Made by a program: the position numbers and the translations under genes. The notes below the pieces were generated by a model that saw only the letters and a list, made by a program, of their open reading frames with translations, was not told where the DNA came from and searched no databases. DNA of 64,000 nt. Source: Myxococcus eversor (GTDB taxonomy: Bacteria; Myxococcota; Myxococcia; Myxococcales; Myxococcaceae). Every line of letters begins with the position of its first letter. Within the stretch, counting starts at the first letter, position 1. This document shows, piece by piece, positions 1 through 64,000 of the stretch. The stretch covers positions 1 through 64,000 of the forward strand of contig NZ_JAAIXY010000028.1 in NCBI RefSeq assembly GCF_010894455.1. The letters run 5' to 3'.

Positions 1-1336
<1,336 letters not shown>

Positions 1337-1672
1337 CGCCCGTTCCCTGGCTCCCGCCTTGCGTGGCCTTCGTTCCCGAGACGTCGAGGGGAAGGGTTCT
1401 AGCACCCGCCCCGGCGCCATATCCCCCGTGCACGGAGCGCGAGGCGTTGATATGCAGGGGGCGCCGGACGGCGAGCGTCGTCGTCCCGCCTGTCCCCTGG
1501 AGGCTCCATGAACGCCGACATTCATCTTGCCGCGGTGGGAGTCCTGTTCACCCGGAGGACGCGGGCCTGGTAGGGCCGGCGTGCAGGCCCGTCACAGCGC
1601 GGTCCACGTCTCCGGGTGCCCCTGAAGAACCGAGGTGCGCCGCAGGCACCGCTCTGTCCGGAGTCCTTCCCC
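1337..1672. other. Divergent intergenic region with a possible 21-codon ORF
   Basis: This gap separates the divergent kinase and rsgA genes and must hold both promoters; I could not place a convincing -35/-10 pair. One item stands out: an ATG at 1508 with a good ribosome site (GGAGG, four bases before it) opens a 21-codon frame ending at TAG 1571-1573. It could be a leader peptide for rsgA, or chance. An in-frame GTG at 1616 would extend RsgA by 19 residues, but that extension does not look like the family. Confidence 0.25.
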
Positions 1673-2764
1673 GTGTCACTTGAAACCTTTGGTTGGGGGC
1701 CCGAGCTGGCCCAGTCGTTCTCCACCGTCGTCGCGTCGTCCCCGCTTCCCCTCGTCCCCGGCCGCGTGGTGCGCCAGGAGCGTGGGCTCGTCACCGTGCT
1801 GACTTCCGAGCGCACCCTGTTGGCGCGCACCTCGGGAAAGCTGCTCCACCAGGCCCCCGGCGCCGAGTCGCTGCCCACCGTGGGGGACTGGGTCGCCATC
1901 CAACTGCCCCCCGGAAAAGGGGAGGGCATGCTGCACGCCGTCCTGCCGCGCCGCAGCGTGCTCGTGCGCCGCGAAGTCGGCGGGCAGCAGGGCGCGGGCC
2001 AGCTCATCGCCGCCAACCTGGACGTCGTGCTGCTCGTCTCCGGGCTGGATGGGAACTTCAACGCCCGCCGCATCGAACGCGCGCTCACCCTGGCCTGGAG
2101 CAGCGGCGCCACCCCCGCGGTGCTGCTCACCAAGGTGGACCTCCACGACGACGCGACGGCGCTCATCCAGGAGGTGGAGGCGCTCGCCCCCGGCGTCCCC
2201 GTGCTCGCGATGAGCTCGTGGACCGGCGAGGGGCTCGACGCGGTGCGAGCGCTCATGCCCCCCGGCAAGACGGGCGCGCTGCTGGGCTCCTCCGGCGTGG
2301 GCAAGTCCACGCTCGTCAACCGGCTCTTGGGTGAAGAGCGCCTGGCCACCCAGGCGGTCCGCGTGGAGGATGACAAGGGGCGTCACACGACGACGCACCG
2401 AGAGCTGTTCCTCCTGCCCCATGGCGGGCTGCTCATCGACGGCCCCGGGATGCGCGAGCTGGGGCTGATGGGGGACGAGGAGGAGGCGCTGGAGCAGACC
2501 TTCGCCGACATCCTCGAGCTGGCCGACGGCTGCCGCTTCCGCGACTGCACGCACCAGAACGAGCCGGGCTGCGCCGTGCGCGCCGCCATCCAGGCCGGAA
2601 CGCTCCCCCCCGAGCGGCTCTCGAACTTCGAGAAGCTGCAGCGCGAGAAGGCCTTCCAGTCGCGGCAGACGAGCCCCGCCGCGCAGCGCGAGCAGCGCAA
2701 GGTGGAGAAGGGCCGCACGGTGACGGGGTGGGAAGTCTCCCGCTCCAAGCGCCGCAAGGGCTGA
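1673..2764 (+). CDS. rsgA: Ribosome small-subunit-dependent GTPase A
   Basis: Circularly permuted GTPase that binds the 30S subunit late in assembly and helps release RbfA-type maturation factors. The order is the family's: N-terminal OB-fold (PLVPGRVVRQERG, GDWVAIQL), the G4 motif TKVDL, then the P-loop GSSGVGKSTLVN, the DGPGMREL switch and a C-terminal zinc site (CRFRDCTHQNEPGC, with three Cys and one His). I start it at GTG 1673 (Val-Ser-Leu-Glu-Thr), which gives 363 residues, the normal family length. The frame is open to a GTG at 1616, but the extra residues are not family-like. The C-terminal tail is Lys/Arg-rich, as usual for an rRNA-binding protein. It appears monocistronic. Confidence 0.95.
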   Translation: MSLETFGWGPELAQSFSTVVASSPLPLVPGRVVRQERGLVTVLTSERTLLARTSGKLLHQAPGAESLPTVGDWVAIQLPPGKGEGMLHAVLPRRSVLVRREVGGQQGAGQLIAANLDVVLLVSGLDGNFNARRIERALTLAWSSGATPAVLLTKVDLHDDATALIQEVEALAPGVPVLAMSSWTGEGLDAVRALMPPGKTGALLGSSGVGKSTLVNRLLGEERLATQAVRVEDDKGRHTTTHRELFLLPHGGLLIDGPGMRELGLMGDEEEALEQTFADILELADGCRFRDCTHQNEPGCAVRAAIQAGTLPPERLSNFEKLQREKAFQSRQTSPAAQREQRKVEKGRTVTGWEVSRSKRRKG

Positions 2765-3170
2765 GCGCGGGGGAGAAAAATCTCCGCGGAAATGTCCCGC
2801 TCAAGGATTCCCGCGCGTCGCGTTTGGATATTTCGAAAGGTGGGGACATCCGGGCAGAGCCGGGATGTCCAAGGGGTTCAGACGCAGAGCGTCTGAAAGG
2901 CGGGTGGGGGGAGTGTCCGGGCGGTTCGCCGGCACTCGAGTTTTCGGACGCACCGCGTTCGAGGGGGGATGAGGCGCGCCGGGGGGCTCGCCTCTGACCT
3001 TGCGAGGGGGCGCCCCTGGGGAGGGGCGTGGCTTCCGGAGGGCATGCCGAGGGGCGCGCCCGAGGTTGGACCGGAAGTTCGACTTTGAGCAGTCCATACG
3101 GCGGGGAGCGCGTCGAGGGGGCGCGCTCCCCGCGGTTCTTTTCAGGGCCTGACGGCCCGCCGCGCGTGAG
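2765..3170. other. Convergent gap with a series of perfect hairpins
   Basis: There is no gene in the roughly 400 bases between rsgA and the converging lipoprotein gene. The gap carries an 8-bp stem at 2844-2851/2863-2870 (GGACATCC), a 9-bp stem with a 3-base loop at 2877-2885/2889-2897 (TTCAGACGC) and the stronger 12-bp hairpin at 3101-3133. Such perfect stems are unusual for a simple spacer. They could be processing signals or a small structured RNA in the rsgA 3' region. No coding signal was seen. Confidence 0.4.
3101..3143 (+). terminator. Rho-independent terminator
   Basis: A 12-bp perfect stem (3101-3112 with 3122-3133, nine-base loop) is followed on the + strand by GGTTCTTTTC. The T-rich side lies on the + strand, so it would end transcripts coming from rsgA, 340 bases after its stop codon. 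No T tract is present for the opposite direction. Confidence 0.6.
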
Positions 3171-3701
3171 CTACCGCGCGGAGTCGGACGAGGGCATCAG
3201 CTTGATGGGCTGGCCGTCGTCCCCCGTCACCACGTCACCCTGGGTCTTCTGCTGCTCCACGCTGGGCTCGCCCACGGAGAAGCTGGCCACCTTCGTCAGG
3301 GGAGCGCCTCGGAAGGTGCCGCTGACAGTGACGACCAGGTGCGAGCGCCCTTCGCCCGGAGCCAGGTCCACCTCCAGCGTGGTGGTGGTGGCCTGCTCGA
3401 AGCGGGCGCCCCGCAGGGGCGTGGAGTCGCTCGTCACGCGCAGCCCGTCCACGCCGGAGAGGCCCACCTGGACGTCTTCCGCGGGGCCCTGGAAGCGCAG
3501 GGTGATGGTGGCCTTGTCGCCGGCCACCTTGGCGCCCACCTCCACGGGCGCGCTGAGCTTGGCCATGGTGGCCCCGTTCGCTTGCGACGAGGTGTCCGCC
3601 GTGCCGCCCCCAGCGGTGCTGCTCTTCGCCGGAGAGGTGCAGGCCACCGGCGCCAGGAGCGCGAGGAGGCCGGAGAGGACCGCGGGTGCGATGCGATTCA
3701 T
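3171..3701 (-). CDS. Small secreted lipoprotein, function unknown
   Basis: A 176-residue protein with a type II signal peptide ending in the lipobox LAPVAC, followed by a Ser/Thr/Gly linker and one beta-rich domain of about 110 residues (PVEVGAKVAGDKATITL onward) that resembles an Ig/CARDB-like fold. The start at 3701 is fixed by a strong ribosome site (CCAGGAG, six bases before the ATG); the frame is open 14 codons further upstream, but without a site there. It lies 38 bases downstream of the metalloprotease gene on the same strand, so the two are probably cotranscribed and both exported. I cannot name a function. Confidence 0.8.
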   Translation of the reverse strand: MNRIAPAVLSGLLALLAPVACTSPAKSSTAGGGTADTSSQANGATMAKLSAPVEVGAKVAGDKATITLRFQGPAEDVQVGLSGVDGLRVTSDSTPLRGARFEQATTTTLEVDLAPGEGRSHLVVTVSGTFRGAPLTKVASFSVGEPSVEQQKTQGDVVTGDDGQPIKLMPSSDSAR

Positions 3702-3739
3702 GAGAACTCCTGGGGGAGACTGAAAGAGGCGAGGTCCGT

Positions 3740-5389
3740 TCATGGGCTGGTGATGGAGACGGAGTAGTTGTAGGTGCCCGTGCTTTCCTTGAAGCCCGTC
3801 ACAATCAGCACGTATTGACGGTCCGCCTGGCTGGAGAAGCTGAAGGTCTCCGTGCCGGTGAGGAACTTGTCGGCGGAGCCCGCTTCGGTGCCTTGCTGCA
3901 GGGCCAGGATGCCCACGTCCTCGGTGGAGTTGGCGGAGACGTTCACCGTCCTGCCCGTGCCGTTGAAGACGTAGTACCGGTTCTGCTGCTGCTTGTTGGA
4001 CTCCTCGCCGCCCGTGAGGGTGCCGTTGCTGTTGTACGGCAGCGACGCCACGGTCGTGTACATGGCCGCCAGCCGGCTGTCGCCCTCTCCGAAGGCGGAG
4101 CGAATCGAGCCAATCTGATAGTGGGCCGCCAGCGTGTCCAGGGCCGTCGCGTTGACGCCCGGCTGCGCCTTGAGCCCGTGGATGAAGGAGCCGATGGTCG
4201 TCAGCGCGGGCGTCGTCTTCTGCGGTCCCACCAGCACGTCGTACAGCGTGCCGATGCCGACGGAGACCTGGTCATACGAGGACTCGGCCGCGGTCGGCCC
4301 GTCGAAGATGTCGTAGAGCAGCCGCATGACGGTGAACTCGGAGAAGACGCCCGGCGTCGCGTCATCCGTGGGCGAGGGTGGCGTCTCCATGTCGAAGCCG
4401 AAGGAGGTCAGCCGGCCCCCTTGCCAGTAGGTGTCCGCGTAGACGGGGTCTGGCAGGAGGATGGCGGAGAGCGCGTTGCCGTAGCCCTCGCCGAAGGCGA
4501 TGCGCGGGTCCAGCACGTCGCCGCCGGTGTGCGGGCCGCCCGGGTTGTCCGCGCGGGAGAGGTTGGCCTCGAAGAAGTGCCCCCACTCGTGGGCGATGAC
4601 GTGGTTGTCGAACTCGTCGGTGTCCACGTTCTCCTTGCCCAGCACGTAGACTTCATTCTCCGTGGGCGAGAAGTGCGAGGTGCCAATCTGCCCGCTGGCG
4701 GTGTTGCCGCGCTCCGGGACGTTGTTCGGGCTCCAGTTCACCTTGAGCGGCGGAAAGGGGACCGTGCGCACGGCGAGGAAGGCCCGTGACGCGGTGTACA
4801 ACGTGTCCAGGATGGCGAAGGGCGCGGCGACGCGCTGGGCCGCGTTGTAGGAGGAGCCCGTCCAGCCGTGGCCCGCGTGCAAGTCCCTGCTCGTGGCGCC
4901 GCCGGAGATGGTGGCGGACACGGCCCAGATGGCGTTGCCCGACGTGTTGTCCTCCACCTGGATGGAGGGCGTCGTCGTCTTCGCCAGGGTCGCCAGCGTC
5001 AGGTTGGCGCCGGTGCCCGCGGTGTAGGTGAGCTGGTAGCGACCGTCCTCGCCCGTCAACGCCGTGCCGAGCACGACGGCGCCCCGCATCACCTGGACGG
5101 TGGCGTTGCGCACGGGCCTCACGCTCGTCTGCGGGAAGGCCAGGGTGCCTCCACGGGTGGGCGTGGTGGTGAAGGTGGCGGGAACGAAGTCGTACGTCAC
5201 CCTGCCGCTGAGGGTGGCGGTGACTGGAGGGCCCGCATCGGGCTCGGGTACCCCTGAATCGGGCTGACCTCCCCCGTCGGGCTTGTCGTCGTCATTGTCA
5301 TCCCCGGGACAGCCGAACACGGTGAGACTGAGCGCGAGCGCCAGAATCGCGCTGGTGCGGCCCCAGACCGATTTGCGAGACACGTACAT
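3740..5389 (-). CDS. Secreted lipoprotein with zinc-metalloprotease motif
   Basis: A 549-residue exported protein. The signal peptide ends at a lipobox-like LTVFGC, followed by an Asp/Gly/Pro linker. A beta-rich region near residues 55-110 (TATLSGRVTYDFVP, then a carboxypeptidase-regulatory-like segment) precedes the central domain, which carries HEWGHFFE, an HExxH zinc motif, followed by an Asp/Gly-rich stretch and GEGYGNALS. The last 90 residues (from NRYYVFNGTG) look like a PPC-type beta domain often found at the C-terminus of secreted peptidases. Start at 5389 has GGGAGGA upstream. Likely an extracellular or surface protease; its substrate is unknown. First gene of a two-gene unit with the downstream lipoprotein. 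Confidence 0.8.
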   Translation of the reverse strand: MYVSRKSVWGRTSAILALALSLTVFGCPGDDNDDDKPDGGGQPDSGVPEPDAGPPVTATLSGRVTYDFVPATFTTTPTRGGTLAFPQTSVRPVRNATVQVMRGAVVLGTALTGEDGRYQLTYTAGTGANLTLATLAKTTTPSIQVEDNTSGNAIWAVSATISGGATSRDLHAGHGWTGSSYNAAQRVAAPFAILDTLYTASRAFLAVRTVPFPPLKVNWSPNNVPERGNTASGQIGTSHFSPTENEVYVLGKENVDTDEFDNHVIAHEWGHFFEANLSRADNPGGPHTGGDVLDPRIAFGEGYGNALSAILLPDPVYADTYWQGGRLTSFGFDMETPPSPTDDATPGVFSEFTVMRLLYDIFDGPTAAESSYDQVSVGIGTLYDVLVGPQKTTPALTTIGSFIHGLKAQPGVNATALDTLAAHYQIGSIRSAFGEGDSRLAAMYTTVASLPYNSNGTLTGGEESNKQQQNRYYVFNGTGRTVNVSANSTEDVGILALQQGTEAGSADKFLTGTETFSFSSQADRQYVLIVTGFKESTGTYNYSVSITSP

Positions 5390-5686
5390 TCCGTCCTCCC
5401 CCTTCCTTTCGCTTTCGATGGGTGGTGGGCATTCTCGGCGCGTCTCTCCGGAACTTCAAACGCCCCGACGCGACAAGTCCCCTCGGGACGCGAATTGTCG
5501 GGGAAGGATGGCCACCGGGGCGCCAGGAGCGTCCTGGCGGTCGGACCCGCCTTCGTGGCTCGCCGGGCGGGTTGGCCCGGGCCTGGGACCCGGGTGTGGG
5601 TTGGCGGTGGAGCAGAGCGCGCGCAACGTTGACCCAGGTGTCGCGCGCGGGCGGCGAGCGACCCGCCGACGCACCGTCTCCTCGCC
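5390..5686. other. Divergent promoter region
   Basis: About 300 bases between the metalloprotease gene and the divergent histidine kinase gene. It must contain both promoters. I did not find a convincing sigma-70 type pair or repeats. Confidence 0.3.
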
Positions 5687-8203
5687 ATGCCCTCTTCGAG
5701 CGACAGCCCGAGCCTGCCCCTCCACGTCGGGAAGGGTGTGTCCGGCGAGGAGGAGGAGTGCCTCTTCGAGGCCGTCGTCACCAGCATGGCGGAGGGTGTG
5801 ACGGTGGCGGACGAGCGGGGCCGTTTCGTCTTCGTCAACCCCACCGCGGCGCGATTGCTGGGCGTGAGCGTCGCCGACACGGACCTCTCCCACTGGTCCG
5901 AGCACTACGGGCTCTTCCTTCCGGACCAGCGAACCCCCTATCCCCCGGAGGACCTGCCCCTGGCGCGCGCCATCCGGGGCGAGTCGATGAGCCAGGTGGA
6001 GATCTTCCTGCGCAACCCGGTGAGGCCCGAGGGTGCCTGGCTGCTGGTGAGCTGCCGGCCGGTGTGGGACGCGCGGGGCGCCATCCGGGGCGGGGTCGCC
6101 GTCTTCAACGACATCACCGAATTCAAGCGGGCCGAGCAGGCCCTGCTCGAGAGCGAGCAGAAGTACCGGACGCTCTACAACAACACGCCGGTGATGATGC
6201 ACTCCATCGACTGTGACGGGCGGCTGGTGAGTGTCAGCGACTGCTGGCTGGCCACGCTGGGCTATTCGCGCGAGGAGGTGCTGGGCCACCACTCGGTGGA
6301 GTTCCTGTCGGAGGAGTCCGCGAGGTATGCCAGGGAGAAGGTCCTCCCCGTCTTCTTCATGACAGGCACCTGCAAGGACGTGCCGTATCAGCTCGTGAAG
6401 AAGAACGGCGAGCGCATGGACGTGCTGCTGTCCGCCATCGCCGAGCACGACTCGAAGGGCAGATGGGTCCGCTCGCTCGCCGTGCTGCTCGACGTGACGG
6501 AGCGCAAGCGCACCGAGGAGGCCCTCCAGCAGAGCGAGCGGCAGCTGCGCGCCATCCTGGACAACGCCAACTCCCTCTTCGTCCTGCTCGACACCCAGGG
6601 CCGCTACATCTTCGTGAACCGGCAGTGGGAGCGGCTGTTCCATCGCACGCGCGAGGAAGTCACCGGCAAGACGGTGCATGACGTCTTCCCGCCCGACATC
6701 GCGGACGGCTTCCAGGAGATGACCGAGTCGGTGCTCCAACTGCGCGCGCCCCTGGTCCAGGAGGAGCGCATCCCCCAGGAGGACGGCGTCCACACGCACA
6801 TCACCCAGAAGTTCCCGCTCATGGACGCCTCGGGAGTGCCCTACGCCGTCTGCGGCATCTCCACGGACATCACCGAGCGCAAGCGGATGGAGGAGGCGCA
6901 GCGGTTCCTCGCCGAGGCGAGCCGGGAGCTGGGCACGTCGCTGGACTACGAGGCGACGCTCCAGCACGTCGCGGAGCTGACGGTGCCCCGGCTGGCGGAC
7001 GTGTGTGTCGTCTTCATCCCGGGAGAGGGCGCGCGACTGCGGCCCGTGGCGGTCGCGGCCCATCAGCCCGGCCAGGCCGAGGACGTGCGGGAATTGCTCG
7101 CGGCCCACCCGCTGCTTCCGGATGCGACGCGGGGGCCGGTGGCGGTGATGGCGACGGGGCGCTCGGAGTGCTCGCTGTTGCCGGGGGGCATCCTGGACGA
7201 CCAGGGTGAGCGGCTGGACGCGAAGCAGTGGCGCCGCGTGCGAGAGCTGGGCGGGCGGCCCTCCCTCAGCGTGCCGCTCCATGCGCGCGGCCGGAGCCTG
7301 GGGGTGCTGACGCTCCTGGCGGCGTCGCGGTCCTCGCGAAACTTCAGCGAGGACGAGGTGGCGCTGGCGGAGGAGCTGGGACGCCGCGCGGCCTTCGCCA
7401 TCGACAACGCGCAGCTCTACCGCAAGTCCCAGGAGTCCATCCGCGTCCGCGATGAGTTCCTCTCCATCGCCTCGCATGAGCTGAAGACGCCGCTCACCTC
7501 CATGAAGCTGCGCATGCAGCAGATGGGGGCGCTCCTGTCGCGGCCCCGTCCCGACTCGCCGCTCGCGGCCCGGCTGTCGAGCATGCTGCTCGTCTGCGAG
7601 AGCCAGCTCTCCCGGCTGTCACGCCTGGTGGAGCACCTGCTGGATGTCTCCCGCATCCACGAGTCGCGGCTCGCGCTGCGCCTGGAGGAGATGGACCTGG
7701 CCGTGGTCGCGCGCGACGTGGCGGCCCACCTGCGGGAGCAACTGGAGAAGGCGGGCTGCGAGCTGGTCCTGGAGGCGCCGGAGTCGTTGCCGGGCCGGTG
7801 GGACAGGCTGCGACTGGAGCAGGTGATGATGAATCTGCTGACGAACGCGGTGAAGTATGGGGCGGGCCAGCCCATCTGGTTGCGGCTGGCCTCCCACGGC
7901 GAGCGGGTGTGGCTGAGCGTGGAGGACCGGGGAATGGGCATCCCCCGGGAGGCCCAGGCGCGCATCTTCGAGCGCTTCGAGCGCGCCGCCTCACCCAACT
8001 ACGGCGGGCTGGGCCTGGGCCTCTTCATCACCCGGCAGATTGTCGAGGCCCATGGCGGCCGGGTGTGGGTGGAGAGCGAGCCGGGGCGGGGCGCCCGCTT
8101 CGTCGTCGAGCTGCCCCAGTGGACTCACGGCAGCGGGCCTTCCACCAGCCGCAGCACGTCCGCCAGCACGCCGGACGCCGTCACCGCCGCGCCCGCGCCG
8201 TAG
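5687..8203 (+). CDS. Cytoplasmic sensor histidine kinase, PAS-PAS-PAS-GAF-HisKA-HATPase
   Basis: An 838-residue orphan sensor kinase with no membrane segment. Three PAS domains (about residues 20-140, 150-275 and 285-400, each ending in a DITE or DVTERKR-type connector) are followed by a GAF domain (about 410-575), the HisKA dimerisation domain with the phospho-acceptor H-box ASHELKTPL, and the ATPase domain (N-box NLLTNAVKYG, then GMGIP and GLGLGLFI). It should autophosphorylate on His and pass the phosphate to a response regulator not found in the window. The last 26 codons run antisense into the 3' end of thrA: the two convergent genes overlap by 79 bases. The start ATG lacks a clear ribosome site. 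Confidence 0.92.
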   Translation: MPSSSDSPSLPLHVGKGVSGEEEECLFEAVVTSMAEGVTVADERGRFVFVNPTAARLLGVSVADTDLSHWSEHYGLFLPDQRTPYPPEDLPLARAIRGESMSQVEIFLRNPVRPEGAWLLVSCRPVWDARGAIRGGVAVFNDITEFKRAEQALLESEQKYRTLYNNTPVMMHSIDCDGRLVSVSDCWLATLGYSREEVLGHHSVEFLSEESARYAREKVLPVFFMTGTCKDVPYQLVKKNGERMDVLLSAIAEHDSKGRWVRSLAVLLDVTERKRTEEALQQSERQLRAILDNANSLFVLLDTQGRYIFVNRQWERLFHRTREEVTGKTVHDVFPPDIADGFQEMTESVLQLRAPLVQEERIPQEDGVHTHITQKFPLMDASGVPYAVCGISTDITERKRMEEAQRFLAEASRELGTSLDYEATLQHVAELTVPRLADVCVVFIPGEGARLRPVAVAAHQPGQAEDVRELLAAHPLLPDATRGPVAVMATGRSECSLLPGGILDDQGERLDAKQWRRVRELGGRPSLSVPLHARGRSLGVLTLLAASRSSRNFSEDEVALAEELGRRAAFAIDNAQLYRKSQESIRVRDEFLSIASHELKTPLTSMKLRMQQMGALLSRPRPDSPLAARLSSMLLVCESQLSRLSRLVEHLLDVSRIHESRLALRLEEMDLAVVARDVAAHLREQLEKAGCELVLEAPESLPGRWDRLRLEQVMMNLLTNAVKYGAGQPIWLRLASHGERVWLSVEDRGMGIPREAQARIFERFERAASPNYGGLGLGLFITRQIVEAHGGRVWVESEPGRGARFVVELPQWTHGSGPSTSRSTSASTPDAVTAAPAP

Positions 8204-10578
8204 CCCCGGATGACCAGCGGCGTGGGGCTGTAGCGCTCGGAGAGGAAGCTGAGCGCGTTCTCTCCGCCCTTCACCGCCGCCAGCGGGTTCTCCAGCGGCA
8301 CGGCCTTGAGGCCCACCGCGCAGCCTTCCTCCCCGACGCTGCCCACGTACCGCAGCACCTTCCCCTCGTCGCGCAGGCGCTCCACGCGGCGCTGGAAGTC
8401 CGCGTCGATGCTCGGCAGGCGCGCGAGGAACGCGTCGAGCGGGCCCGTCGCGTCGAAGTCCGCGGGAAGGAGCGACTCCAGGGCCACCTGCTCCAGCTCC
8501 ACGACGCGCCCCAGCTCCCGGGCGAGGATGAGCACCTTGCGCGCCACGTCGGTGCCCTGCAAATCGTCGCGAGGGTCCGGCTCCGTGAAGCGCTTCTCCA
8601 TGGCCGTGCCCACCGCCTGGGACAGCGGCACGCCCTGCTCGGTGAGGCCGAGGATGAAGGACAGCGAGCCGGAGAGGATGCCCTCAATCCGGCGCACCTG
8701 GTCTCCGGTGCGCAGCATGTTCTTCAGCGTGTCGATGACGGGCAGGGCCGCGCCCACGTTCGTCTCGTACAGGAAGCGGCGCTGGTGGCGGGAGGCCGTC
8801 TCGCGGATGGCGCGCCAGTGGGCCATGCGGCCCGCGTTGGCCTTCTTGTTGGCGGTGACGACGTGGAGCCCCGAGGCCAGGAGGGACGGGTAGGCGAGCG
8901 CCACGTCCTCGCTGCTGGTGCAGTCCACGAAGATGGGGCGTCCCGGGCGTCTCTCCCGCGCCTGCTCGCGGAAGGCGTCCATCGACGCGGACACGGTGCC
9001 CGCCTCCAGCTTCTCCTTCCACTGCTCCAGGGGGATGCCCGCGGGCTCGATGACGCCCTTGCGGCTGTTGGCGATGGCGCACACGCGCAGGTCCACGCCC
9101 TGGGCGCGCAGGTGGGGGGCCTGCTGACGAATCTGCCGCATCAGCTCTCCGCCCACGCTGCCCACGCCGGCCACCAGCAGCTCCACCACCTCCGTGGTGC
9201 CGAAGTAGCGGTGGTGTACGTGCGCCATGGCGCGGGGGCCGTCCGCCTCGGTGATGACGGCGGAGATGCTGCGCTCGCTGGAGCCCTGGGCGATGGCGGC
9301 GATGCTGCAACCCACGTCCGCCAGGCCGCTGAAGAAGGTGCCGGCCACGCCCACGCGGTGGCGCATGCCGTCGCCGACGATGCTGAGCACCGCCAGCTGT
9401 CCCTGGCGCTCAATCGCGTCCACCTTGCCGGCCTCGCGCTCCACCTCGAACTCGGACTCCAGCGCGCGCACGGCGGCCTCGGACTCCGCCTGCTGCACGC
9501 AGAAGCTGATGGAGCACTCGCTGGAGCCCTGGGTGATGAGGACCACGGAGATGCCGGTGCGGGCCATGGCCGCGAAGACTCGCGCGGCGGTGCCGGGGAC
9601 GCCCTTGAGGCCCGCGCCCGCGATGTTGATGAGCGCCACGTCGCGCAGGAAGGACAGGCCTCGCACCGGGTGGTCCGGCGGGGCGGCGGAGTCCGTCACC
9701 AGGGTGCCGGGGTGCTCGGGGCGGAAGCTGTTGCACACGCGCACGGGGATGCCGCGCTCGCGGGCGGGGGCAATCGTCTTGGGGTGGAGTACCTTGGCGC
9801 CGAAGTACGCCAGCTCCATCGCCTCCTCGAAGCTGACTTCCGCCAGCGGGAAGGCCTCCGGGACGAGGCGCGGGTCGGCGCTGAAGATGCCGTCCACGTC
9901 CGTCCAGATTTCGAGCAGCTTCGCATCCAGCGCCGCCGCGGCCAGCGCCGCCGAGTAGTCCGAGCCTCCCCGGCCCAGCGACATCGTCTTGCCGCGCCCG
10001 TCGCCGCCGAAGAAGCCCGGCATCAGCAAGAGCCCGGGGCCCGTGTCATCGCGCAGCGAGGCGAAGCGCACGCGAATCTCGTCCATGCGGGGCGTGGCCT
10101 GCAGCGGGTCCCCCGAGCAGATGAGGATGTGACGCGGATCCACCGCGTGGGGCGCCAGCTTGCGCGCCGACATCAGCGCCTCCAGCAGCAGACAGGAGGC
10201 GCGCTCACCCAGGCCGGACAGGTGGGCGAGCACCGAGGGAGAGCACTCGCGCAGCAGGCCCACGCCCTGGAGCAGCCCGCGCAGCTCGGTGGAGATGGCC
10301 GCGAGCCCCAGCTCCAGCGGCGCGAGCGCCTCCAGCTCGCTTCCCAGCTCCCGGGCGATGGAGAGGTGGGTCTGCTCGAAGCGGGAGAGCGCCGCGTCCA
10401 CCTCGCCGCCCTCCTGGGCCACCCGCGCCGTGTCCACCAGGAGGTTGGTGATGCCGGTGACGGCCGAGGCCACCACGCACACCCGCGTCTGCCTGCGCGC
10501 CTGCTCCACCAGGTCCACCACGCGCCGTATCTGCGCGGTGCCGCCCACGCTCGTCCCCCCGAATTTCATCACCCGCAT
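8125..10578 (-). CDS. thrA: Bifunctional aspartate kinase / homoserine dehydrogenase I
   Basis: Catalyses the first and third steps from aspartate to homoserine, the branch leading to threonine, methionine and isoleucine. The 817 residues match the fused ThrA layout: aspartokinase domain beginning MRVMKFGGTSVGG, two ACT regulatory domains (about 315-460), then homoserine dehydrogenase with the nucleotide-binding motif LVAGVGSVGGELM and the conserved DLQGTDVARK region. Start at 10578 has GAGG seven bases upstream. There is no thrB or thrC beside it; it is a single-gene unit. Upstream lies a complete threonine attenuator (10682-10864), so expression should rise when charged tRNA-Thr is scarce. 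The ACT domains add feedback inhibition. Confidence 0.96.
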   Translation of the reverse strand: MRVMKFGGTSVGGTAQIRRVVDLVEQARRQTRVCVVASAVTGITNLLVDTARVAQEGGEVDAALSRFEQTHLSIARELGSELEALAPLELGLAAISTELRGLLQGVGLLRECSPSVLAHLSGLGERASCLLLEALMSARKLAPHAVDPRHILICSGDPLQATPRMDEIRVRFASLRDDTGPGLLLMPGFFGGDGRGKTMSLGRGGSDYSAALAAAALDAKLLEIWTDVDGIFSADPRLVPEAFPLAEVSFEEAMELAYFGAKVLHPKTIAPARERGIPVRVCNSFRPEHPGTLVTDSAAPPDHPVRGLSFLRDVALINIAGAGLKGVPGTAARVFAAMARTGISVVLITQGSSECSISFCVQQAESEAAVRALESEFEVEREAGKVDAIERQGQLAVLSIVGDGMRHRVGVAGTFFSGLADVGCSIAAIAQGSSERSISAVITEADGPRAMAHVHHRYFGTTEVVELLVAGVGSVGGELMRQIRQQAPHLRAQGVDLRVCAIANSRKGVIEPAGIPLEQWKEKLEAGTVSASMDAFREQARERRPGRPIFVDCTSSEDVALAYPSLLASGLHVVTANKKANAGRMAHWRAIRETASRHQRRFLYETNVGAALPVIDTLKNMLRTGDQVRRIEGILSGSLSFILGLTEQGVPLSQAVGTAMEKRFTEPDPRDDLQGTDVARKVLILARELGRVVELEQVALESLLPADFDATGPLDAFLARLPSIDADFQRRVERLRDEGKVLRYVGSVGEEGCAVGLKAVPLENPLAAVKGGENALSFLSERYSPTPLVIRGYGAGAAVTASGVLADVLRLVEGPLP

Positions 10579-10681
10579 GACGGCACCTCGCGGCGGACGG
10601 AGGGGCGCGAGGCGGCGGACTGTCGGAGCGTCGTCGGAGTCTGGGTCTGCATGGGGTTCCGTCTGGGTGTGGAGGGAAACG

Positions 10682-10711
10682 AAAAAAGCCCCGCGCCGGG
10701 GAGCGCGGGGC
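10682..10711 (-). terminator. Attenuator terminator (3:4 hairpin) of the thr leader
   Basis: Read on the minus strand: nine-bp perfect G/C stem GCCCCGCGC with GCGCGGGGC (10711-10703 with 10696-10688), six-base loop, then TTTTTT (10687-10682). It is a textbook intrinsic terminator placed before, not after, thrA, about 100 bases upstream of its start codon, which marks it as a regulatory terminator. Confidence 0.93.
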
Positions 10712-10738
10712 CAGGTCGGAAGTGCTGCCGGTTCCGAG

Positions 10739-10864
10739 CTAGACCTCCCGCGCTCCGCGGGGAGTCGTGGTGGTGGTCGTCGTAGTCGTCGTGGAGGGAG
10801 CGGTCGCCGCGCGCGCGAAGGACGAGGACGTCTGTCCCGGGGTCCACGCGAAGTCGGAGCGCAT
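10739..10864 (-). CDS. thrL: Threonine operon leader peptide (41 aa)
   Basis: A 41-residue peptide, ATG at 10864 and TAG at 10741-10739. Thirteen residues are Thr, ten of them consecutive (codons 25-34, coded 10792-10763: five ACG, three ACC, two ACT). No Ile codon occurs, unlike the enterobacterial thr leader, which senses both Thr and Ile. Its role is to report charged tRNA-Thr to the attenuator; the peptide itself is presumably degraded. The ribosome site is weak; an in-frame GTG at 10873 is an alternative start. The symbol is used by functional analogy, not by sequence homology. Confidence 0.88.
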   Translation of the reverse strand: MRSDFAWTPGQTSSSFARAATAPSTTTTTTTTTTPRGAREV

Positions 10865-10949
10865 GCCGTTCACGAAGTGGAACGCTGACCGATGACCCCG
10901 GTGCGAGTCAAGCCGCCCTCCCAGCCGGGCAGGCGAGGGCCGCGTCGCC

Positions 10950-12524
10950 TCAACCGTCCCAGGCCACCTGGTGGAGCGTCAGCGCGTCCTGCTTGCCCTT
11001 GACCCGGGTGGGCGGCAGCGTCGTCAGGCGCCATGTCGAATCGCGCAGCCGCGTGCGCGTGGCATCCGAGAGGACGACCTCTCCCGCCCGGGCCACGCCG
11101 CACACGCGACTGGCCACGTTGGTGACGTCGCCCAGGGTGGCGTACTGGAGATAGCGCTCGGAGCCGATGTTGCCCGCGGCGGCGGGCCCGCTGTTGAGGC
11201 CCACGTGGATGCGCAGCTCCGGATGTCCCTTGGCGCGAAAGCGCGCGTTGAGCGCCACCAGCGCGCGCTGCATGTCCACCGCGGCGCGCAGGGCCCGGTC
11301 CGCGTCGTCCTCGCGGGAGAAGGGCGCGCCCCAGACGGCCATCAGCGCGTCGCCGATGTACTTCTCCAGCGTCCCCTCGTGGCGGAAGACGGCGTCCGCC
11401 ATCACCGGGAAGTACTCGTTGAGCATGTCCACGACTTCGCGCGGACGCAGCGACTCGGACAGCGGCGTGAAGTCGGAGATGTCGGCGAAGAGCACCGTCA
11501 CCTCCGTCTCCACCACCTCCAGCATGGCGCCCGGGGACGCGTTGAGTCTGCGCACCACGGCGGGCGGGAAGAAGCGCAGGTACGTGTTGCGCAGCACGGC
11601 CTCCTCTTCCAACCGCCGCGAAAGCCTGGCGTTGTCGATGGCGACCGCCGCCTGGTTGGCGAAGGCGGTGAGGAACTCCAGGTCCTCCTCGGTGAAGAGC
11701 CCGCCCTGCGAGCGGTTGTCCACGTAGAGCACGCCCAGCCAGGTGTCGCGGGGCCGCAGGGGCACGCACATGGCGGAGAGGATGGCCTGCGCGCGGATGG
11801 AGGCGGAGCTGTCCAGGCGCAGGTCGCCCTGGGCGTTGGCGAACAGCGACGCCAGCCCATGCTCCCTGACGAAGTCGACGATGCGCTGGCTGTAGAAGCG
11901 CTCGGGCGGCGTCTCACCGTTGGCCGCGCGTGTCACGCGGGGGCGCAGCTCACCGGTGGCCTCGTCCACCAGCAGCAGCGCCGCGCGGTCCACGCCGAGG
12001 ATGCGGAAGACGAGCTGGAGGATGCGCTCCAGCAGCGTGTCGAGCGCGCCAGGGGACGAGAGCAGCTGCGCCACGGCGAGCAGCACCTGGAGCCGCTCCC
12101 GGGTGAGGTCGCCCGCGGGCTCCGGCCGCACCCGCAGCCTGGGCGCGTCCGCGTCCAGCAGCGTCTCCAGGGGAGACAGGGTGAAGCGCGTGTCCAGCGT
12201 GCGCGTGTGCAGCGGGCTCAGCTCCTCCTCGGGCGCCGGGTCGCCCGCGAGCAGCTGGAACCACACCTCGCCGCAGCGGAAGGCGTCGCCCTCCTGGAGG
12301 ATGTGTCGCTCGACGCGGACCTCGCCCAGGAAGGTGCCGTTCTTGCTGCCCTGGTCCACCAGCACCACGCGCGAGCCCTGGCGCTCCAGCCGCGCATGGC
12401 GCCGCGAGAGGCTCTTGTGGAGCACGCAGACGGAAGCCTCGTCCGTCCTGCCGATGGTGGTGGTGCCCTCGGGGAGCAGGAGCTCCTGCTCTCCCTCCCG
12501 CCCGGGGTTGAGGATGAGGCGCAT
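10950..12524 (-). CDS. Class III adenylate cyclase with FHA and GAF domains
   Basis: A 524-residue soluble cyclase. An N-terminal FHA domain (about residues 5-95; GRTDEASVCVLHKSLSRRHA, then GSKNGTFL) should bind a phosphothreonine peptide, hence input from Ser/Thr kinases. A GAF domain follows (about 150-310). The catalytic domain (from about 345) has the metal site FADISDFTPL, the substrate Lys in GTLEKYIGDA and the YATLGDVTNVASR segment, where Thr favours ATP over GTP. I start at ATG 12524 because the FHA strand begins there; the frame is open 34 codons further but would overlap the upstream transporter gene. It probably makes cAMP in response to kinase signalling. Confidence 0.9.
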   Translation of the reverse strand: MRLILNPGREGEQELLLPEGTTTIGRTDEASVCVLHKSLSRRHARLERQGSRVVLVDQGSKNGTFLGEVRVERHILQEGDAFRCGEVWFQLLAGDPAPEEELSPLHTRTLDTRFTLSPLETLLDADAPRLRVRPEPAGDLTRERLQVLLAVAQLLSSPGALDTLLERILQLVFRILGVDRAALLLVDEATGELRPRVTRAANGETPPERFYSQRIVDFVREHGLASLFANAQGDLRLDSSASIRAQAILSAMCVPLRPRDTWLGVLYVDNRSQGGLFTEEDLEFLTAFANQAAVAIDNARLSRRLEEEAVLRNTYLRFFPPAVVRRLNASPGAMLEVVETEVTVLFADISDFTPLSESLRPREVVDMLNEYFPVMADAVFRHEGTLEKYIGDALMAVWGAPFSREDDADRALRAAVDMQRALVALNARFRAKGHPELRIHVGLNSGPAAAGNIGSERYLQYATLGDVTNVASRVCGVARAGEVVLSDATRTRLRDSTWRLTTLPPTRVKGKQDALTLHQVAWDG

Positions 12525-12603
12525 GGAGCGGGGGATGCTAACACCCGCCCGCGGGCCTCCCGAAGGAAGTGGCCGGCGCGGGCGGGCGGACGCGGCGTGA
12601 GGC

Positions 12604-13629
12604 TCAGCTCGCCAGCCGGACGACAATCTGGGTAAGCCCGTAGACGAGCAGCGCCATGAGCGCGGCGGCGGGGATGGTGATGACCCAGGCCCAGATGATG
12701 CGACCGGCCACGCCCCACTTCACCGCGCGCCAGCCGCGCGTGGAGCCCACTCCGACGATGGCGCCGGTGATGGTGTGGGTGGTGGACACGGGGATGCCCA
12801 GCTCCGCCAGGGCGATGATGGTGACGCCGCCGCCCGTCTCCGCGCTGAAGCCGCCGATGGGCGCCAGCTTCGTGAGGCTGTGGCCCATGGTGCGGATGAT
12901 GCGCCAGCCGCCGAAGAACGTGCCCAACGCAATCGCCGCGTGACAGGAGATGATCATCCACCAGTCGATGTGGAACGGGCGGTCCTTCCAGATGGTGCCG
13001 AAGAGCACCACGGCGATGATGCCCATCACCTTCTGCGCGTCGTTGGTGCCATGGCTGTACGAGAAGATGGCGGACGACACGAGCTGGAGCCGGCGGAACC
13101 ACCGGTCCACATAGGTGGGCGTCTGCTTGTGCACCACCCAGGTGCTGATGAGCATCAGCGTCATGCCCAGGAACGTGCCGATGAGCGGCGAGAGCACGAT
13201 GAAGGCGGCGATCTTCGCGATGCCCGCGCCCATCAATCCCTTGAAGCCCAGCACCGGCACCGTCGCGCCAATCATTCCACCGGCGAGCGCGTGCGACGAG
13301 GAGGAGGGCAGGCCCCACCACCACGTCAGGAGGTTCCAGGCGATGGCGCCCATCAGCGCCGCGAAGATGACCGACAGCACGGCCGAGGGGCCCGCGCCGC
13401 GCAGCATGTCGAAGTTGATGATGCCCTTGCCCATGGTGTTGGCGACATGGACACCCCCGCTGAAGGCGGCGATGAAGTTGAAGAAAGCGGCCCACGCCAC
13501 GGCCAGGTTCGGTGACAACACCCGGGTGGACACCACCGTGGCGATGGAGTTCGCCGCGTCGTGGAAGCCGTTGATGAAGTCGAAGATGAGGGCGACTCCA
13601 ACTATCAGGATGACGGCCGCGAGTAGCAT
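12604..13629 (-). CDS. pit: PiT-family inorganic phosphate transporter
   Basis: A 341-residue integral membrane protein of the low-affinity phosphate:cation symporter family. It has about ten hydrophobic segments and the two family signatures as an inverted duplication: GFHDAANSIATVVSTRVL near the N-terminus and SYSHGTNDAQKVMG in the middle. Its start codon lies one base after the stop codon of the DUF47 gene, so translation is probably coupled. DUF47-PiT pairs are a standard module in which DUF47 is thought to control the transporter. Confidence 0.93.
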   Translation of the reverse strand: MLLAAVILIVGVALIFDFINGFHDAANSIATVVSTRVLSPNLAVAWAAFFNFIAAFSGGVHVANTMGKGIINFDMLRGAGPSAVLSVIFAALMGAIAWNLLTWWWGLPSSSSHALAGGMIGATVPVLGFKGLMGAGIAKIAAFIVLSPLIGTFLGMTLMLISTWVVHKQTPTYVDRWFRRLQLVSSAIFSYSHGTNDAQKVMGIIAVVLFGTIWKDRPFHIDWWMIISCHAAIALGTFFGGWRIIRTMGHSLTKLAPIGGFSAETGGGVTIIALAELGIPVSTTHTITGAIVGVGSTRGWRAVKWGVAGRIIWAWVITIPAAALMALLVYGLTQIVVRLAS

Positions 13630-13630
13630 C

Positions 13631-14257
13631 TCAGGAGTGCTCCAGCACCACGCCCTCGATGACGTTCGCCACGCCCTGACACTTGTCCGTGGCGGTCTCG
13701 ATGAGGTCGTAGATCTCCTTCCACTTGATGATGGTCAGGGTGTCCACGCCGCTCTTGAAGAGCCGGCCCAGCCCGGAGCGCAGCACCTCGTCCGCCTGCG
13801 TCTCCAGCCGCTTGATTTCCTTGCAGCCGGCCAGGATCTGCTCCGGCTTCTTGATGAGCCGCAGCGCCGCCACCACCTCCTGCACCTTCTCCGCGGACAT
13901 CACCAGCAGGCGCGCCAGCTCCGTCGCGTCGGGCAGGCTGCTCTGGATTTCGTAGTAGTGCAGCCGGGACGCGGCCGCGTTCGCCAGGTCCAGCACGTCG
14001 TCGATGCGCGACAGCAGCGAGTGGATCTGCGTCCGGTCGAACGGGGTGATGAACTGCTTGTGCAGGCGATTGAAGGCGGTGTGGGTGACTTCGTCGCCCT
14101 GGTGCTCCACGTCCTTGAGCGCGCGGACCCGTGCGGGCACATCGCGATAGTCGCTCAACAGTTCGTACAGCATCTTCGCGCCTTGAACTGTCGCGGCGCA
14201 CTGCTTGTCGAAGTCGTCGAAGAACTCATCCGACTTGGGCATCAGCCTTTCGAGCAT
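13631..14257 (-). CDS. DUF47 (PhoU-like) phosphate-transport accessory protein
   Basis: A 208-residue, almost wholly alpha-helical protein of the DUF47/TIGR00153 family, which folds like PhoU. PhoU-like metal-binding signatures are visible (VEHQGDEVTHTAFN and the matching ETQADEVLRSG in the second half). Start at 14257 is fixed by GGGAGG five bases before the ATG; an in-frame start seven codons upstream lacks one. First gene of the operon with pit. Upstream lies an 11-nt direct-repeat array that may be a phosphate-response operator. Confidence 0.9.
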   Translation of the reverse strand: MLERLMPKSDEFFDDFDKQCAATVQGAKMLYELLSDYRDVPARVRALKDVEHQGDEVTHTAFNRLHKQFITPFDRTQIHSLLSRIDDVLDLANAAASRLHYYEIQSSLPDATELARLLVMSAEKVQEVVAALRLIKKPEQILAGCKEIKRLETQADEVLRSGLGRLFKSGVDTLTIIKWKEIYDLIETATDKCQGVANVIEGVVLEHS

Positions 14258-14281
14258 GGCTACCTCCCGGTTGGGCACGCC

Positions 14282-14325
14282 CGGGATGTCACCTTGTCGT
14301 GACGCTCCCGTGGCGCGCCCGTGAC
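14282..14325 (-). promoter_or_regulatory. Four 11-nt direct repeats, Pho-box-like, before DUF47-pit
   Basis: On the minus strand, 14325-14282 reads as four consecutive 11-mers, each starting G-T/C-C/G-A-C: GTCACGGGCGC, GCCACGGGAGC, GTCACGACAAG, GTGACATCCCG. Eleven-nt direct units with a GTCAC/GTTCAC core are the hallmark of PhoP/PhoB-type boxes. The array ends only 24 bases before the start codon, closer than a classical activating box, so it may act as a repressing or dual operator. No clear -10 follows it. A possible extended -10 (GATTAT, 14345-14340) lies upstream of the array. Confidence 0.4.
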
Positions 14326-14515
14326 TACCTCACCTGAGGATAATCGCCAGCCTTCCTTTTTGACTTGCAAGTGAAAGCTGGCTCGCCTCAGAGGGCGGCC
14401 GTACTCACGGCAGGTGCTACAGGCCCGTCTCACCCGAGGTGGGCAGCTGTCGTCCTGGCGCTCCTCTGACTCCAACCATGAGCCGGCCTTCACGGGCCGC
14501 GCGCGACGGCGCGAC

Positions 14516-14842
14516 TCAGAGCCAGGCGAGCAGCTCCTGCTCCAGCCGGGCCCGAGGCATCGCGCCCACGAGCTGCCGGACCACCTTGCCCTCCTTGAAC
14601 ACGAGCAGGCAGGGCAAGGCGCGGATGCCGTAGCGCTGCGCCGTCAGCTGGTGGGCGTCCACGTCGATTTTCGTCACCTTCAGCCGGCCCCGGTATTCGA
14701 TGGAGAGCGCGTCCAGGATGGGAGAGATGAAGCGGCACGGGGGACACCACGTGGCGGTGAAGTCCACCAGCACCGGCCCCTTCGCCTCCAGCACCTCCCG
14801 GTCGAACTCCGCGTCTCCCAGCTCGATGACCTCCGCCGCCAT
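14516..14842 (-). CDS. trxA: Thioredoxin
   Basis: A 108-residue cytoplasmic disulfide reductase. The fold is complete: [15 protein letters not shown] with redox Cys33 and Cys36, [29 protein letters not shown] with the cis-Pro, and a C-terminal helix. The active site is CPPC rather than the usual CGPC, which shifts redox potential in studied variants, and the cis-Pro motif is ALPC instead of the usual xxPT, adding a third Cys. Start at 14842 is supported by GGAGG upstream; a longer in-frame start lacks a ribosome site and adds an uncharacteristic tail. Confidence 0.9.
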
Positions 14843-14965
14843 GTCCTGTCCTCCTCGTGGGGCACGGCACCCGGGCCGCGCCTTTGCGTGTGGAGGCAAG
14901 GTGTAGTGGCCGGGCGGCGTGGGGACGAGAGCCCCTGGCGGAACGCTGGGTTGCGGCAGGTGCCC

Positions 14966-15898
14966 TTACCGCGCGCGCGTGGGGGAGGTGGCCTCTTCCC
15001 ACGGCAGCGCGGCACCGCGCTCCCCCAGGAGCGTCAGGAAGGCGCGGACCTTGGGCGGAAGCTGCCGGCTGCTCGGGTAGACGGCGAAGATGGGGATGCC
15101 CGGAGGTGTGGCGTCCTCCAGGACGGGGACGAGCAGTCCGGTCCTCACGTCGTCGACGACGAGCGACGCGGGCAGCCGCACCACGCCCAGTCCCGCGCGC
15201 GCCGCCGCCTGGCCCGCGCGCACGCTGGGCACTCGCAGCCTTCCGGTGACGTGCACGCTCCGGGCGGTGCGGCCCTCGCCGAAGAACCAGACCTCGTCGG
15301 TGCCGGGCTCGGCCAACACGACGCAGGCGTGGCCCTGGAGTTCAGAGGGTGTCTTCGGAGTGCCCTGCCGGGAGAGGTAGGCGGCGCTGGCGTAGTAGCC
15401 GGTGCGCAGGCGTCCCAGCTTGCGCGCCACCAGCGACGAGTCCGCGAGCGGCCCGGTGCGCAGCGCCAGGTCGTACTCCTCCGCGATGAGGTCCACGTGG
15501 GCCTCGGCCAGGGAGACCTCCACGCGCAACAGGGGGTGGCGCAGGAGCAGTTCGGCGATGACGGGCGTGAGCAGCTCGCCCAGGAGGGAGAGGGTGGCGA
15601 TGCGCAGGGTGCCCTGGGGCGTGGCGCGGGACTCACCCAGGGCGCGGTTCACCTCGCGGGCCTCGGCGACCAGCCGCGCGCAGTGGGTGTGGTAGTCGCG
15701 CCCGGCCTCGGTGAGCCGGAGGTGGCGGGCGTTGCGCTCCAGGAGGCGCACCCCCAGGCGTTCCTCCAGCGCGGAGAGCCGGCGGCTGACGGTGGACTTG
15801 CGCAGGCCCAGGCGGGTGGATGCGGCGGTGATGCCGCCCGCGGTCACCACCTCCGAGAAGAGGAGCATGTCATCCAGGAGGGGCGGGCTCGGGGGCAC
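14966..15898 (-). CDS. LysR-family transcriptional regulator
   Basis: A 310-residue regulator: winged helix-turn-helix at residues 8-68 (FSEVVTAGGITAASTRLGLRK with STVSRRLSALEERLGV), followed by a periplasmic-binding-like effector domain from about 95. The GTG at 15898 is the likely start. LysR proteins usually regulate a divergent neighbour; here the gene on that side is dusA (start 16002), with a gap of about 100 bases. Its effector is unknown. Downstream, on the same strand, is thioredoxin. Confidence 0.9.
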   Translation of the reverse strand: MPPSPPLLDDMLLFSEVVTAGGITAASTRLGLRKSTVSRRLSALEERLGVRLLERNARHLRLTEAGRDYHTHCARLVAEAREVNRALGESRATPQGTLRIATLSLLGELLTPVIAELLLRHPLLRVEVSLAEAHVDLIAEEYDLALRTGPLADSSLVARKLGRLRTGYYASAAYLSRQGTPKTPSELQGHACVVLAEPGTDEVWFFGEGRTARSVHVTGRLRVPSVRAGQAAARAGLGVVRLPASLVVDDVRTGLLVPVLEDATPPGIPIFAVYPSSRQLPPKVRAFLTLLGERGAALPWEEATSPTRAR

Positions 15899-16001
15899 GG
15901 GGGCAGCCTAGCCGGGACGGTTGTCCGGCTCCTCTCCCTTCGGGCCCCCGGGCTTCACTGGGGGGTGGGCAGGGGAGGGAAAGCCGGGTAGATGAAGTCC
16001 G

Positions 16002-16997
16002 ATGCCTTCCCGACTCATGCCGTTGTGTGTCGCGCCGATGATGGACTGGACGGACCGGAACTGCCGGTACTTCCACCGTCAAATCAGCAGGCACACGCTG
16101 CTGTACACGGAGATGCTGACCACGGGCGCCGTGCTCCATGGAGACCGCGAGCGGCTGCTGGGCTACGAGGCGGCCGAGCACCCGGTGGCCATCCAGCTCG
16201 GAGGCTCGGAGCCGGAGGCCCTGGCCGAGTCCGCGCGCATCGCCGAGTCGTGGGGCTACACCGAGGTGAACCTCAACGTGGGCTGCCCCAGCGACAGGGT
16301 GCAGTCCGGCCGGTTCGGCGCGTGTCTGATGGCGGAGCCGGAGCTGGTGGCGCGGCTGGTGGGCGCCATGCGCGCGGCGGTGAAAATCCCGGTGACGGTG
16401 AAGTCGCGCATCGCCATCGACGAGATGGAGGAGTGGCCCACGCTGGAGCGCTTCGTGCGTCTGGTGGCCGCCGAGGGCTGCACGCGCTTCATCGTCCACG
16501 CGCGCAAGGCGTGGCTCCAGGGCTTGAGCCCCAAGGAGAACCGGGACGTGCCGCCCTTGCGCTACGACCTGGTCCACCGGCTCAAGCAGGAGCTGCCCCA
16601 CCTGGACATCAGCATCAATGGCGGCATCAAGACGCTGGACGCCGCCGCTGAGCACCTCGCGCAGGTGGACGGGGTGATGATTGGCCGCGCCGTCTACGAG
16701 AACCCCTACCTGCTCGCGGAGGCGGACCGTCGCTTCTTTGGCGCGGAAGAGGCCCCGCGTGAGCGGCACGAAGTCGTGGAGGCCATGCTCCCGTACATCG
16801 AGCGGAGCCGTCAGCGGGGCGCGCCGCTCGGCGCCGTCACGCGGCACATGCTCGGACTGTTCCAGGGACTTCCGGGTGCGCGCGCGTGGCGCAGGCACCT
16901 GAGCGAGAACGCGCACAAGCCGGGCGCGGGGCCGGAGGTGGTGGTGGCCGCGCTCGCGAAGGTGCGTCGCGAGCCGGAAGCGGACGTCGCTGCCTGA
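16002..16997 (+). CDS. dusA: tRNA-dihydrouridine synthase A
   Basis: FMN enzyme that reduces uridine to dihydrouridine in the tRNA D-loop (positions 20/20a for the DusA class). 331 residues, normal for the family. N-terminal TIM barrel with VAPMMDWTDRNCRYF, YTEMLTTGAV, the QLGGSEPEAL strand, the catalytic loop LNVGCPSDRV (Cys95), VKSRIAID, FIVHARKAWLQGLSPKENR (typical of DusA) and SINGGIKT, then the small helical domain. ATG at 16002 is used; Met6 is an alternative start. Confidence 0.95.
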   Translation: MPSRLMPLCVAPMMDWTDRNCRYFHRQISRHTLLYTEMLTTGAVLHGDRERLLGYEAAEHPVAIQLGGSEPEALAESARIAESWGYTEVNLNVGCPSDRVQSGRFGACLMAEPELVARLVGAMRAAVKIPVTVKSRIAIDEMEEWPTLERFVRLVAAEGCTRFIVHARKAWLQGLSPKENRDVPPLRYDLVHRLKQELPHLDISINGGIKTLDAAAEHLAQVDGVMIGRAVYENPYLLAEADRRFFGAEEAPRERHEVVEAMLPYIERSRQRGAPLGAVTRHMLGLFQGLPGARAWRRHLSENAHKPGAGPEVVVAALAKVRREPEADVAA

Positions 16998-17034
16998 GCG
17001 CCGCGTCGCGCTGTCGGCGTGGGCGTGGTGGTCC

Positions 17035-17940
17035 TCAGGGAGGCGAGAAGCGCCCGATGCGTCCCGCCTCCTCCGCGAACCACAGGGCTCCATCCGGCCC
17101 GACGGTGATGCCGTGGGGCTCCGCTTTCTGAGTGGGAATGGCGTACTCGGTGACGACTCCAGACGTCGTCATCCGTCCGAGGTGATTGCTGCCCCACTGC
17201 GTGAACCACAGGGCCCCATCGGCCCCCGTGACGATGGCGTGGGGACGCGCTCCCGCGCGGAGCAATGGGTACTCGGTGATGCGCCCCTCCGTCGTGATTC
17301 GGCCAATCCGGTCCGCGAGAATCTCGACGAACCAGAGCGCGCCATCCGGCCCCCACGTGATTCCCACGGGCCCCGCCTTGGCAGTGGGCAAGTCGTAGCC
17401 GGAGACCTGTCCATCCACGGTGATGCGCCCGATGCGGTTGCCCTGATTCTCCGTGAACCAGAGCGCGCCATCCGGCCCCGGGGTGATGAACGAGGGATAG
17501 CAACCGGCCTGGAGCGCGAACTCGGTGACGTCGCCTTCCAGGTTGATGCGTCCAATCCGATGCACGGTCATCTCCGTGAACCAGAGCGCTCCATCGGGTC
17601 CGGCGCAGATGCCGAATGGACCGGCTTGCGGCGTCGGCAACGTGAACTCCGTCACCGCTCCGCTCATCGTCACGCGGCCCACGCGGTTCGCCTTCTGCTC
17701 GGTGAACCAGAGCGCGCCATCGGGCCCGGCGGTGATGATGGACGGCCCGGCTTCGGGTGTCGGGAGCGGGAAGCCCGTCACCCGGCCATGGATGTCGATA
17801 CGACTCACACGGCCCACGTGAACCTCGGTGAACCACAGCGCCCCGTCCGCTCCCCCGACGATTCCGTAGGGGCCCGTGGATGCGGACGCGAGGGGGTACT
17901 CGACGAACTGGCCATGCTCGGAGCCAGGGGCCTGCGGCAT
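17035..17940 (-). CDS. vgb: Virginiamycin B lyase homologue (streptogramin B inactivation)
   Basis: A 301-residue seven-bladed beta-propeller with seven repeats of the GPDGALWFTE type. Vgb linearises type B streptogramins by an elimination reaction needing Mg. The residues important in Staphylococcus aureus Vgb (His228, Glu268, His270, Glu284) fall at His234, Glu274, His276 and Glu290 here, all with one constant offset of six, and Tyr25 may match Tyr18. Length and spacing thus match an active enzyme rather than just a propeller. The start has GGAG nine bases before the ATG. GC content and codon use match the neighbours, so there is no sign of recent transfer. A native substrate other than streptogramins is possible. 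Confidence 0.82.
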   Translation of the reverse strand: MPQAPGSEHGQFVEYPLASASTGPYGIVGGADGALWFTEVHVGRVSRIDIHGRVTGFPLPTPEAGPSIITAGPDGALWFTEQKANRVGRVTMSGAVTEFTLPTPQAGPFGICAGPDGALWFTEMTVHRIGRINLEGDVTEFALQAGCYPSFITPGPDGALWFTENQGNRIGRITVDGQVSGYDLPTAKAGPVGITWGPDGALWFVEILADRIGRITTEGRITEYPLLRAGARPHAIVTGADGALWFTQWGSNHLGRMTTSGVVTEYAIPTQKAEPHGITVGPDGALWFAEEAGRIGRFSPP

Positions 17941-18051
17941 CGGGTGTCTCCAGGAGGATCGTGAGGTGGCCGCCGAACCCTCTCCCGCGCTGTCACCGAC
18001 GTCCAGCGAGGAGCGACACCTGTCGCGCGCGTGTTCCCCTCAAGACAAGAC

Positions 18052-18085
18052 AAGGCCCGGGCCTCCTCGCGGGGACCCGGGCCTT
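18052..18085 (-). terminator. Hairpin terminator after the 650-aa protein gene
   Basis: On the minus strand, a stem of at least 10 bp, AAGGCCCGGG with CCCGGGCCTT (18085-18076 with 18061-18052; one further pair outside), 14-base loop, followed by a moderately T-rich tail GTCTTGTCTTG. It lies about 18 bases after the stop codon. Confidence 0.7.
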
Positions 18086-18102
18086 GGGCGAAGCGGTCCG
18101 GC

Positions 18103-20055
18103 TCAGCCGATGACCAGCTCGCCGGGCAGCGGCTGCTTGCCGCCGTCCATGAACAGTCCGAAGTAGCTCTCCGCCAGCTTGTACTCGTTGTACGCCGGCG
18201 AGCAGGCCATGGTGCGCACCGCCCACAACGCGTCGGTCGGCTTGCCGTCGTAGTCGGTCAGAATCATGTTGATGCCCATGTGCCCGCCGTTCTCCGCCTG
18301 GATGCCGGAGCGGCGCTGCAGCTCCTTGACGTCGTCGGGGGTGAGGTTGAGCGTGATGGGCCGGTCGTGCTCGCGAGCGGCCTTCGCCTTCTCCGCGTCA
18401 CCCGTGTACGAGTACACCAGCAGCTCGCGCGCGTTGTCGTCCGTGGTGTCGAACTTCATCGCGAACTTCTCGGAGCCGGGGATGAGCTTGCCGTCGGTGC
18501 CGTACTTCTGCTCGATGGTGATGTCCGGGTGGTCGCCACCGTAGGTGATGTCGGACGTCATCGACTTCGTCCCATCCGGGTGGTGGGTGATGAGGTACTC
18601 GCCGGTGTTCGTGGTGCCGTCCGACTCGATGCTGAAGGGACCCACGTCGATGCCGACCTTGCCGCCCGTCGACTCGTAGTTGATCTTGTCGAAGCGCAGC
18701 GTGTTGGCCACGCCCGGGCCTTCCTTCTCCGGCATCCGGCCGTCCTTCGCGAAGGCCTCGTAGGCCTTCTTCCCGTCCGGGTTGGACAGGTCGAACTCGG
18801 CGGTGCGCAGCTTGTACTCCTTCAGCGTGTCCGAGCGACCCACGCTCACGGACACCGGGCCCACGCCCAGGCTCACCTTGCCGTTGTTCTCGATGAACTC
18901 CGTGGGGCCCGCCGTCATCGACAGCTTGTCGCCGTTGCGACTCACTTCGATGGACATGCCCTTGCCGGACTTCACGTCGCCGGAGATGCCCAGCTCGGCC
19001 GCGTGGTAGGACAGGCCCACGTCCAGGCCGTAGCCGGCGAACTGACTCTGCTCCATCTTCACGGAGGCGCCGTCCGGAATCGCCTCGGCGTTGAGCGGAT
19101 GCGGAGGCGCGATTTCGCCCGCCTTCAACTTCTCGTAGTCCGCCTCCTTCATCTTCACTTCGTACGTCATCGTCTTGCCGGCCTCGACGCTCCCCTCCAC
19201 GGAGGCGCCCACGCCGACCTTGGCCTTCTTGAACTCCACCGACCCGGTCGCGGACACCGACGTCTCGGCGGTGATGGAGACGGTGACGTACCCGTCCTCC
19301 TTCTTCACGTCCTTCTCGAGCGTGTCACTGAACTCGACTTCCACCGGCCCGGCCTGACCCGGAATCTTGATTTCGTGCGGCTCGGTGGTGGCGGCGTTGG
19401 GCGCGGCGCCGATGTCCGCCGGGGAGTCGGCGACCATCATCTTCTGCAGCTCGGGGGACACGTTCGCGTCCGCCAGGGCCTGGGCGCGCTCGGGCGAGCC
19501 GGCCTCGGTGGAGAAGATCTTCGCGGCGGACGTGCCGGAGAGGGTGCCCGCCTCGCTGTAGTGCGGCTGGTCCTTCAGGTACGCCGGCATGTCCTCGTAG
19601 CTCTTGCCGTTGCTCGGGTCCAACACGCGCTCGCCCTGGCGAACGACGACGTGGCCCGACTGGCCCTCGGCGCCCGGGCGCGAGTCCTTGAGGAACACCA
19701 GGTCCGAGCGGCTCTGCAGCTCCGGCGAGGACTTGCTGACGAAGTCCGCCGCCTTGTCCAGGCAGTTGACCTTGCTGTCCTTGCTGTTCTCATTGAACAG
19801 CGTCGACGAGGGGGCGCCCTGGCCGTCCAGCTTCAGCTTGTTCTTGGCGCCCGCGGGCTCGAAGGACGACTGGTTCTTCAGTCCCTCCGCCACCTTGCGA
19901 GCCGCCGCGGCGGCCTGCTTCGCCGCTGCCTCCGCCGCCTTGCGCGCTGCCTCCGCCGCCTGACGCGCCGCGGCCTCCGCTGCCCTGCGAGCCGCTTCCG
20001 CCGCCTGACGTGCCGCCGCTGCGGCTCCACCGTCGCCAATGCGCTCGGTACCCAT
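18103..20055 (-). CDS. Large protein with Ala-rich helix and possible Cys-His-Asp peptidase-like domain
   Basis: 650 residues, not recognised as a named family. Residues 10-58 are an almost pure Ala/Arg/Glu/Lys heptad helix (RQAAEAARRAAEAAARQAAE). Residues 90-150 show VNCLDKAADF, GHVVV and VLDPSNG, i.e. Cys98, His135 and Asp146 in the order and context of papain-like/transglutaminase-like centres. From about 220 to 600 the protein is beta-rich, with repeated sequences of the type VGPVSVSVGRSD and VGPFSIESDG. No signal peptide. Start at 20055 follows an AGGAGA-type site. It is a single-gene unit ending in a hairpin terminator. It could be a contact- or effector-type protein, but that is inference only. 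Confidence 0.75.
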   Translation of the reverse strand: MGTERIGDGGAAAAARQAAEAARRAAEAAARQAAEAARKAAEAAAKQAAAAARKVAEGLKNQSSFEPAGAKNKLKLDGQGAPSSTLFNENSKDSKVNCLDKAADFVSKSSPELQSRSDLVFLKDSRPGAEGQSGHVVVRQGERVLDPSNGKSYEDMPAYLKDQPHYSEAGTLSGTSAAKIFSTEAGSPERAQALADANVSPELQKMMVADSPADIGAAPNAATTEPHEIKIPGQAGPVEVEFSDTLEKDVKKEDGYVTVSITAETSVSATGSVEFKKAKVGVGASVEGSVEAGKTMTYEVKMKEADYEKLKAGEIAPPHPLNAEAIPDGASVKMEQSQFAGYGLDVGLSYHAAELGISGDVKSGKGMSIEVSRNGDKLSMTAGPTEFIENNGKVSLGVGPVSVSVGRSDTLKEYKLRTAEFDLSNPDGKKAYEAFAKDGRMPEKEGPGVANTLRFDKINYESTGGKVGIDVGPFSIESDGTTNTGEYLITHHPDGTKSMTSDITYGGDHPDITIEQKYGTDGKLIPGSEKFAMKFDTTDDNARELLVYSYTGDAEKAKAAREHDRPITLNLTPDDVKELQRRSGIQAENGGHMGINMILTDYDGKPTDALWAVRTMACSPAYNEYKLAESYFGLFMDGGKQPLPGELVIG

Positions 20056-20252
20056 GGTGTGTCTCCTCGAAGTCGTACGGATTTCCCAATTCTCGGGAGA
20101 TGGGGCTGGAGGTTGCGTCCCGGCTGGAAATTCGGAGGTTTTTCCCTGGGAGCCCTGTCACGGAGTGAGAAAGCGGAGCTGTGCCCGTACCTGGGGCGTG
20201 GGGAGTCACCGGCCGTGCGGCTGGCGTGCTCACGCCACGTCGAGGCGGTGGA

Positions 20253-20807
20253 TCAGCGCTTGGAGGGACTGGCGCGGAAGCGCTGGAGCTTGGTGCGGTT
20301 GCCGCAGACGGCCATGGAGCACCAGCGTCCGGAGCGGTTCTTGGAGGTGTCGAAGAAGGCTTCCTGGCAGGCGCCGGCCGCGCAGACTTTCAACCGGGGC
20401 CAGTGGCCGTCCTGTTGGGTGGAGACGATGGCGGCGAAGAGTCCGCCCAGGACCTTCCAGCCTCCGGTACCGGCGGGACGCAGCCGCACGCTGTCCGGGC
20501 TGAAGCCCAGGGTGAGGGGACTCAAAGCGGCCACGCGGTCCAGGGTGCGGAGTTCGGCGGGGGGCAGGGGCTCTCCGGTGTGGGAGAGCAGCACGGCGCG
20601 CAGGGCCTCGCGGGCCTCGATGGCGGCCTTGAAGGCTTCGGGGGAGAAGGTCTCTCCGGGGGACAGGAGGCCGCGCGCGCGGGACCAGGTGGCGAGTGCG
20701 TCCGAGGTGGGCACCGCGTCGACGAGCTTCTCCACGTCCAGCGTGTTGACGAAGTCGAGCAGCAGCACGACATCCGTCGGAAGCCCGGGGCTCTGCGCAT
20801 CGGCCAT
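20253..20807 (-). CDS. CGNR zinc-finger (ABATE-domain) protein
   Basis: 184 residues. The N-terminal ABATE-like domain begins VVLLLDFVNTLDV; the C-terminus is the zinc finger CAAGACQEAFFD, then WCSMAVCGNR with the name-giving motif. Members of this family are regarded as stress-response or ligand-sensing transcription regulators. The gene follows the arginase-family gene by 9 bases on the same strand and must be cotranscribed with it. It is a natural candidate for binding the AACCACT inverted repeats in their shared promoter. Confidence 0.88.
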   Translation of the reverse strand: MADAQSPGLPTDVVLLLDFVNTLDVEKLVDAVPTSDALATWSRARGLLSPGETFSPEAFKAAIEAREALRAVLLSHTGEPLPPAELRTLDRVAALSPLTLGFSPDSVRLRPAGTGGWKVLGGLFAAIVSTQQDGHWPRLKVCAAGACQEAFFDTSKNRSGRWCSMAVCGNRTKLQRFRASPSKR

Positions 20808-20816
20808 GGCTGGGGC

Positions 20817-21746
20817 CTATCGCGTCCTGGGCGTGGGCACCAGGGCCCCCAGCCCCGTGGCCAGGCTGTCCACCAGCGCGCGGGCCGCGTGCCGCTCCGG
20901 GTCCAGGCTCGGGTCATAGATGGTGACGTCCATTCCCACCGCGAGTCCGGACGCGACGAGGTGGGCCACCAGCTCGCCCAGCTCCTCCACGCTCAGGCCG
21001 TCGGGCTGGCGGGAGTCGACGGCGGGCATGACGTCGTCGTCCATGACGTCGGCGTCCAGGTGCATCCAGAAGCCGCTGACGCCGGAGGCGCGAAGCCGCG
21101 CGACGGCCTGCTCCACGCTGGCGGCGATGCCCTGCTGGCGCAAGGTGCCCAGGTCCAGCCAGCCCATGGCGGTGTCTCGCACGTGCTCGGCGGAGACCTG
21201 CGCGCCCCAGTGCTCCAAATCCCTGACGCCGAGCACGGCCACATCCGCGTCCCGCACCAGGGGCCCTCGTCCTTCCAGGTTGGACAGCACGGCGGGGCCG
21301 CGCCCGGAGGAGAACCAGAGGTCCATGCCGGCCACGCCGCCCAGCTCGGAGGCCTCGGGGGGCCAGAAGTCGGTGTGCCCGTCCATGAAGGCGAGGCCGT
21401 GGTGGGCGCCGGTGCGCTTCAGGCCGAGGAGGCAGCCGAGAAGGATGCTGCAATCACCTCCGAGCACCAGCGGGAAGCGCTTGTCCCGCACGACCTCTTC
21501 CACCACGTCGGCGAGCCGTGAGCTGAACTCCGCGATTCCGCGCGGGTTGATGACCCGGGTCTCCTGGTCGCGCTGGGGGACGTAGGGACCGGGCTTCACG
21601 GTGTGCTCGACCTGGGCCTTGAGTCGGCGTCCCAGGCCGGCTTCCAGCAGGGCCTCCGGCAACAGGTCCACCCGGGGGGTCCGGCTGTCAGGGCGACTCA
21701 GTCCCAGACCGGAGGGCGCGGCGATGAGGGCGATGGGCGGGGGCAT
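20817..21746 (-). CDS. Arginase/agmatinase-family ureohydrolase with GGDCS motif
   Basis: 309 residues. Arginase-family enzymes hydrolyse guanidino groups with two Mn ions. Metal-ligand motifs are present in order: GGDCS (96-100), DGHTD (122-126) and a late DADVMDD. The first motif is normally GGDHS and the His is a Mn ligand; here it is Cys99. So substrate or metal use may differ from true arginase. Start at ATG 21746 is set by GAGGAG, six bases upstream; the frame stays open about 80 codons further but that part lies in the promoter. First gene of the unit with the CGNR protein. Confidence 0.87.
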   Translation of the reverse strand: MPPPIALIAAPSGLGLSRPDSRTPRVDLLPEALLEAGLGRRLKAQVEHTVKPGPYVPQRDQETRVINPRGIAEFSSRLADVVEEVVRDKRFPLVLGGDCSILLGCLLGLKRTGAHHGLAFMDGHTDFWPPEASELGGVAGMDLWFSSGRGPAVLSNLEGRGPLVRDADVAVLGVRDLEHWGAQVSAEHVRDTAMGWLDLGTLRQQGIAASVEQAVARLRASGVSGFWMHLDADVMDDDVMPAVDSRQPDGLSVEELGELVAHLVASGLAVGMDVTIYDPSLDPERHAARALVDSLATGLGALVPTPRTR

Positions 21747-21767
21747 GGACACTCCTCGGGTCAATGG

Positions 21768-21853
21768 GTAACCACTGTATGTGTATTGGTGGTTTTTCGA
21801 GGGTAGGCCCTGTGTCGGGCGGTTGCAACCACTAAAGATGAATGAGTGGTTAC
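21768..21853. promoter_or_regulatory. Paired AACCAC(T) inverted repeats, probable operators
   Basis: Two inverted repeats share one half-site. Distal: AACCACT (21827-21833), 11 bases, AGTGGTT (21845-21851), perfect over 7 bp. Proximal: AACCAC (21770-21775), 13 bases, GTGGTT (21789-21794). The outermost arms also match each other over nine bases (GTAACCACT 21768-21776 and AGTGGTTAC 21845-21853). The proximal copy lies just upstream of the arginase-family ribosome site. The arrangement suggests a dimeric regulator binding twice, perhaps with looping. It also lies about 200 bases upstream of the divergent lipoprotein gene. Confidence 0.6.
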
Positions 21854-22058
21854 TTGGGGTTGATGGACGGGATGGAGGCCGTGGCCCGCCCGAGGCGCGA
21901 ATGTGCGTGTGGATGGAGCCCTTCGCGCTGGTCTGGAAGGGTACTTCTCTGGGAATCATGGGCTTCCGTGGAGCGGCCCCGGCCATCGACAGCTGAACGC
22001 GTCACATCCATGACGCGAAGGGTCGCATCGCCGTGTGGAACCCGTAACATTCCCCGCC

Positions 22059-23141
22059 ATGCACTTGCGACGCTCGCTCCTCTTCTTGTTGGTTGTCTCC
22101 CTCGCAACCGTTCCCGCACTCTCTGGCTGTGGCTCCGATGACGACACTCCGACGCCGGACGAGGGCCTTGATGCTGGCACGGGGTCTGACGCTGGCACGA
22201 AGCCCGACGCGGGCACCGGGTCCGATGCGGGCACCGAGTCTGATGCAGGCACCGCGTTCGACGCCGGTACCGAGTTCGACGCCGGTACCGAGTTCGACGC
22301 CGGCACCGAGTTCGACGCGGGCACCGGGTTCGATGCAGGCACCGGGTTCGATGCAGGCACTGAGTTCGATGCAGGCACTGAGTTCGATGCGGGTACCGCG
22401 TTCGATGCGGGTACCGCGTTCGATGCAGGCGCTGAGTTCGACGCCGGTACCGTGTTCGACGCGGGTACCGTGTTCGATGCAGGCGCCGAGGTCGATGCAG
22501 GCACTGAGTTCGACGCAGGCACTGAGTTCGATGCAGGCACCGAGGTCGACGCGGGGACGGTGTCCGATGCAGGCACTGAGTCTGACGCTGGAAGCGAGCA
22601 GGATGCTGGTACCGCGCAGGATGCGGGGACGCCGCCTGATCCCTTCACCGTCTGCGAGGGCACCTGCCGGCAGACCGAGGCGACGGTGCAGATGAACGGC
22701 AACGAGCGTGTCCTGACCAGTGCCTACTTCGGCTATGAGGAGCCCTCGGACCCGAGCGACCCATGGACGCTGTGGATCGAGCTCAACAATGGCACCCCGG
22801 GCATTTGCCCCTCCCCGGACTCAGAGGTTCCGCCCCAGCTCATCAATGTCTACTCGGTGACGGTGCCGGTGGATGTGACGCCGCAGACCGGCACTTCCGC
22901 GGGTGAACCGAGGGCAACCCTGGTCGACTTCGAGGGCGAGCTCAGCACCGCCTTCTTCGTCCACAGTACGCAGCTCACCTTCACGCCCGTGGCGGCCTCG
23001 CTCTGCCCCACCTGCGCCAAGGAAGGCACCCCTCCCGCGTCACACTTCGTGGCCTTCGATGTGAACGCCTCCTACGAGGAGGGCACTTTCGTCGGGCACG
23101 GGTTCGCCACCTACTGCCCCTCGCTCGACGTCTATCAGTAG
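22059..23141 (+). CDS. Lipoprotein with 26 tandem DAG-x-x-x repeats
   Basis: 360 residues. Signal peptide with lipobox ALSGC, then a linker of 26 perfect-register hexapeptides DAG(T/A/S)xx (coded 22170-22637), commonly DAGTEF. A 165-residue C-terminal domain with paired Cys follows (CEGTCR, CPSPD, CPTC, YCPS). The repeat linker should be an extended, acidic stalk holding the domain off the outer membrane. The domain contains YEEPSDPSDPWTLWIEL and similar beta-rich sequence; I do not recognise it. Start at 22059 is chosen as the first Met before the signal peptide. Confidence 0.8.
   Translation: MHLRRSLLFLLVVSLATVPALSGCGSDDDTPTPDEGLDAGTGSDAGTKPDAGTGSDAGTESDAGTAFDAGTEFDAGTEFDAGTEFDAGTGFDAGTGFDAGTEFDAGTEFDAGTAFDAGTAFDAGAEFDAGTVFDAGTVFDAGAEVDAGTEFDAGTEFDAGTEVDAGTVSDAGTESDAGSEQDAGTAQDAGTPPDPFTVCEGTCRQTEATVQMNGNERVLTSAYFGYEEPSDPSDPWTLWIELNNGTPGICPSPDSEVPPQLINVYSVTVPVDVTPQTGTSAGEPRATLVDFEGELSTAFFVHSTQLTFTPVAASLCPTCAKEGTPPASHFVAFDVNASYEEGTFVGHGFATYCPSLDVYQ
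22170..22637 (+). repeat. 18-bp coding minisatellite, 26 copies
   Basis: Exactly 468 bases, 26 units of 18 bp, each encoding DAG plus three residues. Several units are nearly identical in sequence (GACGCCGGTACCGAGTTC and close variants), so copy number may change by slippage or recombination without breaking the frame. Confidence 0.95.
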
Positions 23142-23167
23142 CGCATTGGTCATCGGCCGCGAGGCCG

Positions 23168-23198
23168 CGGGTCCTGGGTCGATGAGGCCCAGGACCCG
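23168..23198. terminator. Bidirectional hairpin in convergent gap
   Basis: An 11-bp perfect stem, CGGGTCCTGGG with CCCAGGACCCG, and nine-base loop, halfway between two converging lipoprotein genes. No T tract on either side, so it is a candidate 3'-end hairpin rather than a classical intrinsic terminator. Confidence 0.45.
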
Positions 23199-23214
23199 TG
23201 AGACACAAGAGGGC

Positions 23215-23820
23215 TCAGCGGCCGCCGGCCTTCACGCGCTGGAGGAGGGCGGCGGTCCCCGTCTGCGTGGAGTCAGCCTGGGCCCGTGGGCCCGAAACCG
23301 CGGGGTCTTCCACGGGCGGACCGGAGAGCTCCGAGTAGACATCGATGACCACCGGCCCGCGGCCGCATTCGCCCGTGAGGACCGCATGGAGCGCGAGGCT
23401 GAGGACGTCATTGGTATCGAGGGAACCCCATCCAAGGGTGTAGTTCATCGTGATGGAGCAGCCCGGCTCCGGGCTCGCCGTGCAGGAGCCCGGCAGGACG
23501 AGGAAGGAGCGCGGGCCCACCATCACCGCCGGGGGACCGCACAGGTCGAAGGAGAGGGGGGCGACCTTCAGTCGGGGCGAGGGACCTTCGGGGAGGATGG
23601 CGAAGATGTCTTCCGTTTCCATCGCGTCCGTCTGACCATTCTCGGTGAAGTACATCAGCCCCGTGACGAAGTATTCGCCTGTCACCCAGTCCCGAGGGTC
23701 CATCTTCTGGGCACTCAGGGCACTCGTCTCCGAGACCTCGACGTTCGTGGCGTCTTCCGCGCCACCGCACGCGCCGAGCAGAATCGAGCCAATCACAATC
23801 CATCCATATGAACGCATCAT
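23215..23820 (-). CDS. Small secreted lipoprotein, function unknown
   Basis: 201 residues. Signal peptide with lipobox ILLGAC, a short Glu/Ser/Thr linker, and a compact domain with four Cys that could form two disulfides (FDLCGPP, GSCTASPEPGC, GECGRG). Start at the first of two adjacent ATGs (23820), preceded by CAGGAGG. The last 20 residues are polar and probably disordered. No family recognised. It converges with the DAG-repeat lipoprotein gene. Confidence 0.72.
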   Translation of the reverse strand: MMRSYGWIVIGSILLGACGGAEDATNVEVSETSALSAQKMDPRDWVTGEYFVTGLMYFTENGQTDAMETEDIFAILPEGPSPRLKVAPLSFDLCGPPAVMVGPRSFLVLPGSCTASPEPGCSITMNYTLGWGSLDTNDVLSLALHAVLTGECGRGPVVIDVYSELSGPPVEDPAVSGPRAQADSTQTGTAALLQRVKAGGR

Positions 23821-24221
23821 CGTTGTTTCCTCCTGGTGATTCAGAGCGCGGGTCGCGCCCATGAGCCGGGCCGCCGCGAGGACGCGGAGACCTTTCTTGA
23901 AGCCCTGACGCAGCGGAAATCGCAGAACCTTTGTTTCCGTGTGGCGAGGAGCTGGCAGGCTCCCCTGGGGTGGATGCAGGGTTGTCCCCCTGCCACGGAG
24001 CCAAAGGTAAGCGAGTCCTTCCTGCCTGTCCGAGACCCGGGGACGAAGCGAAGAGAGCCAGGGATGAATTGAATTTCACCAGGGACGAAGTGGGACGCAC
24101 TCCCGCTTCAGCGTCCGAAGACGCGCAATCCCTCTCGCGGACCCCGTCAGAGCGGGCAGTGACCGGTGCGCCGCGACAGCAGGGCCTGAAGCCGACGGCG
24201 CCCCTGGGGAATCGTCCACCG
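23821..24221. other. Intergenic, no feature seen
   Basis: About 400 bases between the small lipoprotein gene and the hydrolase gene upstream of it, both on the minus strand. It must contain the lipoprotein promoter. I found no coding signal, repeat or strong hairpin. Confidence 0.3.
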
Positions 24222-25337
24222 CTACTTCTCGCGCTGGCGCAGCCAGGTGGAGATGGCCTGTCTGCATTTTTCGTGATGGTCGAGAAAGGCGAAATGACCG
24301 CCAGGGACCTCCGCGTAGGTTGCCATGTCACCCAGCCGCCGGACGTAGGCCTGTATGGACGCGGTGGGCATCATCGTGTCGGTCCGCCCCTGAACCACCA
24401 GCGTGGGCACCTGAGGGATGGGGGCGTCGGTCCACGCACCCGACACGAGGATGAGCCCGCGCAGCTCGAGCCCTGGATGGGGGACGCGGTGGACGAGCAC
24501 GCTGGCTCCCGCACCCCCGTTGGAGAGTCCGGCCAGGTAGACGCGGCGGATGCCCTTGCTTGCCAGCCACGCATAGGTGGCCTTCAGCGTGTCCTCACCC
24601 TGGCGCTCCCACCATTTCCCAGCGGGTCCCACGGAAGGACAGACGGTGAGCGCGGCGATGCCTTGCACCGCCTGCGCCATCTCCCAGCAGTACACGGCGA
24701 AGTTGCCGGCATATCCATGGAGGAAGACCACGGCCGTGCGCGGCGCGGCCTCGCCCTCCGGTGAGACGACGAGCGCGTCGAAGGAGTCCGCGGACTGGAG
24801 CCCCAGGTAGGTGGCGATGGCGGGCGTGGCGACCAGCCCTTCGGCGGAGTCCATCCGGTCGAAGGCGCCCTCCAGCGAGAGGAGGAAGTCGCGCGCGTCC
24901 GAGCGCGGCAGTCTCCGGGTGAGCAGCAGCGCATGTGCCGCGAGCAGCGTCCCATCCTGTTCGTCGACGACTCGATTCACCCAACGATGGCCGCCGCCCG
25001 GCAGATGAAGCGTGTCCAGGTGTGTGCCCCGCGCGAACACGAGCCTCGTCGAGACGACGAGGAGCAACAGCGCGAGGCCCGCCCAGCACAGCCACCGGCG
25101 ACCCCGGACCAGGAGCCCCAGGCAGAGCCCCCCAAGGCCCGCCACGTAGCCCCAGCCGGAAACCGAGGGCCCGACCCACGCCGCGAGCCCTCCCAGGCAC
25201 AGCGCCACGGGCGCCATGAGGAGCCCCAGGCAGAACGCCAGACGGCTGCCCCACCTCGGAGGCCTCGCCGTTTGAGCCAGGGCGTGAGGGGAAGGTCGTG
25301 ACTCGGAGGCCAGGGCGGAGGGCGCCATGCCCTCCAT
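24222..25337 (-). CDS. Membrane-anchored alpha/beta hydrolase
   Basis: 371 residues. Three hydrophobic helices in the first ~100 residues (LAFCLGLLMAPVALCLGGLA and two more) anchor it in the membrane. The rest is an alpha/beta hydrolase: oxyanion-side VVFLHGYAGN, nucleophile elbow GLSNGGAG (Ser), acid in QGRTDTMMP (Asp) and catalytic His in PGGHFAFLDHH. The triad order and spacing are normal, so it should be an active esterase, lipase or peptidase. Substrate unknown. Two ATGs (25337 and 25328) are possible starts. Confidence 0.85.
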   Translation of the reverse strand: MEGMAPSALASESRPSPHALAQTARPPRWGSRLAFCLGLLMAPVALCLGGLAAWVGPSVSGWGYVAGLGGLCLGLLVRGRRWLCWAGLALLLLVVSTRLVFARGTHLDTLHLPGGGHRWVNRVVDEQDGTLLAAHALLLTRRLPRSDARDFLLSLEGAFDRMDSAEGLVATPAIATYLGLQSADSFDALVVSPEGEAAPRTAVVFLHGYAGNFAVYCWEMAQAVQGIAALTVCPSVGPAGKWWERQGEDTLKATYAWLASKGIRRVYLAGLSNGGAGASVLVHRVPHPGLELRGLILVSGAWTDAPIPQVPTLVVQGRTDTMMPTASIQAYVRRLGDMATYAEVPGGHFAFLDHHEKCRQAISTWLRQREK

Positions 25338-25542
25338 CCTCTCGGTGCCCGCTGGCGAAGTGGCGCCGTCGAGCCCGAGCGGTCCAACGTGGGCTGGAAG
25401 GGCTCCGGAAGGCGGGTGGACGGTCGCGGCCCGGCGTGAGCGGTCCCCCTTGTCTCGCGCCGAGCTCCACGGCTCATGGAAGCAATTCCAACGAAGGCGA
25501 CAGCCAGCTTCGTCCTCCTGACTGTCGCCCCTCCAAGGGGTG

Positions 25543-26466
25543 CTACTGCGCCAACGCGGGGCGGAAGGAGGCCAGGGTGCACCGCATGCGCTGCACCTGC
25601 TCCGCGCTGAAGCCCGTCATGCAGGCATCGTCCGTCAGCTCCATGTAGTTCTGGATGGGGACGGGTACGCCACCGCAGCTCGTGCTCGCCGTGCAGCCCT
25701 TGTGCGAGGTGGCGTTGGGCTGCGTGTCACAGATGCGGTCGCCCGTGGTGTAGCAGGCCGGCGCGGTGGCGGTGCCACAGCCCGAGTAGTACGTGTGGAA
25801 CAGGCCCAGGTAGTGGCCCACCTCGTGGGTGACGGTCCTCCCATTGTGGTACGGCGGAAACGGGCCGACACGTCCGAATGCCAGCCAGTTGATGACCACC
25901 CTGTCCTGAGGCTGTCCCACCGCGCCCGCCGGGTCCGCGGGGAGGAAGGGCACATACCCACGCGAGCCACCCGCGCTGTTGGTGTAGAGGTTCAGGTAGC
26001 GCGTCGAGTCCCAGGCGATGGTGAGCCAATAGCTGCCCTGGTCCTGGTACCAGGTCGTGTTGCAATAGCGCCGGATGCCCGTCGTCGGATTGCCCGCCGG
26101 GTCCACGGTGGCGAGGAAGAACTCAATCTTGCTGTCCACCCCAGCCCCGCCAGGGCTGCCCGCCACGGCGCGAAAGTCTTCGTTGAGGACCGTGAGCTGA
26201 CTGTGGACCAGGGCATCCGTGACGTTGCCATTCGCGCACGCCGCATCCGAGATGACATGCACCACCACGGGGATGCGCCGCAACGCCGTGGGCTGCCACA
26301 GCGGACCCGGAACCGTCTGGTCCATGGAGCAATCCGAAGGGGCGAAGCTGGCCCCCCGGAAAGAGGGAGCGGGCTCGGGGGCGGTACAGCGGTCGGAGTG
26401 GAGGGAGAAGGCATCTCCAGACAGGAGCGCCAGGACGGAGACAATGAGGGAGTGGGCTGGGAGCAT
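25543..26466 (-). CDS. Secreted M43 (pappalysin-like) zinc metalloprotease
   Basis: 307 residues. Signal peptide at the N-terminus; the catalytic domain has the extended zinc motif HEVGHYLGLFH (214-224) and the downstream Met-turn NYMELTDDACM, as in cytophagalysin/ulilysin-type M43 peptidases. Conserved Cys pairs lie around the active site (YSGCG, CYTTGDRICDTQP, GCTAS). The region RIPVVVHVI is the usual first strand of the domain. It should be an extracellular protease useful for predation. The gene seems monocistronic. Confidence 0.9.
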   Translation of the reverse strand: MLPAHSLIVSVLALLSGDAFSLHSDRCTAPEPAPSFRGASFAPSDCSMDQTVPGPLWQPTALRRIPVVVHVISDAACANGNVTDALVHSQLTVLNEDFRAVAGSPGGAGVDSKIEFFLATVDPAGNPTTGIRRYCNTTWYQDQGSYWLTIAWDSTRYLNLYTNSAGGSRGYVPFLPADPAGAVGQPQDRVVINWLAFGRVGPFPPYHNGRTVTHEVGHYLGLFHTYYSGCGTATAPACYTTGDRICDTQPNATSHKGCTASTSCGGVPVPIQNYMELTDDACMTGFSAEQVQRMRCTLASFRPALAQ

Positions 26467-26616
26467 GGGAGCCTCACGCTATCGAGTCGCCCCGACACCC
26501 TCCAACCCATCTGCCTCGCGGCGACAAGCCCGCTGGAAGATTCCTCTGTCCCATGTTGCTGGCGTTGCGCGCCACCGCTCCGAGGACGAAGTGCCTCGGA
26601 GCGGCGGCGTCAGGCT

Positions 26617-26967
26617 TCAGGGAAGCTCGAGCTGGCAGGACGCACTGCGGCCGTCCTGGCCGCGCAGGTTGCCATCGTCGCACTGCTCACCGGCGGCGAG
26701 GTGGACGACTCCGTCCCCGCAGCGAGGACCGGTAGGAGGAGCCCGTGGTGTGGCGCTCCGCCCGGAACACGGCGAGCTGATATGCGAGTCCAAGACTCGC
26801 ATCGGGCCCATGTCCCCGTCGACTCGCCGGGGCGTGCAGGTGTCGGACTCCCTCACCATCTCGAGTCGATAGATGCCGTCCCCTCCCTCCTCGTTCTCGC
26901 CTCCGCCTCCGCACGCGGTGAGAGACAGGGCTGCCAGCATCACTACGACAGTCGCGCGACAGCTCAT
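26617..26967 (-). CDS. Short lipoprotein with a Myxococcus Cys-rich (DUF4215-like) tail
   Basis: 116 residues. Signal peptide with lipobox SLTAC, then GDGIYRLEMVRESDTCTP, nearly the same as the protein coded at 35474-36043. After about 40 residues similarity stops and one Cys-rich repeat follows: CGDGVV, EQCDDGN, then DGRSASCQLE. The third Cys position, usually DGCS, is Arg here, so the module lacks one partner. It looks like a paralogue whose C-terminus was replaced or decayed. About 75 bases upstream of the start are also conserved between the two copies. Confidence 0.65.
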   Translation of the reverse strand: MSCRATVVVMLAALSLTACGGGGENEEGGDGIYRLEMVRESDTCTPRRVDGDMGPMRVLDSHISSPCSGRSATPRAPPTGPRCGDGVVHLAAGEQCDDGNLRGQDGRSASCQLELP

Positions 26968-27207
26968 CAGGGCCCCAGGAAACGAGGGAGGTGGCGCAGC
27001 GACGTGGACCTGCTCCGGATACTCATCCGGATTTCGGCCCCACTTTTCGCGGCGGCTCGCGGAAAGGGCGCGGCATGACACCCAGGGGAAGGAGATTGCG
27101 CAAACAGCGGGCGGGTGCTTGCGCCGTGAGAGGCATCTGGCGCCTCCAATGGGGGACCGGGGTTGTCCGAGCGCGGTTCGGATGTCTTTCTTTTCCGGGA
27201 GGTTCTC

Positions 27208-28794
27208 GTGCGGACAAGGCTCGTGTTGTGGGTTTCGGCGTCTGTCGGATGGCTGGTGGCGTGCCAGGGCGGCGGAGTGGATGCGGCGGCGGAGCTCGGA
27301 GGGGGCGAGCCGGGCGTCATCGCCTCCCAGCCGGAATCAGTCTCTGGCCCGCTGGTCCGTGCGGCGGACACGGTGTCGGTGAAGCGCACCACGCGCTTCT
27401 TCACGGCGGTGGGGAAGGGTGAGCAGGCCGAGGGGGGCTGGCCCGTCGACCCTCCCGTGCTCTTCATCCCCAGCGAGGACGGCTCCACCTTCACCCGGAA
27501 CCTCGGCTCGGCGCGGAGAGGCGAGTGGTTCTTCCAGGGTGTTCCCTCGCGGCCGTATTTCCTGCGCACGGGGACGACCTACATCCTCACGGGCGAGCGC
27601 GAGGTGGATATCGGTAACAACAGACTGGGGCGGATGTATGCCATCTACACGCCGGATGCCCCTTCCACGTACGCGGAGGTCCACGTGGAGAATCTGGCGC
27701 CGTGGCAGCCCCGCGTGAACAACCAGCATCCGGGCTCCAGCCTCCAGTTCGTCTCCAGGCAGGTGGACGTCTCCGGCCCGATAGATTTCTTCGAAGAGCC
27801 CTTCGCGGGGCAGACGTCCATCCACACCGACATGGCCTGGGCCTCCTCGTACTTCGGGGTGATGCCCATGTTCGAGGCGGCGGAGGGCGACAAGGTCTAC
27901 ATCAACCAACACAGCGAGCTCAGCGCGGGCACGCTGCCTGGCGGCACGTCCCTGGGCTACTCCGCGGTGGTCCGCTCCGTGGAGACGGAGGCGTTCAACG
28001 CCTACCCTGGGGGATACCTGCCGCTGACGGGCGTGCTGGAGCCGTTGCCGATGCGCGAGGTCTCGGTGGATTGGCGGCTGCCCGAGTACACCCGCCATGC
28101 GAACGAGGTGCACCCCGGGGCCCGGGGTGTCGTGCCCGTCCTCTCCATCTCACCCGCGGCGCACGGCCTCGCGAACGGGTGGGTGGGGTACTCCGGCGAG
28201 CTGCTCAACCTGTATCTGCCCCTCGGCTCGTCGTTCGACTTCTCGGCCCCCCTGCGGTTTGGCAATCCGTTCCCCTCGGACTGGGGTGTCGCCGCCGCCG
28301 TGACCTATCCCTTCCGCAGCCTGCGGCCAGTCCCAGATGATTCGGGGAATGCCGTGTACGTCCGGGGGGCCCTCACATCGTTCGTGTCTATCGAGGAACT
28401 CAGCGCGGGGCCGGTGGCGCCCCAGATGACGCCGCCGCTGTCGCTGACCCTCGACGGGATGCCCGCGTTCACGGTGCGCAAGGTGCTCTCCACCAACCCG
28501 GTCCTCGCGTGGAGTCCGCCGAGCGTGGGTGTTCCCTCGGCGTACCGCGTGTTCGTCTATGAGTACGAGCCGAGCCTGAACCAGCCGGTGTACCGCAGCT
28601 CCCTCTATGTCCCCGGCTCCGTCACCCAGGTGCGGCTGCCGCCCGACATGCTGGACCCTGCCTCCATCTACTATCTGCGCGTGAGCGCCATCGCCGCGCC
28701 GGGCTTCGACGTCGAGCGCTACCCGTTCAGCTCATGGAGTTACCTGCCCCAGCACAGCGCGGAGGTCGCCAGCACCCTGTTCCTCACTCCGTGA
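27208..28794 (+). CDS. Large secreted lipoprotein with fibronectin-III-like C-terminus
   Basis: 528 residues. GTG start at 27208, fixed by GGGAGG five bases upstream; signal peptide with lipobox GWLVAC. The body is beta-rich without recognisable catalytic motif. The last 100 residues (ILAWSPPSVGVPSAYRV-like opening, YYLRVSAIAAPG) fit a fibronectin type III domain. Surface exposed, function unknown. Divergent from the short lipoprotein at 26617-26967. Confidence 0.75.
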   Translation: MRTRLVLWVSASVGWLVACQGGGVDAAAELGGGEPGVIASQPESVSGPLVRAADTVSVKRTTRFFTAVGKGEQAEGGWPVDPPVLFIPSEDGSTFTRNLGSARRGEWFFQGVPSRPYFLRTGTTYILTGEREVDIGNNRLGRMYAIYTPDAPSTYAEVHVENLAPWQPRVNNQHPGSSLQFVSRQVDVSGPIDFFEEPFAGQTSIHTDMAWASSYFGVMPMFEAAEGDKVYINQHSELSAGTLPGGTSLGYSAVVRSVETEAFNAYPGGYLPLTGVLEPLPMREVSVDWRLPEYTRHANEVHPGARGVVPVLSISPAAHGLANGWVGYSGELLNLYLPLGSSFDFSAPLRFGNPFPSDWGVAAAVTYPFRSLRPVPDDSGNAVYVRGALTSFVSIEELSAGPVAPQMTPPLSLTLDGMPAFTVRKVLSTNPVLAWSPPSVGVPSAYRVFVYEYEPSLNQPVYRSSLYVPGSVTQVRLPPDMLDPASIYYLRVSAIAAPGFDVERYPFSSWSYLPQHSAEVASTLFLTP

Positions 28795-29000
28795 TTCGCG
28801 CGGGCCGGCCCGCTGCTTCCTCCGCGCGGCAGCGGGCCAGGTCCTCGACGTCGAGGACGGCGCACCGCGCCACCCGCACCGCGACGAGCACAACGCGGTG
28901 CGGCCACCCAGGCCCGCCCACGACGGAGCGGGCGTCTCATGCTTCGCGTCATCCAGTCCGTGCCTTGTTCGTTTTCCGAGAAATCAAATATTCTTGGGAA

Positions 29001-30050
29001 ATGACGGTCAGTGCCGTTGTTCAGGTGAAGCAAGACAGCACCGTTCCGCGCCAGTCAGCCCCTGGGCTGGCGCTGACGGGGACCCGGGACGAGCATCCTG
29101 GCGGCCTGCGCGATGCGACAATGTTGCATCTGTATCGGCTCATCGACTCCTTCGCCGCGAGCCCCCTGCCTGTCCTGGTGATGGGCGAGACAGGCGTGGG
29201 CAAGGAGGTCTACGCGCGGACGCTCCATGCCCGCTCCGCGCGAGCCGGCCAACCCTTTCTGCGCGCCCACTGCGCCGCATGCTCCGAAGCGCAGCAGGAG
29301 GGCGAGCTGTTCGGCGCGGAGCCCTCGCGAGCGGGACTGTTCGAGTCCGCGGACTCGGGCACGGTGCTGTTGGACGAGGTCGGCGAGCTGTCGCTGCCGC
29401 TCCAGGCGCGGCTGCTGCGGTTCCTGGAGAGCGGCGAGGTGGTCCGCGTGGGAGGCGTGACGCCCCGCCGCGTGGACGTGCGGCTCATCTGCGCCACCCA
29501 CCGGGATTTGGAGGCGGAGGTCGCCGCGGGCCGCTTCCGGGCGGACCTCTTCTTCCGGCTGGCGGGGCTCGGCTTGTACCTGCCGCCCTTGCGCCAGCGC
29601 CCCGACGATATCGAGGCTTTGGCCCGGTACTTCCTGGAGCGCTCCACCCGGCGACTCCAGGGCCATGAGGCGCGCCTGCTTCCCTCCGCGCTGCAAGCGC
29701 TGCGAGAGCACCCCTGGCCCGGCAACATCCGCCAGCTCCACCATGTCATGGAGCGCGCGGCCGTCTTCTGTGGGGGACTGCCGGTGGGCCCGGAGCACCT
29801 CGCGCTGAGCGTGCTCGCGCCGAGCGCCCCACGGCGAGCGGGCACCGTGGCCACGCCTCCCGGCGAGCCGCCCGGCCTGCGCGCCCACCTGGTGGCGGCG
29901 GAGCGCCAGCACATCCTGGAGGCGCTGGAGCAGTGTGCGGGCAACCAGACGCGCGCGGCCCGGCTGCTCCAGCTCTCGCGCCGGGGTCTGCTCAAGAAGC
30001 TGGACGCGCTGGGCCTGCCCCGGCCGCGCAAGAAGGGCCAGGAGGAGTGA
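29001..30050 (+). CDS. NtrC-type AAA+ regulator lacking the GAFTGA loop
   Basis: 349 residues with no receiver, GAF or FHA domain. AAA+ core: Walker A GETGVGKE (62-69), Walker B TVLLDEVGE (121-129), sensor/arginine-finger region RVDVRLICATHRD and LPPLRQRPDDI. A Fis-type helix-turn-helix closes the protein (QTRAARLLQLSRRGLLKKL). Where activators of sigma-54 have ELFGHxxGAFTGA, this one reads ELFGAEPSRAGLFESA: the loop that contacts sigma-54 is missing. It may therefore regulate sigma-70 type promoters, like TyrR-class proteins, or act as a decoy. Start at ATG 29001; the open frame upstream is low-complexity and non-coding in look. It converges with the lipoprotein gene at 30054, three bases apart. 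Confidence 0.88.
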   Translation: MTVSAVVQVKQDSTVPRQSAPGLALTGTRDEHPGGLRDATMLHLYRLIDSFAASPLPVLVMGETGVGKEVYARTLHARSARAGQPFLRAHCAACSEAQQEGELFGAEPSRAGLFESADSGTVLLDEVGELSLPLQARLLRFLESGEVVRVGGVTPRRVDVRLICATHRDLEAEVAAGRFRADLFFRLAGLGLYLPPLRQRPDDIEALARYFLERSTRRLQGHEARLLPSALQALREHPWPGNIRQLHHVMERAAVFCGGLPVGPEHLALSVLAPSAPRRAGTVATPPGEPPGLRAHLVAAERQHILEALEQCAGNQTRAARLLQLSRRGLLKKLDALGLPRPRKKGQEE

Positions 30051-30053
30051 GCC

Positions 30054-30983
30054 CTACTGCTCGCCGCTCTCCTCGGAGAGGACCTCGTCTCCGCTGTCCT
30101 GGTTGGCGAAGCGCGCCGGCTTCCTGACGGGGTAGTAGACGTTCTTTCCCGCCTCGCGCTCCTCGCACTTGAGGTCCACCACGTAGCCCATGTGGTGGGA
30201 GAAGTCCGCGTCCGGAGCGACGCGCGGCGTGAAGATGAAGCCCGTGGGACCGGAGGCGAAGATGATGCCCACGTCGATGCCCCCCGTGAGGGGCTGGTCG
30301 GTGTGCTTGGCCGCGTACCCGACGCCGAGCAGGATGGACGAGCCATACGGGTTGTTGTTCGTCGACAGGGGCATGAACTGGGTGTGGGGCCAGATCTCCA
30401 GCGAGGCCGCGCCCTTGGACGTGCAGAACTTCCGGTGGCCGGGAGCCGCCCGGTTGTTGACGAAGACGCACGAGGCCTCGCCCAGGAAGTTCCAGTAGTG
30501 CCGCGTGTCTCCTCCCGCGACGTTGTTGAACCCGCGCAGGCTCTGCGTCACCCGCTCCGCGTTCGCCAGACACGCCGGCACCTGGATTTCCTCCAGGCCG
30601 TTCTCCGTCACCACCGGCATCGTCTTGCCCGGCTCGTAGTTGGGGTTGGGGACACACCAGGCATTCCACTTGAACCACACCTTGGTGCCGTGCAGTTGCT
30701 TGTCCGCGCACGCGCTGTTGGGGCAGGGGAGGATGGTGCCGTCCATGTGCTCGTTGTGGCGCACGTGGTGCTCGTCGGAGAGCACGGCGATGCCCGTGGC
30801 CAGGGGCATCTTGTCGCTTACGCACTTGGGGGGCGCGGCCTGGGGCGCGCACATGGCTGCGGGCTGCCTTCCCGGTGCCGGCGCGGAGCGGAGCGCGGTG
30901 GGTTCGGCGTCCAGCGCGTCGCCGGGTCCGCAGGAGGTTAGCGCGACACACGCGGCCGCGCACAGCAATCGCACGATTCGCAT
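30054..30983 (-). CDS. Secreted lipoprotein, second gene of a two-gene unit
   Basis: 309 residues. Start at 30983 with GAGGAGAGG upstream; lipobox ALTSC. The mature part has about eight Cys and reads as a single globular domain ([41 protein letters not shown]). The last residues are Glu-rich. Its start lies 14 bases after the stop of the Gly/Asp-rich lipoprotein gene, so both should be cotranscribed and work at the cell surface. Family not recognised. Confidence 0.75.
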
Positions 30984-30997
30984 CGAGCCTCTCCTCG

Positions 30998-31897
30998 TCA
31001 GTTGCACGTGGTGCCGTTGGGCGTCGTATGGATGCAGCCCAGGGCGGGGTCGCATTCGTCCAGGGTGCATGCCTTGCCGTCCTCGCAAAAGACGCCGCTC
31101 TGCCCCACGCACTGTCCATTCCAGCAGACGTCCGACTGGGTGCAGGCGTTGCGGTCATTGCAGGCCGCGCCGTTGCTCACCGCCACGTGCTTGCACCCCG
31201 ACTCGCAGGTGAACGAGTCGACGGTGCAGGGGTTGTTGTCATCGCAATGCTGGACGGTGCAGGGACACGGTCCCGTCGGAGGCACGCAGCCGCCCGGCGG
31301 GCATCCGCCATCGGGTCCGCCGCCGGGTGGGCCGCCGTCCCCCGAGCCGCCGTCTCCACCGCCACCGTCGCGCGTCCCACCGTCGCCGGAGCCGCCATCG
31401 GAGCCGCCGTCGCCCTTCGAGCCGCCGTCTCCACTGCCTCCGTCCCCGGCGCCACCATCGCCACCGCCACCGTCCCCGGCGCCGCCGTCCCCCGCACCGC
31501 CGTCTCCCGCACCGCCGTCTCCACTGCCACCGTCTCCACCGCCACCGTCACCGGGGCCGCCGTCGGAGCCACCATCACCGGAGCCGCCGTCCCTGGGCCC
31601 TCCATCCGCGCCGCCGTCCGCGCCTCCATCCCCTGGGCCTCCGTCGCGACCGGCGTCCGGGATGCCGCCATCCCCACAGCCGCCATCGCGCCCCCCGTCG
31701 GAGCTACAGCCCGCGTCGCGGCCCGCGTCCCCGGCATCCGTGCCGACGACTCCCCCGTCCGCCGCCGCCAGCGCCTCGCCGTCTTCCCATGTCGTTTGTT
31801 CATCCCGAGACGCGGGAACGTCGCCACAGGCGAGCAGCGCCGCCAGGGGCAGCGCGAAGCCGAGTAGCAGGTGCGACAAAGAGCCCCGACTGCTCAT
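30998..31897 (-). CDS. Lipoprotein with Gly-Asp-rich stalk and Cys-rich C-terminus
   Basis: 299 residues. Start at 31897 (GAGGAGG five bases upstream), lipobox ALLAC. Residues ~50-200 are a low-complexity stalk of [12 protein letters not shown] units. The C-terminal ~90 residues are Cys-rich modules of the kind [19 protein letters not shown] and [17 protein letters not shown], common in myxobacterial surface proteins. Closely parallels the N-terminal half of the larger protein at 33198-35261, and the two leaders share a conserved element. First gene of the unit with 30054-30983. Confidence 0.8.
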
Positions 31898-32028
31898 GGC
31901 AACCTCCTCGGTCGCGCAATGACTTGCATTGAGTCGTGAAGAGACGGGTAGCAGATTCATCACCCCGGGTCCAGGCCCGCTCTCGTGCGAATCCACCCCA
32001 GGCATGGCTGTCTTTGCGCGCATCCAGG

Positions 32029-32094
32029 CTCGAAATGAGCATTCTCGCGCGCCGATGGCCCTCCGGGTGCGCCAACTGTGCACGCCGGTGCACC
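32029..32094 (-). promoter_or_regulatory. Leader element shared with 35381-35446
   Basis: On the + strand, GCTCGAAA (32029-32036), 32 bases, then TGCGCCAACTGTGCAC with a terminal GTGCAC (32069-32094). The same pieces with the same spacing occur upstream of the gene at 33198-35261. The element lies about 130-200 bases before the start at 31897. It is probably promoter or operator DNA, since it lies outside any gene. Confidence 0.5.
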
Positions 32095-32180
32095 GCGTCC
32101 GTGGACCTCCTCGCTTCATATCCTCGTGCCGCTGGCGCCCGGGCCCCCTAGAGTCCGTTCCGCGCGAGCCGGGAGGAGCC

Positions 32181-33173
32181 GTGAAGGGGATTTTCACACA
32201 AGGGGCCTGCATCCTGATGGACCGGCGGGTGGGGCTCGACGAGGCCCTCGCCGTCCTGGGGCCATTCGCTCCCGGCCACCGGCCCGCGACGGGCACGCCC
32301 TGGCTGTTCGAGTCCGGCGCGCTGGCCATTCCCCTCCCGGAAGACTCGGGCGGAGCCATCCTCGTCGACACCATCCCGAGCCCGTTTCCGGACGGCATGG
32401 GGGACACGGAGGACGCGCCGCTGTTCTCCGCGTGGGCCCTGGGCGCCTTCGGCCCCTTCGCCTGGCCCGGCGCCCTGGAGCGCGCGCTTCAACACGGCCC
32501 CGACAAGGCGCTCGTGAAGGCCACGCGGCGGCATCAAGGCTTCGTGCGCGTGCTCACCTCGTACAGCCAGGGCCATGAGCACAGCCCCTTGCTTCCCGAG
32601 CGCTATGACGCCCTGCTGGAGCTGCGCTGCCTCACCGACGTCGTCACGGCGCTGCTCGCGCTGCCCGGAGCGCTCGCGGTGTTCTTTCCCGGGGGAGAGA
32701 GCCTGCGCTCACCGCGAGAGGCGCGCCAGGCCGTGGAGGCCTTTCGCCAGGGCGGGCCGCTCCCGCTGCCCCTGTGGTGCAACACGCGCCGCGCCACGCT
32801 CGCGCCCACGCCGGACTGGGCCCTGGTGGACACCGTCGGCATGGAGCAGTTGGACCTGCCGGACTTCGAGGCCTGCATCCCCCGCGCGGGCCGCCCGCTG
32901 GGCGACGTGGAGGGCCTGCTGCTGGACATGGCGCTCTATTCGCTCCGGGAGCGGCGCTTCTTCGATACGGGCCACACGCTGACCGACCCCGGGGGACGCC
33001 GCTGGCGCGTGCGTGTGCTCGCCCAGGGCTTGCGCGCTCCGCCCCGGCCCGTGTTCCGCTGGTTCCTCGACGACGTGGCCGTCCCGAGCGTGCTCGAGGC
33101 CGCGCCCCCCATGCCCGCGCCCGACGAGGAGTTGGAGCCGCACTACGCGCTGTGGCTGAAGCGCCAGGAGTGA
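32181..33173 (+). CDS. DUF4261-like protein
   Basis: 330 residues, cytoplasmic. GTG start at 32181 follows GGGAGGAG; the open frame further upstream overlaps the shared leader element and is not used. The layout (KGIFTQGACILMDRR opening; central VTALLALPGALAVFFPGGESLRS; VDTVGMEQLDLPDFEA; C-terminal WRVRVLAQGLRAPPRPVFRW) resembles the DUF4261 family, whose function is unknown and which often sits near secretion effectors. Assignment is by overall pattern, not a diagnostic motif. It converges with the Cys-rich nuclease-like lipoprotein gene, 24 bases apart. Confidence 0.65.
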   Translation: MKGIFTQGACILMDRRVGLDEALAVLGPFAPGHRPATGTPWLFESGALAIPLPEDSGGAILVDTIPSPFPDGMGDTEDAPLFSAWALGAFGPFAWPGALERALQHGPDKALVKATRRHQGFVRVLTSYSQGHEHSPLLPERYDALLELRCLTDVVTALLALPGALAVFFPGGESLRSPREARQAVEAFRQGGPLPLPLWCNTRRATLAPTPDWALVDTVGMEQLDLPDFEACIPRAGRPLGDVEGLLLDMALYSLRERRFFDTGHTLTDPGGRRWRVRVLAQGLRAPPRPVFRWFLDDVAVPSVLEAAPPMPAPDEELEPHYALWLKRQE

Positions 33174-33197
33174 GGCCCCCCTCCTGGCGCTCCGGGG

Positions 33198-35261
33198 TCA
33201 ATCTCGTGGGTGTCCTCCCACGGGGTTGGCGGGCAGATTGGGCACGTAGTTCTGGTTCAGGTTGACCTGGATGGCCGGGTTGAGCTGGCCGCCATTCACC
33301 CAGATGGGGACGGGCTGTCCGTCGGGCCCCTTGGGCCGCAATTCCGGGTGGTACTCGAGGATGGTCTCCACGGCCCGGTGGCGGACCTGGGTCACCATCG
33401 GCTCCGCCTGCTGCGAGAAGCCATTCATGCGGCGGATGGAGGTCTCCAGTTGCGTGAGGTACTCGCCGTGCGTCGGCCTATGGCCCTGCGGATAGACGCC
33501 ATTGGTGTCGGTGCCCAACCGCTTGCCTTGCACCACCCGGCCCATGTCCTGGGTCAGCACGGGGCTGCCTCCGCTGCGGCGGCCCATTGCCCGGTACTCC
33601 CAGAAGCCCACGCAGACGTCGTTGCCGTTGACGCGGAAGCCCTTCTCGAAGGTGCGGTGCTTGAGGAAGTGCGCGGAGACGTTGGAGCCGGGGTCCGTGG
33701 CGCTGTGGCCGGGATAGGCCGGGTCCACCAGGTTCTGCGAGGCCCGCCCGTACACGGGAAGGCACGGCGAATCCCCCCGGGGAATCCGTCCGCCGTGGTC
33801 CTTGCCGTACACGGCATCCTGGAGGAGGTGCTCGGACTGGAAGCCCGAACCCTTGAGCGACTTTATCTGTTGGGTGTACGGCTCCAGTTTGAAGCCATAG
33901 CCCTCCCGCAGCCGCAGCAGGCGGCCGTTGGGCATCTCCGTCGCGGAGGCCACGGGCTTGGGCGCGGAGATGGCCGCCGGCCGCTGGCGCGTCGTGGCGG
34001 GCTTGGGCGCGGCTGGACGGACGGGTCCATCCGCCATGGCCAGCATCACCGTGCCGCCCGTGTCCGGGTAGCCCCGGCCGCTGTTCTGGACGTAGCCGGC
34101 CGAGATGACGAGGCCGGACTCGCAGCCCTGCGTGGGCCTCAGCGTGGTGGCGGGCTCGCCGCTCTCGTTCTCGCCATCCCAGAAGTCGCCGCTCTGGGTC
34201 GAGACGATGCGGCCCGTCTGATACCACTCGCCGGAGCGGATGATGCCGTCGCCGCCGAGCCACTGGTTGTAGACCTCGCACGCCAGTTGCTCGCAGGCGG
34301 AGCCCGTCGCGCCCGCGCACCCGCCCTGGATGCAGACGTCCCCACCGGTGCAGGAGTTGCCGTCGTCGCACGCCGTCCCGTCCGGCAGGGGCTGGTAATC
34401 ACAGCCAGACTCCGTGCACGCCCCACCGGTGTAGCAGGGGCCCGGAGGCTGGCAGGCGCCTTCCTCCGCGGGCTCGTGCGAGCAGGCCCCGGTGGAGGGA
34501 TTGCACGAATCGGAGGTGCACGCGTTCTGGTCATCGCAAGGGATGGCCGCGCTGGTGCATCCGTTCTTCGGATTGCAGTAGTCCGTGGTGCAGGCGTTGC
34601 CGTCGTCGCAGGCCGAGGGCGGCAGCGGATCGTGCTGACAGCCCTTGCCGTAGTCGCACCAGTCCTTGGTGCACGCGTTGTCGTCGCTGCAATTGGTGGC
34701 GCCATTGCACGGCTGGCCGCCATCCGTGCCTGGACCGGTGCCGCCGTCGCTCCCAGGCCCGGTGCCACCGCCGTCGCCGGGATGGGTGCCTCCGTCGCCA
34801 CCGGGCCCCGTACCGCCACCGTCCGAGCCCGGTCCGCCACCACCATCCGAGCCCGCGCCGCCGCCATCGCTCCCCGCGCCGCCGTCACCGCCCGCGCCGC
34901 CGTCACCGCCCGCGCCACCGTCGCCACCCGCGCCGCCATCCCGAGGGCCACCATCCGCGCCCGGGCCCCCGCCGTCCTGGGCGGGGCCACCATCGAGGCT
35001 CCCACATCCGCCGTCGCGTCCACCGTCGCCGGCACAGCCCGCGTCTGGCGCTCCCGCGTCGCGACCCGCGTCCAACGCCGGGCCGCCATCGCTCGCTGTC
35101 ACCGCGGCCCAGGAGTCGCTGCCCTCCAACAGCTCGCGCTCTTCCTCCAGGGTGACGCCGCAGCCGCCGCTCGCGAGCGCGGCCACCCACAACCCCAGCA
35201 GGAGCCGCCACGAGGCCCCTCCCGTCAGGAGCCTCCGGGCCTCACGAGACCTTCGCACCAT
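33198..35261 (-). CDS. Cys-rich lipoprotein with possible HNH-like C-terminal domain
   Basis: 687 residues. Signal peptide with lipobox ALASGGC; a Gly-Asp-Gly-Gly stalk to about residue 190; then four or five Cys-rich modules (SDDNACTKDWCDYGKGCQHD, DDGNACTTDYCNPKNGC, DDQNACTSDSCNPSTGAC). The C-terminal 215 residues form another domain with FQSEHLLQDAVYG (about 474-486), SPCLPVYG (about 498-505), YPGHS and SAHFLKHRTF. These match in order and spacing the SHHLVQNAHF, GPCIPLG and TEHG of the T6SS effector at 52064-53053, suggesting a related nuclease-like fold carried on a secreted surface protein. Confidence 0.75.
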   Translation of the reverse strand: MVRRSREARRLLTGGASWRLLLGLWVAALASGGCGVTLEEERELLEGSDSWAAVTASDGGPALDAGRDAGAPDAGCAGDGGRDGGCGSLDGGPAQDGGGPGADGGPRDGGAGGDGGAGGDGGAGGDGGAGSDGGGAGSDGGGGPGSDGGGTGPGGDGGTHPGDGGGTGPGSDGGTGPGTDGGQPCNGATNCSDDNACTKDWCDYGKGCQHDPLPPSACDDGNACTTDYCNPKNGCTSAAIPCDDQNACTSDSCNPSTGACSHEPAEEGACQPPGPCYTGGACTESGCDYQPLPDGTACDDGNSCTGGDVCIQGGCAGATGSACEQLACEVYNQWLGGDGIIRSGEWYQTGRIVSTQSGDFWDGENESGEPATTLRPTQGCESGLVISAGYVQNSGRGYPDTGGTVMLAMADGPVRPAAPKPATTRQRPAAISAPKPVASATEMPNGRLLRLREGYGFKLEPYTQQIKSLKGSGFQSEHLLQDAVYGKDHGGRIPRGDSPCLPVYGRASQNLVDPAYPGHSATDPGSNVSAHFLKHRTFEKGFRVNGNDVCVGFWEYRAMGRRSGGSPVLTQDMGRVVQGKRLGTDTNGVYPQGHRPTHGEYLTQLETSIRRMNGFSQQAEPMVTQVRHRAVETILEYHPELRPKGPDGQPVPIWVNGGQLNPAIQVNLNQNYVPNLPANPVGGHPRD

Positions 35262-35380
35262 GGACAGCTCCTCGCTCGCAATGGATTGCAGCAGCGCAGC
35301 GACGCTGGAGCTATCAAATCCTCACTCGTGATTCCAGGCGCGCTGTCCCATGTCTCGGCGTGAGTCATGTGTCGAATCAC

Positions 35381-35446
35381 GCTCGAATCGAGAAGGAATG
35401 GGCGGGGGCCGGGCCCGTCGTGCGCCAATTGCGCACCGGCGTGCAC
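35381..35446 (-). promoter_or_regulatory. Leader element shared with 32029-32094
   Basis: GCTCGAAT (35381-35388), 32 bases, then TGCGCCAATTGCGCAC with a terminal GTGCAC (35421-35446). Twenty of the 26 bases of the second block match the copy at 32069-32094, and spacing between blocks is the same. It lies about 120-185 bases before the ATG at 35261. Confidence 0.5.
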
Positions 35447-35473
35447 AACCGCGAGACAGGTGCCGGCGGACGC

Positions 35474-36043
35474 TCACTTGCAGTCGCAGATGTAGGTGCC
35501 TGGTGAGCTCTCGGGGGAGGGGTTGGGGCGGATGGTGCAGGGCTCCTCACACACCTGCACGAGGCTGTACCTCAACAGAAGCGAAGCCTCGCAGTCGCTG
35601 TCAGGCAGTCCCTCGAACCGGCTCTCTGAAGTGAGCCCGCAGCTCGCCATGTCCGAATAGCGTGTCTTGTAGCGGACCTCGACGGGACCCACGTCACTCA
35701 ACAGCTCCAGGGACATCCATCGCCGCAGCTCCGGACAGTCGTGGATGCCCACGGACTCCTTTTCGAAAGGGCGGTCCTTCGGAACCCTCTCGATGAAGAA
35801 GCCAATCGGCACTTCTCCTTCGCCTACCAGGGGATAGAAGAGGGTGTACTGGTCGGGCTCGTGCGTGAGCGGCACCTGCCCGAAATCGCCCGTGCTCCGC
35901 TTGGGCGTGCAGGTGTCGGACTCCCTCACCAGCTCGAGCTGATAGATGCCGTCCTTGCTCCCTTCGTTCTCGTCTTCACCGCCTCCGCATGCCGTGAGGG
36001 CCAGGGCCGCGAACATCACCAGGACAGTCGTGCGACAGTTCAT
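35474..36043 (-). CDS. Lipoprotein, intact paralogue of 26617-26967
   Basis: 189 residues. Lipobox ALTAC, then DGIYQLELVRESDTCTPK, which matches the protein at 26617-26967 almost residue for residue. Unlike it, this copy continues into a full domain with six more Cys (GIHDCPEL, SCGLTSE, SDCEAS, VCEEPC, YICDCK). The 75 bases before the ATG are also conserved. That stretch keeps an open frame in both copies, with about half of its differences at third positions, so it may be translated (as a longer N-terminus or leader). Function unknown. Confidence 0.78.
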   Translation of the reverse strand: MNCRTTVLVMFAALALTACGGGEDENEGSKDGIYQLELVRESDTCTPKRSTGDFGQVPLTHEPDQYTLFYPLVGEGEVPIGFFIERVPKDRPFEKESVGIHDCPELRRWMSLELLSDVGPVEVRYKTRYSDMASCGLTSESRFEGLPDSDCEASLLLRYSLVQVCEEPCTIRPNPSPESSPGTYICDCK

Positions 36044-36388
36044 CAGGGCACCAGGAAATGAGGGTGGTGGCGCACCGACGTGGACACGCTCCGAATATTC
36101 ATCACGCTTTTCTTTGCCCAAGCAGCTTTGTCAATCTGTCACGCGTTTCTGGGCGTGCATTTCATGGAGTGACAATTTGTCGCATGAGAGGGTTCAGCGC
36201 GTGACGTGGTTGCCAAGGCCGCGAAGGTGCTCGCGCGGCGCTTCAATCAGTGGCCCTGAGAGGGTGGGGCGCTGGAGGGCGTTCGGGATGCAGGCCTCCC
36301 GGCTGGATGAAGCAAGGGCCCCGGAGCGCCTGACCGTGCCCGAGGCCCCCCTCTTGTTCATGACGCAGGGGTCAGCCCGCTGGCCGTG
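36044..36388. other. Intergenic region with duplicated leader
   Basis: The first ~75 bases (36044-36120) are the conserved leader shared with 26968-27045. The remaining bases hold no gene I can support. The promoter for the lipoprotein gene must lie here. Confidence 0.4.
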
Positions 36389-39052
36389 CTACGGGAGGCG
36401 AACGAAGCGCAGGCCGTACCAGGAGCCGCCGATGCGGGTGCGACCGTAGAAGCTCCCGGCCTTCATCGAGTACTTGTAGTTGACCTGGGTGGGCGGGGTG
36501 CCCGGAGGCCCGGCGACGCCGCCATTCTTGATGTACCGGATGCCCGCATTCGCGTCGAACCACCAGGTGTTCTCGTGGCTGTAGCACTGGGTTTTCTCAC
36601 CCTGGCCGGAGACCCACCTGAGCTTGTGCGCTTCGTTGATGTCACTCACCATCTTGGTGTGCGCCGCGTACCGCGTGTTGTAGGTCGAGTCGATGGCATC
36701 CATGACGTGCCGCTCGATGGTCTTCCAGATGTTGGTGTAGACATTTCCGATGAGCGTGTTGATGGCCCCGCTGATCCAACCCGTGACATCCTGAGTGGTG
36801 ATGGGGCCACCAGGGCCGGGAGGATTGAGATTCACGGCGATGTTCGCCGCCTTCACCACCCAGTTGCCAATCTTGTAGTCAGCCAGACTGCTGAGCTTCG
36901 GCTTGACGAGGGTGTTGAAGTATTGGGGATAGGGAACGATGTAGCTGGTCTCGAGCTTCATGTTGTCCATTCCCACGACGAGCTCGTCGCCGTAGGACGG
37001 TCCCCAGTATCCGATGCCCAAGAAGCGCTTCTTGCGCTGCAGCTTGGCCTTGATGTCGATCTTGTGGAACCCGATTTCAATGCCGAGAATCTTGAACTGG
37101 AAGCCGGGTGACTGGGCCTTGAAGACGAAGCGCCTGTTGTCGGGCATGCCGACCGACTCGGAGCGACTGAAGTTCGAGCCGACCGTGTAGACGGGCATGT
37201 TGAACGCAGGCGGCGTCTGGTTGCAGCTGGCCGGTGGCGTGCTGGCGCCGTCGCAGATCCACTCCTGGAGGCCGGTGCCGGAGTACGTCTGAGTACAGCC
37301 CGCGGTGTTCCACAGGTTGGGGGGCTTGGCGGTGACGGGCACCGCGGTGACCGAGCTCGTCCCCGGGAAGAACTTCCGACAGTACGTGAGCGGCGCGATG
37401 CTGGCGCCCGAGCTGCAATCGGAGTCCTTGAGCCAGGCTCCGCCCGCGGCCTTGTGCGCGTTGACCTTGCCGGACCAATACGAGATTCGACCCAGCTCCG
37501 TGCCCTTGTCGCCCAGCGCCCGGACCCGCGAGTCATCCTCTGCCTGGGGTGCGCCCCGTTGCCGACCGAGGAAGTCCGCGACCTGTGCAGCCCCACTCGC
37601 CGCGGAGGGCTCTCCGGCGAAGTCCGCCATGGTCAGCGCGGTGCCGCCGCCGCCGCCCTCGGCATCGACGCCGAGCAACTTCACCGACGGCGTGCCGAAG
37701 TTTCCAACCGTGCGGATGACCCCCGGCAGGACTTGATACGAGCCGTTGGGGAGGGCGACCTCTCCTGGAATCGACAGGAAGCTGGGGTCGGTATTCATCG
37801 CATAGGCATGGGTGTTGAGCCAGGCGCGATAGGCGGGAATGGACGCCGCGTCGACCTGGAACACGCCCAGGTTGGTGAGCTGGTAGAGCTGGCCTTCGAT
37901 CATCACCTGGAGGTCCTTGTCGACGATGCGACGCAGGGTGTCGTCCTCGGCGAGGAAGGCCTTGAGGTCATCGACGAACTCGGCGTAGTCGACGTCGACG
38001 ATGGCATTCCCCGGCTGCTCTCCCGGGCGGGCGTTGTCCAGATACGTCTTCGCGCTCACGAACCCGGCCGGCGGCATCTGGTCCTGACCGGGCGCCGCGG
38101 TGATGGTGTAGACGACCGTTCCCTGGCAGTCGCCCGTCGAGAAGCATCCGAGCCGTACCTCGAACGTGCCCGTGCGGTCCGCGGTGTACGTGATGCGACT
38201 GCCGTGGTCGCTGCAGGCGTCGTCACTGCCGAAGATGTCGACATTGCCGTCGGCGTCGACGAGCTTCAGGTACGTGTCACCCACCAGGCCCGAGCCCGTG
38301 AGGCCGCAGGTGCCAACGTCGAGCACCTGCCCCTGCGTCAGGTTGAGGACCAGGGTGGAATAGTTGGCACTGGCGTTGTTCGTGTTCGAGCCCGTGAAGG
38401 TCCGTGCGCCGATGAGCGCCCCGTTCGCGTCGGGTGACAGGACCGAGTAGCTGACGCTGCCGCTGCAGGCGCCGGCCGAATAGCAGCCCATCCGGACTTC
38501 GTAGACCCCGTCGCTGGGGGCCGTGTAGGAGATGCGGCTGCCAGTGCCGCCGCAGGCGTCATCGCTGGACGCGACCTCGGAGCCCCCGACGAGCGACAGG
38601 CGAAGGAGGGTGTCTCCCGTGAAGGAGGCGCCGTCCAGGTCGCAGGTGCCGACCTCGAGCAGCTGTCCGGCGTACAGCCTCACCAGGAAGCTCGGGGAGT
38701 TGGTGGTGGTGCTTGCCGTGGCGGAGGCGCTGAAGGGGGTGAGGCCGCTGCTGCCGGTGCTGGTGGCGCTCCCGCCGGTGACTGAATCCATCGCGGCGTA
38801 GAAGGCGATGAAGTTGCTGGCCGTCCCGAAGTTCAAGACGCCATTCGGGAAGTTGCTGTCCACGAGCACCGTGGGTGCCGTCCATGGGCGCGGCGGATAG
38901 ACGCCATCCAGGTCGATGGAGCCGCTGGCGGCTTGGAGCCGGGAGGAAGGTTCTTCTGGAGCAACAGCCTCTTCGCCGCCACAGGCCAGCAGCCCGAGCG
39001 TACAGACTGCAATCAATAACCTTCTCACACGAGTTGTCTCTGGGTTCCGCAT
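36389..39052 (-). CDS. Large lipoprotein with two PPC-like domains
   Basis: 887 residues. ATG at 39052 follows GGAGA; signal peptide with lipobox LGLLAC. Two homologous beta domains follow: GQLLEVGTCDLDGASFTGDT (about 150-230) and GQVLDVGTCGLTGSGLVGDT (about 250-330), each with an SSDDACGG or GSDDACSD Ca-binding-like Asp cluster and a late Cys pair, as in pre-peptidase C-terminal (PPC) domains. The C-terminal half (from YLDNARPGEQ) is a separate, large globular region with many aromatic residues, of unknown function and without an HExxH or Ser-protease motif. Exported, possibly a surface adhesin or structural protein. Confidence 0.8.
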   Translation of the reverse strand: MRNPETTRVRRLLIAVCTLGLLACGGEEAVAPEEPSSRLQAASGSIDLDGVYPPRPWTAPTVLVDSNFPNGVLNFGTASNFIAFYAAMDSVTGGSATSTGSSGLTPFSASATASTTTNSPSFLVRLYAGQLLEVGTCDLDGASFTGDTLLRLSLVGGSEVASSDDACGGTGSRISYTAPSDGVYEVRMGCYSAGACSGSVSYSVLSPDANGALIGARTFTGSNTNNASANYSTLVLNLTQGQVLDVGTCGLTGSGLVGDTYLKLVDADGNVDIFGSDDACSDHGSRITYTADRTGTFEVRLGCFSTGDCQGTVVYTITAAPGQDQMPPAGFVSAKTYLDNARPGEQPGNAIVDVDYAEFVDDLKAFLAEDDTLRRIVDKDLQVMIEGQLYQLTNLGVFQVDAASIPAYRAWLNTHAYAMNTDPSFLSIPGEVALPNGSYQVLPGVIRTVGNFGTPSVKLLGVDAEGGGGGTALTMADFAGEPSAASGAAQVADFLGRQRGAPQAEDDSRVRALGDKGTELGRISYWSGKVNAHKAAGGAWLKDSDCSSGASIAPLTYCRKFFPGTSSVTAVPVTAKPPNLWNTAGCTQTYSGTGLQEWICDGASTPPASCNQTPPAFNMPVYTVGSNFSRSESVGMPDNRRFVFKAQSPGFQFKILGIEIGFHKIDIKAKLQRKKRFLGIGYWGPSYGDELVVGMDNMKLETSYIVPYPQYFNTLVKPKLSSLADYKIGNWVVKAANIAVNLNPPGPGGPITTQDVTGWISGAINTLIGNVYTNIWKTIERHVMDAIDSTYNTRYAAHTKMVSDINEAHKLRWVSGQGEKTQCYSHENTWWFDANAGIRYIKNGGVAGPPGTPPTQVNYKYSMKAGSFYGRTRIGGSWYGLRFVRLP

Positions 39053-39348
39053 GGAGTCTCCGCTGGAAGCCGGCGCGAGCCACGGTATGTCCGTAACTGA
39101 TGCAACTGTGGAACCGCCGGGAGACCGCCCATACCCTATTTCAGGAGACACGCCAGGACGGCTCGGAGATGTCACGGCGGGCATGCCAGGTGTGGTGCCT
39201 GTTTTGACATTCCGAATCGCCCGGGATACCGCGCGCGACCCCGCGGAGGCCCAGGGAGGGATGCCGGCTCCCGCGGGGTCGGCCCTGGACAGGGCTCAGT
39301 CGATGCGGTTCGCCAGGACTGCTCCCCAGGGACTGCCTGGGAGCGGCG
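39053..39348. other. Intergenic, promoter region of the PPC lipoprotein
   Basis: About 300 bases between the kinase gene and the lipoprotein gene on the same strand. It must include the terminator of the KaiC operon and the lipoprotein promoter. No clear hairpin with T tract was seen. Confidence 0.3.
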
Positions 39349-40827
39349 TCACGACGTGGCGACCGTGCCGACGTCCTCGACCAGGGGAACCGTGAAGCGG
39401 AACGTCGCGCCGTGTCCCCAGTCGCTCTCCGCCCAGATGCGGCCGCCGTGTGCTTCGATGATTCCGCTCGAGATGGCGAGCCCCAGGCCCATCCCCTCGT
39501 ACCGCGCCTCGTCGCTGCGCCAGTACCGGTCGAACAGGTGCTTGAGGTCCTCGGCCCGAATCCCTGGACCCGTGTCCGCGACCGCGAACATGCACTCGTG
39601 CTCGCGCGCCTCGGCCGTGACGGTGATGCTCCCGCCCTCCGCTGTGACCTTGGTGGCGTTGCCGACCAGATTGGTCAGGACCTGGAGGATGCGGTCCTTG
39701 TCGCAAAGAATGAGCAGGGGGCGAGGCGCGACCTCGGCGGTCAGGGTCAGTCGTTGTTCCTGCGCGATGCGCTCGAAGCTCGCCAGCGTCTCGTTGACCA
39801 GCGTGCCCGCGTCATTCGGCTGACGCTTGATGGAGAGGTGCCCGCGCTCGATGTTCGCGAAGTCGAGCAGGTCGCTGATGAGCCGCATCATGTGCTCGGC
39901 CGCGCGTTGGATTCGCTCGACCCCCTGGGGAACGGGAAGCTCGGTTCGCCGCTTCGCGGCGGCACCCTGCTGTGCGAGCGCCCCGGTGGTCATGATGATG
40001 GTCGACAGGGGAGTCTTCAGGTCGTGAGACACCACCCTGAGGATCTGCTCACGCTCTCTCACCGCGACCTGCGCCTGTTGGTACAGGCGGGCGTTCTCCC
40101 TGGCGAGCGCCTCGTATCTGTCACTCGAATTCTCGGCGACAAGGCGGCCCCGGTCAGCCACGGCGCCTCGTGCCTCCGCCTCGGCACGCTCCTCCTCGGC
40201 GTCCTCGCGCCGTGTGATGTCTTTGCGCCACGCGCGGTCACGTTCGAGCGCGATCGCGAGCTGATTGGCGATGGCATTGACGAAGACCAGGTCCTTCTTG
40301 TCGAGGGAGAGGGCTCCTTCGAGCTGAAGGGCTCCGAAGAGCGAGTGCTGGGCCACCACGAGCGGGATGACGATGAACCGCTTCTCATGGTCCCCTCCCA
40401 ACTGCGCCTGCCAGGGCAACAGGGTCTTTCCCGGTTGCTCACTGAGGCCGAGCGACTCGGTCGACTTCGCCCCGACGAGGTAGGCGTAGGAGGCCTCCGC
40501 GTGTTCCTTGACCGCTCGCAGCCGTTCGGAGTCACGAAGCTCGGACGGCCAGATGATCATCCTCGAGTGGCCGTTCTCCGTCTCGATGAGGACCGCGCTG
40601 TGCAAGGGCAGCGACTTCGCGACGATGCCAAGCGCCGGGTCGAAGGACTCCGCGACGCTCTCGAAGCTCGCGAAGAGCTTGCTGATTTCATACAGGTGCT
40701 CGAGCCGCCGGTAGGCCTGCTCCAGGCTCGCGAGCGAAGGGTCTAAGGGTGGGTCCCGCGTGCGCTGCCCGTCCGTCGCTGCTCGCGAATCAGGGGACGG
40801 GCCCTTCTTTCGCCGACCAGAGCTCAT
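39349..40827 (-). CDS. GAF-domain histidine kinase of the KaiC-like operon
   Basis: 492 residues, soluble. A GAF-like domain (about 40-200; LYEISKLFASFES to FVNAIANQLAIALE) is followed by a long coiled coil (about 205-250), HisKA with VSHDLKTPLSTI, and the ATPase domain (NLVGNATKV, DTGPGIRAEDL, GMGLGLAIS). The ATG overlaps the stop codon of the KaiC-like gene by one base, so translation is coupled. In cyanobacteria KaiC acts through a dedicated histidine kinase, and KaiC-like/kinase pairs occur in many bacteria; the kinase here is a likely partner. Confidence 0.9.
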   Translation of the reverse strand: MSSGRRKKGPSPDSRAATDGQRTRDPPLDPSLASLEQAYRRLEHLYEISKLFASFESVAESFDPALGIVAKSLPLHSAVLIETENGHSRMIIWPSELRDSERLRAVKEHAEASYAYLVGAKSTESLGLSEQPGKTLLPWQAQLGGDHEKRFIVIPLVVAQHSLFGALQLEGALSLDKKDLVFVNAIANQLAIALERDRAWRKDITRREDAEEERAEAEARGAVADRGRLVAENSSDRYEALARENARLYQQAQVAVREREQILRVVSHDLKTPLSTIIMTTGALAQQGAAAKRRTELPVPQGVERIQRAAEHMMRLISDLLDFANIERGHLSIKRQPNDAGTLVNETLASFERIAQEQRLTLTAEVAPRPLLILCDKDRILQVLTNLVGNATKVTAEGGSITVTAEAREHECMFAVADTGPGIRAEDLKHLFDRYWRSDEARYEGMGLGLAISSGIIEAHGGRIWAESDWGHGATFRFTVPLVEDVGTVATS

Positions 40828-42992
40828 CAGCGCCTCGTGTCTTCGTGGGCGGCCCAGGAAGGCGTCTGGAGCTCGCTCACGGACGAACCGATTCGCAGCC
40901 CTCCCCGGGCGACTGTCATGAAGTGGGTGCGGCGATCATGCTCACTGCCGCGCGTCTTCACGACCGTCAGCGTAGGCGCCAGCCGGCCCGCTGCCTCCTC
41001 GTAGCGCAGCATGAGCAGGTTGTCGGCGATGGGGGAGAGCCCCTGGTCGGTGACTCGCTCCATGGAGAAGAGCGAGGACGACTCGAGCGTGAGGACGCTG
41101 GTGATGCCGAGGGTCTTGAAGCGGACCACCAGCTTGTAGAGGACGTGACGGAACTCGTCGATGGGTGTGTGGGCCGTCAGCAACTGCGTCGCGGCGTCGA
41201 GCACGACGCGTGAGGCCTTCAGCGCCTTGATGCGGTCCGACAGCACGGTCAGGAACTGGCCCGCGCGCAGGTGCTCCCGGGAGACGTAGAGCACCTGGAT
41301 GAGGCCCGCGTCGAGCTGCGCGCGCAGCGGTAATCCCAGGGCCTCGGCGCTGGCGAGCAGTTGCTCGGGCCCTTCCTCCATCGAGACATGGAGGCCCGGC
41401 TCCCCGACCCTGGCGCCCTCCAGGAGGAACTGGATTCCGAAGGTGCTCTTGCCCACGCCCGCGCTGCCGGAGACGAGGGTGGCGCTTCGTCTGAGCAGCC
41501 CACCGCCCATCAGCCCGTCGAGTCCGGGAGTGCCGGAGCCCAATCGGGAGGAGATCTCCAGCGCGGGGGGAGGGGCCTCCACGCGGAGCTCTTCCCCGTA
41601 ACGAGGGAAGATGGAGACCCCCCCGGCGCCAATGGCCATGGCGTGTCGGCCCTTGAGGTGAGCGGTGTTGCGGAGCTTGTACACCTCGACGTAGCGCTCG
41701 CGCTCCAGGCCCTCCTCCGTGGAGCTGAGGATGATGACGCCGTCCACCACGGTCTCCTCGACGCCCCTCCGGCTGACCTGATGGGAGCCGTAGGGGATGT
41801 CGGTGGGGAAGAGGCCGACGGCCTGGGCGTTCTGGACGATGCTGCAGAGGTGGAAGATCTTCTCGCGGCTGAGCTGCGGGTCCGTCACCTTGTCCAGGAA
41901 CACGGAGACGGAGTCGATGACCACTCGCCGGGCCTTCATGGCCTTGATGCGCTCGCGAATCATCAGGAGGTGGGCCTCCACCATGATGTCGGGCTGGGGG
42001 ATGAAGATGATCTCCACCATGCCGCGCTCAATCTCCCGGTCGAGCTCCCAGCCGAGGCCCTTCGCGGCGGCGCGGAGGCGCTCCTCGCTCTCCTCGAAGG
42101 AGAAGAGGATGCCCTTCTCGCCCGCGAGCGCGCCCCGGTAGATGAACTCGAGGGAGAGGACGGTCTTTCCGGTGCCCGCGACGCCGCTGAGCAGGAGGCT
42201 CGACCCCCAGGGGATGCCGGGCCCGAGAATCTCGTCGAGCTTGGGGATGTGCGTCTTGCAACGCTCCTGTGACTCCTCCGGAATCGACTCGCGTTTGATG
42301 GCCTCGCGGGGAGCGAACAGCTCCAGGCCGCTGGAGGTGATGAGGAAGGGATGCTCGTCCCGGCTGTGGTCCGTCCCCCGCATCTTGACGATTCGGAAGA
42401 AGCGCTGCTGCTCGCCCTGGGACACGCGCTGGGAGAGGACGAGGAGGCCGTCGACGATGGAGAAGAGGGGATTGTTCTCGTAGTCGGCGGGCCCGTACTC
42501 GCCGAGGAGCAGCGCGGTGGTCTCCCAAGCCATCAGGTTCACGGCGATTTCATAGCCGAACGTCCGGAGCTCCTTCCTCGAAGTCGCCAGGTCGTCAAAG
42601 GCCTTGAAGCTGTCGATGACGACGATGTCTGGCTTGACCTGCTTGAGGTTGTCCATGATGAGCGTGAGGGCCGCATCGAAGCTCTTCAGCCGCAGCATGG
42701 CGCCGAGGTCCACGAACTGGACGCCCTCCTCGAACTTCTTCGGGTCGAAGAACGAGAACTGCTGGAGGTGCCGCAGCGTCTTCGCGGTCGGCTCGGAGAG
42801 GGTGTTGAAGGCGAGGACGCGGTGGGAGGCCGAGGCGTTGTGGAAGCAGAGCTGCTGGGTGAGGGTCGTCTTGCCCGAGCCGGGCGGGCCGCACACGGCG
42901 GTGACGGAGCCCTTGGGCAGGCCGCCCTTGAAGAGTTCATCGAGGTTGGGGACGCCCGTCTGGAGGCGCGGGATTTCGAATCGCTTCGTCAT
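40827..42992 (-). CDS. KaiC-like ATPase with three RecA/KaiC domains
   Basis: 721 residues. Three tandem KaiC domains, each with a Walker A: GPPGSGKT (35-42), GVAGTGKT (about 268) and GSAGVGKS (about 500). Domains 2 and 3 have the catalytic Glu pair after the second strand (FSFEESEER and VSMEEGPEQ); domain 1 has LAFNTLSEP there, without the pair, so it may bind but hardly hydrolyse ATP. Clock KaiC has two such domains. Start overlaps the stop of the upstream small gene by four bases (ATGA). No kaiA or kaiB here. It is likely a signalling ATPase rather than a true clock. Confidence 0.92.
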   Translation of the reverse strand: MTKRFEIPRLQTGVPNLDELFKGGLPKGSVTAVCGPPGSGKTTLTQQLCFHNASASHRVLAFNTLSEPTAKTLRHLQQFSFFDPKKFEEGVQFVDLGAMLRLKSFDAALTLIMDNLKQVKPDIVVIDSFKAFDDLATSRKELRTFGYEIAVNLMAWETTALLLGEYGPADYENNPLFSIVDGLLVLSQRVSQGEQQRFFRIVKMRGTDHSRDEHPFLITSSGLELFAPREAIKRESIPEESQERCKTHIPKLDEILGPGIPWGSSLLLSGVAGTGKTVLSLEFIYRGALAGEKGILFSFEESEERLRAAAKGLGWELDREIERGMVEIIFIPQPDIMVEAHLLMIRERIKAMKARRVVIDSVSVFLDKVTDPQLSREKIFHLCSIVQNAQAVGLFPTDIPYGSHQVSRRGVEETVVDGVIILSSTEEGLERERYVEVYKLRNTAHLKGRHAMAIGAGGVSIFPRYGEELRVEAPPPALEISSRLGSGTPGLDGLMGGGLLRRSATLVSGSAGVGKSTFGIQFLLEGARVGEPGLHVSMEEGPEQLLASAEALGLPLRAQLDAGLIQVLYVSREHLRAGQFLTVLSDRIKALKASRVVLDAATQLLTAHTPIDEFRHVLYKLVVRFKTLGITSVLTLESSSLFSMERVTDQGLSPIADNLLMLRYEEAAGRLAPTLTVVKTRGSEHDRRTHFMTVARGGLRIGSSVSELQTPSWAAHEDTRR

Positions 42993-43556
42993 GAAGTTGT
43001 GTCCTCGCCCGCGGCGACGCGTGGACGAACCGCCTCCGGAAGTGCGACTTTGGAGAGCTCCGCATGCAGCTCCGGCGTCAAGATTTCAGCGGTCAGGTTG
43101 CCGAGCACGGTGAGGAACTCCACGAGCACGAATCGGCTGCCCTCCCTCAACCCGGAGTCGTCCCCGGCGCGGATCCGCTCCCGAAGCGCTCCGAAATGCA
43201 GCCCCGTCGGCCGTTCGACCTTGAGGGAGGAGAAGAGCGGGAACTGCTCGGAGGCATTGTGCAGAACGCGTCCAGCGATGGCGGTCAGGGTCACTTCTCC
43301 CAGCGTGGTCAACGTCTGTTTCCAGAGCACCGTGAGTGCCGCTTCGAAGAGCTGGAGAAAAGCCTCTGTCGACAGATTCCCACCGGCTCGGTCGAGCCAG
43401 GCGTCGACACAGGCCGCGTGCTGACCTTCATCAAGCAAGGCTTCCCCCAGCCGCCCGAGCGACCCGCGCCTCTGCTGGACGGGCGTCGCCCCCGCCCTGA
43501 AGGCGGCACGTTCTCTGCGTGGTGGAGGGGGGGCCTGAAATGTTCTGAATGCCCAT
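42989..43556 (-). CDS. First gene of KaiC operon, small helical protein, probable frameshift
   Basis: A clean frame runs from 43438 (TTG) to the stop at 42989, 149 residues, helical and hydrophobic in part (FLQLFEAALTVLWKQTLTTL). But coding-like sequence continues upstream in the same frame to about 43525 (ERAAFRAGATPVQQ, then GSLGRLGEALLDEG), with high third-position GC and no start codon. An ATG at 43556 opens a good N-terminus (MGIQNISGP) in another frame. The two frames would join if one base were removed from the run of seven G at 43527-43533. Either the gene is frameshifted or the run is miscounted. No family recognised. Operon with KaiC-like ATPase and kinase. Confidence 0.6.
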
Positions 43557-44035
43557 CGCGTGATTTCCCGCTCTCGTCATTTTAGACGTCCCGCCGGGGT
43601 AGACCGGGGCCGTACGGGCTGCGGCTCAGGTGGGCGAACGAATGCGTCAGCCCGCGTGAGTCGCGGGCCTGGGACTCCGAGGCAATATAGGGTCGATTAT
43701 TTATCGATGAGCGGTTGACAGGCGGAATGTGCGCCTATTCGTATGCCAGTCAATACGACAAGGTGGGTCGCAAGGGCTCCACCGCCCGACCTCCAGGAAT
43801 GTTCCGCTGCCGAGCGCCGCGCCGTGCTCGAGCGGAGCCGAGGAGGTCCGCTGACGGGGCCGGCCGAGCGGCCGCTTCGGGAGCAGCCTGCCCCTGCCGC
43901 GCTCCCCTCGGGTGCGTAGCAGGGCTCGGACCTCCTGGCTGTATTCCTCTCAAGGCTGAGACGTGGGATTTGCGTCTGTGATTGCTGGATACAGGCGCGA
44001 TGACCCGGGGCGACCTCTGATAACATGAGGAACAC
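43557..44035. other. Divergent intergenic region, AT-rich core
   Basis: About 480 bases between the KaiC operon and the cyclase gene. Around 43688-43720 the sequence is unusually AT-rich and contains TCGAT-TATTT-ATCGA (a 5-bp inverted repeat) and TTGACA at 43715-43720. The rest shows no gene. Confidence 0.35.
43715..43743 (+). promoter_or_regulatory. Possible sigma-70 type promoter
   Basis: Perfect -35 hexamer TTGACA (43715-43720), followed 15-17 bases later by TATTCG/TTCGTA, a poor -10. It points at the membrane cyclase gene 300 bases away. Weak evidence: only the -35 is convincing. Confidence 0.3.
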
Positions 44036-45328
44036 ATGGTATCGAAGCTCGTGACGCCTCTTCCCGAACCGGCTGAGCCGGACCTGTCCATCGCCTTCGA
44101 GCGCAACCTCCTCGACGAGCAGATTCGCGTGGCGAGGCGCCTGGGGGCGCTGCGTTTCGTGGGAGTGCTCGCCTGGCTCTGCCTGAGCGTGAGCCTTTCG
44201 TGGCCCGCATCCCCGGTGGCGCTGGGCGGATACCTGGTGCTCGCGGGGGTGCTCTGGGCGGTGGCGGCGGGCTTCGTCCGCTCGTGCCGGTATGCGGGCA
44301 TGGCCGTGGCGCTGGTGGACGCGCCCATGGTCTTCCTCCAGCAATACTTCACCCTCCAGGGCGGAGTGCCCACCGACCTCGTGGGTCCCCTGGCCTGCGG
44401 GGTCTACTGCGCGCTCCTCGCGCTGTCGGTGTTGTCGCTGGACGTGGGCATCGTGGCGCTCTGCGCGGTGATGAGCATGGGCTTCACGGTCGCCCTGATG
44501 CAGTTGGGCCCGCCTGGCGCGTGGAGCCTCGCTCCCACGCTCGTCGTCATCCTGGGTGTCACGGCGCTGGCGCTCGGCTACGCCACGCACCGCATCCAGC
44601 GTCTCTTGCACGGCATCTCCCGCGAGCAGTCCCGGTTGGAGCGGCTGGGGCGCTATTTCTCCCCGGAGGTGGCCCGCCATATCGCCGAGCGGGGCACGGG
44701 ACTGGCGAATGGCCAGCATCGCGAGGTGACGCTGCTGTTCTCGGACATCCGTGACTTCACCTCCATGTCCGAGCAGATGGACAGCCCCCGGGTGGTGGCG
44801 TTGCTCAACGAGTACCTGACGCGCATGGTGGAGGTGGTGTTCCGCCATGGCGGGACGCTCGACAAGTTCATCGGCGACGGCATCCTCGCGTACTTCGGCG
44901 CGCCGTTGGACCACCCGGACCATGCGCGCGCGGCGGTGGCGTGCGGGCTGGAGATGCTCGATGCGCTGACGGCGCTCAACACGGAGCGCGTGGCGCGGGG
45001 CGAGGAGGCGTTGCGCATTGGCATCGGCATCCACACCGGGCGCGTCGTCGTGGGGGACGTGGGCAGCACGCAGCGGCGCGAGTACACGGTGATTGGCGAC
45101 GCGGTGAACCTGGCCAGCCGCATCGAAGGGCTCACCAAGCAGGTGGGAACGCCGCTGCTCGTGTCCGCGGCCACGCGCGCCAACGCAGGAGAGACCTTCA
45201 CCTGGTCCCCAGCGGCCCCGGTTGCGGTGAAGGGCAAGAGCGAGCCGGTGGCCACCTTCGTGCCCGGCGCGGGCATCGCGCTGCCGGTGGCGCCTCCGGT
45301 TGGGCGGGTCGTCATCCCGCACGGGTGA
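44036..45328 (+). CDS. Membrane-bound class III adenylate cyclase
   Basis: 430 residues. About six hydrophobic helices (residues ~38-185) form a MASE-like membrane sensor without a periplasmic domain. The cyclase domain follows (from ~230) with [14 protein letters not shown] (metal Asp residues), [17 protein letters not shown] (substrate Lys) and [16 protein letters not shown], where the Thr points to ATP as substrate. Start at 44036 follows GAGG. It is divergent from the KaiC operon. Second cyclase in the window, with a different input module from the FHA-GAF one. Confidence 0.92.
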
Positions 45329-45514
45329 GGGGGACGTCGGCTCCGCCTCTCTCCAGTTCGTCCCCGGCCCCACTCCTGGCGGGGCCGCTGCTCGCGCGAC
45401 TTCTCGGGAGCGTGGGCGATTGGGAGAGGCCCCGCGCACTCAGTTCGTCCCAGTCGGTGGATCGGACTCCTTCGCTCATGCGTTGGTTCGCTGTCCCTCG
45501 ACCCAAGGACTTCC

Positions 45515-47092
45515 GTGCTCGCTCATGTGTTGCTGATGACCCTCCTCTCCGCGACACCTCCGGAGAAGGAGCCCCCATCGGCCTGTGCGGGGCCGGTGAG
45601 CGAGGAGGAACTCGAGGAAGAGAGCCTCCTGACCCACCCCTACTGGAAGGAGTGGCTCACGGAGGTCAGGGTCAAGTCCGTCGAGGGTTCAGGCTCCCGT
45701 GAGGAGCTCGAGCTGTCCTTCACCGCCGTTCATCCTCGGTCCGACGCGCCCCCTCGTTTCCGCGCGCCGTTGGCGCTGCCGCCGCCGTTGACGGGAGCGC
45801 TGACGGTGACGTTCGCCCCCTCCGCGCGGAAGCGGGAAGGCGATACCTGCATCCAGATGTCGCTCACGACGGACCCCGACCGACAGGTGTTGCGAGAACT
45901 GACGATGGAGAACGCGCCGTTGCGGTTCCGGGCCTCCGTGAAGAACGCGGGCCTCCCCCTCCTGGACGTCACCTGGGAGGGCCAGGAGCTTACCTACAGG
46001 GAGGAAGCGGCCCACGGGCAGAGGGCTCTCTTCATTCCCTCTCCACCCACGGCTCAGTCAGGGCTCAGGGACCGCCTCCAAGTCCTGCTCGGAGATGCCC
46101 GTGCCTTCACCCAGGTCTTCGAGTCGCAGGACGAGCACGGGATGGCGCTCCTGTCGCTCACGGAGTTCGGCCTCACCTGGGAGAAGCTCCTGCGGTCTTC
46201 TCCTCCCGCGCGGGTCTCACGAGATTGGCGCCAACTGGTGCTGGAACTGATTCACAAGGACCTGGCCGGCCCGCTGGACCCAAGAGATACAAGGCGCGCG
46301 GAGAGAGTCAGGATGCTCGAACCGCTGCTCCCCCTCCAGGTCGACGCATCCGCCGAGCCGCTCTGGGGACCGCTTCTTCGCGCCTGGGCTGCTCGCCTGC
46401 GGCCTCCCTCCCGTCCTCGGGCCTCCATCGGCCAGGCCGCGCTGAGCCTCGTGCCCGCGGCCGGCGGGAACGGGACGAATGGCTCCATCGATGAGGTCTG
46501 GGTCGACGGCCGGCGCATCCTGTGCCCTGGTTGCTCCGAGCCGACCTTGAAGGGCGTCACCACCGCCATGCTCGACGTCCCCCCGGAGCGTGCCGTTCGG
46601 CTGTGGGTGCGCTGGAAGAACATGGATGGTTTCCAGGAGAGCGAGGAGTGGATGCCCCTGCTTCCCGGCACGCGCTACCGACTGCGCTACGCCTGGCTCT
46701 TCCGCTCCGCCAGCGATCAGAAAGGTCGCATCGACATCGAGCCCGAGTCTGGAGCTCGCGGAGAGCAGCCCGCGTGCGTCACCATCGAGGCGTCGGCACA
46801 AGTGGCTCCTGGACTGGGTTGGGCGGAGCTTCGAAATGCCTATGAGTCCGAGGTGGGGCCACCGTCGGGCGCGCGTCTGGTCGCCTTCGGCGCGTCGCTG
46901 CCTGCCACATCGAAGAAACACCGCCTGGCCATCTTCCCGGTGCGCGGCGCGACGGAGCTGACGCGAGACCTGTGGACGATGCTGCCCGTTCACTACGTTC
47001 ATGCGGGGAGCTATCGGCTCGTACTGGAGAAGGACGGCACCGTGCGGCTCCGCTTCTCTCCCGAGGCCGTAGACTGCGCAGCTGGGCCCTGA
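45515..47092 (+). CDS. Exported protein of unknown function
   Basis: 525 residues. GTG start at 45515 (AAGGA four bases upstream), weak signal peptide (MLAHVLLMTLLSATP), no lipobox. The mature protein has a Glu-rich start, then beta-rich sequence with Cys residues (ILCPGCSEP) and IFPVRGATELTRDLW near the end. No motif that I can link to a family. It lies between the cyclase and the T6SS effector cassette and could belong to either or neither. Confidence 0.7.
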   Translation: MLAHVLLMTLLSATPPEKEPPSACAGPVSEEELEEESLLTHPYWKEWLTEVRVKSVEGSGSREELELSFTAVHPRSDAPPRFRAPLALPPPLTGALTVTFAPSARKREGDTCIQMSLTTDPDRQVLRELTMENAPLRFRASVKNAGLPLLDVTWEGQELTYREEAAHGQRALFIPSPPTAQSGLRDRLQVLLGDARAFTQVFESQDEHGMALLSLTEFGLTWEKLLRSSPPARVSRDWRQLVLELIHKDLAGPLDPRDTRRAERVRMLEPLLPLQVDASAEPLWGPLLRAWAARLRPPSRPRASIGQAALSLVPAAGGNGTNGSIDEVWVDGRRILCPGCSEPTLKGVTTAMLDVPPERAVRLWVRWKNMDGFQESEEWMPLLPGTRYRLRYAWLFRSASDQKGRIDIEPESGARGEQPACVTIEASAQVAPGLGWAELRNAYESEVGPPSGARLVAFGASLPATSKKHRLAIFPVRGATELTRDLWTMLPVHYVHAGSYRLVLEKDGTVRLRFSPEAVDCAAGP

Positions 47093-47193
47093 GCATGTTG
47101 ACGCACGGCCCGGAGGTCGTTCGACTCCGGACCGCATGCGCTCTCCTGGGACTGCTTCCGTGCGTCGCGCGGCCTCGCCGGAAGGGGAGCCCC

Positions 47194-47436
47194 CTACAGA
47201 CAGTCCGCGAGGCACGCCGTCGTACACGCCGGGTCGTTGGTGCCGCACCGCTGGCGACAGAATCGATTGCAGAGGCAGGCCTGATTGTCCTCACAAGCCT
47301 GGGCGCTCACGTTGGAGTCGGCCTCCGCTGGCTGTTCGCTCACAGGGACTTGCGACTCCTCGGGCAGCGGTGCTCCACATCCAACCATCAGACCGAGCGC
47401 CGTCACTGCGGCCAACCACATGCCTGCTCTCTTCAT
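47194..47436 (-). CDS. Small Cys-rich lipoprotein
   Basis: 80 residues; too small for many gene finders. Signal peptide with lipobox GLMVGC, a Pro/Glu/Ser linker, and a compact tail with eight Cys (ACEDNQACLCNRFC, RQRCGTNDPAC, TTACLADC). Such tails are common in myxobacterial exported mini-proteins and should be disulfide-stabilised. ATG at 47436 preceded by AGGAACGACAG. It is convergent with the exported protein at 45515-47092. Confidence 0.75.
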   Translation of the reverse strand: MKRAGMWLAAVTALGLMVGCGAPLPEESQVPVSEQPAEADSNVSAQACEDNQACLCNRFCRQRCGTNDPACTTACLADCL

Positions 47437-47593
47437 TCTGTCGTTCCTGGTGGAGCGCGCGTGAGTGCGCGACCACGATTGTAAGGCCAGACAGCTCGCG
47501 AGGGCCAGGGTTGCGGTGTCGGCAATCACTGGAGGTCTGATGCGTTCTTGTGCGGTGGCTGACGCTCGTGGGCTGACGCACCGTCCTATTCGC

Positions 47594-48339
47594 ATGGCTG
47601 GCTTTGACAAATCGGCCTTGCTCATGGGGCCGATTTCGCCGTCTATGCGGGCGTCGTCCTGCGTGACCTGGGGGCGCCGTCGGGCCTGTCCGGCTTCGGT
47701 GTGTCCGCGCTCGCGTTCGAGGGCGGCGGCAAGGGCTGGAAGCTCAAGGAGGTCAGCGGCCCCGAGGGCCTGGACCTGGTGGACGGCGTGGTGCACGACG
47801 GCGTCCTCTTCGGGCTCTGTTCACAGAACGGCCTGGGGCGCCTGGTGCCCGAGGGCAAGGGCCTGAGCCTCGAACTCGTTAGGGAAGGGCAGTCCGGCCT
47901 GCGCGGCCTCTTCTCCCACGGGGGCACGCTCTTCGCTTTCGGCCGCGATGGTGTGTGGATGCTCCAGGACGGAGCCCTGGTGCGGCGTCATGCCTCGCGC
48001 GCTCAAGTGCGGAGCATGTGTGCGGCACCCGAGCAGGGCGTCTACCTGCACACGGACGCGCACGCCTGGTACCTGCCTCGGAAGGGCAGGGCCCGGAAGC
48101 TCCCGCTCCCCAAGGGCGGCATCCACTCGCTGGCCTTCTTCAAGAACCGGCTGTTTGTCAGTGTCGGAGAAAAGGTGCTCCGGATGGAGAAGCACCGCGG
48201 CGTCGCTCTGAAGCTGCCCGCCCCCGCTCCTGGCTTCGCCAACCTCGTCGTCGCTGGCGGTCGGCTGTGGACGGTGTTCCCCCACCATCTGGCGTCATCG
48301 AGCGACGGGAAGCGCTTCGAGCCCATCGCGTTTCGCTGA
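47594..48339 (+). pseudogene. Beta-propeller protein gene with apparent frameshift
   Basis: From 47701 a clean 212-residue frame encodes a WD/Kelch-like propeller (repeats such as LFAFGRDGVWML, LFVSVGEKVLRM, LWTVFPHHLASS). Coding sequence continues in frame upstream to about 47629 (ADFAVYAGVVLRDLG, then GLSGFG) with no start codon. A start MAGFDKSALLMG (ATG 47594) precedes it in another frame. Adding one G to the GGGG run at 47626-47629 joins them into MAGFDKSALLMGADFAVYAG. So this is a frameshifted gene or a sequencing error. It is the same type of protein as the candidate immunity protein at 53090-53956 and lies just upstream of the T6SS cassette. Confidence 0.55.
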
Positions 48340-48557
48340 ATCAGCAGGAAAAGACTCACAAGCGCCGGAGGTCTCCCGAAGCCCCGGGCATTTCCGGCCG
48401 CATGGATTGGGCCGGACTGCCGCGCCGTACGCTCGCGTTGTACATTTTTGCCTGCGCTCGTCGTGATGCCAGGCGTCGAGGGTTGCCAGGGATGTAGGCT
48501 GCCTGGGTTCACTCCGCGTGGACAGTCTTCCCCGGGAATTGTGTAGTCTTTGGGGGG

Positions 48558-49934
48558 ATGAACACCCTGGCCCAATCAATCTTTGCCATGGAGCGGCGTC
48601 CCGAGGATGTACTGTGGGATGTCGTCGAGCGGCATCTGGAAGAGGCGTCGTTCCTGTGGGAGCAATGGGCTCGGCACCTCTTCACGGTGGACTTCACGTT
48701 GGCGGAACTGGAGGAGCGCCTGGAGTCGCGATTGCTGGCGCATCTCCAGGGGTTGGTGGTGGGAGGCGCGCCGGTGGCCGAGCGGCTTTTGTTGCCGTTG
48801 CTCGAACTCGAAGAGGACTCCGTGGAGGAGGAGCCTTTGCGTGTCAGCGCCGGGGCGCGAGTGCTTCTGGATGGTTGGAATGAGCCCGCGGCCCATGCGG
48901 TGTTCGACTCCTTCGCGCGTGCTGGCCCGGTCCTGAGAAGTGCTCTCCAGCGGGCCCTGGAGTTCAGCGAACGGCGGGATGTCGCCAGACGCCTGGGGCC
49001 GTACCTCGTGGAGGGTGGGCCAGAGCTCCAGTCCGCCGTGCTGGAGGTCCTGGCCTTTCGTGAAGAGGCGCCTCAAGTGTCGCTGGAGGCCTTCCTGCTT
49101 GGAGAGGACCCCCGCGTCGCGCTGTCTGCTTTACACCTGCTCGAGGCCCTTCCTCAGCTCCCAATCGGGGCTGACGTGTTGCGAAAGCTGTTCGCGCACC
49201 CGGCGCTTCGCGAGTCGGCCCTCGCGGTGGGACTCCTGCGGGGGCATCGAGAGGCCTGGACCCAGTGTTCACAGGCTGTCGCCGCGCGTGTGCCGTGTGA
49301 GCGCTCGTTGTACGTCTTGACCTCGCTTCTGGGCGGACGCGAGGACCTTCGATGGTTGGTCGAGCACCTCGAGACGCCTCGGCTGAGAGGGGAGGTGCTC
49401 TGGGCGCTGGGGTTCAGCGGACGCGTGGAGGCTGCCGATGCGTGTGTGGAGTTGCTCGGGGACAAGCTCCACGGGCGCGTTGCCGCGGAGGCATTCCGCG
49501 CCATCACCGGACTGGTGCTGGAGCAGCCATTCGTCCAGGAATCTCCCGATGATGGATCGGAGGACCTCCCTCTGGAGGAGGACCTCGACGCGGACCTCGC
49601 GCTCACTCCCGAGGCCAGCCTGCCGGTGCCGGAGCCCGAGGCCATCCGCGAGTGGTGGCGGACGCAGCGGAGTCGTTTCGACGTGAAGACTCGCTACCTG
49701 GAGGGCAGGCCCTGGAGCGGCGAAGTCCTCATGGCGGCGCTCGAGACGGTGCCCATGCGGCGTCGACACGTGCTCGCCAGGCAACTGGCGCTCGAGAGCC
49801 GTGGGGCCTTCCGGCTGAACACTCTCGCGAGTACGCGCCGACAACGACGACAACTCACACACCTCCAGGAACTGCTCGCGTCAGCAGGACGCGCTGCTGG
49901 CTCTTGGAGGCCCTGGAGGGGGCATGATGATTGA
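48558..49934 (+). CDS. TIGR02270-type HEAT-repeat protein of the T6SS cassette
   Basis: 458 residues, cytoplasmic. Amphipathic helical repeats (for example VLEVLAFREEAPQVSLEAFL and VALSALHLLEALPQLPIGAD) form a HEAT-like solenoid; the C-terminal part contains IREWWRTQRSRFDVKTRYLEGRPW, typical of the TIGR02270 family, which occurs next to DUF2169 genes in type VI effector loci of Myxococcus and relatives. ATG at 48558 lies after a GGGGG site. It overlaps the DUF2169 start by 11 bases, so the genes are an operon. Likely a chaperone or loading factor; exact role unknown. Confidence 0.82.
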   Translation: MNTLAQSIFAMERRPEDVLWDVVERHLEEASFLWEQWARHLFTVDFTLAELEERLESRLLAHLQGLVVGGAPVAERLLLPLLELEEDSVEEEPLRVSAGARVLLDGWNEPAAHAVFDSFARAGPVLRSALQRALEFSERRDVARRLGPYLVEGGPELQSAVLEVLAFREEAPQVSLEAFLLGEDPRVALSALHLLEALPQLPIGADVLRKLFAHPALRESALAVGLLRGHREAWTQCSQAVAARVPCERSLYVLTSLLGGREDLRWLVEHLETPRLRGEVLWALGFSGRVEAADACVELLGDKLHGRVAAEAFRAITGLVLEQPFVQESPDDGSEDLPLEEDLDADLALTPEASLPVPEPEAIREWWRTQRSRFDVKTRYLEGRPWSGEVLMAALETVPMRRRHVLARQLALESRGAFRLNTLASTRRQRRQLTHLQELLASAGRAAGSWRPWRGHDD

Positions 49935-50997
49935 TAACCTGCTGGCACCGTTCCAGGCGGAGCTGGCTCTCTCCACGGACAAACACGGCCACGAGCACGT
50001 CGTCGCCGTCGTCAAGGGCACGTTCGACGTCGGGCCCGATGGGACGTGTACGCCCGCTGCGGAGCAGCGGCCTCTCGTCAGGGCCGACCTCTTTCATGGG
50101 GAGCCAGGTCTCAGCAGCGAGCGATGGGAGTCGGACTTCGCGTTGCGAAAGCCCCGCACGGATGTCCTCGTGCTGGGCCACGCCTGGGCACCCGGTGGCA
50201 AGCCCACCGAGTCGCTGCTGGTGGGGCTGAAGCTCGGCTCCGTGCGCAAGGTCCTCCAGGTCTTCGGGGACAGGGTCTGGGAGCGCGGATGGGTGGGAGG
50301 ACTGCGCCCGTCGAGCCCTCGGCCCTTCCTCAAGGTGCCATTGCTCTACGAACGAGCCTTCGGGGGCGCGGATCGCACCCACTCGGATGCTCGGCGGCAT
50401 GTGTACGAGGAAGCCAACCTCGTGGGCGTCGGCCTTCATGCCCGTGGCCATGAGGGCATTCGTGACACGCCACTGCCCAACCTGGAGGACCCGCAGCAGC
50501 TCATCTCCCGTCCCACGGACCGGCCTCGGCCGATGGGGCTGGGCTTCATCGGACGCAACTGGTTGCCCAGGCGCACCTATGCGGGCACGTATGACCAGGA
50601 CTGGCGTGACTCGCGCTACCCCTTCCTCCCGCTCGACTTCGACGACCGCTACTTTCAGGGAGCCCCGGAGGACCAGACCTGTGCACACCTCGAAGGCGGT
50701 GAGCAGGTGATCCTCACGGGGATGACTCCCGAGGGCCGCTGGCAGTTCACGCTCCCCGTCCGCTCCGTTCCCGTCACGTTGCACTACCACTCGGGCCCAC
50801 GCACGTTCCCGGGACGGCTCGACACCCTCGTGCTCCTTCCCGACGAGAAGCGGTGCGCGCTGGTCTGGAGGGCCACCGCCCGACTGGAAGGCAAGCCCAC
50901 CCATCTTCGAGAAGTCCAGGTGGGCACGACCCCTGGGCGTGAGCGCGCGGCGCGAACTGGCAAACGCTACATCCGTTGGGGACGGGGGGCGGCATGA
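49924..50997 (+). CDS. DUF2169 effector adaptor
   Basis: 357 residues. Typical DUF2169 protein: FQAELALSTDKHGHEHVVAVVKGTFDVG at the start, LLYERAFGG, NPRPMGLGF-like RPRPMGLGFIGRNWLPR, and YFQGAPEDQ. DUF2169 proteins help load PAAR/DUF4150 effectors onto the VgrG spike of the type VI secretion system. Overlap by four bases with the next gene (ATGA) and 11 with the previous one. Confidence 0.9.
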   Translation: MMIDNLLAPFQAELALSTDKHGHEHVVAVVKGTFDVGPDGTCTPAAEQRPLVRADLFHGEPGLSSERWESDFALRKPRTDVLVLGHAWAPGGKPTESLLVGLKLGSVRKVLQVFGDRVWERGWVGGLRPSSPRPFLKVPLLYERAFGGADRTHSDARRHVYEEANLVGVGLHARGHEGIRDTPLPNLEDPQQLISRPTDRPRPMGLGFIGRNWLPRRTYAGTYDQDWRDSRYPFLPLDFDDRYFQGAPEDQTCAHLEGGEQVILTGMTPEGRWQFTLPVRSVPVTLHYHSGPRTFPGRLDTLVLLPDEKRCALVWRATARLEGKPTHLREVQVGTTPGRERAARTGKRYIRWGRGAA

Positions 50998-52064
50998 GCG
51001 TGTTGGAGCGCGGGGCGCCGGGGGCGAAGCTGCTGGTCCAGGGCGTGGGCATGGTGTGTTCCGTCGGCATGGACGCTGCCTCGGCCAGCGCCGCGGTGCG
51101 GGCTCGCATCCGCCGCTTCCAGGAGCTCCCATTCCACGACACACAGCATCGCCCTATCATCGGCGCTCATGTTCCCGAAGCCACTCGCTCGGTCCAGGGC
51201 TTCCGTCGATGTGTGCCCCTGTTGGTTCGCGCGCTGGAGGAATGCAGAGCGCGTCACGAGAGCTGGGTGGGGGCCGCGAAGAAGCCCGTGCCCTTGCTGC
51301 TCGCGCTCGCCGGACCGGAGCGAGACGACCTTCCCGAAGATCTGGGCGCTCGGGTCCTGAAAGAGGTCCAGTCACAGTGCGCGGAGCCGTTCGGTCCGGG
51401 GTCACGCGCCTTTCGAATGGGAGCAGCCGGTATCTTCCACGCCCTGGAGACGGCGGCAGGAATGTTGGCGCGTCACGAGTGCGATGCCTGCCTCGTCGCC
51501 GCGGCGGACTCCCTGGTGACCCACAAGGCGCTTCACTGGCTCGAACTCCAGGACCGCCTGAAAACGGAGACGAACTCGGATGGCGTGATTCCCTCCGAGG
51601 CCGCCGCGGCGCTCTGGGTGACGCGAGCGAAGCCGCAGACGCCCTCGTTGCTGGACATCCTGGGCATTGGGCAAGCAGAGGAGCCGTCGTTCGGGAAGCA
51701 GGACGTCGCGAATCTGGCGGAGGGGCTGGCCCTCGCGCTGCGCCGGGCCTTGGTTGATTCGAGACTCCCGCTGGGCGACGTGGACTTTCGCGTGGGTGAT
51801 GTCGCCGGCGAGAGGTTGGCTTTCATGGAGGCTTCCACCGCCTTTGCCCGGCTCCTTCGCGAGCCGAGGCCTTCGTTTCCGCTCTGGCTTCCCGCAGAAG
51901 TCCTGGGGGACGTAGGGGCCGCGCTTCCCGCGAGCATGTTGGTTCTCACGGCAGTGGGCATGGCGCACGGGGACGCACCGGGACGCACGGCCCTCTTGTT
52001 CGCGTCGTCACGAGGTGCGGAGCGAGCCGCATGTGTGGTGGCTGCGCCCGGAAGGAGCGGATGA
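50994..52064 (+). CDS. Degenerate ketosynthase-like protein of the T6SS cassette
   Basis: 356 residues with a thiolase/beta-ketoacyl-synthase fold pattern: MGAAGIFHALETAAGMLARHECDACLVAAADSLVTHKALH and SDGVIPSEAAAALWV are the regions after the active-site Cys and the GEGA strand in real synthases. The active-site Cys itself is absent (FRMGAAG replaces TACASG), and no GHxxGA His motif is seen, so it cannot condense acyl chains. Proteins of this kind are regularly found in DUF2169/DUF4150 loci, where they probably act as structural or chaperone partners. Confidence 0.8.
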   Translation: MSVLERGAPGAKLLVQGVGMVCSVGMDAASASAAVRARIRRFQELPFHDTQHRPIIGAHVPEATRSVQGFRRCVPLLVRALEECRARHESWVGAAKKPVPLLLALAGPERDDLPEDLGARVLKEVQSQCAEPFGPGSRAFRMGAAGIFHALETAAGMLARHECDACLVAAADSLVTHKALHWLELQDRLKTETNSDGVIPSEAAAALWVTRAKPQTPSLLDILGIGQAEEPSFGKQDVANLAEGLALALRRALVDSRLPLGDVDFRVGDVAGERLAFMEASTAFARLLREPRPSFPLWLPAEVLGDVGAALPASMLVLTAVGMAHGDAPGRTALLFASSRGAERAACVVAAPGRSG

Positions 52065-53053
52065 TGGGAAACAATACCTATGCGAATGGACGCTCCATCT
52101 CCTGCAAGACAGGGGCGGGGCAGGTGACGGCCGCGTTCCCGGATGTCTGTCTTTCGCCGCCGGGGCCGCCCGCGGGGCCTCTTCCCTTGCCATACCCGGT
52201 CTTCTCCTCCTCGTCGGACATGACGGGCGGCAGCAAGACGGTGCTCATTGGCGGCAAGGAGGCGATGCTCCGCGACAAGTCTTATTTCAAGAAATGCACG
52301 GGGGACGAGGCGGCCACGAAGTCCTTTGGACAGGGCGTCGTCACCCACCAGCTCTCAGGCAAGGTGTATTTCGCGTCGTGGTCCATGGACGTGCAGTTCG
52401 AGGGCGAGAACGTTGTCCGTCACCTGGACATGACGACCTCGAACCACGCGAGCACACCCGGCAACGAATCCGTTCCCACGCCCGAGTTGGAGTCCATGGC
52501 GCCGCCAGACCCGGCGAAGTGCGCCGAGGTCCTGGCCCGCTATCCGGTGGAGTCGTATGGGGAGCAGAAGAAGAAGATGAAGAAGGGGGCGTATAAGGGG
52601 TCTGAGTCCCACCATCTCGTCCAGAACGCCCACTTCCAGGAGGGGCGTGGTTCGCGCCACGTCAAGACGGTTGCCGGAGGGTGCCCGAACTACACGGAGA
52701 ATGCCGGGCCATGCATTCCGCTCGGTGCTGGGTCCGAAGGCACCACCGAACATGGGTTGATTTCCCGGATGCAGAAGGACCGCGCCCGCTTCTATGTGCG
52801 GCGCCACAAGGCGACAGGAAAGAATGTCACGTACTCGGAGGCCCGCAAGGACTGCCAGGACCAGCTCTGCTCACCGACTCCCGGACCCGGACTGACGAAG
52901 GAAGAAGCCGAGTGCATCCTCATCGAGGTCGATAGGAAATTCATTGAGATCTGCGGCGGGACTGGCAACCTGGAGCTTCGCCCCCCTGGCCTGCGAAAGA
53001 AGTGGAAGCCACCAACGCCGTCCACCGGGGCGAACGAGGGTGCGAATTTCTAG
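52064..53053 (+). CDS. PAAR-like (DUF4150) T6SS effector with HNH/SHH-type nuclease domain
   Basis: 329 residues. N-terminal DUF4150 PAAR-like tip domain (NTYANGRSISCKTG; FPDVCLSPPGPPAGP; TVLIGGKEAML, about 1-125), which caps the VgrG spike. After a linker the C-terminal domain has KGSESHHLVQNAHF (about 178-191, His183, His184 and His190), AGPCIPLG (about 214-221) and GTTEHG (His230), a pattern like HNH/Endonuclease VII superfamily toxins with an SHH signature. It should be a DNase delivered into rival cells. ATG at 52064 has AAGGAG six bases upstream; the earlier ATG 52061 is closer. It overlaps the previous gene's stop. Confidence 0.88.
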   Translation: MGNNTYANGRSISCKTGAGQVTAAFPDVCLSPPGPPAGPLPLPYPVFSSSSDMTGGSKTVLIGGKEAMLRDKSYFKKCTGDEAATKSFGQGVVTHQLSGKVYFASWSMDVQFEGENVVRHLDMTTSNHASTPGNESVPTPELESMAPPDPAKCAEVLARYPVESYGEQKKKMKKGAYKGSESHHLVQNAHFQEGRGSRHVKTVAGGCPNYTENAGPCIPLGAGSEGTTEHGLISRMQKDRARFYVRRHKATGKNVTYSEARKDCQDQLCSPTPGPGLTKEEAECILIEVDRKFIEICGGTGNLELRPPGLRKKWKPPTPSTGANEGANF

Positions 53054-53089
53054 TCACGCCGGACTTGAATGGGATTCTGGAGGGATGGA

Positions 53090-53956
53090 ATGAGCACCGA
53101 GCCGGACCATCGTACGAGCTTCATCAGTATCGTCGGGACGAACCTCCGTGACCTGCAGATGCTGGCGAACATGTCGCCGCCCGTGGATGACCCCGAATCC
53201 ATTGTCACGGTCATCGTATCGCTGGTCCATGAGGGGAACATCACGTGGACGAAGCTGCAGGAGGTTGATGTCTGGGCGACGGACCTGTCACGGTCTCCTT
53301 CGGGACGGCTGTATGCGGTCGACATGGATGGGCAGCTTCACTTCACGGATTCGAAGGGGGGCTGGAAGATCCGGGACCTCGGCTGTCCGGATGGATTGGT
53401 GTCACTCTGGGTGGCGTCGGATGACGTGATGTTCGTCGCCGGGGACCACGGGGAGCGCGTACGAGTCTCCGGGACGCAGGTGGACGTCGTCCGGGACGAA
53501 CAGGAGCGTCGGCTGAACGCCGTGCATGGCTGCTCCGCGGATGCGGTCTACATGGTCGGTGAGAAGGGCGCGCTCTTCCGATATCGGGGACAGACATGGT
53601 CGGAGCTGGAGTCTCCGACCAACTACACCTTGCTCACGGTCCTCTGTCGTTCGCCCAAGGAGGTCTATGTCGCAGGGGCTCGCGGCGTGTTGTTCAAGGG
53701 AGACGGCGATACCTGGGAGCAGCTCAATGCGCCCGTGGTGAACATCACCAGCCTTGCCTGGTATCAGGACGCTTTGTATGTCGCAGCGGGCAAGGACGGC
53801 GTCTTCCGCCTGGGCCCCCGGGGCCTCGAAAAGATCAAGGACGTCACGCTCTATCGGTTGAGTGCGATTGGGGACCATCTCTTCGGCCTCGGCGGGCGGC
53901 TCGTCGCACGGTTCGATGGCAAGGGGTGGTGGGGCGGTCAGGTGACCAGCCTCTGA
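53090..53956 (+). CDS. Beta-propeller protein, candidate immunity protein of the effector
   Basis: 288 residues, cytoplasmic. Six to seven repeats of the type VYMVGEKGALFRYRG, VYVAGARGVLFKGDG, LYVAAGKDGVFRLG form a propeller. Start at 53090 follows GGAGGGATGGA. It is the gene directly after the effector, 36 bases away, the usual place of an immunity gene. No signal peptide, which fits protection against a DNase acting in the cytoplasm. A related but frameshifted propeller gene lies before the cassette. Confidence 0.78.
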   Translation: MSTEPDHRTSFISIVGTNLRDLQMLANMSPPVDDPESIVTVIVSLVHEGNITWTKLQEVDVWATDLSRSPSGRLYAVDMDGQLHFTDSKGGWKIRDLGCPDGLVSLWVASDDVMFVAGDHGERVRVSGTQVDVVRDEQERRLNAVHGCSADAVYMVGEKGALFRYRGQTWSELESPTNYTLLTVLCRSPKEVYVAGARGVLFKGDGDTWEQLNAPVVNITSLAWYQDALYVAAGKDGVFRLGPRGLEKIKDVTLYRLSAIGDHLFGLGGRLVARFDGKGWWGGQVTSL

Positions 53957-54019
53957 TGAGGACCGGAGGGCCTTGTTTCGGAGGCCCACCGGGAGCTGCT
54001 CCCGCGTGGCGGTGGAGTG

Positions 54020-54049
54020 CGCTTGCGCTGCTCAGGGGCAGCGCAAGCG
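54020..54049. terminator. Hairpin in the convergent gap
   Basis: 12-bp perfect stem CGCTTGCGCTGC with GCAGCGCAAGCG and a six-base loop, between the T6SS cassette and the small lipoprotein gene. No T tract on either strand. Confidence 0.5.
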
Positions 54050-54063
54050 GCATCTGTCTGGTG

Positions 54064-54354
54064 TTATGGGGTTGTTGCCGCGCGCCATGCGCAATCTTCG
54101 TAATAGTTTTCGACCGCATAGTCGGTCTGCGTGCCCGTGCGCGTGGGTGTTCTGTCGCAAACGCACCGCTCGGTGCCGACCGCCGTGGTGAGGGTGGCGT
54201 CACTGTAAAAAGTGATGGAGTAATTGGCGATGCAGCGAACCAGTGAATCTTCGCGTGACGTCAAATCGGACTGCGTCCCTGGGTCGGCTTCGCCTGCTCC
54301 GCAGCCGAACTGAAGTCCGAGGACGGCAAGACCCAGCATCAACAATGAACGCAT
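54064..54354 (-). CDS. Small secreted lipoprotein, DUF6289-like
   Basis: 96 residues. Signal peptide with LGLQFGC lipobox. The mature part SLVRCIANYSITFYSDATL, VGTERCVCD, then DYAVENYYEDC resembles the DUF6289 kind of small exported protein (YSDA, VG, paired Cys, Tyr-rich end). Start at 54354 has GGAGGA upstream. Function unknown. Confidence 0.68.
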   Translation of the reverse strand: MRSLLMLGLAVLGLQFGCGAGEADPGTQSDLTSREDSLVRCIANYSITFYSDATLTTAVGTERCVCDRTPTRTGTQTDYAVENYYEDCAWRAATTP

Positions 54355-54509
54355 TGCTCCTCCAGAGGGATGAGGCGCTCCATGTGGCTGTTGCATGAGC
54401 AGCATGCCACAACTCCTTGCGCGGCTGCATGTGGGCGAATCCGATCCAGGATATGTGAAAGACTTTGGCTTGCCTGGAGTCGGAGCCGCTGCCGGGGCCG
54501 TCAGGCGCT

Positions 54510-54794
54510 CTACGACGTCTGCATGAAGAGGGTGGCGTAGCTGTCGTTGCAATCCACCGCAAACAGTTACTCAGTGCCAGTCGACAGGATTCCGCAGGCC
54601 TTGCTCGGGCTTCCCAGGCGCTTCCGCCCCGAGAAGATGTTTTTCTCGGTCACCCCCTTGGCGAAGCCCCCGAAGAGCGTCTTCCAGCCTTTCTCGGGCA
54701 CGAATGATTCCAGCTCGACTCCGCGGAGCGGTTGAACTCCACGGGTCGCATGGACAAACACGAAGACCGTTGTCCATGGCACTTCCTTTGACAC
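54510..54794 (-). pseudogene. Small ORF interrupted by one in-frame TAA
   Basis: After the TPR gene, a frame from GTG 54794 (or GTG 54782) gives VPWTTVFVFVHATRG through GFAKGVTEKNIFSGRKRLG and ends at TAA 54569-54567. Beyond the stop, the same frame continues as LFAVDCNDSYATLFMQTS to TAG at 54512-54510, which reads like a normal protein tail with high third-position GC. So about 94 codons of coding-looking sequence carry one nonsense codon. Family not recognised; may be a decayed or recoded gene. Confidence 0.4.
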
Positions 54795-54811
54795 CTTGAG
54801 ATGGCTTGGAT

Positions 54812-55576
54812 TCAGAGCGCGTTGAGCGCCGAACGCAGCGCGGCCGGCAGCGTGTCCGGGTCTCCCCGGCGCAGGGCGGACAGTCCCGCCTGGAAGTCCG
54901 CGCGCGCGCCGTCGACATCGCCGAGCCGTGCGCGCAGCACGCCGCGCTCGTGAAGCAGCTCGGGGTCGATGCCCTCTCCCTGCTGCGGGGCGAGCGCGGC
55001 CGTGAGGTCCTGGATGGACTCGGCGAGCCTCCCCAGGCGGGCGCGACTGGCGGCCCGCTGCTGGAGCAGCCAGGGGTTGTCCGGGTCCTCCGCGAGCGCG
55101 AGCGTCCAGTCCTGCTCGGCCTGGGTGTCTCGGCCCAGCGCCTCCAGGGACTCGGCGCGCTTCATGTGCAGCACGAGCGCCTTGCGATAGCCGCCGTCCA
55201 CCAGCGCATCGAAGTCCGCGACGGCCTCGACATGGCGACCGAGCCGGGCGAGGCACAGCGCCCGGTGCAGGCGGGTCGTCCGGTGTCCAGGCGCCAGCTC
55301 CAGGACGCGCTCGAACCAGGGAAGGGCCTCGGCGGGCGCGCTCCCCCAGATGCCGAGCGTCATCGCCAGCTCCAGCACCACTCGCCCCAGCTTCGGATTC
55401 GCCTCCGCGAGCGAGCGGGCCAACGCGAGCGCTGTCGCGTGCCGGCCACTCCTGCGCAGCCGGTCCAGCTCGCGAAGCTTCTCCGCGACGTCGGGAGGAC
55501 ACGGCTCGCGTCCATTGCGCTCACCGTCCTCCGGCCGCTCCAGTGGACGAGGCCTTGGGTCGTCCCGCTTCGTCAT
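54812..55576 (-). CDS. Tetratricopeptide-repeat protein
   Basis: 254 residues, cytoplasmic. Five to six TPR motifs of 34 residues (SAPAEALPWFERVLELAPG, LGRHVEAVADFDALVDGG, DTQAEQDWTLALAEDP, LGDVDGARADFQAGLSA) with typical Trp/Gly-Tyr-Ala positions. N-terminus is charged and disordered. Its ATG overlaps the stop of the CoA-transferase gene (ATGA), so it is cotranscribed with it. TPR proteins mediate protein-protein contacts; its partner is unknown. Confidence 0.85.
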   Translation of the reverse strand: MTKRDDPRPRPLERPEDGERNGREPCPPDVAEKLRELDRLRRSGRHATALALARSLAEANPKLGRVVLELAMTLGIWGSAPAEALPWFERVLELAPGHRTTRLHRALCLARLGRHVEAVADFDALVDGGYRKALVLHMKRAESLEALGRDTQAEQDWTLALAEDPDNPWLLQQRAASRARLGRLAESIQDLTAALAPQQGEGIDPELLHERGVLRARLGDVDGARADFQAGLSALRRGDPDTLPAALRSALNAL

Positions 55577-57111
55577 TCCGCCTCGGACTCCCCCGGGAAA
55601 TCACGGCAGAGGGCGTCGTAGTCACGCCACCACGCATCCAGCACCTTCATGTCCGAGGTCTGGGGCTCGTCGCCCGGTCCCGCCATCTCCAGATATGCGT
55701 GCAGGAGCGGCCTGAAGTGCGGATGCGCGCACTGGTCGATGATGTCCATGGCCCGCCGCCTCGGCGAGCGGATGTCCATGTTGAGCGCGTAGCCGTGCTC
55801 GGTGACGACGCACTTGATGTCGTGCTCCGTGTGGTCGATGTGCCGCACGTACGGCATCACACAGCTCACCGTCCGGCCGTCCTTCAGCTTCCGCACGGAG
55901 GGCGTGTGCACGATGCTCAGGTACGCATTGCGGAAGAAGTCCCCGGAGCCGCCCAGCCCGTTGACGATGCGCGAGCCGTCGATGTGCGTCGAGTTGACGT
56001 GCCCGTAGATGTCCACCTCGATGGGCGTGTTCATCGCGATGACGAAGAGGCGGGAGATGATTTCGGGGCTGTTCGACAGCCACATCGGCCGCAACACCAG
56101 CCGCTCCCGACACCGCTCGAACATCTGCTGGAACTTCGCGCGCCCCTCGGCCGAGAAGGACACCGCCGTGGCGGACGCGTACTCGAACTTCGCGTCGTCC
56201 TCCACGTAGCGCAGCATTCCGTCCTGGAAGACCTCGGTCCAGAATCGAATCTTCTGGAAGGGTGACGCGTACAGCTCGCCGATGATGGCGTTGGCCACGT
56301 TGCCCACGCCGGACTGGATGGGCGGCATGCGCTTGCCCCACTGGAACTGCTCACGGCAGCGCAGCAGGAACTCCACCACGTTCTGTGCAATCCGCTTGTC
56401 CGTCGCGTTCGCCGCCTTGAAGGGCACCGGGTGGTCCGGCGTCCGCGACTCCACCACCGCCACCACCTTGCTCGCGTCAATCTCCACGTAGGGATTGCCG
56501 ATGCGGTCCCTCACGTTGAGCAGGGGCAGCGGCCAGCCCACGTGCGGGTGCACCGTGGGCAGGACGATGTCGTGGAACCCCGTGTAGTCCGGCACGGAGG
56601 TGTTCACCTCGAGGATGATCTTCTTCGCCTTCGCGAGCGCCTCCGCGCTGACGCCCACCGACGAGCCGAGGATGACGCTGCCGTTGGGCCGGATGCGCGA
56701 CACCTCCACCACCGCCACGTCGATGTCGCCGTAGAAGCCATACATCAGGTTGCGCGCGAAGGCGGACAGGTGGACGTCCGTGAAGTCCATCTCCCCCGCG
56801 TGGATGCGACGGCGCGACGCCGACGAGGACATGTAGGGCCCGCGCTTGCGGATGAAGGGCGCCATGGGCCCCTCCACGTCCTCGGAGAGCGAGGCGCCCG
56901 ACAAGAGGGTGATGCGCGTCTGGGGCGCCGTCCGTGCCAGGTGCGAGGCCAGCGCGGGGAAGAACGTCTTGGGCTCCCCCGACTTGGTGAAGCCGCTGAT
57001 GGCCACCGTGTTGCCATCGGTGACGTGCTTCACCGCCTCCTCGACGGGGACGACCTTGGCCAGCAGGCCGGCGTTCTGGATGCGGTCCTTCAGCGTGCTC
57101 GGTGCGTTCAT
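55573..57111 (-). CDS. Acetyl-CoA hydrolase/transferase (succinate-CoA transferase type)
   Basis: 512 residues. Class I CoA-transferase fold in two halves: ISGFTKSGEPKTFF and DFTDVHLSAFARNLMYGFYG in the first, QSGVGNVANAIIG, FWTEVFQDGML (with the family's catalytic Glu) and the glycine loop NGLGGSGDFFRNAYLS in the second. Enzymes of this family move CoA between acetate, succinate and propionate, or hydrolyse acetyl-CoA. Start at ATG 57111. First gene of a unit with the TPR protein. Confidence 0.9.
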   Translation of the reverse strand: MNAPSTLKDRIQNAGLLAKVVPVEEAVKHVTDGNTVAISGFTKSGEPKTFFPALASHLARTAPQTRITLLSGASLSEDVEGPMAPFIRKRGPYMSSSASRRRIHAGEMDFTDVHLSAFARNLMYGFYGDIDVAVVEVSRIRPNGSVILGSSVGVSAEALAKAKKIILEVNTSVPDYTGFHDIVLPTVHPHVGWPLPLLNVRDRIGNPYVEIDASKVVAVVESRTPDHPVPFKAANATDKRIAQNVVEFLLRCREQFQWGKRMPPIQSGVGNVANAIIGELYASPFQKIRFWTEVFQDGMLRYVEDDAKFEYASATAVSFSAEGRAKFQQMFERCRERLVLRPMWLSNSPEIISRLFVIAMNTPIEVDIYGHVNSTHIDGSRIVNGLGGSGDFFRNAYLSIVHTPSVRKLKDGRTVSCVMPYVRHIDHTEHDIKCVVTEHGYALNMDIRSPRRRAMDIIDQCAHPHFRPLLHAYLEMAGPGDEPQTSDMKVLDAWWRDYDALCRDFPGESEAE

Positions 57112-57149
57112 GGGCGGCGGGAGGATGACACACCCTCGTGCCCGGTTCC

Positions 57150-58235
57150 TCAGCGGAAGCCCGGGGGGCGCCGCTTGTCCTCGTCCGACTCGTCGTCATC
57201 GACCTTCAGGCGGGCGCCCGGGGACAGCTCGAACACCAGCCCGAACTGCCAGAGATTCACCCGCTCCAGGAAGAGGATGTTGTAGTAGTCCTGGCCGTGG
57301 ATGTAGCGCGCGAAGACGCCGAAGCCCGCGCCCCAGTACGGCAGCGCGGTGGCCTCGGCGCTCACCGTGGCCCCTCGGTGGGGCGTCTCTCCGAAGGGGG
57401 CTGACACGGCGATCTCCAACTGGAACCGGTGCTGATTCCAGAGGCGCTCGCCCAGCACGCTCACCCCCCAGTTCCCGTCGCCGTAGACGTTGCGCTGGTA
57501 GTCGGCGATGCCGCCGGGACCGACGGCCGTGTTCAGCTCCAGGAAGCTGCCGCCGCCCACGAGCCAGGCGCTGTCCAGTTCCTGATCCGCCGCCAGGGCG
57601 CCCAGTGCGTGCAGCTCTCCGCGCAGGAAGTTGGTGGAGAAGCTGCCGGTCAGCTCGTTGAGCGGGAGTTCTCCTTGCTCGGGCGGGGGCGAGCAGGCGC
57701 CGTTCACCCTCATCTGATTCGAGAAGTAGCACCCGTCCTGGCCATTCGAGTAGTGGCCCACGATGAGGTTGGCCGCGAGCATCAGGCCCCGCCGCGCGCG
57801 GGCGTTCTCCTTCGGGCCCGGCAGCATGCGCAGGTGCGCCACCTGGAACGTGGCCTTGGGGATGTAGGACGGCGGGATGACGGGAGCGCTGGGCGTGTTG
57901 AGCAGCCGAAGATGGATGGACGGTGTGAGCACCGCCGACAGGAACCACTCGCCCGTCTTCTTCCGGAAGTGACCCGCGTGGAGCTGGGGAAAGAAGAGAT
58001 TGGGGGCGACCTGCGCCTCGAACAGCAGCGGCGCGGGTGAATACGGGTCTCCCACGCGGCGGATGTGGCTGGGTGAGCCGAAGACGTAGCTGCGGTCCAG
58101 GAAGAAGGGGGTGGGGGCGCTGAACTCCCATCTCCAATCCGACCCGAAGGCGGGGGCGGCGACGAGCAGGAGGGCGACCAGTGCTGGCAGCGATGTCCTC
58201 GCCCTGGACTGGCGTCTTCCTGTCACGTTCCACAT
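57150..58235 (-). CDS. Outer-membrane protein with phospholipase A-like HxSNG motif
   Basis: 361 residues. Signal peptide (ALVALLLVAAPAFGS) without lipobox. Alternating beta strands to the C-terminus fit a 10-12-stranded outer-membrane barrel. The sequence VGHYSNGQDGCYF carries His161, Ser163 and Asn164; HxSNG is the active-site signature of outer-membrane phospholipase A (His142, Ser144 in the E. coli enzyme). The rest differs from classical PldA, so this is a relationship by motif, not by overall similarity. ATG at 58235 preceded by GGGAG. It lies 38 bases upstream of the CoA-transferase gene on the same strand. Confidence 0.72.
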   Translation of the reverse strand: MWNVTGRRQSRARTSLPALVALLLVAAPAFGSDWRWEFSAPTPFFLDRSYVFGSPSHIRRVGDPYSPAPLLFEAQVAPNLFFPQLHAGHFRKKTGEWFLSAVLTPSIHLRLLNTPSAPVIPPSYIPKATFQVAHLRMLPGPKENARARRGLMLAANLIVGHYSNGQDGCYFSNQMRVNGACSPPPEQGELPLNELTGSFSTNFLRGELHALGALAADQELDSAWLVGGGSFLELNTAVGPGGIADYQRNVYGDGNWGVSVLGERLWNQHRFQLEIAVSAPFGETPHRGATVSAEATALPYWGAGFGVFARYIHGQDYYNILFLERVNLWQFGLVFELSPGARLKVDDDESDEDKRRPPGFR

Positions 58236-58432
58236 GGGGCGCTCCCGCCGACGAAGGGGGGCGTGAGTCGCCCGGACCGCGTCGACGGATGCTCTAGCCC
58301 GCTTCAAGGGGGCGCTCACCCGGACGGCGGGGCGTGTGTCCGCGGCCGGGAAGAGTCAGCCCCCTGAACGTGTTGGGCGCCCCGATTCCGTGCTTTGGTG
58401 CACACCCCTTTTCGTCGGGAGAAACACTTTTC

Positions 58433-60637
58433 ATGCGCAACCTCTTCTTCGCCAGCGCGGGCGTGGCCGCGCTCGTCTCCTCCGGCTGTGCGACGACGTC
58501 CCCGGAGCCTCGCCCCGAAGTCGCCGCTCCGGCCGCTCCGAGCGAGGCCGCCGCGCCGGTGGCCCCCCAGATTCCCCTGCTGGCGAAGTGGTCCGGCCCG
58601 CACGGCGGCGTGCCTCCCTTCGCCCAGGTGAAGGTGGACGACTTCAAGCCCGCAATCGCGGCGGCGATGGACGAGTACCGCCGGGAGCTGGCCGCCATCG
58701 CGAGCAATCCCGCCGCGCCCGACTTCGAGAACACGCTGGCCGCGCTGGAGAACGCGGGCCGGACGTACGCGAACGTGGAGACGCTCTACGGCATCTGGGG
58801 CTCGTCCCTGAGCAGCCCGGAGTTCCAGGCCGTGGAGCGGGAGATGGCGCCCCGCTTCGCCGCCTTCGAGGACGAGGTCACCCAGAACGAGGGCCTCTTC
58901 CGGCGCATCGAGGCCGTCTACCAGTCCCCCGACAAGGCGAAGCTGTCGCCCGAGCAGCAGCGGCTGGCGTGGCTGCACTACACGCGCTTCGTGCGCTCCG
59001 GCGCGAAGCTGGACGCGGCGGCGAAGACGCGGCTGGGCGCCATCAACCAGCGCCTCGCGTCGCTCTACACGTCCTTCAGCCAGCACGTGCTCGGCGACGA
59101 GGAGGGCTACACCGTCGTCCTGGAGTCCGAGGCGGACCTGGCGGGCCTGCCCGACTCCGTGCGCGCGGGAGCCGCCGCCGCGGCCGAGGCGCGGGGCCAG
59201 AAGGGCAAGTGGATCATCACCAACACGCGCTCCTCCATGGAGCCGTTCCTGACCTACTCGTCGCGCCGTGACTTGCGCGAGAAGGTCTGGCGCAACTACG
59301 TCAACCGGGGCGACAACGGAGACGCGCGCGACAACAACGCCATCATCTCGGAGGTCCTCAAGCTGCGCGCCGAGCGCGCGAAGCTCCTGGGCTACGCCAC
59401 GCACGCGCACTGGCGCCTGGAGAACGCCATGGCCCGCACGCCCGAGCGCGCCATGGAGCTGATGGAGGCGGTGTGGAAGCCCGCCGTGGCCCGTGTCCGC
59501 GAGGAGGTCGCCGACATGCAGAAGGTGGCCGACAAGGAGCGCGCGAAGCTGAAGATTGAGCCCTGGGACTACCGCTTCTACGCGGAGAAGGTCCGCAAGG
59601 CGAAGTACGACCTGGACCAGAACGAGGTGAAGCCCTACCTCCAGTTGGAGAAGCTGCGCGAGGGCATGTTCTGGGTGGCCGGTGAGCTGCTCGGCTTCGC
59701 CTTCACGCCAGTGACGGACGTGCCCGTCTACCACCCGGATGTCCGCGTCTGGGAGGTGAAGGACCAGGCCACCGGCCGTCACGTGGGCCTGTGGTACTTC
59801 GACCCGTACGCGCGCCCGGGCAAGCGCTCCGGCGCGTGGATGAACGCGTACCGCAACCAGGAGCGGTTCCGGGGCGAGGTGACGACCATCGTCTCCAACA
59901 ACTCCAACTTCGTGAAGGGCACGCCCGGCGAGGCGGTGCTCATCTCCTGGGAGGACGCGAGCACGCTGTTCCACGAGTTCGGCCACGCGCTGCACGGCCT
60001 CAGCTCGTCCGTGACCTATCCGTCGCTGGCCGGCACCAGCGTGGCGCGCGACTACGTGGAGTTCCCCTCGCAGCTCCTGGAGCACTGGCTGGCCACGCCC
60101 GAGGTCCTCAACACCTTCGCGCTGCACCACCAGACGGGCAAGCCCATCCCCCAGGCGCTGGTGGCGCGCATCGAAAAGGCCGCGACGTTCAACCAGGGCT
60201 TCGGCACGGTGGAGTACCTGTCCTCCGCGCTGGTGGACATGAAGCTGCACCTGGCGGGTGACGTGAGCATCGACGCGGATGCCTTCGAGCGCGACACGCT
60301 CAAGGCGCTGGGCATGCCCAAGGAAATCGTCATGCGCCACCGCACGCCGCAGTTCGGCCACGTCTTCGCGAGCGACGGCTACTCGGCGGGCTACTACAGC
60401 TACCTGTGGTCCGACACGCTGACGGCGGACGCCTTCGAGGGCTTCACCGAGGGCAAGGGCGCCTACGACAAGGCGGTGGCGGAGAAGCTGCGCAAGAGCG
60501 TCTTCGCCGTGGGCAACACCGTGGACCCGGCGGAGGGCTACCGTGCCTTCCGCGGGCGCGACGCCGGCATCAACGCGCTGATGCGCAAGCGCGGCTTCCC
60601 GGTGCCCGCCGCCGCGCAGACGAAGTCGCAGCCCTGA
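58433..60637 (+). CDS. M3-family oligopeptidase, lipoprotein
   Basis: 734 residues. Signal peptide with lipobox LVSSGC, then the large M3 fold (oligopeptidase A / peptidyl-dipeptidase Dcp type). Zinc motif HEFGHALHGL follows EDASTLF, and a downstream Glu (YVEFPSQLLEHW) is the third ligand of the family. Substrate-pocket Tyr/His segments near the C-terminus are present (GHVFASDGYSAGYYSYLWSD). Usually cytoplasmic or periplasmic; the lipobox places this one at the cell envelope. Ends in a strong terminator. Confidence 0.94.
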   Translation: MRNLFFASAGVAALVSSGCATTSPEPRPEVAAPAAPSEAAAPVAPQIPLLAKWSGPHGGVPPFAQVKVDDFKPAIAAAMDEYRRELAAIASNPAAPDFENTLAALENAGRTYANVETLYGIWGSSLSSPEFQAVEREMAPRFAAFEDEVTQNEGLFRRIEAVYQSPDKAKLSPEQQRLAWLHYTRFVRSGAKLDAAAKTRLGAINQRLASLYTSFSQHVLGDEEGYTVVLESEADLAGLPDSVRAGAAAAAEARGQKGKWIITNTRSSMEPFLTYSSRRDLREKVWRNYVNRGDNGDARDNNAIISEVLKLRAERAKLLGYATHAHWRLENAMARTPERAMELMEAVWKPAVARVREEVADMQKVADKERAKLKIEPWDYRFYAEKVRKAKYDLDQNEVKPYLQLEKLREGMFWVAGELLGFAFTPVTDVPVYHPDVRVWEVKDQATGRHVGLWYFDPYARPGKRSGAWMNAYRNQERFRGEVTTIVSNNSNFVKGTPGEAVLISWEDASTLFHEFGHALHGLSSSVTYPSLAGTSVARDYVEFPSQLLEHWLATPEVLNTFALHHQTGKPIPQALVARIEKAATFNQGFGTVEYLSSALVDMKLHLAGDVSIDADAFERDTLKALGMPKEIVMRHRTPQFGHVFASDGYSAGYYSYLWSDTLTADAFEGFTEGKGAYDKAVAEKLRKSVFAVGNTVDPAEGYRAFRGRDAGINALMRKRGFPVPAAAQTKSQP

Positions 60638-60660
60638 GCGACTTCGTCCGGTGACACCCC

Positions 60661-60710
60661 CGGGGGCGCGAAGCACGGCCATCCGCCGCTTCGTGCCCCC
60701 GGAGCTTTTT
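60661..60710 (+). terminator. Rho-independent terminator after the M3 peptidase
   Basis: 14-bp stem CGGGGGCGCGAAGC (60661-60674) with GCTTCGTGCCCCCG (60688-60701), one G-U pair, 13-base loop, then GAGC and TTTTT (60706-60710). The T tract is on the + strand. It touches the stop codon of the convergent chitinase gene. Confidence 0.8.
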
Positions 60711-62470
60711 CAGGGGTCCAGGAACGCGCGCTTCACGTCCATGAGCAGCTCGTGCCGCTTGCCCTGGGGCTCCCCGTCCCGGTGTCCCTGGTTGATGGTC
60801 CAGATGATGGTGCCTCCCAGGCCCTGCGAGCGCGCCCACTGGCCCTTGGCGAAGACGGACTGGCCATCCTCGTAGGAGATGTAGTTGCAGTGGCCCGGGC
60901 CATTCACGGAAGGGGAGGAGAGGTAGGGCGAGGCGGCCTTCTCGTCCCAGTGCCGCTCCGCCATCGGGAAGTAGTTCTTCATGATGTTGGCGTAGCTCAT
61001 CGCGTTGTCGCTCTGGCCCTCGAGCACGTCGGGCCGGCCGTCCAGCGGCGTGCGAGGCTCCGTCACGCCCTGCCAGCAGGTGCCGAAGAACCCGATGCCC
61101 ACGCCCAGCCGGCCGCGCGGCACGCCCGCCTTCAGGTAGCCCTCCACGGAGTAGGCGACGGAGGTGGGGCGGTTCGGGGCCTCGTCCTTGAGGGGACTGG
61201 AGTGCCAGCTCTCCCAGCCGCCCCAGTGGCCGCTCATCTTGTAGGACATGATGTTGAGCTGGTCGACGCGCTCGGCGAGCCGGGCCATGAACTTCTCCTC
61301 CACCTCCGGCATCCCGAAGTTGGAGTTGAGCCAGTTCACCGGCACGGTGATGATGATGTCCGGGCGCGCCGCGCGCAGCTCGTCAATCAGCGCGATGAGC
61401 AGCTCTCCGTCATTGCCCGCGGGCGGCAGGTTGATGGGCTCCCAGTCCAGGTCCAGCCCGTCGTAGCCCAGCTCCTCCATCGCCCTGATGAGCTCCTTCA
61501 CGAAGACGATGCGGCTCTCCCCCGTGGACGCCAGCACGAAGCCGTCGTGCTCACCGAAGCCGCCCACCATCAGCAGGGACTTCTTCCCCGCCAGCCGGGC
61601 GCCCGCCGACAGCGCCTTGGCGATGATGGGCCCTTCGTAGGCGGTGACGTCGAAGTCCGTGAACAGCGTCCCGTCGTACCGGGGGCGCACGCGGCCCACC
61701 ACGATGTGGGTCAGCCCGCTGAAATCCACATCCGCCGGCTTCAGCATGTCGCGCTGGTAGCCCACGTAGTAGCCCGACACCCAGCTCGCCGGCGCACCAC
61801 CGGGGCGCGGCGTCACCGGGCCGGCCATCGCCGTGGGGCCCTCGCCCACCTCGTTGACGGCCCTCACCGTGAACACGTGCGGCTTGTCATTGGTCAGGTC
61901 CGGGATGCTCACGCTCGCGGCCGGCGCGTCCACCGTGACGGACCTGCCCCCGGGCTCGGCGGTGATGACGTACTTCGTGAGCGCGCGGCCCCCGTAGCTC
62001 GCCGGCTGCAGCCAGCTGACATAGGCCTGCCCGTTGCCCGCCGTCGCCCGCACGGAGCGCGGCTGCCCGGGCACCGTGGGGTTGCTGATGGACATGCCCG
62101 GCATCGGCATCACCGGCACGGACGGGACGGAGGAGATGCCCTCGCCCCGGGCATTCACCGCGGAGACCTTGAACAGGTACTCGAAGCCATTGTTGAGGCC
62201 CATCACCGTGGCCTGACGCTCGCCCGCGCTGACGATGGCGCCGCCGCACGCGGGCTGGCAGCGCACCACGTAGTACAGGAGCGGATGGCCCCCGTCGCTC
62301 GTCGGAGGCGTCCACGTCACCAGCGCCTGGGAGTCCGCTGCCTGTGCCTCCACCGCGGACGGCTCGGCCGGAAGGCCCGGGCCCTCGTCACTCTTGCCGC
62401 ATCCCCCGAGCAGCGCCCCCACTCCCACCGCCAGGACGAGCTGCCACTGCGCTGCGTGTCGAGTCTTCAC
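60710..62470 (-). CDS. Secreted GH18 chitinase-like lipoprotein with two FN3 domains
   Basis: 586 residues. GTG start at 62470 after GAGGTG; lipobox ALLGGC. Two fibronectin type III domains (residues ~33-125 and ~133-225), then a family 18 glycosidase barrel with the signature YDGLDLDWEP, where the last Glu is the catalytic acid, plus INLPPAG, NIMSYKMSGHWG and TIIWTINQGH. All catalytic positions are intact. It should hydrolyse chitin or related beta-1,4-GlcNAc polymers, useful against fungi and for predation. Convergent with the M3 gene. Confidence 0.92.
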   Translation of the reverse strand: MKTRHAAQWQLVLAVGVGALLGGCGKSDEGPGLPAEPSAVEAQAADSQALVTWTPPTSDGGHPLLYYVVRCQPACGGAIVSAGERQATVMGLNNGFEYLFKVSAVNARGEGISSVPSVPVMPMPGMSISNPTVPGQPRSVRATAGNGQAYVSWLQPASYGGRALTKYVITAEPGGRSVTVDAPAASVSIPDLTNDKPHVFTVRAVNEVGEGPTAMAGPVTPRPGGAPASWVSGYYVGYQRDMLKPADVDFSGLTHIVVGRVRPRYDGTLFTDFDVTAYEGPIIAKALSAGARLAGKKSLLMVGGFGEHDGFVLASTGESRIVFVKELIRAMEELGYDGLDLDWEPINLPPAGNDGELLIALIDELRAARPDIIITVPVNWLNSNFGMPEVEEKFMARLAERVDQLNIMSYKMSGHWGGWESWHSSPLKDEAPNRPTSVAYSVEGYLKAGVPRGRLGVGIGFFGTCWQGVTEPRTPLDGRPDVLEGQSDNAMSYANIMKNYFPMAERHWDEKAASPYLSSPSVNGPGHCNYISYEDGQSVFAKGQWARSQGLGGTIIWTINQGHRDGEPQGKRHELLMDVKRAFLDP

Positions 62471-62669
62471 CTGCGCACCTCATGGACCAAGCTACCGATT
62501 ATACGGGGAAGCCTGACATTTCCTGTGCTGGAATTGTGTAGCAATACTGCATGTGATTACCCCAGGACAAGGGTTTGGCCTTGTCTCATATCTTGAGAAA
62601 CCGAAGGCCGGGAAATGGACGTTCCCAGGTCGCCCGGTAGCTCCTTTGCTAGGTTGGGCGCACCCGCTC

Positions 62670-64000
62670 ATGAAACGACTCCTCCTGTCCGTGGCCCTTG
62701 GGGTCAGTCTCCTCGTCGTGGTGCTGGTCGTCCGGACGCTGACGTTCCGCTCCCGGCAGGTGGTGCCGGAGCCAGCGACGGCGCTGACGGTGGACGCGGA
62801 GGCCCTGGCCTCGCGCCTGTCGGGGGCGCTGCGACTCAAGACGGTGGCCGCATCGGAGGGCACTCCCGCGGACGACGCGGCGTTCGAGGCCCTGCATTCC
62901 TACCTGCGAGAGCACTTCCCGCGCGTCCATGCCGAGCTGAAGCGCGAGCCGGTGGGGGCGCACTCGGTGCTCTACACGTGGCGGGGCACGGACGCCTCCC
63001 TGCGGCCGATGATGCTGCTGGGGCACCTGGACGTGGTGCCCGTGACGCCCGGCACGGAGGAGGCGTGGGCCCATCCCCCGTTCGACGGCGTGGTGGCGGA
63101 CGGGTTCGTCTGGGGGCGCGGCGCGCTGGACGACAAGGGGAGCGTGCTGGCCCAGCTGGAAGCGGTGGAGGCGCTGCTGGCGGCGGGGGAGAAGCCCCGG
63201 CGCACGGTGCTGCTCGCGTTCGGCGCGGACGAAGAGGTCGGCGGCCAGGCGGGCGCGGTGGTCATCGCGAAGCTGCTCCAGGAGCGCGGCGTGCGGCTGG
63301 AGTCCGTGCTGGACGAGGGCGGCGTCATCACGTCCGGCACGGTGCCCGGCGTGAGCGCGCCGGTGGCGCTGGTGGGCACGTCCGAGAAGGGCTTCGTCAG
63401 CGTGGTGCTGACGGTGAAGGGGGAGGGCGGCCACTCGTCCATGCCGCCGCCGAGCACCGCGGTGGGCGTGCTGGCTTCCGCCGTGTCGAGGCTGGAGGCC
63501 GCGCCCATGTCCACGCGGCTCCAGGGTGGCAGCCGCGAGCTGTTCACCCGCGTGGGGCCGGAGATGCCGTTCGGCATGCGGCTGCTCTTCGCCAACCTCT
63601 GGCTCACCGAGCCGCTCGTGGTCTCCCAGCTCACCGCCAGGCCCACCACCAACGCGGCGGTGCGCACGACGACGGCCGTCACCGTGTTCCAGGGCGGCGT
63701 GAAGGACAACGTCCTGCCTCCGAGCGCCCGCGCGGTGGTGAACTTCCGCATCCTCCCGGGCGACAGCGTCGACAGCGTGCTCGCGCACGTGAAGGCCACC
63801 GTGGATGACGCGCGCGTGGAGGTGGGCACGCTGGACTTCCAGAGCGAGCCCTCGCCGGTGTCCCCCACCACTTCCGAATCCTGGCGCGAACTGGAGCGCT
63901 CGCTGCGCCAGGTGTTCCCCGAGGTCCTCGTGTCGCCGTACCTCAACGTGGCCGCCACCGACTCGCGGCACTTCGTGGGCTTGAGCGACAACGTCTACCG
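62670..64000 (+). CDS. M20-family metallopeptidase (C-terminus outside window)
   Basis: About 443 codons visible, open at the window end. N-terminal membrane anchor (MKRLLLSVALGVSLLVVVLV), then a di-zinc M20 peptidase with LGHLDVVPV (His, Asp), WGRGALDDKG (bridging Asp), GADEEVGG (catalytic Glu and ligand) and the dimerisation-lid domain. The long VAPVALVGTSEKGF-type middle region and total length fit the carboxypeptidase S / PM20D1 branch. It probably trims peptides or N-acyl amino acids in the periplasm. The last His ligand is expected after residue 440. Confidence 0.92.
   Translation, partial: MKRLLLSVALGVSLLVVVLVVRTLTFRSRQVVPEPATALTVDAEALASRLSGALRLKTVAASEGTPADDAAFEALHSYLREHFPRVHAELKREPVGAHSVLYTWRGTDASLRPMMLLGHLDVVPVTPGTEEAWAHPPFDGVVADGFVWGRGALDDKGSVLAQLEAVEALLAAGEKPRRTVLLAFGADEEVGGQAGAVVIAKLLQERGVRLESVLDEGGVITSGTVPGVSAPVALVGTSEKGFVSVVLTVKGEGGHSSMPPPSTAVGVLASAVSRLEAAPMSTRLQGGSRELFTRVGPEMPFGMRLLFANLWLTEPLVVSQLTARPTTNAAVRTTTAVTVFQGGVKDNVLPPSARAVVNFRILPGDSVDSVLAHVKATVDDARVEVGTLDFQSEPSPVSPTTSESWRELERSLRQVFPEVLVSPYLNVAATDSRHFVGLSDNVY

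Follow-up and report, generated by a model that had tools for sequence, protein, structure and literature searches.

The thrA gene of Myxococcus eversor appears to be preceded by a classic ribosome-mediated transcription attenuator, which would sense Thr-tRNA and raise thrA expression when threonine is low (probability roughly 0.93). The window, that is, the whole stretch of 64,000 nucleotides that was analysed, carries on its minus strand a leader ORF whose end is closely followed by a GC-rich hairpin and T6; from there it is 103 nt to thrA. The features of the locus are the following:

10950-12626, minus strand: FHA-GAF-nucleotide cyclase gene, the upstream neighbour, with its stop at 10950
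10906..10911, minus strand: putative -35 element TTGACT, found in all sampled members of the window's genus
10882..10887, minus strand: putative -10 element CAGCGT, an aligned column in all sequences (TAGGAT in the second genus)
10739..10873, minus strand: leader peptide ORF, GTG start, 44 codons, MNGMRSDFAWTPGQTSSSFARAATAPSTTTTTTTTTTPRGAREV
10763..10792, minus strand: 10 consecutive Thr codons (ACN), the presumed sensor, Thr-rich in every relative
10756..10766, minus strand: segment 1, protector of segment 2 in the predicted 1:2 helix
10742..10756, minus strand: segment 2, the last five codons of the leader, pairing with segment 3
10700..10711, minus strand: segment 3, common to antiterminator and terminator, its core GGCCCCGCGCTC invariant in 25/25 sequences
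10682..10712, minus strand: intrinsic terminator from the terminator scan, comprising the 3:4 hairpin (10712-10687) and T6 (10687-10682)
10569..10652, minus strand: second short ORF, 27 codons, MQTQTPTTLRQSAASRPSVRREVPSCG, overlapping thrA by 10 nt, with GGAA ahead of its ATG
8125..10578, minus strand: thrA, bifunctional aspartokinase / homoserine dehydrogenase I, 817 aa, the presumed regulated gene (NCBIfam PRK09436, 988.6 bits; cut-off 726)

The leader, which translates as ...AATAPS-TTTTTTTTTT-PRGAREV followed by the stop, is a small ORF of a sort often missed by gene callers. The run of ten Thr codons and the lack of Ile codons reported in the preliminary description were confirmed at 10792-10763, and a scan of the 11.4 Mb genome returned this as the only place with a run of at least eight ACN codons. 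The start proposed there, ATG 10864, would give a peptide of 41 codons with 13 Thr and no Ile, ending at the TAG of 10741-10739; this start was not conserved and had to be abandoned for GTG 10873, three codons off, which is the conserved one. The start (GTG or ATG, in one aligned column) and the stop were kept in 29 of 30 sequences, and the leader measured 41-46 aa with 9-15 Thr, one decayed copy of the 30 excepted.

The comparison used thrA orthologues, 79-97% identical, of two genera in one family: that of the window (Myxococcus in the wide sense; the labelled relatives were Pyxidicoccus caerfyrddinensis and Myxococcus vastator) and a second one, presumably Corallococcus. The alignment of 29 upstream regions contained a conserved block that extends from the TTGACT box through the T-tract. 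When segments 1-4 were searched for with a covariance model at E below 0.001, a single match was obtained in each of 27 genomes of the window's genus and 15 of the second genus, and no match in the other 103 genomes of the order; across 195 genomes of the phylum, the extra matches were marginal only (E above 0.001). The element was adjacent to thrA wherever both shared one contig. Other myxobacteria had been named beforehand as the place to look for conservation, and the Thr-rich leader and its hairpins were indeed retained next to thrA in both genera. What is established directly is the presence of the parts in the sequence, how far they are conserved, their one-to-one link to thrA and their potential to pair.

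The putative -35 and -10 elements were separated by 18 nt in all sequences but one, in which the spacer was 19 nt. The -35 column read CTGACC or CTGAAC in the second genus, and the -10 element of the window's genus is a weak match to TATAAT (A2 and T6 only). The start codon of the leader was located 7-9 nt past the -10 element in the aligned sequences, and no Shine-Dalgarno-like 4-mer was found ahead of it in the sequences examined from the window's genus; in the second genus, Shine-Dalgarno-like bases precede the leader start and overlap the -10 element. Given this short distance from a conserved -35/-10 pair, and a start that in the window's genus lacks a Shine-Dalgarno, the leader mRNA is likely to be leaderless or nearly so, with a transcription start deduced from the promoter geometry. 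The preliminary description had missed this probable leaderless promoter, as well as the enrichment of ACU among the Thr codons of the run and the additional short ORF that overlaps thrA.

A four-segment attenuator had been claimed with stems of 6 bp (1:2), 12 bp with a bulge (2:3) and 9 bp (3:4). The three pairings exist and are mutually exclusive, as described, although the stem lengths differ slightly: 1:2 consists of 6+4 bp, 2:3 of 10 contiguous bp plus an inner hairpin, and 3:4 of nine standard pairs plus two G-U. The terminator scan detected three overlapping terminators against 0.1 expected from shuffles. Among 25 sequences, the nine core pairs of 3:4 were intact in every one, 94% of cells were paired in 2:3, where 6 of 10 pairs never vary, and 87% were paired in 1:2. 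No compensatory changes were observed in the arms of these 25 sequences, which are nearly invariant; this near-invariance fits segments that would each serve two pairings, and it does not constitute covariation evidence. The distance from the leader stop to the terminator arm was 25-28 nt in most of the window's genus, 31-32 nt in two of its members and 36-41 nt in the second genus. The fold energy of the whole leader was ordinary for such GC-rich DNA (z -0.89), so the case rests on conservation; the part comprising segments 2-4 folded better than most shuffles (z about -2.4).

When the leader of the window was folded at equilibrium, the predicted probability of the terminator was 0.94 as long as segment 1 was free; it fell to 0.01 when the exposed RNA began at 10763, where segment 1 is partly covered, and was 1.00 once segment 2 was covered. 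Masking of segment 1 thus flipped the predicted fold from terminator to antiterminator; the preliminary description had proposed such masking and had pointed out that the leader stop adjoins segment 2, so that a ribosome finishing the peptide would mask it. With the usual ribosome footprint, an exposure edge at 10763 corresponds to a ribosome stalled near Thr codons 6-7, and by the same arithmetic the first four Thr codons lie too far upstream for masking segment 1. The dip in terminator probability was weak or absent in several relatives (e.g. L092, L110 and L008). The same folding applied to gammaproteobacterial thr leaders produced no dip in 6 of 7, indicating that the test is not diagnostic, and the missing dip was for this reason not counted against the relatives. 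Attenuation is decided during transcription, so the absence of a dip at equilibrium says little.

From these features we infer the transcription start, the actual stalling, the termination and the response to threonine, as follows. RNA polymerase would begin the transcript on GTG 10873 or no more than a few bases from it, and ribosomes would load directly on this 5' end, without the help of a Shine-Dalgarno. Under ample Thr-tRNA, the ribosome would reach the TAG at 10741 and cover segment 2, the 3:4 terminator would form and transcription would stop at T6 (10687-10682). Under scarce Thr-tRNA, the ribosome would halt in the Thr run, most effectively around codons 5-8 according to the fold predictions, and its leading edge would cover segment 1; segment 2, left free, would pair with segment 3, no terminator would form and the polymerase would read on into thrA. 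A leader that is not translated would be expected to form 1:2 and 3:4, which would end transcription.

Between the terminator and thrA, a second short ORF of 21-28 codons that ends 4 or 10 nt inside thrA was found in 30 of 30 sequences, with a frame filter that is partly circular, the same frame being seen without it for most sequences. Its role is probably translational coupling, by which the ribosomes that enter it would probably be passed on to thrA. The first ten codons of this ORF were rich in Thr (80 of 300 codons in the 30 sequences), and the ORF showed no sign of amino-acid selection in the same set. The idea that the second ORF sequesters the thrA Shine-Dalgarno was considered and rejected: such pairing occurs in the window, where the site is predicted to be paired (unpaired 0.04), but it is not conserved, and its ranks scatter against shuffles in the relatives. 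A two-tier switch, with a leaderless ACU-tuned poly-Thr leader that sets transcription and a Thr-rich second ORF that adds translational control, is rather unlikely; if true, thrA would be gated twice by Thr-tRNA within one transcript. The early Thr codons of the second ORF, its constant overlap with thrA and the paired Shine-Dalgarno of the window also favour a leader that acts mainly on translation or via Rho, in which stalling would alter access to a downstream site and the second ORF would be the real control point. We regard this as improbable, given that the terminator hairpin is invariant and the Shine-Dalgarno pairing is not conserved in relatives.

The gene upstream of the element varied among the relatives, being the FHA-GAF-cyclase, a phosphate transporter or neither, and since the element stayed with thrA while this neighbour changed, it belongs to thrA. 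The same observation argues against the hairpin and T6 being the ordinary terminator of the upstream gene, with the Thr-rich ORF as a chance translation of a simple repeat. The FHA-cyclase gene, on the same strand and with its stop at 10950, could use such a terminator, and repeat slippage can give ACN runs; however, that gene is separated from the hairpin by a conserved promoter, the arms switch from one pairing to another, and the Thr run is interrupted, ACT-enriched and in frame, which leaves this explanation highly improbable next to an attenuator of thrA.

The statement that thrA stands alone rather than in a thrABC operon was borne out, as the next gene downstream, for a PAS histidine kinase, is convergent, and other contigs carry the thrC candidates. 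No Thr-rich leader was seen at the thrA paralogue (C40) or at either of the two thrC candidates. No thrB-type homoserine kinase above the TIGR00191 cut-off was detected in the whole genome (best 22.5 bits), and for this reason the homoserine kinase step is probably served by another kinase. The FHA-GAF-nucleotide cyclase gene is situated between the phosphate transporter and thrA only in the closer relatives of the window; in most others of its genus the transporter directly adjoins the thrA locus. Opposite-strand ORFs (e.g. 10767-10895 on the plus strand, poly-Val) were read as shadows of the Thr run and of thrA, and the search for a phage origin gave no match.

Within the window's genus, the Thr run changed in length by whole codons and was sometimes interrupted by Ser, His, Arg, Ala or Pro; in the second genus it took the alternating T-x-T form TETRTRTGLTP. 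While the length of the run varied among the aligned relatives, the frame, the stop and the hairpin arms stayed fixed. ACT amounted to 12.7% of the Thr codons of the run (last codon excluded) versus 0.7% in thrA (Fisher p 4e-17, related sequences treated as independent), and to 0 of 71 Thr codons located earlier in the leader; in the sensor runs of 29 leaders, this rare codon (ACU) was thus enriched about 20-fold over the thrA coding sequence. Slow decoding, structure avoidance and slippage avoidance are possible reasons for the preference. In the early part of the leader, 247, 281 and 140 changes were counted at codon positions 1, 2 and 3, respectively, and these counts gave no sign of amino-acid selection on the N-terminal part. 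The Thr codons persist and the rest of the peptide drifts, as expected if the job of the peptide is to be translated. A leader peptide whose main action is that of a trans-acting small protein, attenuation being secondary, has a precedent in peTrpL of Sinorhizobium meliloti, whose leader mRNA is leaderless (PMC7298713), but it is scarcely credible here, where the N-terminal part changes more at codon positions 1 and 2 than at position 3, the opposite of a conserved protein.

The mechanism that we propose is known (textbook attenuation), both leaderless attenuator peptides and leaders of the poly-codon type have precedents elsewhere, and further leaderless attenuator peptide candidates have been described in Actinobacteria. 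The thrA element had no match to Rfam Thr_leader (RF00506) at the gathering score, and none was listed at E up to 10; the best Rfam matches obtained at relaxed thresholds were GC-rich sRNA hairpins, taken as chance, and no leader family was among the matches. Our literature search found no report joining Myxococcus, threonine, leader peptide and attenuation. The attenuation survey of Lopatovskaya et al. 2010 (cited in PMC4833913) may already list this element. On comparative sequence grounds, the element described here is a well-supported addition to the leader-peptide attenuators, outside Rfam Thr_leader.

The element shares with the enterobacterial thrL (RF00506) a Thr-coding leader peptide, a terminator, a thrA-type target and the same logic, and the gammaproteobacterial loci examined carried leaders such as ITTITTTTITTGNGAG, followed by a stop, at the same place. 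The enterobacterial leader contains both Thr and Ile codons, whereas only Thr is used here, a difference already pointed out in the preliminary description and sustained by the count of zero Ile in the last 20 codons of 30 leaders; the uninterrupted run is also longer, the start is probably leaderless, thrA is monocistronic and the rare ACU is used, the thr leader of E. coli having eight ACC codons (PMC1183508). In S. meliloti, the trpL leader ORF begins at the 5' end of the transcript and is followed by transcription attenuation (PMC7298713); the myxobacterial leader would be arranged alike, and the amino acid, the gene and the phylum differ. Leaders of this kind before thrA are not confined to gammaproteobacteria, since thrA genes of Acidobacteriota also carry them: at three loci of Holophagaceae (L007, L010 and L012), thrA was 50-57% identical and Thr/Ile leader ORFs were located ~40-300 nt upstream, with a start codon 6 nt past a -10-like hexamer. 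The leaders of L007 and L012 had a hairpin with a T-tract, and that of L010 was without a clear T-tract. A Thr-containing leader is common to both groups, whereas the hairpin sequences differ and the acidobacterial leaders include Ile; at L007 and L010, thrB and thrC come after thrA. The myxobacterial element, as read from the DNA, is set apart by a poly-codon sensor restricted to Thr, a start that is probably leaderless, the preference for ACU, a solitary thrA and a second ORF that overlaps it. It extends thr attenuators to myxobacteria and offers a natural comparison of poly-Thr with alternating-Thr sensors, a decayed copy and a rare-codon bias inside the sensor only, by which models of the codons and positions that set attenuator sensitivity become testable in a second lineage.

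The decayed natural copy (L109, G028:C11) lies upstream of thrA and carries a deletion by which segment 2 is shortened and the leader put out of frame. The shifted peptide runs into the terminator arm, where a stopping ribosome could block the terminator, which might release thrA from control.
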